Assembly: GCA_029210325.1 (NCBI GenBank)
Contig: JARGPU010000001.1
Span: 1,436,126-1,500,125, forward strand
From: Alcanivoracaceae bacterium
GTDB taxonomy: Bacteria > Pseudomonadota > Gammaproteobacteria > Pseudomonadales > Alcanivoracaceae
Reading direction: 5' to 3'
Length of the DNA: 64,000 bases
Shown here: one piece after another, positions 1 through 64,000 of the stretch
How positions within the stretch are numbered: the stretch's first letter is position 1
Layout of the letters: each line of letters begins with the position of its first letter
Position numbers and translations under genes: made by a program
Notes under the pieces: model-generated
Database searches by the model: none
What the model was told of the DNA's origin: nothing
What the model saw: the letters and a program-made list of their open reading frames with translations, nothing else

Positions 1-116
1 AACAGCGAAGGGTTGGTGGTGGCATCCTCCGGCGCACTGGCACGGATCGCATCCAGATCACCGGTGTCGGCTACCAGAGTGGTCCATTGGCCGAGCTGAT
101 CGCGTTTGCTGCTCAT
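1..116 (-). CDS. tal: Transaldolase, N-terminal part (runs off the left edge)
   Basis: Only the first 38 or so codons are in the window. The reading frame opens with [20 protein letters not shown] and reaches DATTNPSL, the typical N-terminus of class I (TalB-type) transaldolase; the Asp and the TNPSL motif line the sugar-phosphate site. The enzyme moves a dihydroxyacetone unit between sedoheptulose-7-phosphate and glyceraldehyde-3-phosphate in the cytosolic pentose phosphate pathway. The ATG overlaps the dusA stop codon by four bases (ATGA), so the two genes are probably transcribed and translated together. The dusA-tal pair is also adjacent in Pseudomonas. The catalytic lysine lies outside the window. 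Confidence 0.9.
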
Positions 117-1126
117 GACAAAACTTCCTCTGTCGAAGATGAACGCGGCACCAGGGCCAGTGCGTCCATCAGAATCTGTGGCGTGGTATCGCTGCGGTGC
201 ATGTTCTCACTCAGGTGGCGACGAAACGCCCGGGCCCCGGGGACGGCCTGAAAAAGGTTAAGAATATGTCGCAGGGCATGCTTGGGATGATGGCCTTCAG
301 CGAAACGTTTTACCAGATAGGGCATGAAGGCCTCGGCAATATCGTGACGGCTGGGCTGCGGGTAGGGATCATCGAACACGATGCGATCCGCATCGAGCAG
401 GAAGTAGGGGTTCTGATAGGCCTCACGACCAATCATCACGCCATCCACTTCGCCCAGGTGCTCGCGCACCTGATGAAAATCGCGGATGCCGCCATTGATG
501 ATCACCTCGATATCCGGGAAGTCGCGCTTGATGTCGTAGGCACGCTGATAGATCAGCGGCGGAATCTCGCGATTCTCCTTCGGCGACAGGCCGGACAGGA
601 TCGCCTTGCGTGCATGAATGGTAAAACTGGTGCAGCCGGCGGCGCGGACTTTTTCGACAAAGCGGTGTAGAAACTCGTACTCATCCTGATCGTCGATGCC
701 GATCCGGCTTTTTACTGTCACCGGGATATTTACCACCGCCTGCATGGCCGCAACGCATTCCGCCACCTTGTCCGGATCCGCCATCAGGCAGGCGCCAAAC
801 TGTCCCGACTGCACCCGGTCCGACGGGCAACCGACGTTCAGGTTGACTTCGTCGTAACCAAAATCGGCGCAGATGCGGGTGGCTTCAGCCAGTTGTTTCG
901 GGTCGCTGCCGCCGAGCTGCTGGGCCACCGGATGCTCTGCTTCGTCGAAGCCGATCAGATCTTCGCGGTTGCCGAAGATCACCGCCTGAGCGGTGACCAT
1001 CTCGGTGTAGAGCAGGGTGTGTTTGCTGATCAGCCGGGCCAGATAACGGAAGTCACGGGTGGTCCAGTCCATCATCGGAGCGACGGACAGACGGCGGTTA
1101 ATGGCGGCGCGGGTTGCTGTATTCAT
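113..1126 (-). CDS. dusA: tRNA-dihydrouridine(20/20a) synthase DusA
   Basis: A 337-residue FMN-dependent flavoprotein that reduces uridines 20 and 20a in the tRNA D-loop. Visible family features are the start motif [10 protein letters not shown] (residues 13-22), the substrate-loop sequence [19 protein letters not shown] with catalytic Cys100, the FMN-binding stretch VKSRIGIDD, and the INGGI and [12 protein letters not shown] phosphate-binding segments. The GQFGACLM form and the length fit the DusA subfamily rather than DusB or DusC. The ATG start at 1126 is placed just before the conserved core. Translation ends inside the tal start codon. About 355 bases separate it from the upstream kinase gene, so it probably has its own promoter there. 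Confidence 0.93.
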
Positions 1127-1196
1127 GGGGGCGGGAGTTTAGCAGGTTTTGTCTGGGCTCTAACCCCCACCTTCACCTACGTGCCCGGGCGCAACC

Positions 1197-1250
1197 GCCG
1201 CCATATCCTCCGGGAACCGCTACGCTGAGTCCCCTCCGGATATGGTGGCG
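1197..1250. repeat. Imperfect inverted repeat in the kinase-dusA gap
   Basis: The arm CGCCGCCATATCC (1197-1209) is answered by GGATATGGTGGCG (1238-1250), twelve of thirteen positions pairing around a 28-base loop. It lies in the 1127-1482 gene-free stretch, downstream of the minus-strand kinase gene and about 70 bases upstream of dusA. It could be a terminator hairpin for the kinase transcript or a site in the dusA leader. No clear U-tract follows, so an intrinsic terminator is uncertain. Confidence 0.4.
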
Positions 1251-1335
1251 TTCACGCCTAAGGGAGGCACCGTGCCGATGAGAGTCAGCGGTCAAGCCGA
1301 AAATCTGGAAAGAAGCAGGATGTGAGGCTTTGGCG

Positions 1336-1429
1336 CCTGTTTGGGGTTTCCGGGACTGTGTGAGGCATGGATGCCGAACGCAAGCCCCCGCGGATGGGTT
1401 TACGGCGTGTCCCGGAAACCCCAAACAGG
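1336..1429. repeat. Long-armed palindromic element, copy A
   Basis: A perfect 21-base inverted repeat (1336-1356 and 1409-1429) encloses a 52-base loop. The inner ends of the arms are TTTCCGGGAC and GTCCCGGAAA, and the loop holds GGATGCC, GCAAGC, GCGGATGG and GGCGT blocks. A second element at 23353-23462 has the same inner arm ends and loop plan but different outer arms. This is therefore an interspersed repeat family, not a one-off terminator. It occupies most of the gap between the kinase stop (1483) and the dusA start (1126). The remainder of that gap shows only the smaller inverted repeat at 1197-1250. I see no gene in it. Confidence 0.8.
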
Positions 1430-1482
1430 TGACAGAGCCGGTGAGTTCACTGTCGATCTTTCCTTCGCGGCTATTGGTTTGA

Positions 1483-2709
1483 TCAAGCAGAATCAGGCTC
1501 AATTCGATATTGCTCGATGGGCTTTCCATCAGCCCCAACAAGATTCACCTCAATCGGAATCCGAGTGAGAAACTCATGTGTGTCGGCCTTGCGAATATTG
1601 CGCAGGTATTCTTTCACTCGCCCGGCAATCCACGGATGCACTGTAGCCTTGAACTTTACCTTGCCGCACTTCTTGCCCCGTTCCTTGCCCCAGGCAAACA
1701 GCTCCTGACTGATCTTCTCGAAATGTCCCTGAAACTGATTAAAATCATCCGCCATCACATAAATGTCGAACACATAAACACTCGAAAGCAGCCCCGCTTT
1801 TTCTTTGATCTCCTTGCAGCGCATGCGTGATTCCAGCTTCACCTCTGCGCTATTGCCATCGACAAACTTGGCCGCTGCGGGCGCTGGGGTTGGTGTTGTG
1901 CCAGCGGCAGAAGGCGCTGCCACGGCAGACAAACTTTTCAAGGCAACAACCACCTCACTGCCACGCTGAAAGCGCTGCTCCGGATCCTTTGCCATCAACT
2001 TGCGCACCAGCGGTTGCCAACGTTTTTTATCGCCCGGCAACAACGGAATCGGTTCGGAAATATGCTTGATGCCAATCGACATGGCGTCCTCGCCGGTATA
2101 CGGCGCGCGCCCGGTGAGCATCTCGAACAGCACCACACCGAGCGAATACAGATCCGCCCGTGAGTCGACACCCTTACCACGATGTTGCTCCGGGCTCATG
2201 TATTTTGGTGTACCAACGATGGTGCCCAGCTGTGTCATGGCCTCATCGCCCTGCATCGGCCGGGCAATGCCAAAGTCCATCAGCACCGCAGAGCCGTCGC
2301 CCCGAAACATGATGTTATCCGGCTTGATGTCGCGGTGAATGATGTCCTGCTCGCCGGTGTAATCCAGCGCAGCGGCAATTTCCGCGGTGATACGCTGGAT
2401 ATCGTCATCTTCAAGACCATCGCGCAGGCGCTGCTTCAGGGTGCCGCCGACAATATGCTCCATGCTCATATAGTGCAGATCGCCATGGCTGCCAATATCA
2501 AACACAGGCACGATATGTGGGTGACTCAGCTGCGCCATCATTTTCGCTTCGCGAATAAATCGTTGGCTGAAAGTTGGGTCCGCCGCCAGCGCCGGGTTCA
2601 TCACCTTGATGGCTACCGGGCGATCAAATGATTCCTGTACAGCAAGGTAAACATTGGCCATGCCACCACGGCCGATTTTTGATTGAAGTCGATAACCTGG
2701 AATTTGCAC
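1483..2709 (-). CDS. Hanks-type serine/threonine protein kinase, soluble, with an extra C-terminal domain
   Basis: The 408 residues start with a complete eukaryotic-like kinase domain (about 1-265): glycine loop GRGGMA at 13-18, VAIK with Lys35, Glu54 of helix C, HRDIKPDN at 125-132, DFG at 145-147, and GTPKYMSPEQ of the activation segment. A short Ala/Pro-rich linker near 270-290 leads to about 120 unassigned residues rich in charged amino acids. No transmembrane helix is present, unlike PknB-type receptors, so it should act in the cytosol. The start is a GTG preceded by AAGGAAG. It follows the receiver-protein gene by 63 bases on the same strand, which suggests one operon and linked phospho-signalling. 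The substrate is unknown. Confidence 0.9.
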   Translation of the reverse strand: MQIPGYRLQSKIGRGGMANVYLAVQESFDRPVAIKVMNPALAADPTFSQRFIREAKMMAQLSHPHIVPVFDIGSHGDLHYMSMEHIVGGTLKQRLRDGLEDDDIQRITAEIAAALDYTGEQDIIHRDIKPDNIMFRGDGSAVLMDFGIARPMQGDEAMTQLGTIVGTPKYMSPEQHRGKGVDSRADLYSLGVVLFEMLTGRAPYTGEDAMSIGIKHISEPIPLLPGDKKRWQPLVRKLMAKDPEQRFQRGSEVVVALKSLSAVAAPSAAGTTPTPAPAAAKFVDGNSAEVKLESRMRCKEIKEKAGLLSSVYVFDIYVMADDFNQFQGHFEKISQELFAWGKERGKKCGKVKFKATVHPWIAGRVKEYLRNIRKADTHEFLTRIPIEVNLVGADGKPIEQYRIEPDSA

Positions 2710-2772
2710 GAATGGATCTTCCTTGAATGGATGATCCGGAAATGTAGCAGGGCAGGGTCAGTCTTTCAGCTG

Positions 2773-3270
2773 TTATTCCCCGTAAGCGGCTTTCATCGCC
2801 TCCGCAGATTCCCGGCTGCGGCGCAGTTTCGCTTCCAGTCGTTTCTTCTGGTAGTCGAGCTGCAAGAAGAAATTGACCTTGGAGCAGAGCATGGTTGGGT
2901 CAATGGGTTTGAACAGATAATCCACCGCGCCACTTTGATAACCACGACGCATATTGCGATCGTCACGGGAGTTGGCGGTGACAAAGATGATCGGTACGTT
3001 CATGGTGCGCTTGTTAGAACGCATGATCTCGGCCACTTCAAAACCATCCATCTCTGGCATCTGCACATCCAGCAGTACCAGCGAGAACTCCTGTTTGAGT
3101 AGCTTGCCCAGCGCTTCCGCGCCTGAAGCGGCCGAAACCAAATTACACGGCAGGTCTTCCAGTACCACTTGCAGGGCAACCAGATTCTCCGGCGTGTCAT
3201 CCACCATCAGCACGTTCTGTGGCGGGATATCGAGCTGGTCATCTTGTGACTGGGTCTGTTCGTCGCTCAT
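2773..3270 (-). CDS. Single-domain response regulator (CheY-like receiver)
   Basis: A 165-residue protein that is almost entirely a receiver domain. The acidic pair is in MVDDTP (residues 22-27), the phospho-acceptor is Asp68 in LLDVQMPEMDG, the switch Thr is in FVTAN, and Lys121 lies in the YLFKPI motif. After residue 130 comes a charged, probably helical tail (QKKRLEAKLRRSRESAEAM) with no DNA-binding or enzymatic output domain. It therefore works by protein contact. No histidine kinase is nearby; the next gene downstream is a Ser/Thr kinase, a plausible partner. An 87-base gap separates it from the membrane protein gene upstream. Confidence 0.9.
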   Translation of the reverse strand: MSDEQTQSQDDQLDIPPQNVLMVDDTPENLVALQVVLEDLPCNLVSAASGAEALGKLLKQEFSLVLLDVQMPEMDGFEVAEIMRSNKRTMNVPIIFVTANSRDDRNMRRGYQSGAVDYLFKPIDPTMLCSKVNFFLQLDYQKKRLEAKLRRSRESAEAMKAAYGE

Positions 3271-3357
3271 GCTCTGTCAGCTTGTGGCTGTATACACCTG
3301 TGATTTTACGCCCCGTTAGTGCCATGGTGCCAGTATCAGGGCGAATTTGACCTTTGT

Positions 3358-4371
3358 TTACGCTTCGCTGGGGTCCTGCTTCCACTGCTGCACCGCCACC
3401 TGCACCTTCACCTGATCCAGAATATCCAGCAAAGTGTCCCGGATAAGCTGGTTTAGTTGCTCCCGGTCGCCGGCGGCATTACGCAGGATACCGTCGATCA
3501 GTTCATCCAGCGTGTTGCGGTTGGCGGGGTCAGTGAGGTCTTCTACCAGTTGATCTGTGAGCGCAACGCCAAGCTCGCGCACGGTGTCGCCGAGCAGGGC
3601 CAGTGCCCGTGGGCCGGCGACTGGAATGGCCGCCAAACGGGCGCCGCTGGGGGTGCGCGCTACCGCATCGTCGGTGAGCTGCGACAGGTAATCGCCCAGC
3701 CCCTGACGCCATTCGCCGTGGGTGCGGGCAGCGATATCCACCAGCCGGCTGGCAACAAAGTCCACCAGTTCCTGACGGCGCGGTACCAGCACTTCGGCTT
3801 CGATACGGTGGACCAGCGGCGAGCCCTCGCGGATTTCCCGCTGCACGCCATCGAGGACATTGATCACCACCCGATCAGAGATCTCTTCGACCACGATGCG
3901 GTAGTACTTGAGCACGGTAAAGCCGAGCCAGGTGTAGCGCAGGTCGACAATCCCGGTGCGCTGCAGGCGGTACAGCAGGCTGATAATGCGCAGGATGCGC
4001 AGCCAGCGAAAACCGCCCACCGGGATGCAGCCGAGCAGGTCATACCAATGGGCAAAGGGATAGAAAAACCAGCGATGGTAGGTCTGTCGAACCACGGCGA
4101 TGATCCAGCGCACGGTAAATTCGGTCAGGTAGATGCTGACGAAGATCAGGTCCCAGAAGATAAAGTCGTTGTGGATGGTGTCGCGATAGAAAAGGGTAAA
4201 CGACGGCGCCAGCCACATTAGTCCCTGTTGCACCGGTTGGGCGCTGAATAGCCAATCAAACAGAATCAGGCCAAGGTTAAGCACCACCAGCACGATCATG
4301 GCCAGATCGACCAGTAGGCCAAGACCATCCAGATTCATGCGCAAGCGTTCGCGGTGCCACTGCACGGCCAT
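3358..4371 (-). CDS. Voltage-sensor-like (S1-S4) membrane protein without a pore domain
   Basis: A 337-residue protein with four hydrophobic segments in the first 140 residues that look like an ion-channel voltage sensor. S1 is at about 15-42. S2 is at about 70-93 with Glu84 in YLTEFTVRW. S3 contains WYDLLGCIP with Asp111. S4 has arginines 122, 125, 128, 135 and 138, largely at every third position. No pore helix or selectivity filter follows; instead about 200 soluble residues, mostly helical and rich in charged and Leu residues, complete the protein. Automated pipelines may call it an ion transporter. Its ATG lies two bases after the xthA stop, so the two are co-transcribed. The function is not known. 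Confidence 0.7.
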   Translation of the reverse strand: MAVQWHRERLRMNLDGLGLLVDLAMIVLVVLNLGLILFDWLFSAQPVQQGLMWLAPSFTLFYRDTIHNDFIFWDLIFVSIYLTEFTVRWIIAVVRQTYHRWFFYPFAHWYDLLGCIPVGGFRWLRILRIISLLYRLQRTGIVDLRYTWLGFTVLKYYRIVVEEISDRVVINVLDGVQREIREGSPLVHRIEAEVLVPRRQELVDFVASRLVDIAARTHGEWRQGLGDYLSQLTDDAVARTPSGARLAAIPVAGPRALALLGDTVRELGVALTDQLVEDLTDPANRNTLDELIDGILRNAAGDREQLNQLIRDTLLDILDQVKVQVAVQQWKQDPSEA

Positions 4372-4373
4372 GG

Positions 4374-5186
4374 CTAGTTGAACTCCACCCAGACCGGGCA
4401 GTGATCCGATGGCCGCTCCATGGAGCGGATTTCGTAATCAATGCCGGAATCTTTGACCCTGTCCTGCAGGGGCTTGCTGGCGAGGATGCCATCAATGCGC
4501 AGGCCCCGGCGCGGCTCCCGTTCGAAGCCTTTGGAGCGATAGTCAAACCAGCTGAACAGCTCGTTGGTGTCGCCGTGGATACGCCGGTAGGTGTCTTCCA
4601 GACCCCAGCCGAGCAGGCGCTGGAACCACTCGCGCTCCTCCGGCAGGAAGCTGGTTTTGCCGTCGCGCAGCCAGCGTTTGCGGTTGTCTTCGCCAATGCC
4701 GATATCACAGTCCTGAGCGGAAATATTGAAGTCGCCCATCACCACTACGGCATCTTCCGGGCTGTGGTGGTTTTCCAGATAGTGCTGCAGGTCAGCGTAG
4801 AACTTTTCCTTGGCGGGAAATTTCACCGGGTGGTCGCGGCTTTCACCCTGGGGGAAATAGCCGTTCAGGACGGTGACCGGTTTGCCGTCCGGGCCCGCCA
4901 GCTTGCCGATAATCATGCGGCGCTGGGCGTCTTCCGGATCGCCGGGGAAGCCCCGTTGGATATCCAGCAGCGGCTCACGGCTTAGCAGGGCGACGCCGTA
5001 ATGGCCTTTCTGGCCAAAATAATAGGGGTGATAACCCAGCTCGCGGATGCTGTCCTCAGGGAATTCGGCATCCTGCACCTTGATTTCCTGCAGACCGATC
5101 AGGTCAGGCTGGTAGCTGGCAATCAGCTGCTCGACCTGATGGGGGCGGGCGCGGATGCCATTGATATTGAAAGAGATCAGTTTCAT
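4374..5186 (-). CDS. xthA: Exodeoxyribonuclease III (AP endonuclease)
   Basis: A 270-residue Mg-dependent exonuclease and abasic-site endonuclease for base excision repair. Conserved residues are Asn7 in [10 protein letters not shown], Glu34 in GLQEIKVQD, Tyr110 in [10 protein letters not shown], Asp152 and Asn154 in [14 protein letters not shown], and the terminal SDHCPVW with Asp261-His262. The length matches E. coli ExoIII (268). The ATG at 5186 starts exactly at the family N-terminus [10 protein letters not shown]; a longer in-frame extension upstream has no homologous character. A TACAAT -10-like hexamer lies upstream on the minus strand. The gene is divergent from an alpha/beta hydrolase gene and leads into the voltage-sensor-like gene. 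Confidence 0.94.
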
Positions 5187-5313
5187 CGGGCCTCTCGTGT
5201 GGGCGGCGGGCGGGCGGACAAAGACGGCATTGTACATGGTCAGGCGCGGGTCATCTTGCGTCATTGAGGCTTCACTGTGCGACGTCCAGAATAGCCGCCT
5301 TACGGAGGACTCC

Positions 5314-6105
5314 ATGCACACAGATAAACCCGTTCTTGCTTTCGCCCACGCCAATGGCGTGCCCGGCGGTAGCTATGCCAAGTTTCTGGCACCTTTTCAG
5401 CAGGACTATCAGGTTCATGCGGTTGATCGCATTGGCCACAACCCGGACTTTCCGGTGGATGCTCACTGGCACGGTCTGTCCCGCGAGCTGGAGGCTTTCT
5501 TGGAGCCGCTGGCCAAGCCGCTGGTGGGTATGGGCCATTCGCTGGGCGGGGTATTGATGTTTACCGTGGCGGCGCGGCGGCCGGAATGGTTTTCCGCCCT
5601 GATCATGCTTGATCCGCCGCTGATTAATGGCTGGCAGCGCTGGCTGTTCAATCTGGCCGAATGGACCGGGCAGGGCGATCGCGTCAGTCCTGCGGGCAAG
5701 TCCAAGTTCCGTCGTGACCAGTGGCCGAATCGTCAGGAGGTGGATGGTTATTTTTCCCGGCGCGGCTTCTTTCAGAGCTTTGACCCGGATTGCCTGCGCG
5801 ATTACATCGACTCTGCCGTGCAGTGTGATGAGAGCGGCTGTCGATTGCGTTTCGAGGTGGCGGTGGAGGTGGGCATTTTCCGCACCACACCGCGCGACCT
5901 GCACAAGTATCCGCGCCTTGCGGTGCCGGGCATGTTGATTAATGGCAGCGAGAGCGAGTCCATGTTCGTTGATTGTGGCCGGCGTCATGTACGGCGTCAC
6001 AAGATGGACTGGGGTATGGCCGAGGGCGGCCATATGTTCCCGCTGCAGAAACCACTGCAAACCGCCGCGTTGATTCGTCAGCGTCTCAAGGAGTTGCTGT
6101 CATGA
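5314..6105 (+). CDS. Alpha/beta hydrolase
   Basis: A 263-residue protein with the alpha/beta hydrolase fold. HANG at 12-15 gives the oxyanion region, GHSLGG at 75-80 carries the nucleophile Ser76, MLINGSES precedes the probable acid residue, and the His in MAEGGHMFP near the C-terminus completes the triad. There is no signal peptide, so it is cytosolic. The ATG at 5314 has a good ribosome site (GGAGG) six bases upstream, and an in-frame extension from 5155 is not needed. The substrate cannot be told. The next hydrolase gene starts inside this one's stop codon (ATGA), so the two are coupled. Confidence 0.85.
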
Positions 6106-6947
6106 GCGCGCTGACCGAACGTCGCTTTGATTGTTGGGGGCAGGTGCTGGCTGCCGTGGAAAAGCCAGGAACCGGTATGCCGATTCTAGCGCTGCATGGC
6201 TGGCTGGATAATGCGGCTTCATTTTTTCCGTTGATGGAACATCTGGCCAACCCCATGGTGGCGCTGGATTTCTCCGGGCATGGCCTGTCCGGGCATCGGC
6301 CGGAGCAGGCCGCCACCCACTATGTGGATCATGTTCGTGATGTGCTGGCGGTGGCTGACCAGCTTGGCTGGCAACAGTTTATTTTGCTCGGTCACTCCAT
6401 GGGCGCTGGCGTGGCGACCCTGTTTGCCGGGTGTTATCCCCAGCGGATCAGCAAGCTGGTGCTGATTGAAGGTATTGGCCCGCCCACTTCGTCGGCTAGC
6501 GATGTCGCCCAAACCCTGCGTCAAGCCATCAACGATATGCAGGCGCTGCCGGCCAAGAAGAAGCCCGTATATGGCCATATTGATGATGCTGTTGAGGCGC
6601 GCACGCGCGGCTTTGGTGGCCTGTCCCATGACTGCTCCCGATTGCTTTGTGAGCGAGGCCTGATGCCGGTGAGTGACGGCTTTACCTGGCGTGCCGATCC
6701 TCGTCTGCGCCTGACCTCGTCGTTGCGTCTTACCGAGGAGCAGGTGGAGGGCTTCGCTCGCGCAATCCGCTCGCCGGCCCTGCTGCTGGTGGGCGAGCAG
6801 GGTATGGGCGGTCAGGGTCATTTCGAGCACCGCCTGGCGTGGGTCGAAGGGCTGCAACTGGAGCGCTTGCCGGGACGCCATCACCTGCACATGGAATCAC
6901 CCGCTGAAGTGGCTCAGGTAATTGCCGCTTTTCTTGACGACAAGTAA
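6102..6947 (+). CDS. Alpha/beta hydrolase, second of a coupled pair
   Basis: A 281-residue hydrolase. LHGWLDNAASF (31-41) is the oxyanion loop, LDFSGHGLS (55-63) follows strand four, GHSMGAG has nucleophile Ser99, LLLVGEQG precedes the acid, and GRHHLHMESP near the C-terminus has the catalytic His. These motifs resemble the epoxide hydrolase/lipase-like group (MEST/serine hydrolase-like), but the substrate is not determined. The ATG overlaps the previous stop by four bases and the AAGGAG at 6088-6093 serves as its ribosome site. It is cytosolic, with no signal peptide. Confidence 0.85.
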   Translation: MSALTERRFDCWGQVLAAVEKPGTGMPILALHGWLDNAASFFPLMEHLANPMVALDFSGHGLSGHRPEQAATHYVDHVRDVLAVADQLGWQQFILLGHSMGAGVATLFAGCYPQRISKLVLIEGIGPPTSSASDVAQTLRQAINDMQALPAKKKPVYGHIDDAVEARTRGFGGLSHDCSRLLCERGLMPVSDGFTWRADPRLRLTSSLRLTEEQVEGFARAIRSPALLLVGEQGMGGQGHFEHRLAWVEGLQLERLPGRHHLHMESPAEVAQVIAAFLDDK

Positions 6948-7027
6948 GTCCACCCTGTTCGCTGCGGTCATGGCGACCAGTGGATGGACAGTTATTATCG
7001 CTGCAACTGCAAACACGGAGACTGGAT

Positions 7028-7489
7028 ATGAAACAGATTGATGCCGCAGAAATGAAGGGCTACGAAGGTCAGGAACTGGGTGTGTCGGAGTGGTTCCAGA
7101 TCGATCAGGCGCGCATCAATGCGTTTGCCGATGCGACGCTGGATCACCAGTTCATTCATGTTAACGAGGAAATGGCCAAGCAGACTCCGTTCGGCGGCAC
7201 CATCGCTCATGGCTATCTGACCGTGTCGTTGTTGCCTTATCTGCAGACCAGCATTGATGGCCTGATTATTCCCAAGGGCCTGAAAATGGGCATGAACTAC
7301 GGTTTTGACAAGCTGCGCTTTATGGCGCCGGTGAAGGTCAACAGCCGGGTGCGCGCCAAGGCCAAGCTGATCAGCGCCGATGAGAAAAAGCCAGGTCAGT
7401 GGCTGCTCAAGTTTGAATACACCATCGAGATCGAAGGCGAGAGCAAGCCGGCGGTGGTGGCAGAATGGTTGTTGATGTATTTCGTTTGA
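7028..7489 (+). CDS. MaoC-family (R)-enoyl-CoA hydratase-like hot-dog protein
   Basis: A 153-residue single hot-dog domain. The hydratase signature is visible: Asp39 and His44 in the TLDHQFIH segment followed by PFGGTIAHGYLTVSLL, in the order expected for MaoC/NodN-like proteins. Such enzymes hydrate trans-2-enoyl-CoA to (R)-3-hydroxyacyl-CoA for polyester synthesis or beta-oxidation. The ATG at 7028 has GGAG nine bases upstream. It stands 80 bases after the hydrolase pair and converges on the reductase gene at 7669, with a strong hairpin between them. Confidence 0.85.
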   Translation: MKQIDAAEMKGYEGQELGVSEWFQIDQARINAFADATLDHQFIHVNEEMAKQTPFGGTIAHGYLTVSLLPYLQTSIDGLIIPKGLKMGMNYGFDKLRFMAPVKVNSRVRAKAKLISADEKKPGQWLLKFEYTIEIEGESKPAVVAEWLLMYFV

Positions 7490-7575
7490 GTTTGTCAGTG
7501 CTGGACGGTGCCGTTTGAGAGAGGGCACGCCCCAGTGCCACCTGGCGATTTCGGGTGCAGCACCACAGCCCGCCA

Positions 7576-7650
7576 GCGTTTCCCGGTGGTTGCCTGATGC
7601 ACAAAGCGATTATCGCGGAGCGACTGCATCAGGTAACCACCGGGAAGCGC
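7576..7650. terminator. Long imperfect hairpin between convergent genes (probable two-way terminator or repeat)
   Basis: Two 26-base arms (7576-7601 and 7625-7650) pair at all but two positions, and both mismatches would still be G-U pairs in one RNA orientation. The loop is 23 bases and contains CGATTATCG. It lies between the 3' ends of the MaoC gene (7489) and the reductase gene (7669), the right place for a bidirectional terminator. No long T run flanks it, and the arms are longer than a usual terminator needs, so it may be a member of a chromosomal repeat family. It lacks the GGATG loop blocks of the elements at 1336 and 23353. Confidence 0.6.
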
Positions 7651-7668
7651 CCGCACCAACCTCAGCTA

Positions 7669-8856
7669 TCAAAGCTCCCGAAACGTAATCCCAGCAGCCT
7701 GTAACCGCTCAATCAACCGATCTTCACAAGCCATCATAGGCGTCAACACACCCGCCCGCTTCGGCTGATCCTGATCAAGCGCCAGACACATGGCCGTTTC
7801 CGCCAGCATCTTCGCCGTTTCACTGTAGCCCGGATCGCCACCGGCCACTTCGCACATTACCTGCTCACCGCCACTGCGGGCACGAAACTGCACCTTGAAC
7901 CAGCTTTTTTCCCGCTTTTCCGCCGACGGACCATCACCCGACTGGCGATACTCAAGCAGCTTGTTACGCAGCGGTTTGATCTGAGCGGCTAGCACCAGGC
8001 CGCCAACGGCAGCCATACCGCCAACCAGCTTGGGCAGGCTTTTAGCGGCCACATAATGACCGTAACGGAAATCCGGGCCATAGCCGTCCACAGCGCGGGC
8101 AGAGCGCACCACCATAAACGGATCAACCGTTGGCATCGGTGCCAGCCAGCCGCCCAGCTCGCTGTCGTGCTTGGGGCGCATCGGCAGCACACGGGCGTTT
8201 TTCGGATACTGATGATTGAGTGCCATGCGAGCATGTTTCATGGCGAAACGGTTTTCCGTTGGCCGGCCCATGGCGGTAACAGCCGATTGCCAGGTGCCGC
8301 CGGAGAAAGTGCCAGCGGCACTAACCACGCCTTCCATGGTGACCTGACCATTGATCTGGCCACCCAGCTTTTTTGCCAGTGCGCGTACTGTAAACAGGGC
8401 ACCGGCGTCGTGGGGAATGGAGTCGAAGCCGCAGGCGTTAACAATCGCTGCGCCGGTTTTCCGGGCGCTGGCGTGATAGCGAGTCATGCTGTTGCAGACA
8501 AATTCTGGCTCGCCGGTCAGATCGCAGTAATGGGTGCCATTATCGGCGCAGGCGCGCACCAGTCCTTCGCCGTAAAACACGTAGGGGCCAACGGTGGTGA
8601 TTACCACCTTGCTGAGCTGTGCCATGTTGTCGAGGCTGGCCTGATCGTCCACATCCGCCTGGATCAGCTCCGGCAGGTTGCTTGCGCCAGCAGCACTTAA
8701 CCGGTCGCGGACTGACTCCAGTTTGCTCAGATTTCGACCGGCCAGAGCCCAGGGGGCGTCGCCAGGCATGTGGCTGGCCAGATAATCGGCACACAGGCCA
8801 CCGGTAAATCCGGTGGCGCCAAAAAGTGTCAGGCTGTATTTGCGAGGCTGGGTCAT
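7669..8856 (-). CDS. Saccharopine dehydrogenase-like / trans-acting enoyl reductase family protein
   Basis: A 395-residue protein with an N-terminal Rossmann fold whose nucleotide-binding loop is LFGATGFTG (residues 11-19). It continues with VITTVGPYVFYGE and HYCDLTGEP, the hallmarks of the saccharopine-dehydrogenase-like NADP-binding group that includes mycobacterial trans-acting enoyl reductase. Such proteins often reduce lipid intermediates rather than make lysine. A hydrophobic patch (GGMAAVGGLVLAAQI) near residue 300 may touch the membrane. The ATG at 8856 starts right before the Rossmann strand; a longer upstream extension is rejected. It is divergent from the hydrolase gene at 8939, leaving 82 bases for both promoters. 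Confidence 0.8.
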   Translation of the reverse strand: MTQPRKYSLTLFGATGFTGGLCADYLASHMPGDAPWALAGRNLSKLESVRDRLSAAGASNLPELIQADVDDQASLDNMAQLSKVVITTVGPYVFYGEGLVRACADNGTHYCDLTGEPEFVCNSMTRYHASARKTGAAIVNACGFDSIPHDAGALFTVRALAKKLGGQINGQVTMEGVVSAAGTFSGGTWQSAVTAMGRPTENRFAMKHARMALNHQYPKNARVLPMRPKHDSELGGWLAPMPTVDPFMVVRSARAVDGYGPDFRYGHYVAAKSLPKLVGGMAAVGGLVLAAQIKPLRNKLLEYRQSGDGPSAEKREKSWFKVQFRARSGGEQVMCEVAGGDPGYSETAKMLAETAMCLALDQDQPKRAGVLTPMMACEDRLIERLQAAGITFREL

Positions 8857-8938
8857 ACTGATACCCTTTGGTCCATTGAGAAACACGCAGTCTACCCAGC
8901 TTCGTGCTGGTTGACACGCATTGACCGGAATCTGCCTG

Positions 8939-9883
8939 ATGTTGAATCGTCCACGTCGCTGGTTGCGCCAGCTGGCGCATAACCGCTCTGCCATCCGCCG
9001 AGATATTGGGCTGGGCCTGAGTCATGCCCGCTCGCTGCCATTTACCGTGTTCCCGTTACGCCACGAGCCGACGGTGCGCTCCGAGCTTGACCCGCGTAGC
9101 TATAACAGCACCGGCGATATGCTCAATTCCCTTAGCCAGCTGATTATTCCAGCGCAGCGGGATTCCGCCAGTCAGGGCACGCTGGTGGTCAGACCTCAGC
9201 GGGTAACCCGGGAAGAACATAGCTCGCGCTGGTTTTTTATTAATGGCATGGGGACAGCGCCGCCGGTGGCGCTGCTTAACGCCAGCGAGATTGCGCGGAT
9301 TTTTCAGCGCCCGGTACATCTGATTCATACCCCCACCTGGGGATTGGCCCGCGATGTTATGCAATCCGTTACCGCACGCACCCTGCGCAAGGATGGCAAG
9401 CTGTCCCGCCCAGCGGTGTACGTGGTCCAGGATGCGCTGGAAAGACACGATAGGGTGGTGCTGTTTTGCCATTCACAGGGCACCATCGTGGCCAGCTATA
9501 TTGTGCGTAAATTGTTGCGCCATGCGTCCACCCGTGATCTGGTGAAAAAGCTTGAGCTGTACTGTATCGGTGGGGTGTCGGACAGTCTGGAAGTAGACTA
9601 CGAACTATCCCGGGAAGCGGGTCATCCCGTGCCCTATGTGGAACATTTCGCCAATGGCCGGGATTACTTTTCCGAAACCGGTGTGCTGTCCCATCTGGAT
9701 ACCACAGCGGGCACGGTATTTTGTGTGCCGGAGCGCACGGGTCACCTGCTCAACGAGCACTATCTTGCGGGAATTGCCCGTGGCGACTACTGTAACCGTA
9801 GTTCCAGACTGTACCGTTATGTTCGTGGCCGGGAGCCAGGCGAGCAGGACTACATGCCAATTCAGCCGGGGGAACAGTTGTGA
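8939..9883 (+). CDS. Alpha/beta-hydrolase-like protein of unknown substrate
   Basis: A 314-residue protein. After a basic N-terminus (RPRRWLRQLAHNRSAIRRD) it has FFINGMGTAPP, similar to an oxyanion loop, and VVLFCHSQGTIVASY, a nucleophile elbow (His-Ser-Gln-Gly) seen in lipase-like and PGAP1-like hydrolases. A late GHLLNEHYL may hold the catalytic His. No signal peptide is visible. I cannot assign it to a named family. The ATG at 8939 is preferred to an in-frame TTG at 8921. The receiver-GGDEF gene follows after 30 bases, so they may share a transcript. Confidence 0.65.
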   Translation: MLNRPRRWLRQLAHNRSAIRRDIGLGLSHARSLPFTVFPLRHEPTVRSELDPRSYNSTGDMLNSLSQLIIPAQRDSASQGTLVVRPQRVTREEHSSRWFFINGMGTAPPVALLNASEIARIFQRPVHLIHTPTWGLARDVMQSVTARTLRKDGKLSRPAVYVVQDALERHDRVVLFCHSQGTIVASYIVRKLLRHASTRDLVKKLELYCIGGVSDSLEVDYELSREAGHPVPYVEHFANGRDYFSETGVLSHLDTTAGTVFCVPERTGHLLNEHYLAGIARGDYCNRSSRLYRYVRGREPGEQDYMPIQPGEQL

Positions 9884-9913
9884 TTCCTCTAGCCCTGTCA
9901 GGGTTATAACAAG

Positions 9914-11032
9914 ATGACTGATAAAGCCCAGGGGCAGGGAAAGCCGCGTTTAATCATGGTGGATGACTCCAAGGTGATGCGTAGTGCCGCCACTAAAATG
10001 CTCGGTGAGCGTTTTGATGTGGTGGTAGCCGAGAATGGTCAGGAAGGCTGGAAGCAAATTCGTACTGACCAGCAGATCCAGGTGGTGTTTTCGGATCTTT
10101 CCATGCCGGAACTGGATGGTTACGGGTTGCTGGAGAAAATCCGCACCTGCGATGATCCGGGTATCGCCGGTATGCCGGTTATTATCGTTACCGGCGCAGA
10201 AAACGATGAAGCTGCCCGAGAAAAAGCCCTCGACATGGGCGCCACAGATTTTATTACCAAGCCATTTAACTCCACTGATTTGCTGGCCCGGGCAACTGCC
10301 CATGCCAACTATCAGCGCGAGCGTAAGGCACTGGCGCAACAGAGCACTATCGATCCGCTTACCGGTCTTGGCAATCAGCTTTACTTCAATGGCCGCCTGA
10401 AGCAGGAGCTGGCGTTCGCTGCCCGTCAGGGGCATAGCGTATCGCTGGTGCGCGCTGACGTGGATGCGTTCAATAAACTGTTTATCAAAGTTGGCAAGGA
10501 AGCGGCGGATGCCGTGCTCAAGGATGTCGCCAAGGTGATGAATGGTCTGATCCGTAAGGAAGATACCGCCGCACGTATCGGTTTGTCCCAGTTCGCCGTA
10601 TTGCTGCCCACCGCGGATGCGGCGGGTGCGGCGATTTTTGCCAATCGCTTGTGCCGGCTGGTGCGTGAATCCGCCACCGATTACAAGGGCCACCGCCTCG
10701 CCGTTACCCTGTCAATTGGTGTGCTTTGCCCGGAGCCACACCCTGGTGCTACGCCGCGCTCGGTTATAGAAGAAGCTAATTTAGTGCTCAAGGCGGCGGT
10801 CGACGCTGGCGGCAATATGGTTATGACGGAAGCTGAGCTGCGCGAGAAGACAGCTCTGCCGTCTTCACCACAGCAGCCGTCTGAAGGCGCCGCGCCGCGC
10901 AGTGCACCAATGAATGTTGAAAAAGCTTTGGCTCTGCTGGCTGAAGGCAAGGATGATGCGGTGCGCCCCCATTTGTCTGCTCTTAAGGCCCGGTTGATGC
11001 CGCTGCTCAAGTTGATGCAGGAAAAGTCGTGA
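9914..11032 (+). CDS. Receiver-GGDEF protein with a degenerate GGDEF site
   Basis: A 372-residue two-domain signalling protein. The receiver (about 10-130) has MVDDS, phospho-acceptor Asp61 in FSDLSMPELDG, Thr93 and Lys116 in ITKPF, so it should still be phosphorylated. The GGDEF domain begins with DPLTGLGN (147-154) and has VRADVDAF with the metal-binding Asp pair region, but the signature reads GLSQF at 223-227 instead of GGDEF. Loss of the catalytic acidic residues means diguanylate cyclase activity is unlikely. It may bind GTP or c-di-GMP, or act by contact. About 70 extra residues follow. Its stop overlaps the GTG start of the next gene by four bases. Confidence 0.88.
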   Translation: MTDKAQGQGKPRLIMVDDSKVMRSAATKMLGERFDVVVAENGQEGWKQIRTDQQIQVVFSDLSMPELDGYGLLEKIRTCDDPGIAGMPVIIVTGAENDEAAREKALDMGATDFITKPFNSTDLLARATAHANYQRERKALAQQSTIDPLTGLGNQLYFNGRLKQELAFAARQGHSVSLVRADVDAFNKLFIKVGKEAADAVLKDVAKVMNGLIRKEDTAARIGLSQFAVLLPTADAAGAAIFANRLCRLVRESATDYKGHRLAVTLSIGVLCPEPHPGATPRSVIEEANLVLKAAVDAGGNMVMTEAELREKTALPSSPQQPSEGAAPRSAPMNVEKALALLAEGKDDAVRPHLSALKARLMPLLKLMQEKS

Positions 11033-11547
11033 AGGTAGAGCGTTATCAGGATTACCCGCTGGCCGCGGACAAGTTGCTCGAAGTACTAACCGATCGCCAG
11101 TTTTTCGAAGCCCGGCACACCATGTCCGGTGCGGCGGATTTCCATTTCGATGCTTTTGGCGAGCAGCATGACGGCTTTCTGATCCGGATTCTGCGCGATA
11201 TTGATATCCCCATGGATAAGGTGCCGTCCTTTGCTCGCCGCTTTATCGGTAACAACAAAACACTGGTTCAGGAGTTTCTCTGGGTTGAGCGCAAGCGTCA
11301 GCCTTACCGGGCCCATTATCGATTTGCCCTTGGCAAAGTGCCGGTGGAGGTACACGGTGCGGTGACTATCACCGAACGTGACGGCATGGCCCAGCAGCAC
11401 ATGCTGGTTGAGGTGCACAGCACGGTGCCACTGATTGGCAGCAAGCTGGCGGCCATGGTGGGTGAGCGCGTCGACAAGGCGCTGGACTCTGATTATCGCG
11501 CCACGCTCAAGTATCTGCGTCAGCAGGGACTGATCAGCGACTCCTGA
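11029..11547 (+). CDS. DUF2505 family protein (SRPBCC-like lipid-binding fold)
   Basis: A 172-residue protein starting with GTG, overlapping the previous stop codon (GTGA). The opening residues (YPLAADKLLEVLTDRQFFEARH) and the alternating strand pattern that follows fit DUF2505, which belongs to the START/SRPBCC hydrophobic-ligand fold. The C-terminal helix (GSKLAAMVGERVDKALDSDY) also matches. No signal peptide or catalytic motif is seen. Tight coupling with the receiver-GGDEF gene and closeness to an acyl-CoA dehydrogenase suggest a role in lipid handling or its control. This is inference. Confidence 0.75.
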   Translation: MKVERYQDYPLAADKLLEVLTDRQFFEARHTMSGAADFHFDAFGEQHDGFLIRILRDIDIPMDKVPSFARRFIGNNKTLVQEFLWVERKRQPYRAHYRFALGKVPVEVHGAVTITERDGMAQQHMLVEVHSTVPLIGSKLAAMVGERVDKALDSDYRATLKYLRQQGLISDS

Positions 11548-11587
11548 AAAGCCAACATTTTCCTAATCCTGCATGGGGTAGATGGTC

Positions 11588-13384
11588 ATGCCGCAGTACA
11601 AGGCACCGCTTCGCGAAATCCGTTTTCTGGTTCACAACGTTCTCGACTTTCCTGCCCATTATGCAGCTTCCGGCCATGCAGAAATCGGTGCTGATCTGAT
11701 TGATCCGGTGCTTGAGGAAGCGGCCCGTTTCTGTGAGAACGTGCTGGCTCCCACCTATCGTGATGGCGATGAAATCGGCACCCATCTGGTGGACGGACGG
11801 GTCAAGACACCGGACTCCTACAAGGCGGCCTGGCGCGGCCTGACCGAGGGTCAGTGGGCTGGCATCAGCAGTGATCCGGAGCTGGGTGGTCAGGGCTTGC
11901 CGCATAGCCTTGGAATGATCTTCCACGACATGGCAGAGTCCGCTAATCAGCCCTGGTGCGCACTTTTTACCTTGACACAGGGTGCCGTACGAGCCATTGA
12001 GGCCCATGCAGATGACTCCCTGAAGCAGAAATATTTGCCGCCTATGATTGCCGGGGAATGGACCGGCTCGATGATGCTCACCGAGGCCCACGCCGGCTCT
12101 GATCTGGGCTTGCTGCGCACCCGTGCCGAGCCTGCCGATGATGGCAGCTACCGTATTACCGGTGAGAAAATTTTCATCACATGGGCGGATCAGGACATCA
12201 CCGAGAACATTATTCATTTGGTGCTGGCCAAACTGCCCGACGCCCCGGCGGGCCCGAAAGGTATTTCCCTTTTTCTGGTACCTCAGGTGCTGGTTGATGA
12301 GCAGGGTAATCTGGGCAAACGCAACACCGTTAGCGTTGCCAAGATTGAAGAGAAGATGGGCCTGAAATCGTCGCCCACCGGGGTGATTAATCTGGATGGT
12401 GCCGCCGGCTGGTTGGTTGGTAAACCGCACAACGGTCTGGCGGCCATGTTTACCATGATGAACTGTGCCCGCCTTGATGTGGCCTTTGAAGGGATGAGTC
12501 TGGCGGAGCTGTCCCGTCAGGGAGCGGTGGAGTATGCCCGTGAGCGTTTGCAGATGCGCGCCCCGTCCGGTGCGGTGTATCCCGACAAGCCGGCGGACCC
12601 GATCATCGTTCATCCTGACGTACGACGCATGCTGCTGACCCAGAAAGCCCTGGTAGAAGGGTGCCGGATGCTGGGTTATTTCACCGCGATGCAGCTTGAT
12701 ACGTCGTTGCATGGTGAAGGTGAAGCTCAGCAGAAGGCGGATCAGTTGGTGGCGTTGCTGACGCCAATCTGTAAGGGGTTCTTTACCGAGCGCGGCAGTG
12801 AAGTGGCTGATCTGGGTATCCAGTGCTTCGGTGGACATGGCTATATTCGTGAGCATGGCATGGAGCAGATTGCCCGTGACGTGCGCATTACCCGAATCTA
12901 TGAAGGTACCAATGGTATTCAGGCCATTGACCTGATGCGCCGCAAGGTTATCGGTTCCGAGCGACGTCTGCTGGATCTGTTGCTTGAACAGATCAATAGT
13001 TTCTGTGCGGCCAACGCCAATCATCAACAAGCCGGCGAGCTGGTCGGCACGGCCGCCGCGGTGGCGGCGCAGTGGAGTGAGTTGACCGATCAGCTCATTG
13101 CCGGCGGCCGGCTTGATCCCGCCCTGCCCATGTCCGCCGCATTCGAGTACATGGAATACTCCGGTTATGCCTGTCTGGCCTGGTGCTGGGCAAAGATGGC
13201 GGTGGTGGCTGCCGATATGCTGGCGGCGGGGCAGGGTGACGCGGCCTTCCTGCAGTCTCGTCTGGAGACGGCCAAGTTCTATATGGCGCGGGTATTGCCT
13301 CGCACCGAGTCCTTGCGTGCCAGCATGATGGCTGGGCCGGACACCCTGTCCGGGATGGAGGATGAACAGTTCTTTATGCCGTAA
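11588..13384 (+). CDS. Acyl-CoA dehydrogenase, large FadE/DmdC-like type
   Basis: A 598-residue flavoprotein. It opens with MPQYKAPLREIRF, the N-terminus typical of the long acyl-CoA dehydrogenases related to DmdC. FAD and substrate motifs include SMMLTEAHAGSDLG, ITGEKIFIT and IQCFGGHGYIREHGMEQIARDVRITRIYEGTNGIQ (quoted in parts: GGHGY, RDVRI, YEGTNGIQ). The catalytic Glu should be the one in YEGTNG. A helical C-terminal extension follows residue 460. The reaction is alpha,beta-oxidation of an acyl-CoA in fatty-acid degradation. I choose the ATG at 11588, nine bases after GGGG, over one two codons upstream at 11582. The gene converges on the SDR gene with 14 bases between. Confidence 0.92.
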   Translation: MPQYKAPLREIRFLVHNVLDFPAHYAASGHAEIGADLIDPVLEEAARFCENVLAPTYRDGDEIGTHLVDGRVKTPDSYKAAWRGLTEGQWAGISSDPELGGQGLPHSLGMIFHDMAESANQPWCALFTLTQGAVRAIEAHADDSLKQKYLPPMIAGEWTGSMMLTEAHAGSDLGLLRTRAEPADDGSYRITGEKIFITWADQDITENIIHLVLAKLPDAPAGPKGISLFLVPQVLVDEQGNLGKRNTVSVAKIEEKMGLKSSPTGVINLDGAAGWLVGKPHNGLAAMFTMMNCARLDVAFEGMSLAELSRQGAVEYARERLQMRAPSGAVYPDKPADPIIVHPDVRRMLLTQKALVEGCRMLGYFTAMQLDTSLHGEGEAQQKADQLVALLTPICKGFFTERGSEVADLGIQCFGGHGYIREHGMEQIARDVRITRIYEGTNGIQAIDLMRRKVIGSERRLLDLLLEQINSFCAANANHQQAGELVGTAAAVAAQWSELTDQLIAGGRLDPALPMSAAFEYMEYSGYACLAWCWAKMAVVAADMLAAGQGDAAFLQSRLETAKFYMARVLPRTESLRASMMAGPDTLSGMEDEQFFMP

Positions 13385-13398
13385 CTGGCAGTCGGTGA

Positions 13399-14202
13399 TT
13401 AGCGCCGCAACTTTTTGCCCAGCGCTTCCATGGACTGAAAGAACTTTTCCGGGAACCAGCGTTTTTGCCGCCAGGCTTTTTTAGCTGGCGTGTGCGGAAT
13501 AACCAGAAACTCTTTTTTGTGCACTGCCTTCCAGATCGCCACTGCGATCTCTTCGGCGGTCATGTCATTGTTTTCCAGTAGACGCTCAAAGCGGGCCCGG
13601 GTTACCGGGTCCGGCGTGCGCAGGGACTCGCCCAGATTGGTGCGGAAGAATGAAGGACACACCACCGTGACCTGAATATTCAGCGGTGCCAGCTCACTGC
13701 GCAGGGTTTCCGACAGGCTCACCACGCCGGCTTTGGCAACGTTGTAGCTGGCCATGCCCGGCGGCGGAGTTAGCCCGGCCATGGAAGCAATATTGACGAT
13801 CTGGCCGAAGCCCTGACGTTTCATCTCGGTGATCGCCATGCGGCTACCGCGAACCACGCCCATCAGGTTGATGTCCAGCAACCAATGCCAGTCATCATCG
13901 CCGAGAGACTCAAATAGACCGGCACCGGCTACGCCTGCGTTGTTGATCATCACATCCAGCCGGCCCCAGCGCCGCGCAACTCTCTGGACAGCGTTACGCA
14001 GGTCTTTTTCGTCGCGCACGTCGCAGTGCGTGAACATGCAGTCCACGCCCTGTTCGGCCAGCGCCTGACGTGCCTGTTCACCACGGGCATCGTGGATGTC
14101 GGCAATGGCGACCCGGTAATGGCGGTTACCAGCCTCGCGGGCCAAGGCAAGGCCCAGGCCGCTGGCGCCGCCGGTGATCAATACTGTTCGTGTCTCAGCC
14201 AA
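13399..14202 (-). CDS. Short-chain dehydrogenase/reductase (classical SDR)
   Basis: A 267-residue NAD(P)-dependent oxidoreductase. TGGASGLG (10-17) binds the cofactor, NNAG is at 87-90, and the catalytic residues are Ser140 (NIAS), Tyr153 and Lys157 (YNVAK). The Asp at the end of strand two (AIADIHD) suggests NAD preference. A basic C-terminal tail (KKAWRQKRWFPEKFF) follows the fold. The start appears to be TTG with GGGGAG five bases upstream, since no ATG fits. The substrate is unknown; the neighbours point to lipid or alcohol metabolism. It is divergent from the small membrane-protein gene at 14368. Confidence 0.85.
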   Translation of the reverse strand: MAETRTVLITGGASGLGLALAREAGNRHYRVAIADIHDARGEQARQALAEQGVDCMFTHCDVRDEKDLRNAVQRVARRWGRLDVMINNAGVAGAGLFESLGDDDWHWLLDINLMGVVRGSRMAITEMKRQGFGQIVNIASMAGLTPPPGMASYNVAKAGVVSLSETLRSELAPLNIQVTVVCPSFFRTNLGESLRTPDPVTRARFERLLENNDMTAEEIAVAIWKAVHKKEFLVIPHTPAKKAWRQKRWFPEKFFQSMEALGKKLRR

Positions 14203-14287
14203 CTGCGCTCCCCGGGGCTGGTGGACAAGGGTCGGAAGTGTGCCGTAATGCCCCCCGGCAGGCCAAGCTTGTCCGGGTCAAAATAAT

Positions 14288-14345
14288 TTGTGAACAGGTG
14301 TTGACTAATGTCTGCCTCAGATATATTGTGCACACATGTTCACAA
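14288..14345 (+). promoter_or_regulatory. Promoter flanked by a palindromic operator pair
   Basis: A good sigma-70 promoter reads TTGACT (14301-14306), 17 bases, then TATTGT (14324-14329). It is bracketed by a perfect 9-base inverted repeat, TTGTGAACA (14288-14296) and TGTTCACAA (14337-14345). A third self-complementary octamer TGTGCACA (14327-14334) overlaps the -10 box. This arrangement suggests repressor sites controlling the small membrane-protein gene, whose AAGGAG ribosome site begins at 14355. The divergent SDR gene could share the control. The regulator is not identified. Confidence 0.65.
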
Positions 14346-14367
14346 GTTAACAGCAAGGAGATACACC

Positions 14368-14595
14368 ATGAATAACCTCAAGGCAAAGACAATTGGCCGT
14401 GATCTGGTGGAACTGGTACTGCTGTCATTGGCGCTGGTTTCTCTGATGGTTCTGCTGCAGGGCGAGCCTGACTTCCTGCGCATCCCACTGATGTTGGGTC
14501 TGGCTCTGGCCATTCCGTCAGTCGCTAGCGCTGCCATCAAGCTGCGCCGGGACGTACAGGATAGCTGGCACAACGACGATCACCATCACGCCTGA
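14368..14595 (+). CDS. Small inner-membrane protein of unknown function
   Basis: A 75-residue protein with two hydrophobic segments (about residues 12-29 and 37-56) separated by a short GEPDFLR loop, and a His/Asp-rich C-terminus (HNDDHHHA). The ATG at 14368 has an ideal AAGGAG eight bases before it; an in-frame extension from 14308 would begin inside the promoter and is rejected. It is preceded by the palindrome-flanked promoter and followed by a strong terminator hairpin, so it forms its own regulated unit. I do not recognise a family. The His/Asp tail could bind metal, but that is a guess. Confidence 0.7.
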   Translation: MNNLKAKTIGRDLVELVLLSLALVSLMVLLQGEPDFLRIPLMLGLALAIPSVASAAIKLRRDVQDSWHNDDHHHA

Positions 14596-14601
14596 AATCG
14601 G

Positions 14602-14630
14602 TCAGCGGGGGTAGTCACTACCCCCGCTGA
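14602..14630. terminator. Perfect hairpin, two-way terminator
   Basis: A 13-base stem with a 3-base TCA loop (TCAGCGGGGGTAG against CTACCCCCGCTGA) lies just after the small membrane-protein stop and covers the last codons and stop of the convergent symporter gene. Its position between convergent genes and GC-rich perfect stem fit a bidirectional intrinsic terminator, though only a short T-rich stretch follows on the plus side. Confidence 0.75.
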
Positions 14631-15958
14631 TTCATTTGGTGACGCTGCTCCATTTCGCTAACAGGTACATCAAGAATCCCTTCTTCGCCTTCGCTACGGC
14701 CGATAATCACCGCGCCAACGCTATCCCCCCATATATTCACCGCTGTACGGGCCATATCCAGAATCCGGTCGGTGGCCAGAATCAGGCCAATGGCTTCTGC
14801 AGGCAGGCCAACGGTGGTCAGAATCAGGGTAATCGCCACCAGACTTGCGGATGGAATCCCGGCCACGCCAATGGACGTCAGGATAGCCACCACCACAATT
14901 AATGCCTGACTGCTAAGGCTCAGGTCCAGCCCGTAGGCCTGGGCGATAAAAAGCACCGCGGCACATTCATACAGGGCAGTACCATCCATGTTGACGGTGG
15001 CGCCAAGCGGTAAAACGAAACTGGTAGTGCGATTGGATACTCCAGCGCGTTGTTCCGTGCACTCCATGGTTAAGGGCAAGGTGGCGGAGGAGCTGGCACT
15101 GGAGAAGGCGGTCAGTAGCGCGGGGGTCATGGCCTGAATATGGCGGCCCGGCGAACGTCTAGCCAGTAGCCGGATCAGGATGGGCAGCACAACAAAGGCG
15201 TGAATAAAAAGTGCAATCAGTACAGTGAAGAAAAACCAGGCTAGCGGTTCAATGGCGTCATAACCGGTTTGCGTCACCGTACGGGCGATTAGTGCATATA
15301 CGCCAATCGGGGCGAAGCGCACGATAAACAGGGTGATGGCGACCATGGTGTCATAAAAGCCGACGATCACCTGCTTAAGTGTTTCCGCTGCCTGCCCCTG
15401 CTGATTACGCAGGAACATGCCAAACAGAATGGAAAATACGATCAGGCCAAGCAGCTGTCCTTCGGCGCCAGCCTGAATAATGTTTGGCGGGAAAAGCTGC
15501 AGAATAATTCCGGCAAAGTCACCCGCGCCACGTTCTGCCATGCCGGCCACTACCGCATCCGTCTGAGTGGCCAGACCAAGGCGCTCGCCTGCGGGCTGAC
15601 CGTCAACGATGCCCGGTGTCATGACATTGAATAGCACTAGTGCCGTCAGCACCGCCAGTGTGGTGGTGGCGAAGTACCAGGTCAGCGTTTTGATGCCCAG
15701 TCGACCAAGGTCACGGCCACCGGCCATATTGATCATGGCGGCAATCAGCGCGCTGGTGATCAGTGGCACCACTACCATTTTCAGGGCGTTGACAAACAGG
15801 CTGCCGACGGTGTCGTGAATGGCAAGCAGTTGAATGCCAAACAACCGGGTGTCCGCGCTAGTCAGCGCACCCACTACGGCGCCAAGAATCAGAGCGATAA
15901 AGATCTGATTGTGAAAACGCAATGTATGCCTCCTGATCGACTTGCCATCCCTGGCCAT
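14618..15958 (-). CDS. Dicarboxylate/amino acid:cation symporter (DAACS, GltP/DctA-like)
   Basis: A 446-residue inner-membrane symporter with about eight transmembrane helices and two re-entrant hairpins. The serine-rich hairpin (SSASSSATLP) and the NMDGT motif in GATVNMDGTALY are the diagnostic transport-site elements. Later ILTSIGVAGIPSAS and the ATDRILDMARTAVN segment with its substrate-binding Asp/Arg complete the family pattern. It would take up glutamate, aspartate or C4-dicarboxylates with H+ or Na+; the exact substrate is not resolved. The stop codon sits inside the terminator hairpin. The unknown gene upstream ends 17 bases before its start, so amtB transcripts could read into it. 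Confidence 0.9.
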   Translation of the reverse strand: MARDGKSIRRHTLRFHNQIFIALILGAVVGALTSADTRLFGIQLLAIHDTVGSLFVNALKMVVVPLITSALIAAMINMAGGRDLGRLGIKTLTWYFATTTLAVLTALVLFNVMTPGIVDGQPAGERLGLATQTDAVVAGMAERGAGDFAGIILQLFPPNIIQAGAEGQLLGLIVFSILFGMFLRNQQGQAAETLKQVIVGFYDTMVAITLFIVRFAPIGVYALIARTVTQTGYDAIEPLAWFFFTVLIALFIHAFVVLPILIRLLARRSPGRHIQAMTPALLTAFSSASSSATLPLTMECTEQRAGVSNRTTSFVLPLGATVNMDGTALYECAAVLFIAQAYGLDLSLSSQALIVVVAILTSIGVAGIPSASLVAITLILTTVGLPAEAIGLILATDRILDMARTAVNIWGDSVGAVIIGRSEGEEGILDVPVSEMEQRHQMNQRG

Positions 15959-15975
15959 GATGTCGCAACAGATGG

Positions 15976-16605
15976 CTAGAGTAGCTGACTGATGGCTCGC
16001 GTCAGCGTCGGATTGTTTTGTTGGGCCAAATTCGCAGCCCGTGCTAACAGGCGGTCTGCTTCAACCGGACCGACCCGCTCGCAGAGTACCACATAGCAGC
16101 GATTAACGATGGCTCGCAGCAGCGCAGTGTCACATTGAACAGGTTGCAATGTGTCCTTGTCACCAAGCCAGCGTTGCAGTGCGACCAGCAGGGACTTGGG
16201 CAGTTTGCGTACATCCAGACTGGCCAGCATATCCAGCCGCATATGGTACTGGGTGTCTTTCGGCATGACCTCAAACAGGGCAAGCATCAGGACGCTGAAT
16301 CCAGAGCCCTCGTTAGTATCATTAGCCGCCGGAGTGGTGCTTTGCCGGTGTTGTAACGGGTCCGGCAACAGCGAATTGGCGGGCATGCTCAATGCCTGCA
16401 CCAGGCTGAGCAGAATATCTGCACGGCGACTGCGCAGATCCGCATCTTTACATAGCTCGGCAACAAAACGCTGCAGAGTAAAACGTGGTGCGGTGGCAAA
16501 ATGATTTTCCCAATGCATCAGGGCATCGAGCAGGGCGTCATCATCCATGTACGGTTTCAGGCCGGTGTATATAGCGCGGCGACGCAGGGCAATATCGTTA
16601 CTCAT
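15976..16605 (-). CDS. Hypothetical protein co-transcribed with amtB
   Basis: A 209-residue soluble protein that I do not recognise. It has no signal peptide or transmembrane helix and appears mostly helical. A Ser/Thr/Asn-rich stretch (about 85-105) separates an N-terminal half with a TERB-like or helical-repeat look from a C-terminal half (LLRAIVNRCYVVLCERVGPVEADRLL). Its ATG overlaps the amtB stop by one base (TAATG), so it is almost certainly translated from the amtB message and shares its nitrogen control. It stands where glnK is often linked to amtB but has no PII features. Confidence 0.6.
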   Translation of the reverse strand: MSNDIALRRRAIYTGLKPYMDDDALLDALMHWENHFATAPRFTLQRFVAELCKDADLRSRRADILLSLVQALSMPANSLLPDPLQHRQSTTPAANDTNEGSGFSVLMLALFEVMPKDTQYHMRLDMLASLDVRKLPKSLLVALQRWLGDKDTLQPVQCDTALLRAIVNRCYVVLCERVGPVEADRLLARAANLAQQNNPTLTRAISQLL

Positions 16606-17891
16606 TAGCGGGTCTCCACGTCGGTAGCCCGGGCCGCAGTGTAGGCAGTGTCTACGGGGAACTCGGGGTAGCCGATTTCTGCATGCTCGCTGAGGTCAAG
16701 GCCCCGTTGCTCGTGGATGGCGCTGGCGCGCAAGCCAACAAACGCGGCGATCAGCAGATAAAGTACGAAGGCGCAGACAAAGGCCCAGGCGAAGGCACTG
16801 ATAACGCCAATCAGCTGGACAAGAATGATGGTGCTGTTGAATGGATCGTCGATAAAGAAGATACCAGCAGCCAAAGTACCCCAGGCACCGGCGAAACCGT
16901 GCACGGCTACTGCGCCAACCACATCGTCCAGCTTCATTTTTAGCAGCAACTGTTGGCCAAACACACAAACCACTCCGGCAATCAGGCCGGTGAGTAGTGC
17001 ATAGCCGGGTGACATGGTGGCACAGCCAGCGGTGATCCCAACCAGGCCAGCAAGGCTGCCATTAACGGTTTCGGTGAGCAGTACTGGCCGGCCTCGTATG
17101 GCAGACAGCAGCACCGTGGCTACTGCGCCAGCGGCGGCAGCAAGCTGGGTATTAAGATTGATTAGTCCGATATCCACTGAGGCTGCCAATGTTGAGCCGC
17201 CGTTGAAACCAAACCAGCCAAACCAAAGAATAAATCCGCCCAATGCCACCAGGGTCAGGTTATGGCCACGGATTTCCCGGGGTTCACCGCGAGAGCTGAA
17301 GCGACCAAGGCGTGGTCCCACCACGATGATGCCGGCTAGAGCGCACCAGGCACCGATGGAGTGCACCACTGTGGATCCGGCAAAGTCGATAAAGCCCATC
17401 TTTGCCAGCCAGCCATCACTGTTCCAGACCCAGCTGCCGAACACTGGATAAATCAAGCCACAGATTACAAATGCACCAATCAGGTAGGCGTTGTAGCGAG
17501 TGCGCTCCGCCATGGCGCCACTGGCGATGGTGCATGCGGTGGCTGCAAACATGGCTTGAAATAGCAGCACACCCCAGGTCATGGGTTCTGCTTCGTTGGG
17601 GAAGAATCCGTCTGTTCCGAACCAGCCGCTGCTATTGGTGCCAAACATCAAGCCGTAACCGACCGCCCAGAAAATCAGCGTGCCGACACACAGGTCCATG
17701 TAGTTTTTCATGGCCACATTGAGGGAGTTCTTTGATCGAGACATGCCCGACTCAAGCAGGGCGAAGCCCGCCTGCATGAGAAAAACCAATGCAGCGGCGG
17801 TCGCCAGCCAGACCATGTTGATGGCGTCAGCACCTTCATCCGCGAAAGCGGCGGCGGGCAGAGTGCAAAGCAATAGGAGTAAGGGGCGCAT
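16605..17891 (-). CDS. amtB: Ammonium transporter Amt
   Basis: A 428-residue inner-membrane channel for NH4+/NH3. A signal peptide (MRPLLLLLCTLPAAAFA) precedes the first of eleven helices, as in mature AmtB. Family marks are QAGFALLESGMSR, the ATACTIASGAMAERT segment with a gate Phe region, DFAGSTVVH with the structural Asp and first pore His, GWFGFNGGS, and the second pore His in VAVHGFAGAWGTLAAGIF. The C-terminal tail GLDLSEHAEIGYPEF matches the cytosolic regulatory tail. No glnK is adjacent. Transcription should depend on the sigma-54 promoter at 17951-17970 and the NtrC site at 18098-18114. Confidence 0.95.
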   Translation of the reverse strand: MRPLLLLLCTLPAAAFADEGADAINMVWLATAAALVFLMQAGFALLESGMSRSKNSLNVAMKNYMDLCVGTLIFWAVGYGLMFGTNSSGWFGTDGFFPNEAEPMTWGVLLFQAMFAATACTIASGAMAERTRYNAYLIGAFVICGLIYPVFGSWVWNSDGWLAKMGFIDFAGSTVVHSIGAWCALAGIIVVGPRLGRFSSRGEPREIRGHNLTLVALGGFILWFGWFGFNGGSTLAASVDIGLINLNTQLAAAAGAVATVLLSAIRGRPVLLTETVNGSLAGLVGITAGCATMSPGYALLTGLIAGVVCVFGQQLLLKMKLDDVVGAVAVHGFAGAWGTLAAGIFFIDDPFNSTIILVQLIGVISAFAWAFVCAFVLYLLIAAFVGLRASAIHEQRGLDLSEHAEIGYPEFPVDTAYTAARATDVETR

Positions 17892-17950
17892 TTTCGCAGA
17901 TCCTGTAGATGAGCGCGCGTCCCGCGCAGGAAAGGATGTCCTGCGCTGTA

Positions 17951-17970
17951 CAAAGCAACCGCCGTGCCAA
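17951..17970 (-). promoter_or_regulatory. Sigma-54 promoter of amtB
   Basis: On the minus strand the sequence TTGGCACGGCGGTTGCTTTG matches the sigma-54 consensus exactly at the key positions: TGGCAC (-24), four intervening bases after the G, and TTGCT (-12). The amtB ATG is about 60 bases downstream. Together with the upstream NtrC-type dyad this predicts strong expression only under nitrogen limitation. Confidence 0.88.
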
Positions 17971-18041
17971 GTCTCACTGAATTTTATAACTGCGTGGAAG
18001 TAAGCGGGGTTTAATTATGTGCAGGGTCAAAGTGCCATCAC

Positions 18042-18074
18042 AAAAATGGTGCGGCGATTTTTAGTCGCGCACCA
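18042..18074 (-). terminator. Intrinsic terminator of the EVE-domain gene
   Basis: Reading the minus strand past the EVE gene stop, TGGTGCG plus CGA pairs with TCG and CGCACCA around a short A-rich loop, with one bulge, and is followed at once by TTTTT. This is a standard intrinsic terminator located about 40 bases after the stop. It lies between the NtrC box and the sigma-54 promoter, so it insulates amtB from read-through. Confidence 0.7.
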
Positions 18075-18097
18075 ACAGTGAGCTAATTATTTTTCAT

Positions 18098-18114
18098 CGC
18101 ACTTTAATCGTGCA
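18098..18114 (-). promoter_or_regulatory. NtrC-type enhancer site upstream of amtB
   Basis: On the minus strand TGCAC, seven bases, GTGCG reproduces the NtrC box (TGCAC-N7-GTGCA) with one mismatch. It is centred about 140 bases upstream of the sigma-54 promoter, a usual enhancer distance. A weaker GGCAC-N7-CTGCA dyad lies nearer the promoter around 18020-18036. The site starts two bases beyond the EVE gene stop codon. Confidence 0.75.
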
Positions 18115-18115
18115 A

Positions 18116-18571
18116 CTAGCGGCATGCCTTAACAATTCGATGGAAGCAGTCTTGCGGAACATGCTGTATAGAAAGTCGACTGCGGTTGACCAGTTCCATG
18201 TGCGAGTAATCTGGATCTTCTTTAATACGCTTTAGTGGCAAGGTGCGGGTAAAACTTTCCTGCCAAACGATGTCTACCAGAACCCAGCGGGGATTGTCTG
18301 CCGACGACTTCGGGTCAAAGTAGGGGGACTGGGGGTCGAACTGGCTTGGGTCGGCTTTCGCTTCGCCGACCACTTTTGCCAGGCCTGCTACAGCCGGCAC
18401 GGCGCAGCTGGAGTGATAGATCAAAACCTGATCACCTGCTCGGACTTCGTCACGTAGTCTGTTGCGAGCCTGATAGTTGCGGATGCCTTCCCAGCCGCAG
18501 CGGCCTTCGCTTTTCAGGTCGTCAATGCTGTAGGTGTCTGGTTCAGTTTTGAATAGCCAGTATTGGGGCAT
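18116..18571 (-). CDS. EVE domain protein (THYN1-like)
   Basis: A 151-residue protein that is one EVE domain, a PUA-like fold thought to recognise modified bases. Typical residues are MPQYWLFKTEPDTYSIDDL at the start, GWEGIRNYQARNR (11-residue core of the base pocket), GDQVLIYHSS, GLAKVVGEA and NPRWVLVDI. The ATG at 18571 begins exactly at the family N-terminus; an in-frame extension from 18643 is rejected. Its role in bacteria is unknown, with DNA or RNA base recognition the leading idea. It is divergent from prmB. Confidence 0.9.
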   Translation of the reverse strand: MPQYWLFKTEPDTYSIDDLKSEGRCGWEGIRNYQARNRLRDEVRAGDQVLIYHSSCAVPAVAGLAKVVGEAKADPSQFDPQSPYFDPKSSADNPRWVLVDIVWQESFTRTLPLKRIKEDPDYSHMELVNRSRLSIQHVPQDCFHRIVKACR

Positions 18572-18717
18572 ATGGATTCCTGCAAGCGGTTCGCCGGGAG
18601 CCAGTCTATTATGGCGCTCTGGCGGCGCTCCTACGAGGGGCAAACTATGGTAGCCTTTCGCGCCTGATTAAGGAGCCTTCCGGCATGCCGCCCGAGCTCC
18701 ACCCGACGGAATAACAC

Positions 18718-19638
18718 ATGATTTCTGAAGCAGAATTTTCCCAGGCCGTGGCCACCCTGCAAACCCCCCGCGATTGCCTGCGCTGGGCGGAAACCGCCAT
18801 GCGCCGACATGGCAGCTTTCTTGGTCACGGCACGGATGACTACTGGGACGAGGGCCTGTCACTGATGCTGCATGTGCTGTCCCTGCCATGGGACAGCGAC
18901 CCACGTCTGCTGGAGGCCCGCCTGCTGCCGCTGGAGGTGGAGCAGTTTGCTGGCCTGCTGCGCCGTCGGGTCAATGACCGGGTGCCGGCAGCCTATCTGA
19001 CTGGCAAGGCCTGGTTTTGTGGTTTCGAGTTTGTTGTTGATGGACGGGTGCTGATTCCGCGCTCGCCCATTGCCGAGTTGATTGAGCAGCGTTTTGAGCC
19101 CTGGCTGGATCCGGAGCGGGTCAGCCGTGTGCTTGACCTTTGCACCGGTAGCGGCTGTATTGCCATTGCCTGCGCGGCGGCTTTCCCGGCTGCGCTGGTA
19201 GACGCCAGTGATATTTCTGACGATGCTTTGGCTGTATGCCGCGAGAATATCGAGCTGCATGGTGTGGAGCAGCAGGTGCGAGCCTTGCAGGGTGACGGCC
19301 TCAGTGCGGTGGAAGGCCGTTACGACCTGATCGTCTGCAATCCGCCCTATGTGGACGCCACGGATATGGCCAGCCTGCCGGCGGAGTATCGCCATGAGCC
19401 GGGGCTAGCTCTGGCTTCGGGTGAAGATGGTTTGGATTTTACCCGCAAGCTATTGGCCGGTGCGGCCGAGCATCTCACCCCGGAGGGTATCCTGGTGGTG
19501 GAAGTAGGCAATAGTCAGGCAGCAGTGGAGCTGAACTGGCCTGAAGTACCATTTACCTGGCTGGATTTCGAGCGTGGTGGGCAAGGCGTATTTCTGCTGA
19601 CCCGTGCCCAGTTGGAACAGCACAGCGACCTTTTCTGA
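18718..19638 (+). CDS. prmB: Ribosomal protein L3 N5-glutamine methyltransferase PrmB
   Basis: A 306-residue S-adenosylmethionine-dependent methyltransferase that modifies a glutamine of ribosomal protein L3. The N-terminal helical domain (1-120) includes the HGTDDYWDE segment typical of PrmB. The Rossmann part has [14 protein letters not shown] (138-151) for AdoMet and the catalytic NPPY at 208-211 followed by [17 protein letters not shown], which separates PrmB from PrmC. The gene order prmB then aroC then an MFS gene is shared with Pseudomonas. AroC starts 37 bases after the stop. Confidence 0.93.
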
Positions 19639-19675
19639 ATTTTTGCAGCGTCCTCTCGACGCGAAGGACTTCATC

Positions 19676-20776
19676 ATGGCAGGCAACAGCTTCGGCGAAA
19701 TCTTCCGCATCACCACCTTCGGTGAGTCCCATGGTCCGGCGCTTGGTGCCATTGTTGACGGCTGCCCGCCGGGGCTGGAAATCAGTGAAGAGGATCTGCA
19801 GGTAGAGTTGGATCGGCGCAAGCCTGGCACCAGCCGTTACACCACCCAGCGCCGGGAGCCGGATCAGGTCAGAATTTTATCCGGGGTGTTTGAGGGCAAA
19901 ACCACCGGCTGCCCAATTGGCTTGTTGATTGAAAACACGGATCAAAAATCCAAGGACTACGGCGAGATCGCGCGTACCTTTCGACCGGCCCATGCGGATT
20001 ACACCTATGCGCAGAAATACGGCATCCGTGATTACCGCGGTGGTGGCCGTTCTTCGGCCAGAGAGACCGCCATGCGTGTCGCTGCCGGAGCCATTGCCCG
20101 CAAGTTTCTGCACCAGCATCTTGGCGTGCGTATTTATGGTGGCGCGGTACAGATTGGCGCGATCAAGGCAGAAGCCTTTGATTGGTCGGTGGTTAACGAC
20201 AATCCGTTCTTCTTCCCGGATGCCAGTAAGGTGGTGGCGCTGGAACAGCTGATCAACGCCCTGCGCAAAGATGGTTCGTCGATCGGTGCCCGCATTAACG
20301 TATATGCCGAGGGCGTGCCGCCGGGTTGGGGTGAGCCGGTGTTTGACCGCCTGGACGCGGACCTCGCCAAGGCGATGATGAGTATCAATGCGGTCAAGGC
20401 AGTGGAAGTGGGGGACGGCTTTGCGGTGGTTGAGCAACGCGGCGAAGTTCACCGCGACGAGATTACTCCAGAGGGCTTTCTCAGTAATCACGCTGGTGGT
20501 GTGCTTGGTGGCATCAGCTCCGGCCAGACTGTACGTGTCTCGATGGCGTTGAAGCCCACTTCCAGTGTGCTGATTCCAGGGCGCTCGGTGGATATCGACG
20601 GCAACCCGGTTGAGGTGATCACCAAGGGGCGTCACGACCCTTGCGTTGGCGTGCGTGCCACCCCCATTGCCGAGGCCATGCTGGCGCTGGTGTTGATGGA
20701 TCATTACCTGCGTAACCGTGGTCAATGTGGGGATGTGGTTCCCTCGCTCTCACCAATTCCTGCCGGCAGGGATTAA
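19676..20776 (+). CDS. aroC: Chorismate synthase
   Basis: A 366-residue FMN-dependent lyase that converts EPSP to chorismate, the last common step of aromatic amino acid synthesis. Signatures are [19 protein letters not shown] (residues 11-29, with a catalytic His), [37 protein letters not shown] and [16 protein letters not shown]. The ATG at 19676 precedes [12 protein letters not shown], the family N-terminus; an in-frame extension into prmB is rejected. GAAGGA serves as ribosome site. Probably co-transcribed with prmB and the MFS gene. Confidence 0.96.
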
Positions 20777-20794
20777 CCTGCCGGAGGACCCTGC

Positions 20795-21946
20795 GTGATC
20801 GCTGACTCTGGCCAGTCGCCCATTCCTTATTACTGGCGGCTGTCCTCCTTTTATCTTTTCTATTTCGCCTTGCTCGGCATGCTGGTGCCTTACTGGGGCC
20901 TGTATCTGCAGACCCGGGGTTTTGCTGCTGCGCAGATCGGCCTGCTGATGGCCATACCGCAAATCACCAAGCTGGGCGCACCAAATCTATGGGGCTGGCT
21001 GGCGGATCGCACTGGCCAGCGATTGCGTATTATTCGCGCGGGCAATCTGCTCGCTGCGATCATTTTTACCGGTGTGTTTGTCGCCGACGGCTTCTGGTCG
21101 ATGGTGATCGTGCTAGCCGGCTTCAGCTTTTTCTGGAATGCCGTGCTGGCACAGTTCGAGGTGATCACTCTGGATACTCTGGGTGAGCGCAGCCATCGCT
21201 ATAGTCAGGTACGGCTATGGGGGTCAGTGGGCTTCATTGCTGCGGTGCTGGTGGTTGGAGCCCTGCTTGATTTGCTGTCTGTGTCATTGCTGCCGTGGCT
21301 GTTATGCGGCGGGCTGTGGCTGATCTGGCTGTGTACATTGTTTTTGCCCGCCGGCTCGGCGCCGTTGCAGCGAGTCCGTGAGGGCAAATTGCTGGCGGTG
21401 CTACGTCAGCCCGGCGTGCCGGCATTTTTTGCCTGTGCCTTTTTGATGCAGTTGTCCCACGGTCCTTATTACACCTTCTACACCATCCATCTGGTGGATA
21501 TGGGCATTAGCCGCACTGTTGCCGGTTCGCTCTGGGCGCTGGGCGTGATTGCTGAGGTGGGGCTGTTTCTGATTATGCACTGGCTGTTGGTGCGGGTGCC
21601 TTTGAAGGTCATTGTCACCGCCAGCTTGTTGCTTGCTGCGCTGCGCTGGCTGCTGATTGGTAGCGTTGGCGACAGTTTAGCGTGGCTGGCCCTGGGCCAA
21701 CTTCTTCATGCTGCCACCTTTGGCAGTTTTCATGCGGCGGCTATGGCCTGGCTGCATCGCACTTTCTCCGCAGGTCATGCCGGTCAGGGCCAGGCACTGT
21801 ATTCCAGTTTCGGCTTCGGCGCGGGCTGGGCTGTTGGCGCCGGGTTGTCGGGAATGCTGTGGACATCGTTTGGCTCAGATAGCTTTCTGCTGGCGGCGGC
21901 GGTGGCCATGCTTGCCAGCGTGCTGGCTTGGTGGAAAGTGCGTTGA
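20795..21946 (+). CDS. MFS permease, HcaT/3-phenylpropionate transporter-like
   Basis: A 383-residue transporter with about twelve transmembrane helices. The first segment (YYWRLSSFYLFYFALLGMLVPYWGLYL) and the inter-helix loop GWLADRTGQRLR (MFS motif A) place it in the MFS_1-like group with the phenylpropionate permease HcaT. The substrate is not predictable. The start is GTG at 20795 with GGAGG seven bases upstream. An adjacent palindrome CCTGCCGGCAGG overlaps the aroC end. The position after aroC matches Pseudomonas, so a link to aromatic compounds is possible. Confidence 0.85.
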   Translation: MIADSGQSPIPYYWRLSSFYLFYFALLGMLVPYWGLYLQTRGFAAAQIGLLMAIPQITKLGAPNLWGWLADRTGQRLRIIRAGNLLAAIIFTGVFVADGFWSMVIVLAGFSFFWNAVLAQFEVITLDTLGERSHRYSQVRLWGSVGFIAAVLVVGALLDLLSVSLLPWLLCGGLWLIWLCTLFLPAGSAPLQRVREGKLLAVLRQPGVPAFFACAFLMQLSHGPYYTFYTIHLVDMGISRTVAGSLWALGVIAEVGLFLIMHWLLVRVPLKVIVTASLLLAALRWLLIGSVGDSLAWLALGQLLHAATFGSFHAAAMAWLHRTFSAGHAGQGQALYSSFGFGAGWAVGAGLSGMLWTSFGSDSFLLAAAVAMLASVLAWWKVR

Positions 21947-22036
21947 TGTAGTTAAAACTTTATTCTGATAACCGTCGTTCCAATATCCGGTAAACTGGTC
22001 AGGCTGCTTGGCCCAGGATGGTAATCAGGCGCCTCG

Positions 22037-22079
22037 CTGACTTGTATTGGCAGAACACGGACGCCCTGACTTGTTGGCA
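22037..22079 (+). promoter_or_regulatory. Direct repeats upstream of the CsoR-family gene
   Basis: CTGACTTGT occurs at 22037-22045 and 22066-22074, each followed by TTGGCA, giving two near-identical blocks 29 bases apart. They lie 30-70 bases before the repressor start. CsoR-type proteins usually bind GC-rich inverted repeats, so these may be sites for another regulator or for autoregulation. No perfect promoter was found here. Confidence 0.35.
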
Positions 22080-22108
22080 ATGACCATATCCCGATGGAGG
22101 GGTGGAAA

Positions 22109-22381
22109 GTGCAGATTAAGCCGGATGATGAGAAGCAGCAGGCGCTATTGAAGCGACTGGCCCGGGTAGAAGGGCAGTTGCGAGGGGTTCAGAAGCTGAT
22201 TCGCGAAGGCGAGGACTGCGAGAAAATCCTGCAGCAGCTCACGGCAGCGCGCCGAGCATTGGACAAATCATTTTTCGAGATGATCGCCTGCCTGGTGGAA
22301 GGTAGTGTGCTCGACGAGAGCATGGGCAGCATGACGGACCGCATCGCTGAGGTACGCGATCTATTGTCACGCTATGCCTGA
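22109..22381 (+). CDS. CsoR/RcnR-family transcriptional repressor (DUF156)
   Basis: A 90-residue all-helical repressor. LKRLARVEGQLRGVQKLI is the DNA-contacting first helix of the family, followed by GEDCEKILQQLTAARRALDK. Cys37 matches the first ligand of CsoR, RcnR and CstR. The second cysteine, Cys61, is 24 residues on, one short of the usual His or Cys position, and the third ligand position has no Cys or His. It may thus sense a reactive sulfur or aldehyde species, or a metal with unusual ligands. The GTG at 22109 follows GGAGGGG at good spacing and is preferred to the ATG at 22094. The 3' end overlaps the LysR gene by 10 bases. Confidence 0.85.
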   Translation: MQIKPDDEKQQALLKRLARVEGQLRGVQKLIREGEDCEKILQQLTAARRALDKSFFEMIACLVEGSVLDESMGSMTDRIAEVRDLLSRYA

Positions 22382-23247
22382 GCCGCACTGCGTAGCAAGT
22401 CGGTAAAGCATCGTGCCGCATTAGACGGACTACGGGATGGGTGAGTTACCACTCCCAGTTGCCGCTGGATGCTGACTCCGGGCACGGACAGTGCCTTGAC
22501 CTGATCATCTAACATGCTTGCCGGTAGCACACTCCAGCCCAGACCAATGGCCACCATCATGTGGATGGTTTCCAGATAGTTGGTCGACATGGAGATATCC
22601 AGAGTCAGCGATTGCTGGTGGAACAGGTCCTCGACGATGCGTCGGGTAAAGGTCACCGGTGACGGCAGGATGGCGCTGTAGTCGGTCAGCATTGCCAGAG
22701 ACACTTTCTTTTCCTGTGCCAGTGGATGTTCCGGTGCGACCATAAATACCAGCGGATCATTCCAGATCACGGTTTGCTGCACACGCGGGTCTGGTTGTGG
22801 CGGCAGGGTCACCACGCCGAGTTCCAGATCACCATGTAGCACTCCTTCCCAGGCTTCTTCCGAATCAATGAAGTGGATATCCAGCTGCACGTCCGGGTAC
22901 TGGCGCGAGAACTGGCGCAGGATCGGCGGCAGTCGGTGCAGGCCGATATGGTGGCTGGTGCCGATGCGCAGTTTGCCTGCTACACGGCCGGACAGGTTGG
23001 TGATGCTGCGGCTGATGTCTTCCATTTCTCGCAGCACCGCTCGCGCTTTGGGTAGTAGCGCCTGGCCGGCTTCGGTGAGGTGGATTTGCCGGCCGATGCG
23101 GTCAAACAGGCGGGCACCGAGTTGTTCTTCCAGTTGGGCGATGCGTTTACTGATCGCTGGCTGGGTCAGGAATAGCTGTTCGCCGGCGCCGGTGAAGCTG
23201 CCGGTGTCGGCGACGGAGATGAACACTTGCAGGCTATGGGTATCCAG
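22372..23247 (-). CDS. LysR-type transcriptional regulator divergent from leuC
   Basis: A 291-residue LysR protein. The winged helix-turn-helix covers residues 1-60 (SLQVFISVADTGSFTGAGEQL, TQPAISKRIAQLEEQLGARLFDR), and the effector domain runs from about 90 to the end. The family N-terminus (Met-Asp-Thr-x-Ser-Leu-Gln) aligns with a CTG codon at 23247-23245 that follows AAGGAG at proper spacing; the nearest conventional candidate is a TTG at 23298 that would add 17 residues. Its position upstream of leuC matches Pseudomonas, so it may govern the leuCDB-asd genes. The effector is unknown. Confidence 0.85.
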   Translation of the reverse strand: MDTHSLQVFISVADTGSFTGAGEQLFLTQPAISKRIAQLEEQLGARLFDRIGRQIHLTEAGQALLPKARAVLREMEDISRSITNLSGRVAGKLRIGTSHHIGLHRLPPILRQFSRQYPDVQLDIHFIDSEEAWEGVLHGDLELGVVTLPPQPDPRVQQTVIWNDPLVFMVAPEHPLAQEKKVSLAMLTDYSAILPSPVTFTRRIVEDLFHQQSLTLDISMSTNYLETIHMMVAIGLGWSVLPASMLDDQVKALSVPGVSIQRQLGVVTHPSRSPSNAARCFTDLLRSAAQA

Positions 23248-23352
23248 GGTTGTTCTCCTTGTTGCGGTGGCTGGAAAGCGGTGTTGGCGTTTGGGCAATC
23301 AGGCAATGTGCAGCCTGATGTTTTAAAACCTTCAGTTGGCAAGATGTCCGGT

Positions 23353-23462
23353 GGCATTTGGTGTGTTTTGCCTTTCCGGGACCATCGAAGCCAGGGATGG
23401 CTGAGATGAGCTACAGGGACGTACTTGTGCGTGTCCCGGAAAGGCAAAACACACCAAATGCC
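23353..23462. repeat. Long-armed palindromic element, copy B
   Basis: A perfect 30-base inverted repeat (23353-23382 and 23433-23462) encloses a 50-base loop. The inner arm ends TTTCCGGGAC and GTCCCGGAAA and the loop blocks GGGATGG, GAGC, GGGACGTA and GCGT match copy A at 1336-1429, while the outer 20 bases of each arm are different and still fully complementary. It sits in the LysR-leuC divergent gap, 106 bases upstream of the LysR start and 152 bases upstream of leuC, an unusual site for a terminator-like element. The rest of this 367-base gap holds the inverted repeats at 23489-23546. Confidence 0.82.
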
Positions 23463-23488
23463 TGCCCCATCTCCCAGCGCCGGTTTTG

Positions 23489-23546
23489 ATCCAATATCAT
23501 TCAAATAACCACTGGGAATGCTTTGAATAATAAATATGAATTGGAT
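23489..23546. promoter_or_regulatory. Nested inverted repeats, likely leuC operator/promoter
   Basis: ATCCAAT (23489-23495) and ATTCAAA (23499-23505) are mirrored by TTTGAAT (23522-23528) and ATTGGAT (23540-23546). The block is AT-rich in a GC-rich neighbourhood and lies 70-125 bases upstream of leuC. A possible promoter reads TTGGAT (23541-23546), 18 bases, TATTGT (23565-23570), so the outer arm overlaps its -35 box. This fits binding of the divergent LysR protein, which favours T-N11-A dyads. Confidence 0.5.
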
Positions 23547-23614
23547 TTATGCAAGCCACCTCCGTATTGTGCCAAGCCTGACACGCCCCCATCGGGGCAG
23601 GCTGGAGAGAAACC

Positions 23615-25036
23615 ATGGCCCGTACGCTGTATGACAAACTTTGGGACGCCCACCTCGTCAAGCAACGCGATGACGGCTCGGCGCTGATCTATATCGATCG
23701 ACAGATTATTCATGAAGTGACCTCGCCGCAGGCCTTTGAAGGTCTGCGACTGGCTGGCCGACAGCCGTGGCGGGTGGGCTCCAACTTTGCCACCCTGGAT
23801 CACAACGTGCCCACCACGCCGTTTAAAAACGCCAGTGAGATCGAGGATGACACCTCGCGCATTCAGGTGCAGACACTGGAAGACAACACCCGCGCCTTTG
23901 GCATTCGCGAGTTCGGCATAGGCGACGTGCGTCAGGGCATTGTCCATGTAATGGCGCCAGAGCAGGGCGCTGTGGTGCCCGGCATGACCGTGGTCTGCGG
24001 TGATTCACATACCTCCACCAATGGAGCGCTGGCCTGTCTGGCGCACGGTATCGGCACTTCCGAAGTCGAGCACGTGCTCGCCACCCAGTGTCTGGTGGCA
24101 AAGAAAATGAAGAACATGCTGGTCCGGGTGGAAGGTGAGCTTGGTGCCGGTGTCACTGCGAAAGACGTGGTGCTACATATCATCGGCGTGATTGGCACCG
24201 CTGGTGGCAACGGCCATGCCATGGAGTTCGCCGGCAGTGCCATCCGTTCGCTGTCCATGGAAGGCCGTATGACGATTTGCAATATGTCCATCGAAGCCGG
24301 TGCCCGCGCTGGCATGGTGGCGGTGGACGACATCACCATCGACTATGTTCGCGGTCGTCCGTTTGCCCCGAAGGGTGCGGATTGGGATAAAGCAGTGGAT
24401 TACTGGCGCACACTGGTCAGCGATGACGGAGCTCAGTTCGACACGGTGGTGGAAATCAACGCCGCCGATATCAAACCGCAGGTGTCCTGGGGCACATCAC
24501 CGGAAATGGTGCTGCCGGTGGATGCAACCCTGCCGATTCCCGAGCAGGAGAGCGATGCGGTGAAGCGTTCCGGTATGGAGCGTGCTTATCAGTACATGGG
24601 TCTGACACCGGGCATGAAGATCACCGATATCAAGGTGGATCGAGTGTTTATCGGTTCCTGTACCAATTCGCGTATCGAAGATCTTCGTGCCGCTGCGGTG
24701 GTGGCCAAGGGTCGCAAGAAGGCGGACAACGTCAAACAGGTGCTGGTGGTGCCCGGTTCCGGTCTGGTCAAACAGCAGGCCGAAGCGGAAGGCCTGGACA
24801 AGGTATTTGTTGAAGCCGGGTTTGAGTGGCGCGAGCCGGGCTGTTCCATGTGTCTGGCCATGAACCCGGACAAGCTGTTGGCTGGTGAGCACTGCGCCTC
24901 CACTTCAAACCGCAACTTTGAAGGTCGTCAGGGTAATGGTGGGCGTACTCACCTGGTTAGCCCGGCAATGGCTGCGGCCGCGGCGGTGGCCGGCCACTTT
25001 GTGGACATTCGTGACTTCGATAGCCGCGACCTCTAA
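23615..25036 (+). CDS. leuC: 3-isopropylmalate dehydratase, large subunit
   Basis: A 473-residue aconitase-family subunit that isomerises 2- to 3-isopropylmalate in leucine synthesis, acting with LeuD. The [4Fe-4S] ligands are Cys349 in IGSCTNSR and Cys410 and Cys413 in PGCSMC, at the spacing of E. coli LeuC. Other core motifs are [20 protein letters not shown] and RNFEGRQG. The ATG at 23615 starts at the family N-terminus ([12 protein letters not shown]). LeuD begins 10 bases after the stop. Divergent from the LysR gene. Confidence 0.97.
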
Positions 25037-25046
25037 GGAGAACGTC

Positions 25047-25688
25047 ATGGAAAAGTTTATTCGTGAGGATGGTCTGGTGGCGCCGCTTGATCGCGCTAAC
25101 GTGGATACCGATCAGATTATCCCCAAGCAGTTTTTGAAGTCGATCAAGCGTAGCGGCTTTGGTCCGAACCTGTTTGATGAGTGGCGCTATCTGGATGAGG
25201 GGCAACCCGGCCAGGACAACAGCAAACGGCCGCTGAACGAGGATTTTGTTCTTAATCAGTCACGTTATCAGGGTGCCAGTATTTTGCTGGCGCGGCGTAA
25301 CTTTGGTTGTGGTTCGAGCCGTGAGCATGCCCCTTGGGCACTGCTGGACTTTGGCTTCCGCGCCATTATTGCGCCCAGCTTTGCTGATATTTTCTTCAAT
25401 AACTGCTTCAAGAATGGCGTGCTGCCAATTGTCGTCAGTGAAGAAGTGGCTGATGAGCTGTTCAGTGCCGTGCAAGGCAAGGAAGGCTATCGCCTGACTG
25501 TGGATCTGGCAGAGCAAAAGATCATTCGCCCGGACGGCGAGGCGATTGCTTTCGAGATCGATGCATTTCGCAAACATTGCCTGTTGAACGGTCTGGACGA
25601 TATTGGCTTGACTCTGCAGGTGGCGGACTCGATTCGTGAATATGAAGCGTCGCGGCAACAGCGTGAGCCCTGGGTGTTTATTGAATAA
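25047..25688 (+). CDS. leuD: 3-isopropylmalate dehydratase, small subunit
   Basis: A 213-residue swivel domain partner of Leu[15 protein letters not shown] near the start and the substrate-loop [14 protein letters not shown] are the diagnostic motifs. The ATG at 25047 has AAGGAG at 25035-25040; a longer frame running back into leuC is rejected. Together with leuC, leuB and asd it forms the usual gene string of gammaproteobacteria. Confidence 0.97.
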
Positions 25689-25727
25689 TGTATCGGGCGC
25701 GGAGCGCCTGTTGAAGGTGAGAAAACC

Positions 25728-26801
25728 ATGAGCAAGAAAATTCTGGTAATGCCAGGTGATGGAATCGGCCCGGAGATTGTGGCCGAGGCGGTCAAGGTTC
25801 TTAATACAGTAAACAAAAAATTTGACCTTGATATCAGCACCGATGAGGCGCTGGTTGGTGGCTCAGCCTACGACGTACATGGTGATCCGTTGCCGGACGT
25901 GTCGCTGGAAAAAGCGCGAGCTGCGGACGCTATTTTGTTTGGCTCAATCGGCGGGCCGAAGTGGGACAACATTGAGCGCGACAAACGCCCGGAGCGGGGC
26001 CTGCTGCGTTTGCGGTCGTCTCTGGGGTTGTTCGCCAATTTACGCCCGGCAATTCTGTTTCCACAGCTTGCCAGTGCCTCCAGTTTGAAGCCGGAAATCG
26101 TCAGTGGTCTGGATATCCTTATTGTTCGGGAGCTGACCGGTGGCATCTATTTTGGCCAGCCCCGCGGCATCCGTGTGGAGAATGGTGAGCGGGTTGGTTT
26201 CAACACGGATGTTTACAGCGAAAGTGAAATCCGACGTATTGGCCGGGTGGCATTCGAGTTGGCCATGGTTCGTGACAAGAAGCTGTTGTCGGTGGACAAG
26301 GCTAATGTGCTGGAAGTCACCGAGCTGTGGAAAGAAGTGATCACCAGCATGGCGGCGGAGTATCCAGAGGTGCAGGTGTCGCATATGTACGTCGACAACG
26401 CTGCCATGCAGCTGGTGCGAGCGCCTAAGCAGTTTGATGTGATCGTTACCGGCAATCTGTTTGGTGACATTCTGTCTGATGAGGCGGCCATGCTGACCGG
26501 TTCCATTGGCATGTTGCCATCGGCGTCGCTGGATGAGAATCGCAAGGGTTTGTATGAGCCGTGTCACGGTTCGGCGCCGGATATTGCCGGTCAGGGTATT
26601 GCCAACCCGCTGGCCACTATTTTGTCACTGTCCATGCTGCTGCGTTACAGCCTGGAGCGAGCTGATGTGGCCGATGTTATCGAGAAAGCTGTTGAGCAGG
26701 TACTGGAAAGCGGTCTGCGTACTGCGGATATCTGGACCGAAGGGTGCCGTAAAGTTGGCACCGCTGAAATGGGTGATGCGGTTGTCGCCGCTCTTGCTTA
26801 G
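25728..26801 (+). CDS. leuB: 3-isopropylmalate dehydrogenase
   Basis: A 357-residue NAD- and Mg-dependent oxidative decarboxylase, the third leucine-specific step. Motifs are [10 protein letters not shown] (residues 8-17), [10 protein letters not shown], the substrate arginines in [18 protein letters not shown], and [14 protein letters not shown] with metal-binding Asp residues, then [18 protein letters not shown]. The length is normal. It starts 39 bases after leuD and ends 33 bases before asd. In Pseudomonas a methyltransferase gene lies between leuD and leuB; it is missing here. Confidence 0.97.
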
Positions 26802-26834
26802 TGCACCCGAAACTCCAATTAAAGGAGAACGAAT

Positions 26835-27947
26835 ATGAAAAGCGTAGGATTTGTAGGCTGGCGTGGCATGGTTGGCTCCGTGCTGATGGGCCGGATGTTG
26901 GAAGACAACGATTTTCGTGATATCGAGCCGGTGTTTTTTACCACTTCTCAGGTTGGTCAGGCTGGCCCGGAGATTGGTCGTGACGTGCCGCCGCTGAAAG
27001 ATGCCACTAGCATCGACGAACTGAAGAAGCTGGATGTAATCGTCACCTGCCAGGGTGGCGATTACACCAATGATATCTATCCGAAACTGCGCGCCGCAGG
27101 TTGGCAGGGTTACTGGATTGATGCTGCTTCAGCGCTGCGCATGAAAGATGATGCGGTGCTGATTCTTGATCCGGTCAACCGACGTGTGATTGACGAGGCG
27201 CTGCTGGCGGGCAAGAAGGATTTTGTTGGCGGTAACTGTACCGTCAGCCTGATGCTGATGTCGTTGGGCGGGTTGTTCAATGCCGGGCTGGTGGAGTGGG
27301 CCACTTCAATGACATATCAGGCCGCCTCCGGTGCAGGAGCCCAGAATATGCGCGAGTTGATCGCGCAGATGGGCAAGATCCATGCTGATGTGGCGGGACA
27401 ACTGGCTGATCCGGCCAGCGCGATTCTCGAGATTGATCGTCAGGTTGCCGCGACGATGCGCGCCGATGACCTGCCGAAGGCCAACTTTGGTCATGCCCTG
27501 GCCGGTTCGCTACTGCCGTATATCGACAAGCAGCTGGACAACGGCCAGAGCAAGGAAGAATGGAAAGGCCAGGCGGAGACCAACAAGATTCTTGGCCGCA
27601 GTGTTAACCCGATTCCGCTGGATGGCACCTGCGTGCGTATTGGTGCAATGCGTTGCCATAGTCAGGCGTTGACCATCAAGCTGACTCGCGATGTGCCGAT
27701 GGATGAGATCCACGACATCATTGCCAGTGCCAATGACTGGGTCAAAGTGGTCCCCAACACCCGTGAGGACTCTTTGCGTGATCTGACTCCTACCGCGGTT
27801 ACCGGCACCCTGTCTGTGCCAGTGGGCCGTCTGCGCAAGATGAATATGGGCTCCCAGTATCTGAACGCCTTCAATGTTGGTGATCAGCTACTGTGGGGCG
27901 CCGCTGAACCGCTGAAGCGCATGCTGCGCATTCTGCTGGAGCAATAA
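26835..27947 (+). CDS. asd: Aspartate-semialdehyde dehydrogenase
   Basis: A 370-residue NADPH-dependent enzyme that reduces aspartyl phosphate to the semialdehyde, the branch point for lysine, diaminopimelate, threonine and methionine. [15 protein letters not shown] is the Gram-negative type cofactor loop, [10 protein letters not shown] carries catalytic Cys135, and the SHSQ-like [11 protein letters not shown] segment has the active-site His. The subtype is the E. coli/Pseudomonas form. AAAGGAGAA lies upstream of the ATG. The stop TAA shares its last base with the next ATG (TAATG). Confidence 0.96.
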
Positions 27948-28960
27948 TGAGTCGTTCTTTTTCTGTCGCTGTGGTTGGTGCCACTGGTTTGGTGGGTGAA
28001 GCAATACTGGATTTGCTGAATGAGCGGGAGTTGCCGATCAGCACCCTGCAGTTGGTGGCATCTGATGCCACCGCCGGACGCCGTATCGAATACAAAGGTG
28101 GCTACCTGAAGGTGGCCAATGTCGAAGGCTTTGATTTTTCTGGCGTCGATGTTGCCTTGTTTGCCGTGCCGCCGGCGGCCAGCGCCAAGTACTCGCCTCA
28201 GGCAGCAGAGCAGGGCTGTGTGGTGGTGGATCTGTCTGGCATCTGGCTGGCTGATCCGCAGGTGCCGGTGGTGCTGCCGGGTATCAACGAAGCCGCCTTG
28301 GATGATGTACGTGAACGCAACCTGGTTGCTGTGCCAGCGGGCATTGCTGCCCAGATCGCCCCGTTGCTAGCTTGCTTGCTGGATCATCAGCTGCCCGCGC
28401 AGATATCTCTGACGGCCATGCTGCCCGCCTCGGCAGCGGGTCGTAACGGGGTGGAAGAGCTGGCTCGACAAACCGCTCGGCTGCTTAATAGCCAGGATCC
28501 GGAAGCAGAGATCTTCCCGGCGCAGAGCGCCTTTGCCACCCTTACAGCTGGGGTCAAGGCCTGTGGTAGCGGTACCTTGGCGCCGGCGCAGAGCACCAGT
28601 TTAGCGTTGCAGCGGCTGTTTCCGGCCTTGGCTGGCCGGGTTCAATGTCATGTGGTCAGAGTGCCTGTTTTCTTTGGCCAAAGCGTATCGTTCGGCTGGT
28701 TTGGTGATAGCCCCATGGGGGTCGATGAGGCTCTGGCGAGTTTCGCCGGTGCCGGCCTGGGTATTGCTGATATGGATGAAACGCAGCGCGGGCAGGCTCT
28801 TTCCGCGGACCTGGATTCAGACAATTTGCGTATTCATGAGCTTACCGGTAGCGACGATGGCAGGACTCTTGGTCTTTGGGTTAGTGCTGACAATGTCCGC
28901 TATGGGGCAGCCCTGAAAGGTGTACAAATTGTCGAATTGTTGCTAAAAGACTATCTGTAA
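27947..28960 (+). CDS. usg: USG-1-type aspartate-semialdehyde dehydrogenase homologue, catalytic residues lost
   Basis: A 337-residue paralogue of the other asd branch (VAVVGATGLVGEAIL at the N-terminus). The position of the catalytic Cys in NPNCS-type motifs reads VPAGIAAQ with Gly132, and the active-site His of the RVPVxxGH motif is Gln in RVPVFFGQS. It therefore should not catalyse the reaction. This matches the USG-1-like proteins encoded upstream of fimV/truA in related bacteria, whose function is unknown. It is translationally coupled to asd (TAATG), which suggests a regulatory or structural partnership. Confidence 0.85.
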   Translation: MSRSFSVAVVGATGLVGEAILDLLNERELPISTLQLVASDATAGRRIEYKGGYLKVANVEGFDFSGVDVALFAVPPAASAKYSPQAAEQGCVVVDLSGIWLADPQVPVVLPGINEAALDDVRERNLVAVPAGIAAQIAPLLACLLDHQLPAQISLTAMLPASAAGRNGVEELARQTARLLNSQDPEAEIFPAQSAFATLTAGVKACGSGTLAPAQSTSLALQRLFPALAGRVQCHVVRVPVFFGQSVSFGWFGDSPMGVDEALASFAGAGLGIADMDETQRGQALSADLDSDNLRIHELTGSDDGRTLGLWVSADNVRYGAALKGVQIVELLLKDYL

Positions 28961-29126
28961 TGGATACTTACTGACATTATGTGACGCAGTTTCTAGGTTT
29001 TTCCGGTAAAACTCGGACAGAATAGGACCTGCGAGGAAGCGCAAGGTTAACAGGCAACCGAAGACAGGCCCGCCGGGGAGCCCAATGGGCCGGGGTGGGG
29101 GTCGATAATAAATAAAGGGCGTAACC

Positions 29127-32100
29127 ATGTTCCGAAAAACAGGCATCGGACTCGCGGCGCTGGCAATGCTGGCCCCCGGACTCGCAGCAGCACTGGGAGT
29201 GGGGGACTACAAACTCAATTCCTATCTCAACCAGCCCCTCAGCATGGAAGTGGAGCTGTTTGATGTTGGTGATCTGACATCGGAAGAAGTGCTCGCCAAC
29301 CTTGGCTCGGAGAGTGATTTTCAATCCTCCGGCGTTGAGCGGGTGTTTTTTCTCAACGAGCTGCAGTTTGAAGTCACCCTGCAAGAGGATGGCAACGGCG
29401 TGCTCAGCATCCGTTCCACCCAGCCGGTGCGTGAGCCATTCCTGAACTTTATTGTTGAAGTGATGTGGCCAACCGGCCGCTTGCTGCGTGAGTACACTGT
29501 GCTACTGGATCCTCCGGCCTTTGCCGAGCCTGTCCAGCGCCCTGCTGTTGCCCCGGTTTCTTCTGCCCAGCCGGCAAAGGTTGAGGCGCCTGCCAGTCAG
29601 CAAGCACCAAGTCAGCCTCGCGTGGTTGCCCAGAGTCAGGATTATGGCGTTAGCCGAGCTCCTGATTATGTGGTTCAGCAATCTGACACTCTGTGGCGCA
29701 TTGCCCTGAACAACCGCCCTGCTAACAGTATTTCTGTACAGCAAATGCTGATTGCCATTCAGACCTTGAACCCGGACGCCTTTATCGACGGCAACGTCAA
29801 CCTGGTGCGCGAAGGCACGGTATTGCGTATGCCCTCCGAGCAGGAAGTGCGTCAGATCAGTACCCGCAGTGCCATTGCCGAAGTAGCGGAGCAAAATCGG
29901 GAATGGCGCGCCAAGCTTGAAGCACGTGGTATTACTCTGCCGAGTCGTACCCAGTTAGATGGTACCGCCACTAATGGTAGCGGCGCTGATCTGGGTGTGG
30001 CCAGCGAAGGGCAGGTCAAACTGGTATCTCCGGATGCGCAGAGTGGTGACGGTACGGGGCGCGGAACTGGTGGCTCGTCCAGCACAGACTCTTCTGCGCT
30101 GCAGAATGAACTGGCCATTCGCGATGAAAATGTTGATCGCCTGAACCGTCAGAACAATGAGCTGTCGAGCCGGCTGCAGGATCTGCAGGATCAGGTCTCA
30201 ACCAGCGAATCTTTGCTTAACCTACGTAATAGCCAGATTGCTCAGCTGCAGCAGCAGTTGCGCGAGCTGCAGGAAGCTCAGGGTATAACGCCGACTGAGC
30301 CGGTAGTTATTGAGCCGGTTACCGACACGTCAGTAGCTCCACAGGTGACGGGCACAGAGTCGCCGCAAACCGCAGGCACAGAAGCGCCGCAGGTGGCTGG
30401 CTCCGAAGCAGCAACAGCCCCGTCCGCAGCCGGCGGAGCAGCAGCTGCCGGTTCTTCGGGCGAAGCACTGGATCCAATTTCTCGTGCTGCTAACGCGGTT
30501 AAAGCTCTGGAAGGGGCCATGGGCGCCGACGGGGCAAGGCCAGCCACGCCTGAAGAAATGGCTGAAGCCCGTAAAGCTGCTGGTATGGAATCAAGTGGAG
30601 CGGCAACGCCAGAGCAGCTTGCTGCAGACAGAGCAGCCGCCGGTATGCAGCAGCCACAGGCACAGGCCGGCGCCGCGGGCACTGCCCCAGCTCCTGAGCC
30701 GGTTGCCGAGCCTGGCATTGTCGATACCATCATGGACAACTTGATGTTGATCCTCGCCGGGCTGGTCGCTCTGGCTGCTGTGATTGGTGGTATGGCCTGG
30801 ATGCGCCGTCGTCAGGCTGACAAGGAAGATGACAGCTACGAAGAAAATCGTGCCCTGGCAGACCCGGATGCAGAAGATGATTTCTTCGTTGATAACGGTG
30901 ATTTCGTTGAGGATCTGGAAGATCCGTCCGCTGACGCTGACGAGCCGGCTCAAGACCCGCTTGAGGAAGTAGATGTATACACCGCCTATGGACGTCATGC
31001 CGAGGCGGTCACCTTCCTGAAAAATGAGATTCAAAAAGCGCCGCAGCGCGACGATCTGAAAGTGCGACTGCTTGAAGTACAGGCAGAAATGGGCGACCGC
31101 GATGGCTTTGAGCGTGAGGCCGCTGCTTTCGCTGGTGCCGGCGCCAGCGTCGCGGCAGCGATCAGCTCCCTGCGCGGTGGCTTCGCCGGTGGTGCAGAAG
31201 AGCCGAGTCTGGATGATCTGGAGATGGATCTGGCTTCTGATTTTGAAGCCCCCAGCGCCGCCCCTGCTTCCGCTGACGACACCCTTGAATTTGATATCGG
31301 CGGTGACGATGACGGTGACGACCTTGGATCTCTGGACTTTGATCTGGGAGATAGCAAGCCGGCCGAAGCTCCACTTATTGCAGCAGATGATGACGAGCTG
31401 AGTTTTGACCTTTCCTCAGATGGCGAAGAAGAGCTATCTCTGGAAGATGACGGCCTTAGCTTGGATCTGGATGATGACAAGACTGAAACCCTGACACTCG
31501 AAGACGAAGGTCTGAGCCTGGACATGGGTGAGGAAGGTGACGACGAACTATCTCTTGAGCTGGACGCCGGAGAGGAAGAGTTGTCGTTGGAGATGGACGA
31601 CGCGCCTGCAAAAGCTGGTGTTGAGCTAGATGATGTCAGCGCGGATCTTTCTGAAGAAGCAGACTTCGGTGAGCTCAGTCTTGCGGACATGAGTGATGAG
31701 TTCTCTGAGGCTGCCGAGAAGCCGGCAGCGGAAGAGCTGGACCTGTCCCTTGACGAACTGTCCCTTGATGACTTGTCTTTGGATGATGACGAGCCGACTC
31801 AGGTTAGTATGCCTGCCGTTGATGCAGAGCCGTCGGCTACCGTCCAGCGTGATGCAGTATCGTTTGATGATGACCTGGAAGAGCCTGCACCGCTTACCGC
31901 TGAGCAGCCAACCACTGCGCGTCCGGCCGTTGAGCCTGCTCTTGAGCAGGCCCTGGGTGCCGACGACGATGACTTTGACTTCCTCGGTGATACTGACGAG
32001 AACGCTACCAAGCTTGATCTGGCCAAAGCCTATATCGATATGGGTGATGCGGAAGGTGCTCGCGATATTCTTCAGGAAGTAGTCTCTGAAGGTAGTGCGG

Positions 32101-32144
32101 AGCAGCAGCAGGAAGCTCGCGATCTGCTCGCTCAAGTGGGCTGA
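29127..32144 (+). CDS. fimV: FimV-like polar hub protein (peptidoglycan-binding inner-membrane protein)
   Basis: A 1005-residue protein. A signal sequence (1-22) leads to the periplasmic FimV N-terminal domain (GDYKLNSYLNQPLSMEVEL), a LysM peptidoglycan-binding domain at about 180-235 (YVVQQSDTLWRIA), a coiled coil at about 325-386, an Ala/Pro/Glu-rich linker, one membrane helix at about 537-560 and an acidic cytoplasmic part. Residues about 740-880 are repeated Asp/Glu/Leu/Ser blocks such as EEELSLE and GLSLDL. The C-terminus (LDLAKAYIDMGDAEGARDIL) is the conserved TPR cap. In Pseudomonas FimV localises polar type IV pilus and cAMP signalling factors. The usg-fimV-truA order is conserved. 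Confidence 0.92.
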   Translation: MFRKTGIGLAALAMLAPGLAAALGVGDYKLNSYLNQPLSMEVELFDVGDLTSEEVLANLGSESDFQSSGVERVFFLNELQFEVTLQEDGNGVLSIRSTQPVREPFLNFIVEVMWPTGRLLREYTVLLDPPAFAEPVQRPAVAPVSSAQPAKVEAPASQQAPSQPRVVAQSQDYGVSRAPDYVVQQSDTLWRIALNNRPANSISVQQMLIAIQTLNPDAFIDGNVNLVREGTVLRMPSEQEVRQISTRSAIAEVAEQNREWRAKLEARGITLPSRTQLDGTATNGSGADLGVASEGQVKLVSPDAQSGDGTGRGTGGSSSTDSSALQNELAIRDENVDRLNRQNNELSSRLQDLQDQVSTSESLLNLRNSQIAQLQQQLRELQEAQGITPTEPVVIEPVTDTSVAPQVTGTESPQTAGTEAPQVAGSEAATAPSAAGGAAAAGSSGEALDPISRAANAVKALEGAMGADGARPATPEEMAEARKAAGMESSGAATPEQLAADRAAAGMQQPQAQAGAAGTAPAPEPVAEPGIVDTIMDNLMLILAGLVALAAVIGGMAWMRRRQADKEDDSYEENRALADPDAEDDFFVDNGDFVEDLEDPSADADEPAQDPLEEVDVYTAYGRHAEAVTFLKNEIQKAPQRDDLKVRLLEVQAEMGDRDGFEREAAAFAGAGASVAAAISSLRGGFAGGAEEPSLDDLEMDLASDFEAPSAAPASADDTLEFDIGGDDDGDDLGSLDFDLGDSKPAEAPLIAADDDELSFDLSSDGEEELSLEDDGLSLDLDDDKTETLTLEDEGLSLDMGEEGDDELSLELDAGEEELSLEMDDAPAKAGVELDDVSADLSEEADFGELSLADMSDEFSEAAEKPAAEELDLSLDELSLDDLSLDDDEPTQVSMPAVDAEPSATVQRDAVSFDDDLEEPAPLTAEQPTTARPAVEPALEQALGADDDDFDFLGDTDENATKLDLAKAYIDMGDAEGARDILQEVVSEGSAEQQQEARDLLAQVG

Positions 32145-32161
32145 TCCAGAGTAAGTAAAAC

Positions 32162-32200
32162 AACAGGGCGGCCCCGGCAACGGTGCCGCCCTGTTCGTTT
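32162..32200 (+). terminator. Intrinsic terminator after fimV
   Basis: AACAGGGCGGC (32162-32172) pairs perfectly with GCCGCCCTGTT (32185-32195) around a 12-base loop and is followed by CGTTT. It begins 18 bases after the fimV stop and separates fimV from truA. The T-tract is short, so termination may be partial. Confidence 0.75.
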
Positions 32201-32240
32201 CAGGGCATAATGCTCCCCCACCAGCAATCCTGATCTGATC

Positions 32241-33044
32241 ATGTCCCGCATCGCACTAGGTATTGAATATAACGGTAATAATTACCGGGGCTGGCAAACA
32301 CAGCAGCCCGGCGTCCCCACCGTACAGCTTGAGGTGGAGCGTGCTCTGTCCAAGGTGGCGGATCACCCGGTTTCAGTTATCTGCGCAGGCCGGACCGATG
32401 CTGGAGTGCATGGTTGCGGTCAGGTAGTGCATTTCGATAGTGATGCAGTGCGTGACATGCGTGCCTGGCAGTTCGGTGGCAACAGTAACCTGCCCAGGGA
32501 CATCAGCATCCGCTGGGCGACACCGGTGGCGACTGATTTCCACGCCCGTTTTTCAGCGTTCTCGAGACGCTACCGCTATGTGATCTACAACCACCCGATT
32601 AGGCCGGCGTTGTTAGCGGGGCAGGTCAGTTGGCAGTTTCTGCCGCTGGACGTGCCATCAATGCAAGAAGCGGCTAAACACCTGATCGGCGAACATGATT
32701 TCAGCTCTTTCCGCGGTATTTACTGCCAGTCGAAAACACCGGTAAAAACAGTGCACCGTCTTGATCTGTTCCAGCGAGGAAACCTGATCGTGCTGGAGGC
32801 CGAAGCGAATGCCTTTTTGATGCATATGGTTCGCAATATTGCCGGCACCCTGATGGCCGTGGGCACGGGCAAGAAAAAGCCCGAATGGGTTGCTGAGGTG
32901 CTTGAAGCACGCAATCGCAGTGTTGCCGCATCGACGGCGCCACCCCAGGGTCTGTACTTGGTGGGTGTTGGCTATCCGCAACGCTTTGTTCTTCCGCAGG
33001 AGCCGCTTGGTCCCGCCTGGCTGCCACAGGATCTCAACGCCTGA
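32241..33044 (+). CDS. truA: tRNA pseudouridine(38-40) synthase
   Basis: A 267-residue enzyme that isomerises uridines 38-40 in the anticodon arm. CAGRTDAGVHG contains catalytic Asp53; RYRYVIYN, DFSSFRG and FLMHMVRNIAGTLM are other conserved TruA motifs. The length is usual. The ATG at 32241 begins at the family N-terminus (MSRIALGIEYNG). In Pseudomonas truA is followed by trpF, accD and folC, but here an NmrA-family gene follows, so the conserved block is broken at this point. Confidence 0.95.
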   Translation: MSRIALGIEYNGNNYRGWQTQQPGVPTVQLEVERALSKVADHPVSVICAGRTDAGVHGCGQVVHFDSDAVRDMRAWQFGGNSNLPRDISIRWATPVATDFHARFSAFSRRYRYVIYNHPIRPALLAGQVSWQFLPLDVPSMQEAAKHLIGEHDFSSFRGIYCQSKTPVKTVHRLDLFQRGNLIVLEAEANAFLMHMVRNIAGTLMAVGTGKKKPEWVAEVLEARNRSVAASTAPPQGLYLVGVGYPQRFVLPQEPLGPAWLPQDLNA

Positions 33045-33118
33045 CCTGATTTTCTTCCCGCTTGCTGTTTTCGGTCACGCCCTGCGCTGGCAGTGAATAG
33101 CCGCTGCCGGTATGCTCC

Positions 33119-33138
33119 TCAGAACTCACGAGTTCTGA
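33119..33138. promoter_or_regulatory. Palindrome upstream of the NmrA-family gene
   Basis: TCAGAACT CACG AGTTCTGA is a perfect 8-base inverted repeat with a 4-base centre. It ends 17 bases before the ATG at 33156, overlapping the expected leader and close to the ribosome site (GGAGAG). It could be an operator or a short mRNA hairpin that affects translation. Confidence 0.45.
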
Positions 33139-33155
33139 CTTGCGGAGAGTCATTC

Positions 33156-34034
33156 ATGCCAGAAACTATCCTTGTAACGGGAGCAACCGGTGCTCAGGGC
33201 AGTGCCTTGGTGCCTGAACTGATCAAGTGTGGCTTCCGGGTACGTGCCATGACTCGCAATATTGGCAAGCCCTCGGCCTTGGCTCTGAAAGCGCTTGGTG
33301 CGCAGTTGGTGGCGGCGGATCTTGATGATGAAGGCTCCTTGGAGCGAGCTTGCGAAGGCGTATATGGCGTTTTCGCCGTGCAGAACTTCTGGGAGCGTGG
33401 CGTCGGTTTTCAGGGCGAGATTGATCAGGGGTGTCGCCTGGCTCGGGCGGCAAAGAAGCAGGGTGTTAGTCATTTTGTGCAGACCTCGGTGTCCAACTGT
33501 GAGCATGCCCAAGGGGTGCTGCATTTCCAGAGCAAGTACGAAATCGAGAAGTATGTAGACCAGCTGCAGTTGCCGCGTACATTTTTGCGCGAAGTCTTTT
33601 TTATGGAAAATTTTCTTGAGCCTGTGGTCGGTTTCAGCGGAAAAAAGCCCCTTAGCCCCCGCATAGTGCTGGCTATGATGGCAGGTGCGCTCAAGCCGGA
33701 TACTCGTTTCCATATGGTCGCGGTGGAGGATATCGCCTGGTTCGCTGCGGAAGTATTTAGTAACCCTGAACAGTATCTCGGCACATCACTGGATGTGGCC
33801 AGCGATGTGCTGACCGTCGATGAGATGAAGGCGGTGTATCGTAAAGTCACCGGCAAGCGCCCGCTGCCATTTGCTATCCCCATGTTTCTGCTGCGACTGT
33901 CGAATGCAGAGGCCGCCCGCCAGTACGATTGGAATAACCGTCAGGGTTGGAGCTTTGATATTGAGCCGTTGCGTCAGAAGAAGCCGGACTTGGTCACTTT
34001 TGAGGCGTTTCTGCGCCGTCGACTGGCCGGCTAA
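33156..34034 (+). CDS. NmrA-family NAD(P)-binding protein (atypical SDR)
   Basis: A 292-residue Rossmann-fold protein. ILVTGATGAQGSALVPELI carries the GATGxxG dinucleotide loop, then VRAMTRN for the NADP phosphate, and VYGVFAVQNFWERG, HFVQTSVSNCEH and FLREVFFMENFLE, all in the pattern of NmrA/HSCARG-like proteins. These either sense the NADP redox state or reduce small substrates; no catalytic Tyr-x3-Lys is clearly in place. The ATG at 33156 is chosen at the start of the Rossmann strand. The SRPBCC gene follows 11 bases later, so both are probably one operon. Confidence 0.85.
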   Translation: MPETILVTGATGAQGSALVPELIKCGFRVRAMTRNIGKPSALALKALGAQLVAADLDDEGSLERACEGVYGVFAVQNFWERGVGFQGEIDQGCRLARAAKKQGVSHFVQTSVSNCEHAQGVLHFQSKYEIEKYVDQLQLPRTFLREVFFMENFLEPVVGFSGKKPLSPRIVLAMMAGALKPDTRFHMVAVEDIAWFAAEVFSNPEQYLGTSLDVASDVLTVDEMKAVYRKVTGKRPLPFAIPMFLLRLSNAEAARQYDWNNRQGWSFDIEPLRQKKPDLVTFEAFLRRRLAG

Positions 34035-34045
34035 AGGAGAGAGTA

Positions 34046-34480
34046 ATGCCAGCATTTACTGTTAGTCACGATTACTCTGCGTCAGCAGATCAGGTATGGG
34101 AGTTGCTGGGGGATTTCGCCGGTTTGGCTAGTTGGCTGCCAGGGGTTAGCGCCTGTGCAGTGGATCGTTCGGGGGTACGTGCGGTTCGTCATGTGTCTTT
34201 GATGGATGGCAGCATGGTTAAGGAAGAGCTGGTGGCACTGGATAGTCAGGCGCGTAGTTACAGCTATCGAATTGTTGAGGCACCGGGGATTACTGCGGAC
34301 ACTGACTATGTCGCAACACTGGCGGTGTTGGCCACGGACAGTGGCTGCCGGGTGGAGTGGTCAGCACGCTTTCAGGCGGACCCGGCCTATCCGGCGGACA
34401 AGGTCGCTAAAGCTCAGGCCCGTGCAGAGCAGATGTATGGGTTCTGTTTGGCGTCGTTGGTCAGCCGCTTCGACGGTTGA
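34046..34480 (+). CDS. SRPBCC family protein (polyketide cyclase/MxaD-like)
   Basis: A 144-residue START-like fold. The opening SHDYSASADQVWELLGDFAGLASWLPGV is the usual first strand and helix pair of SRPBCC proteins, the middle has alternating strands (SYSYRIVEAP, CRVEWSARFQAD), and the C-terminal helix (RAEQMYGFCLASLVSRF) closes the pocket. AAAGGAG lies 8 bases upstream of the ATG. It is coupled to the NmrA-family gene. The ligand is unknown. Confidence 0.82.
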   Translation: MPAFTVSHDYSASADQVWELLGDFAGLASWLPGVSACAVDRSGVRAVRHVSLMDGSMVKEELVALDSQARSYSYRIVEAPGITADTDYVATLAVLATDSGCRVEWSARFQADPAYPADKVAKAQARAEQMYGFCLASLVSRFDG

Positions 34481-34493
34481 TAGAGGTTGCCCG

Positions 34494-35210
34494 TCAGGGC
34501 AGCTGCATCAGCCGGCCGATCAGTGCCGGTAGCGCTGTTTCTACCCGTAGGATCCGTTGACCAAAGCGGTGGCAGTGAAAGCCGCTATGGCGCAAAAGTT
34601 CCGCTTCGTATTCTGTCCAGCCACCCTCCGGGCCAATCGCCAGTGTTACTGGCTGGTTGAGTCCAGCGGGCATATCCGGGTAGTCGCCGGGATGGGCCAG
34701 CAAAGCCATGCTACCCGCCAGTATTTCAGGCAACTCATCTTCCACAAACGGCTTGAAGCGCGGCTTCAGCTCCAGTGATGGCAGCAATGTGTCGCCGGCC
34801 TGCTCAAGGCCTAGCAGGAGCTTTTCCTGCAATAGCCCGGCATGTAGCTCCGGAGTTTGCCAGTAACTCTTTTCCACTTTCCAGCTATTCAGCAGGATGA
34901 TTCTTTTGACTCCCAGACTGGCGGCATCAATCAGGATGCGCTTGAGCATTTTCGGCCGTGGCAGGGCCAGAATAAGGGTTAGTGGCAGGGCTGAGGGGGC
35001 TGGGCCTTTGGCGCTGAATGACAGGGTGATCTGCTCGCCGTTGTCCTCCAGCAGACGGGCCTCGCCAAGCGGCCCGTTGAGCAGGCCTGCACGCAAGGTG
35101 GAACCGCTGGTCAGCCCAAGCACCTTGCGAACATGCACAGCCCTCCGGCCACTGATATGCCAGAGGTCAGAATCCAGTTGATCGTCAGGGAGCAGCAGTA
35201 GCAGGTTCAT
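34494..35210 (-). CDS. rsmE: 16S rRNA (uracil1498-N3)-methyltransferase
   Basis: A 238-residue SPOUT methyltransferase. An N-terminal PUA-like part (HISGRRAVHVRKVLGL) precedes the knotted domain with LILALPRPKMLKRILIDAASLGVKRI (in parts: RPKMLK, ASLGVKRI), the AdoMet loop AIGPEGGWTEYEAELL and the final LGQRILRVETA-type motif (FGQRILRVETALPALIG). It methylates U1498 in the decoding region. The ATG at 35210 gives a standard length. It converges on the SRPBCC gene and is divergent from the MoxR gene at 35379. Confidence 0.93.
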   Translation of the reverse strand: MNLLLLLPDDQLDSDLWHISGRRAVHVRKVLGLTSGSTLRAGLLNGPLGEARLLEDNGEQITLSFSAKGPAPSALPLTLILALPRPKMLKRILIDAASLGVKRIILLNSWKVEKSYWQTPELHAGLLQEKLLLGLEQAGDTLLPSLELKPRFKPFVEDELPEILAGSMALLAHPGDYPDMPAGLNQPVTLAIGPEGGWTEYEAELLRHSGFHCHRFGQRILRVETALPALIGRLMQLP

Positions 35211-35378
35211 AAGCGCAATTATGCCATTGACCGGACTGCTCAGTCCCGGGCAGGTTTTCACCTTGTCATCCGGGGAGTCCTTGCTAAAGTGGCGGCAGGC
35301 TTTCTGCGGACTGACCCTTCCTCTGATCGGATATGGAGGGTCGCTGTAGCTATCGAATGAAACACTCGGAGAAACATC

Positions 35379-36221
35379 ATGCAGTTTCAGGGTACCGACA
35401 AATACGTTGCCACCGACGACCTGAAAATGGCAGTCAACGCTTCCATTGCGCTGAAGCGTCCGCTACTGATCAAGGGTGAACCAGGCACAGGCAAAACCCT
35501 GCTGGCCGAGCAGATTGCTGAATCCCTGAACCTGCCGTTGCTGACCTGGCATATCAAATCCACCACCAAGGCCCAGCAGGGCCTGTATGAGTACGACGCG
35601 GTGTCGCGGCTGCGTGACTCCCAGCTGGGTGCGGGCGGCGTTGAAGATGTGGGCAACTACATTAAAAAGGGCAAGCTTTGGGAGGCCTTCGAAAGTGATC
35701 AGCAAGTAGTGCTGCTGATCGACGAGATCGACAAGGCGGATATTGAGTTCCCCAATGACTTGTTGCAGGAACTTGATCGTATGGAGTTCTATGTCTACGA
35801 GACACAACAGGTCATCAAAGCCGAAAGACGCCCGATTATCGTGATTACCTCAAATAACGAGAAGGAGCTGCCGGATGCTTTTCTGCGCCGTTGCTTCTTC
35901 CACTACATTAACTTCCCTGATGCAGAAACGATGATGAAGATCGTTGACGTGCACTATCCTGATATCAAGCGCGAGCTGGTCAAGGAGGCAATGGAGATAT
36001 TCTTCGATCTGCGCAAGGTGCCAGGCTTGAAGAAGAAGCCGTCCACCAGTGAATTGATCGACTGGCTCAAGTTGCTGCTATCCGATGATATCCCTGAAGA
36101 TGTGCTGAAAAACCGTGATTCCCGCAAGGCCATTCCGCCGCTCTACGGCGCGCTGCTCAAGAATGAACAGGATGTCCAGCTGCTTGAGCGTCTTGCCTTT
36201 ATGAGTCGCCGCGAGGGTTAA
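35379..36221 (+). CDS. MoxR-type AAA+ ATPase, partner of the following VWA protein
   Basis: A 280-residue ATPase. Walker A is GEPGTGKTLLAE (residues 33-44), Walker B is VVLLIDEIDKAD, sensor 1 is VITSNNEKELPDAFLRRC with the Arg finger, and a helical lid follows. It belongs to the MoxR subgroup paired with CoxE-like VWA proteins. Such pairs work as chaperones that mature or insert metal cofactors into client enzymes. A likely promoter (TTGTCA, 16 bases, TAAAGT) lies in the 168-base gap from rsmE. The VWA gene starts 4 bases after the stop. Confidence 0.9.
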   Translation: MQFQGTDKYVATDDLKMAVNASIALKRPLLIKGEPGTGKTLLAEQIAESLNLPLLTWHIKSTTKAQQGLYEYDAVSRLRDSQLGAGGVEDVGNYIKKGKLWEAFESDQQVVLLIDEIDKADIEFPNDLLQELDRMEFYVYETQQVIKAERRPIIVITSNNEKELPDAFLRRCFFHYINFPDAETMMKIVDVHYPDIKRELVKEAMEIFFDLRKVPGLKKKPSTSELIDWLKLLLSDDIPEDVLKNRDSRKAIPPLYGALLKNEQDVQLLERLAFMSRREG

Positions 36222-36225
36222 GGTT

Positions 36226-37404
36226 GTGCTGATCCGCTTTTTCGAAACGCTGCGAGAGCACAAGGTGCCGGTGACCCTGCGGGAGTTGCTTGACCTGCAT
36301 GAGGGTCTGAGCGCCCATCTGGCGTTTGCGGACATGGAGGATTTCTATCACCTCTCCCGTGCGGTGCTGGTCAAAGACGAGAAGTACTACGATCGCTTTG
36401 ATCGTGCTTTTGATAGTTATTTCAAGGGGCTTGATGCGGTTGATCCGAACTGGTTTAACAAGGCCATTCCGGAGGAGTGGCTGCGTAAGGAGCTTGAGAA
36501 AAGTCTGAGCCCAGAGGAGTTTGCCAAGCTGCAAGGGCTGGGAAGTCTGGAGAAGATTCTGGACGAGTTTCGCAAGCGTCTGGAAGAGCAGCACAAGCGC
36601 CATCAGGGTGGCAACAAAATGATTGGCACCGGTGGCACCAGCCCCTTTGGCGGCTATGGCGAGAACCCGGAAGGGGTGCGCGTTACCGGCCCGTCACGCA
36701 ACAAGAAGGCAGTTAAAGTCTGGGAGAAACGCGAGTACCGCAACCTGGATGACTCGGTGGAACTTGGCACGCGTAATATCAAACTTGCTCTGCGCCGCTT
36801 GCGCAAGTTCGCTCGCACCGGCAAGGCCGAAGAGCTGGACCTGGACGACACCATCAACTCAACGGCGAAGAACGCTGGTTTGCTGGATATTCGTTTGCGT
36901 CAGGAAAAGGAAAACCGGGTCAAGGTGCTGCTGTTTTTTGATGTTGGTGGTTCCATGGATCCGTATGTAAAGGTTTGCGAGGAACTGTTCTCTGCTTCTC
37001 GCACCGAGTTCAAGCATATGGAGTACTTTTACTTTCATAACTTCATTTATGAGTACGTCTGGAAGGACAATCGCCGGCGCTGGGACGAGAAGGTTTCAGT
37101 GTGGGATGTGCTGCATAAATACGGAAATGACTACAAGGTGATTTTTGTCGGCGACGCGGCCATGAGTCCCTATGAAGTCAATTCGGTGGGCGGCAGTGTC
37201 GAACACTGGAATGAAGAGCCCGGTGCGGTATGGATGCAGCGGGTAATGGATACCTGGAACAAGGTAGTGTGGCTAAACCCGGAACCAAAGCGCAGCTGGG
37301 ATATGACCACCACCAACACCTGGATCCGCCAGCTGGTCAATCACAAGATGTACCCCCTGACTATTCAGGGGCTGGAAGAGGCCATGCGCTACCTTTCCAA
37401 ATAG
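36226..37404 (+). CDS. VWA domain protein (CoxE-like), MoxR partner
   Basis: A 392-residue cytosolic protein starting with GTG. The N-terminal half is helical (VPVTLRELLDLHEGL), a basic Gly-rich linker sits near 130-150, and the VWA domain begins near 235 with LLFFDVGGSMDPYVK. The MIDAS signature DxSxS reads DVGGS here, the form common in this family, with later FVGDAAMSP for the second metal loop. With its MoxR ATPase it probably forms a metal-chelatase-like chaperone. A 95-base gap leads to the membrane protein gene. Confidence 0.88.
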   Translation: MLIRFFETLREHKVPVTLRELLDLHEGLSAHLAFADMEDFYHLSRAVLVKDEKYYDRFDRAFDSYFKGLDAVDPNWFNKAIPEEWLRKELEKSLSPEEFAKLQGLGSLEKILDEFRKRLEEQHKRHQGGNKMIGTGGTSPFGGYGENPEGVRVTGPSRNKKAVKVWEKREYRNLDDSVELGTRNIKLALRRLRKFARTGKAEELDLDDTINSTAKNAGLLDIRLRQEKENRVKVLLFFDVGGSMDPYVKVCEELFSASRTEFKHMEYFYFHNFIYEYVWKDNRRRWDEKVSVWDVLHKYGNDYKVIFVGDAAMSPYEVNSVGGSVEHWNEEPGAVWMQRVMDTWNKVVWLNPEPKRSWDMTTTNTWIRQLVNHKMYPLTIQGLEEAMRYLSK

Positions 37405-37499
37405 GCGGCCTGAACGCCAAGCCGGGTTGCGGTTCCCAAGGCCCGGCTCCCTCGCTACAGTGAGCTGATATTCGCCCACACTGGAGTGGTCAACAGATT

Positions 37500-39404
37500 A
37501 TGCTGCTTGCCACGCGCTCCCTCACTACACGTCTCATAGTGCCGGCCTCCTTGCTGGTACTGCTGGTCGCCGCATTGAAGCTGATTGGTTATGTTGCGGT
37601 TATCGCCAGTGACACTGGTGTGGCGCTGCTGCTAGTGCTGCTGTGGGTTCCTCTAGCCGTATTGATGATGTGGCGCGCCCGTCGGCGTCGGGCTGTGATA
37701 CTGGCCGGGTGCCTTGCTGAGTCCTCCGAGTGGGGGCACCGTCTGCGTGGCGGCGTTGTCATGGCGGTGGTTCAGAGTGCTGCGGCCTTGCCTTTGGCGA
37801 TTGTCTTGCTGGCAGTGATTAGCCAGCGGCAAAGCGCTGGTTTCTGGGGGCTGCTGCTAGTTAGCGGGCCACTCTGCTGGCTGTTGCTGCTGTTGTGGCA
37901 AAGAGTATTTATCGCGCAGTTGGACAGCCGGTTTTTGCACTACGCCGCCACGCTGTTCTCGTTACGCACGGCTGGCGCAGTGTTGGTAATGATTTGGTTG
38001 TTGCAGTCCCTTTGGGCGCCAGTGTTGGATGTATCTGCACTGACTATGTTTCAGGCGGCCCGTCTGGGCATGACAGAAGCGGTGGCAGAGAGCCAGCTGC
38101 TGTTGCTGGTGGCGGGTATCTGGCATGGTTTTTCTTACCTGCATCTGTGGTTGGTACAGACACTGACAGCCAGTGCACCGTCGTCGCTGCTGGCTTTGCT
38201 GGGGTGGCTGCTGTTGTTACTGCAGGGGGCCTGTTTTGTCTGGCCACTGTTGATGTGGATGCAAGGTGTGGCGCTGATGTTCGCAGGGCTGTTGAACTCT
38301 CCAGTGGCGGGTCAGGGCAGTCAGCAGCCTGTGCAGGCACATTCGCCGATGCTGCCATGGTTTGCGTTGGTGCTTGCGGCGTTGCTCAGCTGGAGCATAT
38401 TGGCTCCCCGGCCGTGGAGCTGGCTGATGGGCCAGCCACAGGTGATACAACTGGGTGGCAGCTACTACGTGTTGCCGGAAGATCGTCTTGAGCAGATTCT
38501 TCGCGAGAATGCGGACTGGCTTAATGAAGATATGGCTGGCCGTTTTGTGGCATTACAGCAGCTGGCAGATAAGCAGCTTGATGGTCTTTTTGCCGAGGCG
38601 CGAGCTCAGGTGCCGGCCTATGCCAATTGGCATTATTCGTTGTCCGGAGGCATGACCCGTAGCCTTGTTGCCATGATGGATTATTTCACCGAGGACAATG
38701 AGCGGGCGGTGCGTATGTTGTCAGAGCGTCTTTTTCCTGCTCGTTTATGGCAACAAAAACTGACCCGGTTTGAAGAGTCCATGGCGGCGGCACATCGGCG
38801 CCAGGTGGCGCTTCTGTATGACGATATGCTGTCTGATTTACAGCGGCGTTTGACTGGCTGGGAGGCCCATCCACATTTGCCCCGAGATCAGCTGGAACTG
38901 GTTAATCTGGATGTCCTGTCAGACAGCTTACGCAGTGCTCCGTTACAGCAGAACCTGGCTCTGGGGCAGACGGGGGTGTCGGTGGTAGCAGGTGCTGGAG
39001 CGGCCGCATTTTCGCTATCCCAATCCTTGCGTTCCGTGGCTCAGTCCCGGGCTGCCGCGCAGGGTGCAGCAAGAGCTGGAGCCAGAGTGGCGAGCCGCAG
39101 CTCCGCCACCGGAGGAGCCGTACTGTGTGCGGCTAGCGGGCCTATGGCGCTGGGTTGTGCAGTGGTGGTGTTTACCGGAGTTACGCTTGCTTCTGAGTAT
39201 GCCATTCTAAAAGCGGATGAGTTATTTTCCCGTCAGCAGCTGGAAGCGGATCTGCTGGTCAGCATTGATGCATTGCAGCAGGCTTTGAGTGAAGCTTACC
39301 AACAGCAACTACTGGCAGCATTGCGTCAGGACTCAGAGGAACTCCACGGTCGCTTACTGGGAAAGTTTCAGCCAGTTCAGCGCTTTCGTGGCACCGTTGA
39401 TTAA
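37500..39404 (+). CDS. Large membrane protein of unknown function downstream of MoxR-VWA
   Basis: A 634-residue protein I do not recognise. The first 330 residues contain about eight hydrophobic helices, a basic loop (MWRARRRRAV) early on and many Leu/Trp. Residues about 335-490 are soluble and helical (LPEDRLEQILRENADWLNED). A second hydrophobic, Gly/Ala-rich region at about 495-565 may form a helical hairpin or re-entrant segment, and a final helical tail follows. Its ATG lies 95 bases after the VWA gene on the same strand. Its last four bases overlap the site-2 protease gene coming from the other strand. A client or membrane anchor of the MoxR-VWA pair is possible. Confidence 0.65.
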   Translation: MLLATRSLTTRLIVPASLLVLLVAALKLIGYVAVIASDTGVALLLVLLWVPLAVLMMWRARRRRAVILAGCLAESSEWGHRLRGGVVMAVVQSAAALPLAIVLLAVISQRQSAGFWGLLLVSGPLCWLLLLLWQRVFIAQLDSRFLHYAATLFSLRTAGAVLVMIWLLQSLWAPVLDVSALTMFQAARLGMTEAVAESQLLLLVAGIWHGFSYLHLWLVQTLTASAPSSLLALLGWLLLLLQGACFVWPLLMWMQGVALMFAGLLNSPVAGQGSQQPVQAHSPMLPWFALVLAALLSWSILAPRPWSWLMGQPQVIQLGGSYYVLPEDRLEQILRENADWLNEDMAGRFVALQQLADKQLDGLFAEARAQVPAYANWHYSLSGGMTRSLVAMMDYFTEDNERAVRMLSERLFPARLWQQKLTRFEESMAAAHRRQVALLYDDMLSDLQRRLTGWEAHPHLPRDQLELVNLDVLSDSLRSAPLQQNLALGQTGVSVVAGAGAAAFSLSQSLRSVAQSRAAAQGAARAGARVASRSSATGGAVLCAASGPMALGCAVVVFTGVTLASEYAILKADELFSRQQLEADLLVSIDALQQALSEAYQQQLLAALRQDSEELHGRLLGKFQPVQRFRGTVD

Positions 39405-40546
39405 AGTGTTCGCCCACTACCTTCACGCCAGGCATCGCGGGCCTCATCAATACGCACCAGCTCCATGATGTTTTCCAGATGAATCACCCCGCACAGTTTA
39501 GCCTCATCGGTTACCCCGATAATTGGATTGCTCTGATGTTGTATGCGGTCGAGTACCTGTTCCATGGGCTCATGGATATCACAGCACTCCAGTGGCGGCA
39601 GAGACAAGCTGTGCAGCCTGACTTGCTCTCCGTCGCTGCGCAGGGCAGCGAGCATGTCCTTTTGGCTGAGAGCGTGCAGGCTGCCGTCGGCAAACTGTAC
39701 CGGGAAATTTTTCTGATCGGTTTGCAGGGTTAAATCCAGTGCCCGTTGTAACATATCTCCGCCATGCAGAAGGTCAAAGCGGCTGATCATCGCTTGACGG
39801 GGACTGACGCGGTTGAGGCTGTGACGTAGTTGTTCTGCACCGGATTCGGCGCCAGCCGCAAACCAGATAAACACACTGATCAGCATTAGTATTGGGCTGT
39901 AGAAAAAGCCCAGAAAAAATAGCACCACGGCCATGCTCTGACCGATCTTCGCGGCGCGAATAGTGGCCAGGTGGTGCTCCATTCTCATGGCCAGTGCGGC
40001 GCGCAGAACCCGGCCACCATCCATTGGAAAGGCGGGCAGCATATTGAAAATCGCCAGTATCAGGTTGATGGATAGCAGGCTATACAGGAAGGCCGCCGGA
40101 GAGCCGAATAGTTGCGAGGTATCAGCATTAACGTCAGGCGGCGCAATATTGTTCAGGCTAATCCACAGGCCAATGACAATGGCGATGGCCACATTGACCA
40201 TAGGCCCGGCGATGGCAACCAGCATTTCCTGTTTGGGGTCTTCCGGCATCTTTTCCATTGCAGCAACACCGCCGATGGGGAGCAGGGTAATGCTGCGTGT
40301 GCGGATGCCGAAATGTCTGGCGGTAAGGGCATGGCCAAGTTCATGCAGGACCACACAGGCAAACAGGGTTAGAACAAAAGCCAGGCCTTGCAGTACGGCA
40401 CTACCACTCTGCGTGGTGCGCCAGACAGTCAATGCAATCCAGCCCAGTAGCAAGGCGAAGGTGGCGTGTACGGCGATATCAATGCCGGCGACGCGGGCGA
40501 AGCGAAAGGACCATTTCATGGTCACGCTAGTATTACGGTCAGTCAT
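39401..40546 (-). CDS. Site-2-type intramembrane zinc metalloprotease with a regulatory domain
   Basis: A 381-residue M50-family protease. HELGH at 68-72 (His68, Glu69, His72) sits in the third helix and a later NMLPAFPMDGGRVL provides the third zinc ligand Asp. Six or so membrane helices cover about 20-225. The C-terminal part (about 240-381) has a CBS-like pattern (HEPMEQVLDRIQHQSNPIIGVTD, quoted in parts) probably sensing a nucleotide. Such proteases cut transmembrane proteins or anti-sigma factors; the substrate is unknown. It follows the DUF58 gene by 30 bases, so it may close the long minus-strand operon. Confidence 0.88.
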   Translation of the reverse strand: MTDRNTSVTMKWSFRFARVAGIDIAVHATFALLLGWIALTVWRTTQSGSAVLQGLAFVLTLFACVVLHELGHALTARHFGIRTRSITLLPIGGVAAMEKMPEDPKQEMLVAIAGPMVNVAIAIVIGLWISLNNIAPPDVNADTSQLFGSPAAFLYSLLSINLILAIFNMLPAFPMDGGRVLRAALAMRMEHHLATIRAAKIGQSMAVVLFFLGFFYSPILMLISVFIWFAAGAESGAEQLRHSLNRVSPRQAMISRFDLLHGGDMLQRALDLTLQTDQKNFPVQFADGSLHALSQKDMLAALRSDGEQVRLHSLSLPPLECCDIHEPMEQVLDRIQHQSNPIIGVTDEAKLCGVIHLENIMELVRIDEARDAWREGSGRTL

Positions 40547-40576
40547 CGACTTGGGCCTTATTGATGTAGATGTTTG

Positions 40577-41911
40577 CTAAAGCCTGCCACTACGTTTTAA
40601 TGCTAAATAAACCTGATTAAGCTGGGCTGGCAGCTGCTCTGGTGTTGATGTCACCAGCATGGCTCCGGCATGACGCAATCTGGTGTGCAGCGCATCCCGA
40701 GCGTCCTGCCAGGCGGCATCAGCGCTAACCTTGAATGCAGTGTCGAGCGAGTTGACTTCGCTCCGCCTGAGATTTTCTTGAGCGGGTAACTGGATGTCGG
40801 CAATCATCAGCAGGTGCCGGCTGCCCAGCAATTTTACCGCGTTCATCAGTTCCTGTTCATCATCTGGTTGAATACGGCTTATCAACACCAGTAGAGCATG
40901 TTTGTGCCAACGACCCAGCAGTTTCCGCGCGGCGCTACTATAATCGCTGGCGCGGTTTCCCGGCTGCAGAGTGTATAGACCACTTAGTAGCCGGTTGATT
41001 CCCTGTTGTCCACGCCGGGGCGGTAGCCAACGCTCTGTGTCATTGGAAAACAGCATTATGCCCGGCTTGTCACTATGCTTGATGGCGCTCCAGGAAAGTA
41101 ACAGTGCGGCATTCAGGGCGTGATCAAAGCCGCTCAGGCCATTTACCGGCATGGCCAGTCGGGCGCCACCATCCAGCAGCACAATAATGTGTTGGTTCTG
41201 ATCTTCCTGATACTCGCGACTGATCAGTGTGTGACGCCGGGCGCTGGCTTTCCAGTCGATCTGCCGCAGGACATCGCCGTCCCGGTACTCGCGCAGTTGG
41301 TGAAACTCCATTCCCTCGCCACGACGCTGCTGCAGGCGCTGACCACTATCCAGATGGTTGTCCTGCTGAGCCAGCAGAGCGCTGCCGGTAAGCATGGAGA
41401 AATCCGGATACACAGGTACGCTGGCCGCTGCGGCAACACGCCGGCGCTGCCAAACCAAACCCAGTGGGCCAGGTAGCCACAATTCAATATCACCGAAGTG
41501 GGCATGGCCCCGTTGCGCCGGGCGGTACTGATAGCAGAACTGTGTAATTGAGCCGTCACCGGGCCTTAGCTGAGCGGGTAGCCCGGTATCCCCGTCATCC
41601 GCCGGGTGATGGTCTGCCAGCTCGGCCAGAGGCGGCAGCTCCTTGCTAACAAACTGCAGGCGGATGGTGTGTTTTCTCTGTACCGAAAACGCTGCCGGCA
41701 ATAAACGCGTGGCATTGGGTGTCGGCGCACTCAGGCCGCGGATAATGTCGACTAGTATTAACAGGCCCCATAGCAGCAGCGCTGACAGCCACAATCGATC
41801 TGCGCTGACCTGATATTCAGGCAACCATACGCGGGCCACTAGCGGCAGCCCGGACAGCGCCACCAGAAGCAGCGTCAGGCGTATCAGTCGTGGAGCGGCG
41901 CGCAGCATCAT
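40577..41911 (-). CDS. DUF58 protein, partner of MoxR
   Basis: A 444-residue protein with two N-terminal membrane helices (about 8-55) and a cytosolic part. The DUF58 signature EYRDGDVLRQIDWKASARR is present. The VWA-like MIDAS strand reads HIIVLLDGGARLAMP, where the DxSxS metal site is DGGAR, so metal binding is probably weak, as in many DUF58 proteins. The ATG overlaps the MoxR stop by four bases (ATGA). MoxR-DUF58 pairs are thought to assemble or fold membrane or metal-containing complexes. Confidence 0.88.
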   Translation of the reverse strand: MMLRAAPRLIRLTLLLVALSGLPLVARVWLPEYQVSADRLWLSALLLWGLLILVDIIRGLSAPTPNATRLLPAAFSVQRKHTIRLQFVSKELPPLAELADHHPADDGDTGLPAQLRPGDGSITQFCYQYRPAQRGHAHFGDIELWLPGPLGLVWQRRRVAAAASVPVYPDFSMLTGSALLAQQDNHLDSGQRLQQRRGEGMEFHQLREYRDGDVLRQIDWKASARRHTLISREYQEDQNQHIIVLLDGGARLAMPVNGLSGFDHALNAALLLSWSAIKHSDKPGIMLFSNDTERWLPPRRGQQGINRLLSGLYTLQPGNRASDYSSAARKLLGRWHKHALLVLISRIQPDDEQELMNAVKLLGSRHLLMIADIQLPAQENLRRSEVNSLDTAFKVSADAAWQDARDALHTRLRHAGAMLVTSTPEQLPAQLNQVYLALKRSGRL

Positions 41912-42879
41912 TGGCGTGGAGCCGGCACCTGATCAAGCAGTCTGTTGAGCAGTGACTCGACCGTTTGGCCTTCAATTTCTGCGTCGGCGCTTAACTGAAT
42001 ACGATGGCGTAGTACCGGTCTGGCAACGGACTTGATGTCGTCGGGAATGACAAAGTCGCGGCCTTCCATAAGTGCTTGGGCGCGGCCGGCTATACACAGG
42101 GCAATGCTTGCTCTGGGGCCGGCGCCCCGCGACAGCCCGTTCTGATCGCGGGTGCTGCGCACCAGTCGAAGGGCATAGTCGATTACTCCGTCATCCAGTG
42201 ACACGGTGGTGGCGAAGTGCTGTAACGCAAGTACGCCCTCGGCATCGCAAAGTGTGTTCAGAGCGCTGACGTTGAGGCTGTCACTGATGGTGCCATCAAG
42301 CACCATGCGGACAATCTTTGCTTCCTGCTCAATGACCGGGTAATCAATCATTGTCTTGAACAGGAAGCGGTCCAGTTCGGCTTCGGGGAGTGGATAAGTG
42401 CCTTCCTGATCAAGCGGGTTCTGGGTGGCCAGCACCATAAATGGTGGCGCCAGGGGAAAGCATTTCCCCTCAATGGTGATCTGTCGTTCCTGCATGACCT
42501 CAAGTAGCGCCGACTGGGTTTTTGCCGAAGCACGATTGATCTCATCGGCGAGCAGTAATTGGGTGAAAGCAGGGCCTTTACGAATTCGGAACTGTTCCGT
42601 CTTCTGATCAAACATGGCATGGCCGGTAACGTCAGTGGGCATCAGGTCGGGGGTGAACTGAATGCGGGCAAAGTCAATCTGCAAGCAGTGGCTCAGAGTG
42701 CGCACCAGCAAGGTCTTGCCAAGGCCGGGGACGCCCTCAAGTAGTACATGGCCGCTGCTGATCAATGCCAGTAGAACCTCCCGTACAACCTGTTGCTGAC
42801 CAACCAGCACGGTGCTAACGGTATCCTCAATAGAGCGGGCCAACTGGCCGGCGTCGGCCAGAGTCTGTGGTGTTGTCAT
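41908..42879 (-). CDS. MoxR-type AAA+ ATPase, partner of DUF58
   Basis: A 323-residue ATPase. Walker A is EGVPGLGKTLLVR, Walker B is LLADEINRASAKTQ, sensor 1 is VLATQNPLDQEGTYPLPEAELDRF (quoted in parts), all typical of the MoxR Proper group next to DUF58 genes. It is distinct from the MoxR at 35379, which lacks the QEGTYPLPEAQ-type loop. The ATG overlaps the BCCT transporter stop by four bases (ATGA). It is likely to be a chaperone for membrane-associated complexes. Confidence 0.92.
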   Translation of the reverse strand: MTTPQTLADAGQLARSIEDTVSTVLVGQQQVVREVLLALISSGHVLLEGVPGLGKTLLVRTLSHCLQIDFARIQFTPDLMPTDVTGHAMFDQKTEQFRIRKGPAFTQLLLADEINRASAKTQSALLEVMQERQITIEGKCFPLAPPFMVLATQNPLDQEGTYPLPEAELDRFLFKTMIDYPVIEQEAKIVRMVLDGTISDSLNVSALNTLCDAEGVLALQHFATTVSLDDGVIDYALRLVRSTRDQNGLSRGAGPRASIALCIAGRAQALMEGRDFVIPDDIKSVARPVLRHRIQLSADAEIEGQTVESLLNRLLDQVPAPRQ

Positions 42880-44912
42880 GCCTCACTCCCGGGGGCAGAT
42901 GTGACGTTCAGTTCCGCCATTTCCCAGGGCAGGTTGCCTGGAGAAATATGTCGGAAATGCAGGTAATTGCCAAACTGGTGCAGCATGTCGCCGATCAATT
43001 CTTGTTGATCGTAACCATAGACATCATAGGCCTGACTGCCTCGGCGCAGGAAAACCTCCACGCGCCAGTACTGGCTTTCATGGTCCTCACTGCCGGCAAG
43101 AGCGGCCAGCGAGAAAGCGGGCCTGGGTGCCGATACCAGCTTCAACTCGTAGAAAAAATTCACCCCGTCGCCGTGTACGATATGTAGCCGGCAACGCTGT
43201 CCCGGCTGGTGCTGAACCTCAGCATGCCACTGCAGCTGGTTTAGTGTGGCGGCCAGCTCACGCATGGCGGGGTAGCCGGTTTCTTCGACAAAGTCACTGG
43301 CCTGATCCTGATCGGGGAAGTTGAGCATGCGGTTAAGGCGTTCTTTCCAGCTGAGCGGATCGGGCACTGTCGGTTCGCTCTGACGTTGTTGCATGCTGTC
43401 CTCACGGTAGCCTTCAATTACCAATGCTCGCCATAAGCCCCAAGCGGACAAAAGCATAATCACGGCAAACGGCAGAGCGCTGGCAATAGTCATGGTTTGT
43501 AGCGCGCTCAGGCCACCTGCAATAAGCAGCACGGAGGCAACGATCCCTTCGGTGGATGCCCAGAAAACCCTTTGCCACACCGGTGTGTCGGTGCTGCCAC
43601 CAGAGGACAGGGAATCAATTACCAGCGAGCCGGAATCTGATGATGTGACGAAAAAAGTAATGATCAGAATAACGGTGACGAATGACACCACTTCAGTCAG
43701 CGGTAGTCGCTCATACAGCTTGAACAGGGCAATGGCTGTGTTCGACTGCACATCGCCAATCAGCGCCGTGTAGCCTTCGTTCATGATCATATTCAGCGCG
43801 GTGTCGCCAAAGATAGAGAACCAAAGAAAAGTAAACATGGACGGCACCAGCATTACACCGAGAACAAATTCGCGAATGGTCCGGCCACGGCTGATGCGGG
43901 CGATAAACAGGCCCACAAAGGGCGCCCAGGCAATAGTCCAGCCAAAGATAAACAGGGTCCAGTTGCCGATCCAATCGCCACGGCTGTAGGCCTGCAGGTT
44001 GAAGGTGCGCTCAACAATATGATTGAGATAGCTTCCGGTGTTTTCCAGAAAAGTTTCCAGAATCAGGATTGAGGGGCCAGCCAGGAATACAAAGGTCATC
44101 AGGGTGATGGCCAGTACCATATTCAGAATTGATAGCCTTTTAACGCCTTTGTCCATGCCGGCCACCACAGAAAAAATGGCCAGACCGGTAATAATGAAAA
44201 TACAAACCACCTGCACGGTGGTGCTGACTGGAATTGATGGCCAGAGGTAATTCAAGCCAGCGTTTATCTGGGTGACTGATAGTCCCAGAGTGGTGGCTAT
44301 GCCGAAAAGTGTGCCAAGAATGGCAAAGACATCAACGGTGTGGCCCAGTGGCCCGTAAATCTTTTCGCCAATAAGTGGGTATAGGGCGGAGCGCATGGAC
44401 AGGGGTAGGCCATGGCGAAATGCGAAGTACGACAGCACCAGGCCAACTAGTCCATAGATGGCCCAAATATGAAAACCCCAATGGAAAAAAGCAATTTGCA
44501 TTGCCTGTTTAGCGGCATCCACGGTTTGCGCTGCGCCTGTTGGTGGGTCGGCATAATGCAGTACAGGCTCGGCCACCCCGAAGAACAGCAGGGCAATGCC
44601 ATAGCCTGCTGAAAAAAGCATGGCAAACCAGACTGGAAAGGGATATTCCGGGCTCGAATGGTCAGGGCCGAGGCGTATGTTGCCAAAGCGGGAAATGGCA
44701 ATGCCGACAATAAAGACCAGGAAAATGGCCACCGCCAGCATATAAAACCAGCCAAACGTGTGAGTAATAAAATGCAGGGCGTCAGCGAACAGCTCGCCGG
44801 CAAGTGTTGGGTTGGCGAGTGTGCCGGCCACCAGCAGGAAACTGACAATCACTGCTGGTGCAAATACTGGAACAAGAATAGTTGAGCGGGGCAGTCCACG
44901 TTCTGCAAGCAT
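42876..44912 (-). CDS. BCCT-family betaine/choline transporter, BetT-like
   Basis: A 678-residue inner-membrane transporter. The BCCT core (about 1-510) has twelve helices and the family motif WTLFIFGWTIAWAPFVGLF, with the Trp/Asp-rich substrate region. The last 165 residues form a cytosolic domain like the osmosensory tail of E. coli BetT (677 residues), so it is predicted to take up choline or glycine betaine by proton coupling. The ATG at 44912 follows AAAGGAGG and is preferred to a GTG nine codons upstream. It lies between DUF4350 and MoxR, an unusual place, with a 52-base gap on one side and a four-base overlap on the other. Confidence 0.92.
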   Translation of the reverse strand: MLAERGLPRSTILVPVFAPAVIVSFLLVAGTLANPTLAGELFADALHFITHTFGWFYMLAVAIFLVFIVGIAISRFGNIRLGPDHSSPEYPFPVWFAMLFSAGYGIALLFFGVAEPVLHYADPPTGAAQTVDAAKQAMQIAFFHWGFHIWAIYGLVGLVLSYFAFRHGLPLSMRSALYPLIGEKIYGPLGHTVDVFAILGTLFGIATTLGLSVTQINAGLNYLWPSIPVSTTVQVVCIFIITGLAIFSVVAGMDKGVKRLSILNMVLAITLMTFVFLAGPSILILETFLENTGSYLNHIVERTFNLQAYSRGDWIGNWTLFIFGWTIAWAPFVGLFIARISRGRTIREFVLGVMLVPSMFTFLWFSIFGDTALNMIMNEGYTALIGDVQSNTAIALFKLYERLPLTEVVSFVTVILIITFFVTSSDSGSLVIDSLSSGGSTDTPVWQRVFWASTEGIVASVLLIAGGLSALQTMTIASALPFAVIMLLSAWGLWRALVIEGYREDSMQQRQSEPTVPDPLSWKERLNRMLNFPDQDQASDFVEETGYPAMRELAATLNQLQWHAEVQHQPGQRCRLHIVHGDGVNFFYELKLVSAPRPAFSLAALAGSEDHESQYWRVEVFLRRGSQAYDVYGYDQQELIGDMLHQFGNYLHFRHISPGNLPWEMAELNVTSAPGSEA

Positions 44913-44964
44913 GTCTGGTCCTCCTTTGAGTTTGCCCACCTTACCTTTTTTTATCGCTATTCGC

Positions 44965-46251
44965 TCAGATGCAGCGGCGCAGGTGCTGTAATAAGGCCAC
45001 CAGCTCCATCATTGCCGTTTCATCATTTGGCAATTCATCAAAGGCGCGCTGAACTTGCTCTTGACTGAGGCCTGATAGGGTCATGGCTAGTGCCATGCGG
45101 CGCTCAGGGTCAGCACCTCCGGGATGCCTGAGCAGCGCCCGCTGCACCTGCTGCCGTAATGGTTGCAATAGCTCGCGTCGCTGACCAATGCGCCAAAGAA
45201 GCGCTGAAGAAGCACGCAGGTGATCGGTGAAGTCCTGATGCGGCAGGCTGCCAGTCTGCAGAATGACGCCTCGCCTTGGTATCTTGTGCCAGAGAAATAT
45301 CAGCAGCAGCAACGCCAGGGCGCTGATCAATGGCCATCCTCGCTGCCATAACCATTGGCTCAGGGGGGGCACGTTAATACTTTGAACCCACCAGACTTGG
45401 GGGCTGTCGGCGCTGATTTGTTGAAGCAGGGCAGCATGGTCGAGGTGGTGCAGGCGGTCATTGTTGAAAATATCCAGACTGGTGAATAGCCAGAGCTGTC
45501 CTTCGCCAGCAGCAAGCTGCAGCGCAAGGTCATGGGTTTCATTATTGGCACGGCGCAATATGCTGGTATTGCTTGCTGGTATCGATGGGTCGTTATTATC
45601 CACCTGTTCAAACAGATCACGGTGGAGCAGATCAATGCTCGGTTCAGGGTCCAGTTGTAATGCTTCGTCGCCATCGTTAAGCCAAGCGTACTCTAGCTGC
45701 GCTAGTTCCTTGCCACAGGCAACTTCGGTGCATTCATCCATGTCACCGGATGAATCAAGGCAATGGCGGCGAAAACCATATTCGAGTACCACTACACCGG
45801 TGGCTGTCGGCAGGGGCAGGGCAGGGCGTCCATCTATATCAGGGTCGAACCAGGCGGTTACGCCAAAGTGATAGAGCAGCGGATCATGGTTGATTATGTC
45901 TTCCGTGCTTTGGTCTTCCGAGCCATCAATTGGCAAGGCATTGATGACTAGCCTGCCACCGCTTTCCACCCAATTGATCAGCGCCTTTTGCTGCCATTGG
46001 GGAAGGTGGCTGTGATGTCGCTGGATGATTAGTAGTACTGAGTAGTCTGGTAGCGGGAATAGCTCTGCGGCGGAGGTAATGCGACGGGTTTCTTTATGCC
46101 AGTTGTGCAGCAATTGCATTGCTGCTGCCTGTGGCTGGTTTGTCGGGTAGTCGTGCTGAACGATAGGCAGTCGCTCAAACTGACGCCATAGCAATATACC
46201 GGCGCCGAAGATCAGTGTGATGAGCAGTATTGATTTGCCAGCCTGCTTCAT
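44965..46251 (-). CDS. DUF4350-type membrane-anchored protein
   Basis: A 428-residue protein with an N-terminal membrane helix (LLITLIFGAGILLW), an extracytoplasmic part (about 30-300), a second helix near 305-325 (LISALALLLLIFLW) and a cytosolic helical tail. The segment PDYSVLLIIQRHHSHL to WVESGGRLVI is the GATase1-like core of DUF4350. The pattern is that of the third partner in RDD-SpoIIM-DUF4129-DUF4350-MoxR-DUF58 clusters. The ATG overlaps the DUF4129 gene stop by four bases. Function unknown. Confidence 0.8.
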   Translation of the reverse strand: MKQAGKSILLITLIFGAGILLWRQFERLPIVQHDYPTNQPQAAAMQLLHNWHKETRRITSAAELFPLPDYSVLLIIQRHHSHLPQWQQKALINWVESGGRLVINALPIDGSEDQSTEDIINHDPLLYHFGVTAWFDPDIDGRPALPLPTATGVVVLEYGFRRHCLDSSGDMDECTEVACGKELAQLEYAWLNDGDEALQLDPEPSIDLLHRDLFEQVDNNDPSIPASNTSILRRANNETHDLALQLAAGEGQLWLFTSLDIFNNDRLHHLDHAALLQQISADSPQVWWVQSINVPPLSQWLWQRGWPLISALALLLLIFLWHKIPRRGVILQTGSLPHQDFTDHLRASSALLWRIGQRRELLQPLRQQVQRALLRHPGGADPERRMALAMTLSGLSQEQVQRAFDELPNDETAMMELVALLQHLRRCI

Positions 46252-47777
46252 GGGGCGGTCTGCGCTGTTTTGGCGGGAGCGACAAAATGATGCTGCCAGC
46301 GCTGACTCAGCAGCGTGATCTGCTCAGTGCCGGGTAAACGATGCGCCCAGGCCACATCCATCCATAGTGCGGTGATTTCGCCCAGCAACAGGACACCGGG
46401 GCGATCAGGGTGGGTTTGCTGGCAATAGTCTAGTACTTCGGATTCCGTGGCGCCGGGTAGAACAGCAAAATTTGCAGTGCTGGCCAGCTGTGACAGCGTG
46501 CCGCGATACAGCAAGCTCAGGGCCTGACGATAGTTGCCCCGTTGCGCTTGCTCCATTACGGCCTGCTGAAGATCGTCCGGTAGCGATTCACGACGAATAT
46601 CCAGGCCAGCGATATGCGTGATTGGCGACGTGGTTGATCGCCATCGTCTCGGTAATGAGGCAAGCCAGTTACGGTAGTGCCAGAGCGTCCAAAGCAAAAG
46701 GGAGATGGCCACTGACCAAAGCACAATGCGCAAAATCTCTGCTAAAGATGGCAGTGATGAGTCGTCCCTGCCAGTTATGCCACCGGCGCCATCAAACAGC
46801 CAGCTGAGCAGTCGATATAGCCAGCTGTTCTGTGGGTCTTCTTCTTTTTCCATGGCGGAGTCTTTATTGCGCAGCTGCCACGTCTGCTCAATATGGGTGG
46901 GCATAAAATCGTCACCGGCGAGAATTTCAACTGCCTGTTGCTGTGCTTCACCGGCTCGTGGGGCAGCGCTGGCTTGAGCATCGGGGACACTGAATGCCAG
47001 CAGCGGCAACATGCACATCAGCAGCGCTGTGAGATTGGCCTGTCCACGTCGCTGGCCAAGGCGGCGTAGTCCTAACTCCAGATCCCAGCCTTCCAGCCAG
47101 GTACGTTTGTTGAGATACAGGGCAAAGCCACTGGTGACGTAAAGTGGCTCCAGTACTGACAGGGTTATGTACCAGGTAATCAATCCCAGCGTGGCGTTGT
47201 TGTTGCTTTGCAAAAACCAATCCACATTGCTGAGATAGTACTGGCCGGGTAGTAGCATCATCACCAACACAGTAAAAGAGTAGCTAAGCACCAACTCGAT
47301 GTGGGCCATCAGGAAGGTCAGCATCATGGCGCGATTTGGTGTGCCGATGGAGAGCACCCGACAACGTTCCCGATAGTCACGGCCGGAAAGTCGCTCAAGT
47401 TGGCTAATGGGTACTGAGAAACTTCTAGTCAGATAAAAGCGTCGCCATAGTAGCCAAGGCAGCAGACCGGGCAGGGCATAGTGATGAAAGTCTTTCAGTA
47501 GTGTGCCAATGGAGGCGTCCTGGTTAAATAGCTGGCGGGCGCAGAACTCTAGCAGTGGTCGTTCCATTAGCGGCTTTAGCCACCAAAATAGCAGCAGAGC
47601 CCAGGCATTAGAGCCGCTGTAGGTTAACCACAGCACAAGCGCTAACAGAGGCAGGCTGAACATCAGCCAGATAAGGGTAAGCGGCTTCCACCAGGCGCGG
47701 TACAGATGGGTGCCCATGTCCATTGCTTGCCACGGTGTTCGTGGCGCAATGCGGGCGTTGATGCTGTCCAGTTTCAT
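46248..47777 (-). CDS. DUF4129-domain membrane protein
   Basis: A 509-residue protein. About five membrane helices precede a periplasmic stretch around 300-400, one further helix near 415, and the C-terminal DUF4129 domain from about 440 (LQQAVMEQAQRGNYRQALSLLYRGTLSQL, quoted in parts). The ATG at 47777 is chosen since it overlaps the SpoIIM-like stop by one base (TGATG); an extension 75 codons longer would lie entirely inside that gene. It belongs to the MoxR/DUF58-associated cluster. Confidence 0.82.
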   Translation of the reverse strand: MKLDSINARIAPRTPWQAMDMGTHLYRAWWKPLTLIWLMFSLPLLALVLWLTYSGSNAWALLLFWWLKPLMERPLLEFCARQLFNQDASIGTLLKDFHHYALPGLLPWLLWRRFYLTRSFSVPISQLERLSGRDYRERCRVLSIGTPNRAMMLTFLMAHIELVLSYSFTVLVMMLLPGQYYLSNVDWFLQSNNNATLGLITWYITLSVLEPLYVTSGFALYLNKRTWLEGWDLELGLRRLGQRRGQANLTALLMCMLPLLAFSVPDAQASAAPRAGEAQQQAVEILAGDDFMPTHIEQTWQLRNKDSAMEKEEDPQNSWLYRLLSWLFDGAGGITGRDDSSLPSLAEILRIVLWSVAISLLLWTLWHYRNWLASLPRRWRSTTSPITHIAGLDIRRESLPDDLQQAVMEQAQRGNYRQALSLLYRGTLSQLASTANFAVLPGATESEVLDYCQQTHPDRPGVLLLGEITALWMDVAWAHRLPGTEQITLLSQRWQHHFVAPAKTAQTAP

Positions 47778-48742
47778 CAGCGCCTTCCCGCGGCAAACAG
47801 ATAGCCGAGAGTCAGTAGCCAGAGAACCCCGCCAACCGAGTATTTGATCCATGCCTCGAATTGTCGAGGCGACCAGAATGCTTCGATAAATGCTGCCAGC
47901 AACAGTAACGCGAAGGCTCCATACATCACCGTCATGGCTTGTGATGCGGCCAGACCTAATGCCTCCCTGCGTGACCATGGGCCCGGCGCCAACAACGCCC
48001 AACCCAGCCGTAGGCCGGCACCGCCGGCCAGAACAATAGCGGTTAACTCGGGAGCGCCGTGGGCAATGACAAAAGTGAAAAACGGCTGCTGGAATCCTGC
48101 GTTGGTCAGGTGGGCGGCTATGGCACCAAAGAAGCTGCCGTTAAACAGCATGACAAACAAAGCACCAACGCCGAAAAAAAGTCCGCCAGCAAAGGTGCGA
48201 AAAGCGATGCCGATATTGTTGTAGATGTAGTACCCAAACATGGTTACATCGTCACCGGCGCTGCGTTGGTTGCGATGCTCGGCTTCGGGGTGATACATAC
48301 TTTCCATCTGCTCGGCTGTGGCCTGGTCGAGCAGGGCATAGACCATATCAGGCTGGTTTCGCACCAGCGCCCAAAGCAGTATCAGGGAGACGCAGAAAGC
48401 CACCGCACTGGCCAGCTGCCAGGGCCACTGAGCGCGCACTGCCTGGGGAAAGCCGGCCAACAGAAATTGCTTGATCGGTGCTGCCAGAGGTAGGCGCGGA
48501 CGGTAAAGCTGGCGGTAGCCGCGCAGCACCAGATCATCCAGCCGCTGAATCAGGCTGAGGCTATAGCCGCGCTCTCGGGCCAGTGCCTGATGGTGACAGA
48601 TTCGCCGATAACTGGCAGGCAGCTGATTCAGCAAAGGATCGTTGGCAAGGTCGCCACGGCGTAGCTTTTCCAGTGTTGCCAGGTGCTGGTCGAGTTGCCG
48701 CCAGTCGGCTTCGAACTGCTTTTCAAACTGGGCTTGCTTCAT
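47777..48742 (-). CDS. SpoIIM-like (stage II sporulation protein M family) membrane protein
   Basis: A 321-residue protein with a soluble N-terminal part (about 1-100, QFEADWRQLDQHLATLEKL) and about six membrane helices. The block MFGYYIYNNIGIAFRTFAGGLFFGVG and then FVIAHGAPELTAIVLAGGAGLRLG (quoted in parts) is the SpoIIM/DUF95 signature including the HGxxEL motif. This family occurs far outside sporulating bacteria and next to MoxR genes. The ATG overlaps the RDD gene stop by four bases. Its function is not known in Gram-negatives. Confidence 0.85.
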   Translation of the reverse strand: MKQAQFEKQFEADWRQLDQHLATLEKLRRGDLANDPLLNQLPASYRRICHHQALARERGYSLSLIQRLDDLVLRGYRQLYRPRLPLAAPIKQFLLAGFPQAVRAQWPWQLASAVAFCVSLILLWALVRNQPDMVYALLDQATAEQMESMYHPEAEHRNQRSAGDDVTMFGYYIYNNIGIAFRTFAGGLFFGVGALFVMLFNGSFFGAIAAHLTNAGFQQPFFTFVIAHGAPELTAIVLAGGAGLRLGWALLAPGPWSRREALGLAASQAMTVMYGAFALLLLAAFIEAFWSPRQFEAWIKYSVGGVLWLLTLGYLFAAGRR

Positions 48743-49405
48743 TCCAGCCCTCGCAGGTATCGAGCAGTTGCCAACGCCCTTTGCTCAGCCTGTGCCGAAT
48801 CCAGCTCCGGCCAACCCAACGCACACAGCTCCTGGCGGCGCGCCGCAGACAGGCTGTCCTGTCGCTCCAGCAGGGCCAGTAGTGTCTGCTGGTCGTCCAG
48901 AGTCACTTGCCAGTCAGGGGGGGTGGTCTGGGCGACGGAAATTTGCTGTGGCGGGCGGCTGTTGCCAACGTGTACCACCATGGTGTTCGCCGCCATGTCA
49001 CCGAACCTCTGAAAGCGGCGATTGGAGAGCATGGCGACAAACCCGGTCAGATAGAACATGGGGAAAAAGTCGGCTTGGCGAATCAGGTTGCGTAGCAGGC
49101 TGCCGTTCAGGGTCACCGGGGCGCCATCCGTATGGGTGACGGCAATGCCTAGCATGCGCTTACCCGGCGTTTGGCCGTGGCGCAGCACCTCAAACAGCAC
49201 CGGATAGAACCATTCCAGCAGGAATAGAAAAATCAGCATCAGGCCGGCGGCGCTGCCAGTGCGAGTGGACATGACAATCAGCGCAGCGATATACACCGGG
49301 GCGCGGATTAGCAGGTCAATTAGAAAAGCGCCGCCTCTGGGGAGGATGCCTGCCGGCACCAGCGACAGGGTGGCCCCTTCCGCGGTACGCATACTCTGGC
49401 GATCA

Positions 49406-49413
<8 letters not shown>
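48739..49413 (-). CDS. RDD-family membrane protein
   Basis: A 224-residue protein. The RDD motif is visible as PRGGAFLIDLLIRA (Arg and Asp residues in helix 1) and later GQTPGKRMLGIAV, then helices to about residue 145. A soluble C-terminal region follows with no known domain. The start overlaps the DUF2069 gene stop by eight bases, and the stop overlaps SpoIIM-like by four. A later Met at residue 8 is an alternative start. Role unknown; RDD proteins often accompany MoxR systems. Confidence 0.85.
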
Positions 49414-50726
<1,313 letters not shown>

Positions 50727-50785
50727 GGCGGCTCAAACTCAGTGATGGGCCTCCATTGTAGTGTCGATGAGGAGAGTGGCAACCG

Positions 50786-52081
50786 ATGAATCAGCCTGCC
50801 AGTACTTGGCATGAAAGACTGCTACCTACACTGACAGTGGCACGGGATTTTTTCCTGTTTTTGCTCAGGAGTTTTCGCAATGACGGCTGCCGTGAGAGTG
50901 CTGCTGCACTGACCTATACGACGCTGTTTGCCATCGTGCCGATTATGACGGTGGCTTTTGCCATTCTTACTGCCATTCCCGCATTGCAGGAGCGCACTGG
51001 AGAGATTCAGGCGTGGGCTTTCTCTAATTTCGCCCCGGGCGCGGGTGAAAAGGTTCTTGAGTATGTGAATGAGTTTTCCCGGCAGGCGGGAAACCTGACC
51101 GCCATTGGTGTTGTTTTTCTGGTGGTCACATCGGTGCTCATGCTGAACACCATTGAAAAGAATATGAATCGCATCTGGCGGGTAACTACGCCGCGTAGCG
51201 GCCCCACCAGTCTGATTATGTACTGGGCCGTGCTGACCTTGGGACCATTGAGTCTGGGCGCCGGTTTAGGCATCAGCTCCTATCTCACCTCCATGGCGCT
51301 GGTCACCGATACGGTTGAGATGCTTGGCGGCATGCGCCTGTGGCTATCCCTTCTTCCTCTACTTTTTATGACCATGGCACTGACATTGCTGTACGTCGTA
51401 GTGCCTAACTGTCATGTGCCGGTGCGTCAGGGATTGATTGGCGGATTCGTTGCCGCTTTGCTGTTTGAGTTGGCCAAGGGTGGGTTTACCCTGTTTATCA
51501 CGTTGTCACCATCCTATCAGGTGGTTTACGGGGCCTTTGCTGCGGTGCCGCTATTTTTGCTGTGGATATTTATTTCCTGGAATATCGTTCTCGGCGGTGC
51601 TGAGTTGGTCCGCGTGATGGTGGTATTTGGTGAATACCGCAGCGAATTGCCACGGCTGCAGTCGTTGTTGCGATTACTGGAAATTCTTTGGCGTCGCCAG
51701 CAACAGGGCAGGGTGTTGCGTGTCCAGGAAGTGCGCAGCGTGCTGAAACTGGCGGGCGCCAGTCACTGGGAGGAGTTTCGTAATTTGCTGATGGATTTAC
51801 GCCTGATGAGGCGTACGGAAAACGGTGAATTTGTCCTTGGTCGGGATCTTGGCAATCTTTCCCTTATTCAGTTGATGGATATGCTGCCCTGGAGCATGCA
51901 GGAGGACCTGCGCGTCAGTGATCAGCATGGTCGACCTTGGGAGTCCCTGCTTGCGGCCCGTTGCCAGCAGGCCAGACAAGGACTGGAAAGCTCGCTGGAT
52001 ATAACCGTGCAACAGCTGTTTCGTGCTGAGCAACAGACAGAGCAAGCAGAGCAGGTGGATAAAGAAAATGAAGCAAGTTGA
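50786..52081 (+). CDS. YihY/virulence-factor BrkB family membrane protein
   Basis: A 431-residue inner-membrane protein with about six helices in residues 30-285 (SAAALTYTTLFAIVPIMTVAFAIL at the start, FAAVPLFLLWIFISWNIVLGGAEL at the end; quoted in parts). A cytosolic tail of about 145 residues looks like a winged-helix segment (RVLRVQEVRSVLKLAG). It was once called ribonuclease BN, which is now known to be a different protein. The gene pair with arsC-like/wrbA across a divergent promoter is shared with Pseudomonas. The stop overlaps the next gene by 14 bases. Confidence 0.9.
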   Translation: MNQPASTWHERLLPTLTVARDFFLFLLRSFRNDGCRESAAALTYTTLFAIVPIMTVAFAILTAIPALQERTGEIQAWAFSNFAPGAGEKVLEYVNEFSRQAGNLTAIGVVFLVVTSVLMLNTIEKNMNRIWRVTTPRSGPTSLIMYWAVLTLGPLSLGAGLGISSYLTSMALVTDTVEMLGGMRLWLSLLPLLFMTMALTLLYVVVPNCHVPVRQGLIGGFVAALLFELAKGGFTLFITLSPSYQVVYGAFAAVPLFLLWIFISWNIVLGGAELVRVMVVFGEYRSELPRLQSLLRLLEILWRRQQQGRVLRVQEVRSVLKLAGASHWEEFRNLLMDLRLMRRTENGEFVLGRDLGNLSLIQLMDMLPWSMQEDLRVSDQHGRPWESLLAARCQQARQGLESSLDITVQQLFRAEQQTEQAEQVDKENEAS

Positions 52082-52949
52082 GCTAACACATCATGATTTG
52101 CGCTTTCCTGCGCTGATGGCGGGAGAGGGTGAGCCGGTATTGCTGCTGCATGGCTTTCCCGATAGTCACCGTAATTGGCGTCATCAGGTAGAAGCCCTTG
52201 CCGAGGCGGGCTATTGCGCCATTGCCCCGACGTTGCGTGGCTACGCGCCGGATTGTCAGCCCCGTGATGGCGATTACTCGTTGCGTGCTGCGGTGGAGGA
52301 TGTTTGCGCCTTTGCCTCCCAGCTGGGTGGCAGTGTGCATGTGATAGGACATGACTGGGGTGCGGTAGTGGCCTATCTGGCTGCGGCACGTTCACCGGAT
52401 CTTTTCCGCAGTTGTACCATGCTTGCCATACCACCGTTGAAGCGCCTGCCCGCAGCGTTGCTGAAAGTGCCAGAGCAACTTCTTCTCAGTGGTTATATGG
52501 AGTTTTTCCAGCTGCCGTTGGTGCCAGAGTGGGTGCTGCGGCGAGACGGTCTGGCTGGCGTAGAGTGGTTGTGGCGACGCTGGTCGCCCGGCTGGGACTC
52601 CACGGGCTATCTGGACGAGGCGCGCCGCACTCTGGCGCAGCCGGGAGTTATGAGCGCTGCGTTAGGCTGGTATCGGCACCTGCCCAAGGTGTGGACTGAG
52701 GCTAGCAGAGAGGCTCGAGGTTGGTTGGCTTTGCCGGTGAGGGTGCCGACCATGGTGTTAGTGGGCGAGCAGGATGGTTGCATGAGTCCGCGTCTGCTCG
52801 ACCACACCATCAACCAGAGGGATTTCCCTGCCGGTCTGCGAGTGGAAAAAATTGCCGGAGCCGGACATTTTTTGCATCTGGAAAAGCCGCAACGTATTAA
52901 TGATCTGCTGATTGCCCAGTTACGTCAGTACAGCGGTGATTGGCCGTGA
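52068..52949 (+). CDS. Alpha/beta hydrolase, epoxide hydrolase-like
   Basis: A 293-residue enzyme. HGFPDSHRNWRHQ is the oxyanion loop of epoxide hydrolases and dehalogenases, GHDWGAVVAYL holds an Asp nucleophile at the elbow, VLVGEQDG precedes the acid and GAGHFLHLEKP carries the His. An Asp nucleophile rather than Ser predicts an epoxide hydrolase or haloalkane dehalogenase-type reaction. The ATG at 52068 overlaps the yihY-type gene by 14 bases, suggesting coupling. Confidence 0.88.
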   Translation: MKQVELTHHDLRFPALMAGEGEPVLLLHGFPDSHRNWRHQVEALAEAGYCAIAPTLRGYAPDCQPRDGDYSLRAAVEDVCAFASQLGGSVHVIGHDWGAVVAYLAAARSPDLFRSCTMLAIPPLKRLPAALLKVPEQLLLSGYMEFFQLPLVPEWVLRRDGLAGVEWLWRRWSPGWDSTGYLDEARRTLAQPGVMSAALGWYRHLPKVWTEASREARGWLALPVRVPTMVLVGEQDGCMSPRLLDHTINQRDFPAGLRVEKIAGAGHFLHLEKPQRINDLLIAQLRQYSGDWP

Positions 52950-53012
52950 TAGAAAATGCCCAGTTCATGGGTAGCAACTGGTGAACTGCAGTAACGAAAG
53001 TGAGGAAATCAG

Positions 53013-53606
53013 GTGACAGATATGCAGCAATGCCCGGATGTGGAACAGGGTTTGCCGCAAACTGGCGAGCAGTCTCTGGTGCTTGGTGGCGGCTGTTTCT
53101 GGTGTACTGAGGCCGTTTACCTGGCCCTCGACGGCGTGTTGTCAGTAACCTCAGGCTATGCCGGTGGCAGCGCTGATACTGCAAATTACGATGCAGTTTG
53201 TAGCGGTCTCACAGATCATGCGGAAGTGATCGATATCCGCTATGACGCCGCTCGAATCAGCTTGGGTCAATTGCTAAAAGTATTCTTTTGCGTCGCCCAT
53301 GACCCTACGCAGCTTGATCGTCAGGGTAATGACCGCGGTCGCCAGTATCGCTCGGCAGTTTTCTATAGCAGCGAGGCGCAGGCTAAAGTGGTGCGCGACT
53401 ATATTGAGCAGCTCAACAGTAGTGGTCTGTTTGGCGCCGCCATTGTTACTACTCTGGAGCCGTTGGCAGCGTTCTATCCGGCAGAGAGTTACCATCAGAA
53501 TTATGCTGCGCGAAATCCCATGCAGCCATACATTATGTTTGCAGCAACTCCCAAGGTGGCCAAGTTACAGCAGACCTTTCCCGAGAAACTGAAGCCGAGA
53601 AACTGA
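53013..53606 (+). CDS. msrA: Peptide methionine (S)-S-oxide reductase MsrA
   Basis: A 197-residue enzyme that repairs the S epimer of methionine sulfoxide. LGGGCFWCTEAV contains catalytic Cys28, and SGYAGGSADTANYDAVCSGLTDHAEVIDI, HDPTQLDRQGNDRGRQYRS (quoted in parts) are conserved MsrA segments. The start is GTG at 53013. It lies 14 bases before msrB, so the pair forms a methionine-repair operon covering both epimers. Confidence 0.94.
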   Translation: MTDMQQCPDVEQGLPQTGEQSLVLGGGCFWCTEAVYLALDGVLSVTSGYAGGSADTANYDAVCSGLTDHAEVIDIRYDAARISLGQLLKVFFCVAHDPTQLDRQGNDRGRQYRSAVFYSSEAQAKVVRDYIEQLNSSGLFGAAIVTTLEPLAAFYPAESYHQNYAARNPMQPYIMFAATPKVAKLQQTFPEKLKPRN

Positions 53607-53620
53607 CAAGAGAGGCCGCG

Positions 53621-54046
53621 ATGAAAACCCGTTCCGCCAGTGGTTATGACCTGACACCGCCCACCGTTGAAGAACTGGAGAAGCGGGCGGCGACGTTGAC
53701 CCCCGAGGAACGTCATATCCTCCTCAATCAGGGTACTGAGCGGCCTTTCTGTGGCGGTTACCTGGACAACAAGGAGGCAGGCTTCTATGCCTGCCGGTTG
53801 TGTGACTTACCGTTGTTCCGTTCGCAGCACAAGTTTGAATCCGGTACCGGCTGGCCAAGCTTTGCTGACTGCTTTGATGCAGACCATGTGCGTAGCGTTG
53901 AAGACCACAGTCACGGTATGACTCGCACCGAGATTCGCTGCGCCCGTTGTGACGCTCATCTTGGCCATGTGTTTCCCGACGGCCCGGCACCGACCGGGCT
54001 GCGCTACTGCCTGAACTCTGCCTCCCTTCACTTTGTCCCTGAGTAA
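53621..54046 (+). CDS. msrB: Peptide methionine (R)-S-oxide reductase MsrB
   Basis: A 141-residue enzyme for the R epimer. The zinc sites are Cys58/Cys61 and Cys107/Cys110, and the catalytic Cys130 is in GLRYCLNSASLHF. SGTGWPSF and HLGHVFPDGP are also typical. Cys45 region (FCGGY) may serve as resolving residue, which is unverified. GAGAGG lies 10 bases upstream of the ATG. It converges on the CaiB-type gene with 19 bases between. Confidence 0.95.
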   Translation: MKTRSASGYDLTPPTVEELEKRAATLTPEERHILLNQGTERPFCGGYLDNKEAGFYACRLCDLPLFRSQHKFESGTGWPSFADCFDADHVRSVEDHSHGMTRTEIRCARCDAHLGHVFPDGPAPTGLRYCLNSASLHFVPE

Positions 54047-54065
54047 TTCTTCTACTTGGGTGCGA

Positions 54066-55205
54066 TTACAGCTGGGTAACTGCACCGCTATTGAGCAGCT
54101 CTTCAACCTGCTCTGCTGTGAAACCGCTACGCAACAATGTGGCACTGCTATCCGCGCCTGGTTTGCGCATGGCTTGCGGTGTGCCGCTGGGGGTGCGTGA
54201 GAAGCGCGGTGTGGGCGCATGCTGGGTCACTCCATCAACCTCGATAAAGCTGCCACGGGCCACATTGTGTGGGTGCTGTGGCGCTTCTTCGAGGCCCAGG
54301 ACCGGGGCAAAGCAGACATCGCTGCCTTGCATGATCTGACACCATTGATCTCGGCTTTTGCTGCGGAAAATGCTGGCAATTTTTTCTTTCTGTTGTGGCC
54401 AGCGTGCCGGATTCAGCTGTTCGTCAAAGTCTGCATCCAGACCAGCTTTTTCTTTCAACAGGGCATAGAACTGGGGCTCGATACTGCCGATTGAAACGTA
54501 CTTGCCGTCAGCCGTTTCATAAACGTCATAGAAGTGGGCGCCGGAGTCGAGCATGTGGCTGCCACGCTGGTCATTAAACAGGCCATTGGCGCGCAGGCCA
54601 TAGAACATGGCCATCAGGGCAGCGGAGCCCTCATGCATGGCGCAGTCGATCACCTGGCCTTTGCCAGAACGCTGCGCTTCGAGCATGGCGCACACCATGC
54701 CAAAGGCCAGCATCATACCGCCACCGCCAAAGTCGCCCACCAGGTTGAGTGGCAGGGCGGGCTTTTCGCCACGTCGTCCCATGGCGTGCAGGGCGCCGGA
54801 AATGGAAATGTAGTTGATATCATGGCCGGCTGACTGTGCCAGCGGGCCGTCCTGCCCCCAGCCTGTCATGCGTCCGTACACCAGTTTCGGGTTATGCGCC
54901 ATGCACTCCTGTGGACCAACGCCAAGGCGCTCAGCGACGCCGGGGCGGTATCCTTCAAAGATGGCATCTGCGTTCTCGCACAGTTTCAGTACGGTGCTGA
55001 CGCCCTGCGGATGTTTCAGGTTGACGGCGATGCTTTGCCGATTGCGAAAGAGCACATCGTGGCCTCCTTCGGCGGTCGGGTTGCCGCCGGGGCGATCAAT
55101 CCGAATCACCTCGGCACCCATATCGGCCAGCATCATGCCGCAGAATGGCCCTGGGCCAATGCCAGCAAGTTCAATAATTCGAAAACCGGTAAGTGGACCT
55201 GACAT
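54066..55205 (-). CDS. CaiB/BaiF-family CoA-transferase, alpha-methylacyl-CoA racemase-like
   Basis: A 379-residue family III CoA enzyme. GFRIIELAGIGPGPFCGMMLADMGAEVIRIDRP (quoted in parts) and NRQSIAVNLKHPQG are the family start, and the DINYISISGALHAMGRRGEKP and NLVGDFGGGGMMLAFG segments mark the racemase subgroup. GHDINY holds the probable catalytic Asp, and the His is near HEGSAAL. It should invert the alpha-methyl centre of branched acyl-CoA so that they enter beta-oxidation, useful for isoprenoid hydrocarbons. It converges on msrB. Confidence 0.88.
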   Translation of the reverse strand: MSGPLTGFRIIELAGIGPGPFCGMMLADMGAEVIRIDRPGGNPTAEGGHDVLFRNRQSIAVNLKHPQGVSTVLKLCENADAIFEGYRPGVAERLGVGPQECMAHNPKLVYGRMTGWGQDGPLAQSAGHDINYISISGALHAMGRRGEKPALPLNLVGDFGGGGMMLAFGMVCAMLEAQRSGKGQVIDCAMHEGSAALMAMFYGLRANGLFNDQRGSHMLDSGAHFYDVYETADGKYVSIGSIEPQFYALLKEKAGLDADFDEQLNPARWPQQKEKIASIFRSKSRDQWCQIMQGSDVCFAPVLGLEEAPQHPHNVARGSFIEVDGVTQHAPTPRFSRTPSGTPQAMRKPGADSSATLLRSGFTAEQVEELLNSGAVTQL

Positions 55206-55288
55206 GACTAGCCTCCGCAGTAAGTGAAGCGAAGGCTAGCAGCGTTTTTAAGGGGAGCCCATGACCGGAGTTTATCGATGTTGGAAAC

Positions 55289-55900
55289 TCAGGGCAGCAA
55301 GCCGGACTTGTTCAGTGTTTTGTGTAGCCGTTTACACTGACTGCGGGCGATGGCTTCTATCTGGTTGGCTTCGTCGGTGCGCAGCAGCCCATTCCACAGT
55401 ACCTTGCCTGCCGGGCGCTGCAATTGAAACTCAATGTCCTGAGGGCCCACTGGCTCGCTTGCCGGCTCTTTGCCTGCCAGGGTGATCTGGAAGCCAGGGC
55501 TCCGCTGTGAAGCATCACTGCTCGGCCGACGCTCATCGGTTACCACATTGCCGGCAGGCATCTGCAAGGGCAAAAGCAATAGTGAAGTGATCTCGCCAAT
55601 CATCACGCCATCAAAGCCCTGAGAGAGTGCTTCCTGCATCAGCGCTTCGCTTTCCGGCAATCGCTCGGGCCATAAACTATGGCTGCTGCGCAACCGTAGG
55701 CCATTATGCTCGAGCTGGCTGGCGCAAGCCTGCTCCCACTGTCGGCGCATATCGAGGTCGGCGGCACGGCCGATCAGCAATAGCTTGCTGACAGGTGCAT
55801 CAATGTTGTCGGTGCTATGCCGGGTGACCAGCGTTGTGGTGCTGGCGCAGCCGGCAGTAAAAGTCAGCAGTGCAATCAAGGCAATCAGGCGTATAGGCAT
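55289..55900 (-). CDS. Putative outer-membrane lipoprotein of unknown function
   Basis: A 203-residue protein with a lipoprotein signal: MPIRLIALIALLTFTAGC, lipobox Thr-Ala-Gly-Cys at 15-18 and Ala at +2, which predicts outer-membrane sorting. The mature part is Ser/Leu/Glu-rich and has a probable alpha/beta pattern (KLLLIGRAADLDMRRQ, GFDGVMIGEITSLLLL), resembling small DUF4136- or GNA-like lipoproteins, without a firm match. The ATG at 55900 is placed at the signal. The gene is downstream of the ceramidase gene by 89 bases on the same strand. Confidence 0.75.
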   Translation of the reverse strand: MPIRLIALIALLTFTAGCASTTTLVTRHSTDNIDAPVSKLLLIGRAADLDMRRQWEQACASQLEHNGLRLRSSHSLWPERLPESEALMQEALSQGFDGVMIGEITSLLLLPLQMPAGNVVTDERRPSSDASQRSPGFQITLAGKEPASEPVGPQDIEFQLQRPAGKVLWNGLLRTDEANQIEAIARSQCKRLHKTLNKSGLLP

Positions 55901-55989
55901 GGCGGCTCCGTATAAAACCGAAAAGAGCGGAATCACAGATATATCGCAGCCAGTGTAACAGCCGGTGCCCGGAAAACCTTGATCGAGAT

Positions 55990-57996
55990 TCAGAACCAGT
56001 CGGAAACCAGGGCCGGCATCTTGTCGTTGGCCCGCATCACCAGCCGATGCTTGTGCTCGCCGCCGAGCAACGGGTTGTACCAGCGTAGTTCGTAGTGGCC
56101 GTTGTCTCCCTGATACTCAATCAACCGAATCTGCAGGTCTGTGCCTTGGTCGCTGGCAATGATTTCCCCTGCTTCATTCTCAACATAGAGCAGTGGTTCA
56201 TGTAGCTTAATGTGCTCCGGCGGTTCGGCCAGAACTGACAGTTGCCAGTATGGCTCTATTGGCAGCTCACCACGGACAAACTCCGCCTTGCCGAGCAGTT
56301 TGCGTTCCCCTTCACGGTTGCCGGGCTCTGGCCAGAAGTGGCGACTGCGCAAGTCAAAGCGGTAGTCCGCTGGGATATCACGGACCACGCCATTGGCCAC
56401 TAGCTCACCACTAAGTATGCTGAATTGGCCGCGTAGAAAACTCAGAGTCTGGGGCCCGTAGATGGTGTGGCCGCCTTCGTAGTATTGCAGGGCATATTCT
56501 GCGGGGGTGGTGACATAGCCGAATACACCATTGGCCAGACTGGATATCTCGATCAGCCAGTCGCCTTCGGGTAGTTGGGCAGCGACTTCCTTACGGATGG
56601 CATTGCCGGATTCGAGGGTGACTTCCCAGGGCGCCGTTACCAGTACCAGGTTGTTGATGCGCAGCACTTGTAGCAAGGCGCGGTGTGGGTATCGCTCAGC
56701 CGACAGGAGTAGCGGTTGTAGTTTCGACAGCATCCACTGTTTTACCCCATGGCAGCCGTCGGTGAAGGTGCGTCGCGGCCAGCCTTCCTGGAAGTAGGGC
56801 AGGTAGCCGATCGGGAACACCTCATCACCATTGGCAGCCCCGGCGGTGGCTGCGCCAATGATGGCCCGCTCGCACAGGCCAAAGCGGGCATTGTCATTCA
56901 GTGCCAGCACATCCAGCAGCCGACTGCCGCTTTGCAGGGTTAGCGCACTGTCCAGTTGCTCGCCAAGGGAGCGCCACAGGCCAATTGCTTCGCGGGCCAA
57001 CGCCTTGCCAATCCGGCGCGAGGCTATGTCACCGCGCTCGCCCAGATGCCAGGCTGGATTGTTATCCGCGTGGGTGGCTTGAAATGGGCCATGGATGGGC
57101 GAAAACGGTGTGCCACTGGCGCTAATGGCAGCCTCCACATCCCGTGCCAGCCAGGCCCAGACATCCGCATGATAGGGAGCTGTAAAGGCGGGAATGCTGG
57201 TGCCATGAATGGAAAAGGCGGTCAGGGCGCCTGCCGGATAGAACTGGCCATCATCACCTTGCAGGTCGATACGTAACATAGTCATCTGCGGGTTGACCGC
57301 CCGAAAGGCCAGCGCCTCGTTAATTTCACTGGCGGCGATGTTGAAATTGTTGGCCCAGGCCTGCACCGAGCGGTTGCGGGTCAGCCCCCAAACGGGGGTC
57401 TGGCCCGTGGCGAAACGGGCCGGGCGGCGTTGCTCGAATGCCTGAATGACAGCATCGCTGATGCGGCTGGCAAGAAACTCAAACAGTACCGGATCAAAGC
57501 CCGGGCGGTTGCCGCCGAAAGCATTGTAGAAATCGCTATCGAAAAAATTTGCTGGCCCGGTATGGGTATGGGTGACCAGCAGGCTAAGTGCATGAGGGGA
57601 AATGTCGGTGCGCGCGGCTACCCGTTCGGCAACGGCATGATGCAATGCGAGGGAGCCGGCGCCCAGATCAAGCTGGATCAGCGCCATGGGCTCGCCATCG
57701 CGGCCACGCAGGTAAAAGGCGCGGGCTTTGAGCCGAGTGCGGAAGCCGTCCGCATCCTTGGCCCAGGCCGAATAGCCAAACTTGGGAATGCCAATGGGCG
57801 GAGTGATGTCTATCACCGCCATGCCAGCCATGGCCTGCTGCGGCGCCGGTAAAACCTGGCCGGCAGGCAGTAAGCCGCTGAGTTGGTGAATCGGGTAACT
57901 GACGAATGGCCGGCTCTCCACATAAAGTAGCGCGCCAAGACCTACGACCAGAACAATAAGCAGTTTACGCCACCAGTTTATTTTCGAGCGTGGCAT
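55990..57996 (-). CDS. Neutral/alkaline non-lysosomal ceramidase-family hydrolase
   Basis: A 668-residue protein. A single N-terminal membrane helix (LLIVLVVGLGALLYV) suggests an anchored or exported enzyme. MAVIDITPPIGIPKFGY is the conserved start of the catalytic domain, LLVTHTHTGPANFF carries the zinc-ligand His pair, and later SIHGTSIPAF holds further conserved residues. The C-terminal part is beta-rich. In Pseudomonas the family member cleaves ceramide; here the substrate could be a related amide lipid. It is divergent from the SulP gene. Confidence 0.85.
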   Translation of the reverse strand: MPRSKINWWRKLLIVLVVGLGALLYVESRPFVSYPIHQLSGLLPAGQVLPAPQQAMAGMAVIDITPPIGIPKFGYSAWAKDADGFRTRLKARAFYLRGRDGEPMALIQLDLGAGSLALHHAVAERVAARTDISPHALSLLVTHTHTGPANFFDSDFYNAFGGNRPGFDPVLFEFLASRISDAVIQAFEQRRPARFATGQTPVWGLTRNRSVQAWANNFNIAASEINEALAFRAVNPQMTMLRIDLQGDDGQFYPAGALTAFSIHGTSIPAFTAPYHADVWAWLARDVEAAISASGTPFSPIHGPFQATHADNNPAWHLGERGDIASRRIGKALAREAIGLWRSLGEQLDSALTLQSGSRLLDVLALNDNARFGLCERAIIGAATAGAANGDEVFPIGYLPYFQEGWPRRTFTDGCHGVKQWMLSKLQPLLLSAERYPHRALLQVLRINNLVLVTAPWEVTLESGNAIRKEVAAQLPEGDWLIEISSLANGVFGYVTTPAEYALQYYEGGHTIYGPQTLSFLRGQFSILSGELVANGVVRDIPADYRFDLRSRHFWPEPGNREGERKLLGKAEFVRGELPIEPYWQLSVLAEPPEHIKLHEPLLYVENEAGEIIASDQGTDLQIRLIEYQGDNGHYELRWYNPLLGGEHKHRLVMRANDKMPALVSDWF

Positions 57997-58126
57997 GCGG
58001 GACCCCGAAGTCAGATAGTTGAAACGCGTTGGTTGGCCAGTCTAGCGATTGCCGAGGCCGGCGCAATAACTTTGCACCATAGTCCCATATTTTGGCTCGG
58101 ATTGCCTGACAGGAGCTGAGAGTGGT

Positions 58127-58155
58127 TTGGTGTTGCCAGTCTGATTCGATACACT
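58127..58155 (+). promoter_or_regulatory. Likely sigma-70 promoter for SulP-usp
   Basis: TTGGTG (58127-58132), 17 bases, TACACT (58150-58155) is the best promoter match in the divergent gap. The SulP ATG lies 85 bases downstream. The remainder of the 243-base gap shows nothing else that I can name. Confidence 0.45.
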
Positions 58156-58239
58156 GCGCGCCCTTCGGTACCGTCCCGCCGGCACCGGGTTTCCCTTTGC
58201 TTGCCGCAATGGCAGCGCTCACCGTTATGGAATAACTGA

Positions 58240-59760
58240 ATGTTGCAGGTACTGAAGAAGACCTGGCTCGCCAATTTTCGCGGCGATCTGCTGGCTGGCC
58301 TTGTTGTTGCGTTGGCGCTGATTCCTGAGGCGATCGCCTTTTCGATTATCGCCGGGGTTGATCCAAAAGTTGGTCTGTATGCGTCATTTTGCATTGCCGT
58401 AGTGACGGCTTTTGTCGGTGGCCGCCCGGGCATGATTTCCGCAGCCACTGGTGCCATGTCATTGCTGATGGTGGTACTGGTTCGCGACCATGGTCTGCAG
58501 TATCTCCTTGCTGCCACCTTGTTGACCGGGGTGCTGCAGATTGTTTTGGGCTTTCTGCGTGTTGATGTGCTGATGCGCTTTGTGTCCCGCTCGGTAGTCA
58601 CCGGGTTCGTTAATGCGCTGGCTATTCTGATTTTTCTTGCCCAGCTGCCAGAGCTTGGTTCCTTGCACTGGACTGAGGGCTCGTTGCTGCCAACGGTTCA
58701 GCTGATGAACTGGGCGGTATATGCACTGGCGGCCGCCGGGCTCGGCATTATCTATCTGTTGCCACTGGTGACCAAAGCGGTGCCTTCGCCGTTGATCTGC
58801 ATCATCGTCTGCACCGCGGTGGCCATGTATTTCGGTATTGATGTGCGCACTGTAGGCGACATGGGAGACCTGCCGGATACGTTGCCGGTTTTCCTGCTCC
58901 CGGATATCCCGCTGGACTTCAATACGCTGCAGATTATTTTTCCTGTCTCCATGTCAATGGCGGTGGTGGGCTTGCTGGAATCCATGATGACGTCAACCAT
59001 TGTTGATGATCTGACCGACACGGACAGTAATAAGCGTCGCGAGTGCAAAGGTCAGGGTATGGCCAATATCGCATCTGGCCTGATGGGCGGCATGGCAGGT
59101 TGTGCCATGATCGGTCAGTCAGTAATTAATGTGCAGTCCGGTGGGCGTGGTCGCCTGTCTTGCCTGTTGGCGGGTGTGTTCTTGCTGTTGATGGTGGTGT
59201 TTCTTGGTGACTGGGTGGCGCGTATCCCCATGGCTGCGCTGGTGGCAGTGATGATTATGGTGTCCATCGGTACCTTCAACTGGGCTTCATTTGCCAACCT
59301 GCGGGATCACCCGCCGAGCAGCAGCATTGTTATGCTGGCAACAGTGACTGTTGTGGTGGCCACCCACAATCTGGCCATCGGTGTGCTGGTGGGTGTGTTG
59401 CTGAGCGGGGTGTTCTTCGCTCATAAAGTGGGGCAGATTCTGTATATTGGTTCTGAGCTTGACTCTTCTGCGGATACTCGCACCTACAATGTTGTTGGCC
59501 AGGTATTCTTTAGTTCGGCGGAAGCGTTTGTTGGCGCTTTTGATTTCAAGGAAGCCTTAAGTAAGGTAGTGATTGATCTGCATCGTGCCCATTTCTGGGA
59601 TATCACCGCGATCAGCGCACTAGACAAGGTTGTGGTTAAGTTCCGCCGGGATGGTACGGAGGTTGTTATCGTTGGTTTGAATGAGGCCAGTGCCACTCTG
59701 GTTGACCGTTTTGCGGTGCATGATAAGCCGGATGCTGTTGAACAGCTGATGGGCCACTAA
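58240..59760 (+). CDS. SulP-family anion transporter
   Basis: A 506-residue membrane transporter with 11-14 helices. [35 protein letters not shown] (quoted in parts) is the conserved SulP start, and the [25 protein letters not shown] motif marks the second signature. A STAS domain fills the last 110 residues ([23 protein letters not shown]). Substrate could be sulfate, bicarbonate or other anions; the family cannot be resolved. The usp gene begins 11 bases after the stop, a frequent SulP-UspA arrangement. Confidence 0.9.
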
Positions 59761-59771
59761 GGAGAATAATA

Positions 59772-60623
59772 ATGACTAACGTAATGGCCTGTATCGATGG
59801 TTCCCGAGCCGCCGAAGCGGTATGTGATTATGCGGCGTGGGCTGCTTTGCGTATGCAGGCACCTCTGACGTTTCTGCATGTTCTCGATCGTACTGTTTAT
59901 TCCAATGCGGTAAACCTGAGCGGCAGTATCGGGCTTGGCGCTCAGGAAGCATTGCTGGAAGAGCTGGCCACCTTGGATGAAAAACGCAGTCGGTTGGCTC
60001 TTGAACAGGGCAAGTTGATGCTTGAAGCCGCTGTCGAGCGGGCCGTTGCCGATGGCGTTCAGGCGCCCATGACCCGCCAGCGCCATGGCAACCTGGTTGA
60101 CACCCTGACTGAGCTGGAGAATGAGATTCGTCTTCTGGTGATCGGCAAGCAGGGAGAAGAGGGTGATCAGTTGGGCCGTCATCTGGGCAGTCATGTAGAA
60201 CAGGTGATCCGGGCAACGCATCGGCCAGTGTTGATTACTCAGGAGTCCTATCGTGATCCACAGCGAGTGATGCTGGCGTTTGATTGTAGTGCCACAACTC
60301 GCAAGGCGGTGGAGATGCTTGCTGCCAGCACCCTGTTCAGTGGCTTGCCATGCCATGTGGTTCTGGTTGGTGCAGATACGGATGACCATAGGGCACAGCT
60401 GGAGTGGGCCAAACAAACCCTTGAGCAAGCGGGTCATGAAGCAGTGACTGCTATTGTCGCCGGCGAAGTAGAGGCCAGTTTGCGTGAATATCAGGCTCGC
60501 GAGCAGATTGACCTGATGGTAATTGGTGCTTACGGCCACTCCCGCATCCGTCAGTTTTTTGTTGGTAGCACCACCAATAACATGATCCTGAACGCTGCTG
60601 TGCCGCTGCTGGTTTTGCGTTAA
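59772..60623 (+). CDS. Universal stress protein with two UspA domains
   Basis: A 283-residue cytosolic protein of two tandem UspA folds (about 1-150 and 155-283). The second has the ATP-binding pattern GAYGHSRIRQFFVGSTTNNM; the first has LVIGKQGEEGD without the full Gly-x2-Gly-x9-Gly(S/T). AGGAGA precedes the ATG. It is transcribed with the SulP gene and may modulate its activity or signal anion or energy status. A short weak hairpin with seven T (60616-60638) follows and could end the transcript. Confidence 0.9.
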   Translation: MTNVMACIDGSRAAEAVCDYAAWAALRMQAPLTFLHVLDRTVYSNAVNLSGSIGLGAQEALLEELATLDEKRSRLALEQGKLMLEAAVERAVADGVQAPMTRQRHGNLVDTLTELENEIRLLVIGKQGEEGDQLGRHLGSHVEQVIRATHRPVLITQESYRDPQRVMLAFDCSATTRKAVEMLAASTLFSGLPCHVVLVGADTDDHRAQLEWAKQTLEQAGHEAVTAIVAGEVEASLREYQAREQIDLMVIGAYGHSRIRQFFVGSTTNNMILNAAVPLLVLR

Positions 60624-60652
60624 TGCACGCTTTTTTTATGCGGAGATAAGTG

Positions 60653-61345
60653 GTGCCCTATACCCGCGACGAGCATGGCAAACGAATTGTTGGACGTGTC
60701 GGTGAGCCCTGGGTGTTTGCTGGCGCTGGCGTGCTTGCGGCTATCGCCGGGTACATCAATGTTGTGATGTTGGGTTTTTTTTCCGTACCGGTCAGCCATA
60801 TGAGCGGTGCGGTTTCCCGTCTTAGTGGCGATATCGCATTGGGCGATATGGCTGATCTGATTCTGATTTCGGGTATTGTCGCCGGTTTTCTCGCCGGCGC
60901 CATGCTGTCCGGTATCCTCATCGGTGCCGCGACCCTGCGGGCGGGCCGCCGTTATGGTGGTGTGCTGATGCTGCAGGGGGTGATGCTTGCGGTGGCGACC
61001 TGGCTGGCGCTGGACGGCGTGTCGCTGGCGGTGCCATTAGCTGCCATGGCCTGTGGTCTGCAGAATGCTATGGCTAGCAGTTATCGTGGGCTGGTGCTGC
61101 GCACTACTCATGTCACTGGAGTGGTCACGGACATCGGTGTATTGATTGGCCAGCGCCTGCGGCGAAAGAAAATTCGCAGCTGGAAATTGTGGTTGCTGCT
61201 TACTCTGCTGCTTTCTTTTTTTGTAGGCGGTGTAGCTGGCGCACTGACGCTCAAGGCCGTTGGTATGCAAGCTCTGGGCATTGCCGCACTGGTTTGTTTT
61301 GCGGTCGGCGCCGTATATGCGATGGTCCAGCACGCCCGTCTTTGA
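60653..61345 (+). CDS. DUF1275 (YoaK) family membrane protein
   Basis: A 230-residue protein with six hydrophobic helices. GVLAAIAGYINVVMLGFFSVPVSHMSGAVSRLSGDIA (quoted in parts) and CGLQNAMASSYRGLVLRTTHVTGVVTDIG are the DUF1275 signatures. The start is taken as GTG at 60653, seven bases after GGAG; one codon earlier is possible. It converges on the permease gene with 5 bases between. No function is known. Confidence 0.88.
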   Translation: MPYTRDEHGKRIVGRVGEPWVFAGAGVLAAIAGYINVVMLGFFSVPVSHMSGAVSRLSGDIALGDMADLILISGIVAGFLAGAMLSGILIGAATLRAGRRYGGVLMLQGVMLAVATWLALDGVSLAVPLAAMACGLQNAMASSYRGLVLRTTHVTGVVTDIGVLIGQRLRRKKIRSWKLWLLLTLLLSFFVGGVAGALTLKAVGMQALGIAALVCFAVGAVYAMVQHARL

Positions 61346-61350
61346 TAAAA

Positions 61351-63777
61351 CTAGCGGCCGCCGGCTACCCGGCGACCGACCACACCGCCGAGCAGGGCGA
61401 TGGCACAGCCCATTGCCAGTGGCAGCAATTGCCATAGCGACCACGGCAGGCTGCCAGCAAACAGCATCACCCCGAGCGGGACTATAGCCGCCAGCACAAT
61501 CAGCGTGGCGCCCAGTGCTGCGCTGAGCCCTAACACGATAAATTCCAGCCAGTTCACTTTCCTTAGTAGACTCTGCCGGGCGCCCAGAGCACGCAGAAGC
61601 TGCTGGTCATTGCGCCGCTGCTCGGCGGTGGAAAGTAATGCCGCCAACAATACCAGCAGTGCTGCCGCCACCAGCAGGCCAGCCAGCAATGAGGTGGCCT
61701 GGCTTGCCTGAGTGACAATGGATTGCGCTCGCTCAAGAATCGCATTCACATCAAGCAGGGTGATGTGGGGCAATGCGCCCATGAGTTCCGCTACCCTGCG
61801 ACCGTCACCTTCGGGAAGCCAGAAACTTGTCAGCCAGGTAGCGTCTTGCTCGGCGAAGGCGCCAGGGGAAAACATAAAATAGAAATTCGGTGCGAAACTA
61901 TCCCAGTCTACCTCGCGGATGCTGGTGACAGTGGCGTGCATTTCACCGCGGCTGCCGATGAAGGTCAGTTTGTCGCCAAGCTGAAGTTCCATGGCATCAG
62001 CCAACTCTGCTTCGACGGAGACCTGATCCGGCGCTGAGCCATGCCATTCACCATCGCGCACTCGGTTGCTGGGCGGTAGTTGCTGTTCCTCGGTCAACGC
62101 CAAGTCTCGATTCAAGGCCCGCTCGGCGCGATCGTTTTCCTTGCTCACAGCATCACGAACAGGCACGTCATTAATCAGTGTCAGGCGGCCACGGACGATG
62201 GGGTAAAGTGGCTCTGCCCGAGCTTCATGGCGTTCCAGCCAGTCCTGTAATACAGGCTGATCGGCGCTAAACAGGTTAAAGACAAAATGGTTGGGTGCAT
62301 TCGCCGGTAGCTTGCGCTGCCACTCCTGAAGCAGACCGGTACCGCTTTGTCCGGCCAGAGTCAGGATGGCCATGGCCAAGGTAAGTGCGGCCATCAGCGG
62401 CAAGGTGGTGGTGCGCCGTCGGCTCAGCCGTCTAATGGCCAGCCGGCTGGTGACGGACCAATGGCGGCTGCGTCTGTCCAGCAGCAGCAAAAGAGGTAGC
62501 AAAAGCGCTGGCAGCAATACACCAAACCCCGCCAACAGCAGCAGCATCAGGCCAAGGTCCTTGATCGAGCCGGTTAGCGTCGCGGCAATCACCATTGGGC
62601 CAACCAATGCTGCGCCGAGCTCCAGACCGCTGCGGCGCAAACTCTGACTACCATGGGGGTTCAATACCTGCACCGCCGGAACCTGCACCAGTGCGCTTAG
62701 CCGGGGCAGGGCGAAGGCGGCAAACAGCGCCACAGGCCCGAGCAGCACCATTAGCCATTCCAGCGGCCCTGCTGCCAGTGAGCCCTCCCAGCCAAGGGCT
62801 TGTCTGGCAAGCAGCGTGATCAGCGTGCCCAGCGCCACGCCGGCCACGACCAGAGGAAGGGTGGCGGCCAGTTCATGACCCAGCAAGCGACGAATAATGG
62901 TCCCTCGTGAGGCGCCAAAGGTACGCAGTAAGGCAGCTAACGTGGCGCGACGACTTACTCGCAGGCCGGTGGTTAAGTAGATGGCCGCACCACACAGCAG
63001 GGTGATAAGCATCACTCCCAGGCTGATCCACAGGGTCAGTTGTTTTAGTGGACCCATGGAACGTTCCAGCTGGTACTCAACGTCCTCAATGTTCTGATCC
63101 GGGCGCAAAGTGCTTTTTAATTGCTCCTTGAGCGGCCCCGGTTGGTCGCTGAGCATGGCGGTGTCGTAGCTGATTCTTGAGCCGGGGCCAACCACTCCGG
63201 TGCTGTCCAGATCAGCCTGATTTAGCAGGACGCGCGGGTTCATGCTGTAGAAGCCGCCACCTTGATCTGGTTCACGGCGAATCATGGCGCTGATGGTCAG
63301 GCTGGCCTGACCAAGGTTCAGCTGGTCACCGATATCCAGCTCAAGCCGATCAAGTAGCTGGTCAGCAACCCAGACTTCGCCCGCCGGTGGGCCGTGACGC
63401 AGGCTGCTGAACTCGCCGCCAAAGCGTGCATTGCTTAGCTCAATCTCGCCCAGTAGTGGCCACTTTTCATCCACAGCCTTGGCGCTAACCAGTAGTAGCT
63501 GATCCCCATGGATGACCACGCTTTGGAATTTGATGATCTCGGTATGTGGGTGACGGCTGATGATCTCCCGTTGTGCCGGCTCCGGTGCCCGGCTGCTGTC
63601 CAACAGCAGATCGCCACCGAGCATTTCCGCTCCCCGTGCGCTGAAGCGTGCATCCAGCTCGGCGCGTAGTAGCAGCACCGTGGTCAATGCCAGAGAGGCA
63701 ACAAACAGGGCCAGTGCCAACACTCGGAAAGCACTATCACGCCAGGGGCGGCCCATGATGCGCAGCCAGTCCTTCAT
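61351..63777 (-). CDS. ABC transporter permease, FtsX-like with periplasmic domains (YbbP type)
   Basis: An 808-residue permease. One N-terminal helix, a large periplasmic MacB_PCD-like domain (about 45-245), then three helices with the FtsX block at about 255-375 (LLRTFGASRGTIIRRLLGHEL), and a second set (LLAGLLVAAALLVLLAALL, LLRALGARQSLLRKVNWLE) near the C-terminus. The duplicated FtsX arrangement and length match YbbP, which together with the YbbA ATPase is placed among lipid- or lipoprotein-related exporters. The ATG overlaps the ATPase stop by four bases. Confidence 0.9.
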   Translation of the reverse strand: MKDWLRIMGRPWRDSAFRVLALALFVASLALTTVLLLRAELDARFSARGAEMLGGDLLLDSSRAPEPAQREIISRHPHTEIIKFQSVVIHGDQLLLVSAKAVDEKWPLLGEIELSNARFGGEFSSLRHGPPAGEVWVADQLLDRLELDIGDQLNLGQASLTISAMIRREPDQGGGFYSMNPRVLLNQADLDSTGVVGPGSRISYDTAMLSDQPGPLKEQLKSTLRPDQNIEDVEYQLERSMGPLKQLTLWISLGVMLITLLCGAAIYLTTGLRVSRRATLAALLRTFGASRGTIIRRLLGHELAATLPLVVAGVALGTLITLLARQALGWEGSLAAGPLEWLMVLLGPVALFAAFALPRLSALVQVPAVQVLNPHGSQSLRRSGLELGAALVGPMVIAATLTGSIKDLGLMLLLLAGFGVLLPALLLPLLLLLDRRSRHWSVTSRLAIRRLSRRRTTTLPLMAALTLAMAILTLAGQSGTGLLQEWQRKLPANAPNHFVFNLFSADQPVLQDWLERHEARAEPLYPIVRGRLTLINDVPVRDAVSKENDRAERALNRDLALTEEQQLPPSNRVRDGEWHGSAPDQVSVEAELADAMELQLGDKLTFIGSRGEMHATVTSIREVDWDSFAPNFYFMFSPGAFAEQDATWLTSFWLPEGDGRRVAELMGALPHITLLDVNAILERAQSIVTQASQATSLLAGLLVAAALLVLLAALLSTAEQRRNDQQLLRALGARQSLLRKVNWLEFIVLGLSAALGATLIVLAAIVPLGVMLFAGSLPWSLWQLLPLAMGCAIALLGGVVGRRVAGGR

Positions 63778-64000
63778 CCGGCAGCCCCGTCGCTGCGTAA
63801 TCTGCCCGCCTCAAGGCGCAGCTGACGGCCACAGCGTCTGGCTAATTGCGGGTCATGGGTGACCAGCACCAGAGCGGTTCCGGTGGCTTGATTCATCTCA
63901 AACAGCAGGTCTGCGATACGTTCACCGTTGGCATGATCCAGGCTGCCGGTGGGTTCATCAGCGAACAAAAGTTTCGGTTGCACGACAAAGGCACGCGCCA
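63774..64000 (-). CDS. ABC transporter ATP-binding protein, C-terminal part (runs off the right edge)
   Basis: Only the last 75 or so codons are in the window. KLLFADEPTGSLD holds Walker B and the D-loop and ALVLVTHDPQLARRC the switch His. This is typical of the LolD/YbbA-like exporter ATPases. A GTG at 63983 lies inside the domain and is not the start. Its stop overlaps the permease ATG (ATGA), so the two subunits are coupled. Confidence 0.92.
   Translation of the reverse strand, partial: ARAFVVQPKLLFADEPTGSLDHANGERIADLLFEMNQATGTALVLVTHDPQLARRCGRQLRLEAGRLRSDGAAG

Follow-up and report, generated by a model that had tools for sequence, protein, structure and literature searches.

A gene in the window, that is, the whole 64,000-nucleotide stretch of DNA that was analyzed, probably (at roughly 60%) encodes a membrane-potential sensor, in which a channel-related S1–S4 voltage-sensor domain (VSD) is fused to a helical cytosolic part of about 190 residues that replaces the pore. 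In the genomes sampled, this domain has the ancestry of a channel VSD and a conserved charge plan, is followed by no pore, and is paired with the helical part. At about even odds, the poreless bacterial family turns membrane potential directly into a non-enzymatic protein signal in the cytosol; it would then be an electromechanical receptor outside eukaryotes that occurs in several phyla and is misnamed in some public records.

Gene and Protein Organization

Translation of the ORF on the minus strand placed the ATG of the VSD protein at 4371–4369 and its stop codon at 3358–3360, and the stop of the upstream gene xthA (4374–4376) is followed after two bases by this ATG (Table 1). The coordinates, the frame and the two-base spacing given in the original prediction were all correct according to the ORF call, and the residues to which it had pointed as a voltage-sensor charge plan (Arg at 122, 125, 128, 135 and 138, with Glu84 and Asp111) are present in the translation of the window. 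The xthA product was assigned by the NCBIfam equivalog for exodeoxyribonuclease III with a score above the curated cut-off. The VSD protein received no name from Pfam or NCBIfam. Just past the VSD gene, and on the same strand, the window contains a stand-alone response regulator gene at 2776–3270 (minus) and a PknB-like Ser/Thr kinase gene at 1486–2709 (minus).

Table 1. Coordinates in the window of the VSD gene, the parts of its product and the neighboring xthA gene
Feature	Coordinates	Strand	Basis
Voltage-sensor-domain (VSD) protein, poreless, 337 aa	3361..4371	-	ORF call, AF2 model, profile match, conservation
S1, residues 14–42; N32	4246..4332	-	Model, conservation, profile alignment
S1–S2 segment, residues 43–69; two predicted short helices (to 67), Y62 and H67 conserved	4165..4245	-	Model, profile alignment, conservation
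S2, residues 70–95; D74, aromatic Y81, E84, R88	4087..4164	-	Model, conservation, profile alignment
S3, residues 101–117 (WFFYPFAHWYDLLGCIP); short, D111	4021..4071	-	Model, conservation, profile alignment
S4, residues 121–138; R122/R125/R128 in register, S131, R135	3958..4011	-	Model, conservation, profile alignment
First cytosolic helix, residues 148–181; EEISDR at 162–167	3829..3930	-	Model, conservation
Remaining helical output part, residues 182–337	3361..3828	-	Models, conservation, hydropathy
xthA, exodeoxyribonuclease III, 270 aa; upstream neighbor of the VSD gene, 2-bp gap	4374..5186	-	ORF call, NCBIfam

Homology to Channel Voltage Sensors

Residues 1–150 of 47 family members were compared by hhalign with S1–S4 of 18 Ion_trans channels from bacteria of the same order. 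The two profiles aligned from S1 to S4 over 95 columns, at 96.7% and with a score of 63.2; the controls reached at most 22.4 in 100 column shuffles and 31.6 in 100 block shuffles, and 16.9 with the reversed alignment. The comparison with five compact GYGD-filter K+ channels gave 97.4% and a score of 71.3 over 62 columns of S2–S4 (100 block shuffles, 23.6 or less); these channels are not an independent choice, since they had been found by profiles of the poreless VSD family itself. Since these scores exceed those of the shuffled and reversed controls, the match is not attributable to chance, and the profile comparison indicates that the 337-residue protein carries a VSD homologous to channel S1–S4.

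When the family profile was run blind on whole genomes, it matched GYGD K+ channels at S2–S4, namely L142 (E value, 1.7e-4) and L143 (E value, 4.8e-4). Further channels of this kind, L219–L221, were matched with E values of 8.6e-5 to 1.7e-4, L220 being the same place as L142, and L219 was recognized as Pfam Ion_trans (PF00520) at 5.6e-22. Ion_trans was also the Pfam family touched by the largest number of members, with 14 of 48 at E values up to 0.5 and a best value of 0.0079, which lies below the cut-off; the window protein had no Ion_trans match up to an E value of 10. A search of the VSD profile against PDB sequences placed ion-transport proteins in the top four rows at E values of only 0.49–0.53, and the same database returned no relevant match with the window protein or with the whole-protein profile.

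In the hhalign alignment with the 18 channels, Y81 and E84 pair with the Phe and Glu of S2, D111 with the Asp of S3, P117 with the Pro of S3, and R122, R125 and R128 with the arginines of S4. N32 pairs with an Asn in L144, the first channel of the set, of which the consensus is Ser. In the ungapped alignment with the compact K+ channels, as we read it, Arg is the counterpart of R125 and R128 only, and R122 is placed opposite Gln. The compact channels (L142, L143, L219, L221 and L235) have a very short S3–S4 (WIDLLACIPAG in most) and were the best-scoring channel relatives among those compared. The S1–S2 segment is an insertion that has no counterpart in the channel VSDs to which the family was aligned by hhalign.

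Conservation of the Charge Plan

The conservation set was obtained from 139 sequences, of which 107 were distinct (32 duplicates dropped), and consisted of 53 representatives with less than 70% identity. Addition of 19 later loci contributed eight new representatives, including divergent ones, and enlarged the set to 61; the fragment L141 was excluded. R125 and R128 are invariant (53/53 and 61/61), and R122 is present in 51 of the 53 representatives (one Lys, one His) and in 59 of the 61. Position 84 is occupied by 49 Glu and 4 Asp among the 53, and by 52 Glu, 8 Asp and 1 Asn in the enlarged set (acidic in 60/61), while position 111 has 52 Asp and 1 Glu, and 58 Asp and 3 Glu, respectively (acidic in 61/61). 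An aromatic residue (F/Y) stands at position 81 in 59 of 61 representatives, with Leu in the other two. Two features of VSDs, the charge-transfer center of S2 aromatic, S2 acid and S3 acid and the RxxRxxR motif of S4, are thus seen across the 61 representatives with these few exceptions. S1 also carries the conserved residues D22 and D39 (53 representatives). At positions 122, 125 and 128, the 53 representatives make use of every one of the six Arg codons, so it is the amino acid itself that is held there.

The five gating arginines of the original prediction have to be reduced to three in register. R122, R125 and R128 follow the three-residue gating register, but the next place, 131, is mostly Ser (37/53) and R135 is out of register. 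Position 135 is nevertheless largely basic (49 Arg and 4 Lys of 53; 54 Arg, 5 Lys and 2 Leu of 61), and position 138 is variable, with 27 Lys, 21 Arg, 3 Gln and 2 Glu among the 53. Loss of the arginines in homologues, which had been named beforehand as a refuting outcome, did not occur among the 61 representatives.

A short subfamily (L218 1384–2163, minus; L229 1465–2265, minus), with frames of 262–267 residues and without the S1–S2 insertion, retains R122, R125 and R128 together with part of the tail; in L218, Asn takes the place of the usual S2 Glu at position 84. The divergent full-length member L217 (1396–2487, plus) has Asp at 32, Leu at 81 and Glu at 111. The S1–S2 segment is expected to lie on the periplasmic side. 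It contains Tyr62 in 51 and His67 in 50 of the 53 representatives, and it might be a binding site for something.

It is unlikely that S1–S4 is a relic of a channel sensor that is kept only as a membrane anchor and makes no physiological response to voltage, with the helical part doing the work. Certain channel S1–S4 domains are voltage-insensitive, and the short S3–S4, the three in-register arginines and the lack of a fourth gating charge would suit such an origin; the presence of only three in-register arginines and the shortness of S3 and of the S3–S4 turn are likewise points against the sensor reading. However, an anchor would not need the set of residues that has been kept, which consists of R122 (59/61), R125 and R128 (61/61), the acids at 84 and 111 and the aromatic at 81, nor the retention of Arg through all six of its codons.

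That the VSD itself conducts protons or cations, as Hv1 or a gating-pore leak does, is improbable. A poreless VSD with three S4 arginines is the architecture of Hv1, and column 32, which we take to be equivalent to the selectivity Asp of human Hv1 (D112), is occupied by Asp in the divergent member L217. Among the 61 representatives, however, this column contains 57 Asn, 3 Ser and 1 Asp (D22 and D39 being further conserved acids of S1), and the S4 Trp of the RxWRxxR motif is absent, with position 124 being Leu in 54, Phe in 6, Ala in 1 and Trp in none. An acidic S1 residue and RxWRxxR are given as the recognition criteria of Hv channels in a passage of a review (PMC10377628), and by its S4 motif, the Trp of which is missing in 61 of 61 sequences, the protein is not an Hv1-type channel. 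Another study describes a helical cytosolic part at the end of Hv1 as well (PMC6392501), which is a further point in favor of conduction.

Absence of a Pore

No transmembrane-like stretch was detected after S4; 19-residue windows past residue 145 had a maximum mean hydropathy of 0.72, compared with 2.51 in S1. The pore filter pattern T-[VIL]-G-[YFL]-G was absent from 139 of 139 family sequences. Similarly, no pore-domain ORF was found in 86 family loci (1.03 Mb including controls), which differ in length and extend at most about 6 kb to either side, and both positive controls were detected by the same scan. The protein lacks the S5–P–S6 pore that follows S4 in a 6TM voltage-gated channel. Together with the profile match and the conservation, the hydropathy, filter and locus scans bore out the earlier proposal of a stand-alone VSD that is followed by a helical cytosolic part and not by a pore. 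Channel genes are present elsewhere in the genome.

The VSD protein could also be the sensor subunit of a split channel and pair with a pore protein encoded elsewhere, but this is given a low probability. In its favor, hERG functions from non-covalently joined sensor and pore modules, as a published study reports (PMC5805800), and the highest-scoring match was that to the compact K+ channels. Against it stand the 86 loci with no pore-domain ORF and the helical part, which is the constant partner in the sampled genomes.

Predicted Structure

An AF2 model built without templates (mean pLDDT, 80.2) consists of S1, two short helices, S2, a short and broken S3, S4 (residues 124–138 in the model), and then helices only. 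When the whole model was searched against the PDB by Foldseek, no row was significant; the best E value was 0.47, for a chemoreceptor-type model, and the best NavAb row had an E value of 1.6. In VIA-align, the first 13 rows were voltage-gated channels, with the rows at Z 8.0–8.5 spanning whole chains at 26–35 Å; a Z near 8 can be reached by an arrangement that is perhaps common in helical proteins. In four channel rows the alignment stayed within the sensor; two of these were NavAb, one was KCNQ5 and one carried the title “channel C.” They covered model residues 8–142 at 3.4–4.5 Å over 98–117 residues with Z of 7.2–7.8, and the flagellar chaperone 5xef fitted this stretch just as well (Z, 7.5; 4.4 Å over 101 residues).

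Because of the equal fit of 5xef and the non-significant Foldseek result, the structure comparison of this model is regarded as supportive and suggestive, being non-significant when taken alone, and it is the sequence profile that decides the identity of the sensor. S1–S4 are present in the predicted model, and the refuting outcome of a model with no four-helix sensor did not arise; the resemblance to known sensors by structural comparison alone is just suggestive.

Helical Output Part and Proposed Mechanism

The part that follows S4 comprises about 190 residues and is all-helical in the AF2 model; modeled alone, it forms seven helices with a pLDDT of 85. E162, E163, D166, P250 and G253 are present in 53 of 53 representatives and W330 in 52 of 53. 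Two of the later loci have Asp at position 163, and EEISDR (162/163/166) is not conserved in the short subfamily (L218/L229). Foldseek comparison of this part alone with the PDB gave generic long-helix matches with a best E value of 0.037. The best VIA Z was 7.5 at an rmsd of 22 Å; no row that covered 150 or more residues was better than 14 Å, and the closer fits extended over about 50–80 residues.

A search with the output part alone in 274 genomes returned matches in seven genomes at E values of 0.001 or less, six of which were known VSD proteins and the seventh a marginal match (E value, 4.6e-4) in an 843-residue frame. The helical part is the constant partner of the VSD in the genomes sampled. 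Profile and structure searches recognized no relative of it, and no constant neighbor gene was found in the loci examined.

Two candidate identities of the C-terminal part were rejected. DUF445 (PF04286) reached an E value of 0.094 in one of 48 members, with 13 bits against a cut-off of 33.8, and hhalign gave 3.5% against 11 DUF445 proteins. A voltage-sensing phosphatase was the other candidate, and no phosphatase match was obtained. The single cysteine of the window protein is C115, and a Cys-type or PTEN-like phosphatase is excluded because no cysteine follows it; among the 53 representatives, 10 contain cysteine beyond position 145.

As a statement of ancestry and design, the sensor reading is well supported by these sequence data, and the activity is predicted from it. 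Under a normal inside-negative potential, R122, R125 and R128 would be drawn inward past a charge-transfer site formed by the aromatic residue at 81, E84 and D111, and a collapse of the potential would cause S4 to move outward. The pull of S4 would be transmitted through the helix from S4 to EEISDR into the helical part, which may then change its packing or oligomeric state and alter its binding to a putative partner. We infer the movement of S4 with voltage, the direction of this movement, the oligomerization and an output that is protein-binding rather than enzymatic.

Distribution of the Family

The VSD gene was found in 39 of 57 related genomes. In its own family it occurred in 35 of 36, the exception being a genome that is 64% complete, and elsewhere in the order it occurred in 4 of 21. 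Of 369 genomes sampled from the class, 10 had the gene, counting its own genome and one short fragment; of 398 sampled from the phylum, 20 had it, counting its own genome and one divergent short form. Searches of named genome contigs listed 595 pattern-matched stretches with at least 564 relatives, and 80 loci were kept for analysis. Among the matches listed, relatives occur in Alcanivorax, Alloalcanivorax, Ketobacter and Marinobacter, and the closest named relative is that of Alcanivorax sp. 1008 (96% identity), which suggests that the window comes from an Alcanivorax-type bacterium. By record title, relatives also occur in Balneolales and other Bacteroidetes, Calditrichota and Myxococcota, mostly on MAG contigs, which may be subject to binning errors.

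Six Acinetobacter baumannii plasmid-collection records carry a homologue at about 30% identity. This homologue (L033 5815–6858) is annotated as “preprotein translocase subunit SecA” in CP040048.1 and CP035931.1, which looks like a naming error, and in CP040048.1 its neighbors are an acyltransferase gene on one side and minCDE on the other. A record filed as “Acinetobacter phage MD-2021a” (L034, CAKLQH020000030.1) contains phosphomannomutase, dut, a helicase gene, minCDE and ftsK in the part examined and reads like host chromosome rather than phage.

Genomic Neighborhood and xthA

All 28 Alcanivorax-type loci have xthA immediately upstream of the VSD gene, at distances of −8 to +22 bp and with a 4-bp overlap in 14 of them. 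Of these loci, 27 bear the title Alcanivorax, Alloalcanivorax or Alcanivoracaceae, and L075 was assigned to a genome of this family. Among the other 52 of the 80 loci, xthA was found in one (L086), and 50 show neither xthA nor a related nuclease gene in the DNA examined. At L092 1791–2930 (plus), on a contig titled Calditrichota, an Exo_endo_phos_3 (endonuclease/exonuclease/phosphatase) gene is located 12 bases upstream of the VSD gene, and this second and distant case of a nuclease neighbor may be due to chance. The next gene belongs to an amidase cluster in 18 and to a QueG cluster in 7 of the 45 usable non-Alcanivorax rows, one member per cluster having been named by Pfam; this count omits 7 of the 52 loci, two of which are short and five of which had the frame lost by the simple ORF caller. 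minCDE follows the VSD gene in one Acinetobacter record.

The xthA link, the conservation of which across genomes had been named as a check, is therefore tight in Alcanivorax-type loci (28/28) and nearly absent elsewhere (1/52). The xthA operon is lineage-bound and gives no indication of function, and we interpret the common operon as co-expression within a single lineage. A general exonuclease link was rejected because other lineages have different neighbors, and the functional tie to exonuclease III and DNA repair in the original prediction is left unsupported by the same counts. It is very improbable that the VSD protein works with exonuclease III and so links DNA repair to membrane potential or to damage of the envelope. 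The 28 Alcanivorax-type loci, xthA in L086 and another nuclease of the superfamily in L092 are in favor of this, but 50 of the 52 other loci have no such gene in the DNA examined, and the next genes outside the Alcanivorax type include those of the amidase and QueG clusters, with minCDE in Acinetobacter.

Comparison With Known Systems

Poreless VSDs are known from eukaryotes, where they occur in Hv1, voltage-sensing phosphatases and TMEM266; what is new here is a bacterial poreless VSD together with a new cytosolic part. A passage of a 2023 review states that every known prokaryotic VSD comes with a pore (PMC10377628), and one of a 2024 review states that bacteria and archaea are without Hv channels (PMC13095418). 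As a conserved bacterial VSD without a pore, the present family, judged by its sequences, contradicts the first of these statements. The open-licence literature of PubMed Central, to which the search was confined (subscription papers and preprints being outside its scope), yielded no paper on a poreless bacterial VSD and none that brings a voltage-sensing domain together with Alcanivorax.

If S4 moves, membrane potential is read directly by a receptor protein in bacteria, and bacterial voltage sensing would be testable with one gene in Alcanivorax, a marine and typically oil-degrading genus. A small bacterial VSD would also serve structural work and voltage indicators.

The VSDs of bacterial voltage-gated channels (Ion_trans channels; the compact K+ channels L142, L219, L221 and L235; Nav-type channels such as NavAb) share with the window protein a homologous S1–S4, the aromatic and acidic residues of S2, the Asp of S3 and an Arg at every third place of S4. 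The window protein differs from them in having no S5–pore–S6, in the S1–S2 insertion and in the helical cytosolic part, and its S3–S4 is shorter than that of the 18-channel Ion_trans set. Hv1 shares the poreless VSD and three S4 arginines, but the bacterial family is without the S4 Trp and has mostly Asn at what is presumably the S1 selectivity site. Ci-VSP, a voltage-sensing phosphatase, likewise combines a poreless VSD with a cytosolic output part, whereas in the window protein no phosphatase domain was matched and the last cysteine is at residue 115. In SLC9C1, the sperm Na+/H+ exchanger, the VSD drives something besides a channel pore, according to a published study (PMC6052114); the window protein has no match to an exchanger or nucleotide-binding domain. 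TMEM266 of vertebrates is described in one study as a voltage sensor with no known effector, and a poreless VSD, three S4 arginines, the charge-transfer triad and a helical extension of S4 are common to both proteins (PMC6392501). TMEM266 is eukaryotic and closest to Hv1, and the same study gives the tail past its coiled coil as predicted to be disordered (PMC6392501), whereas the bacterial protein has a conserved helical part in this place.
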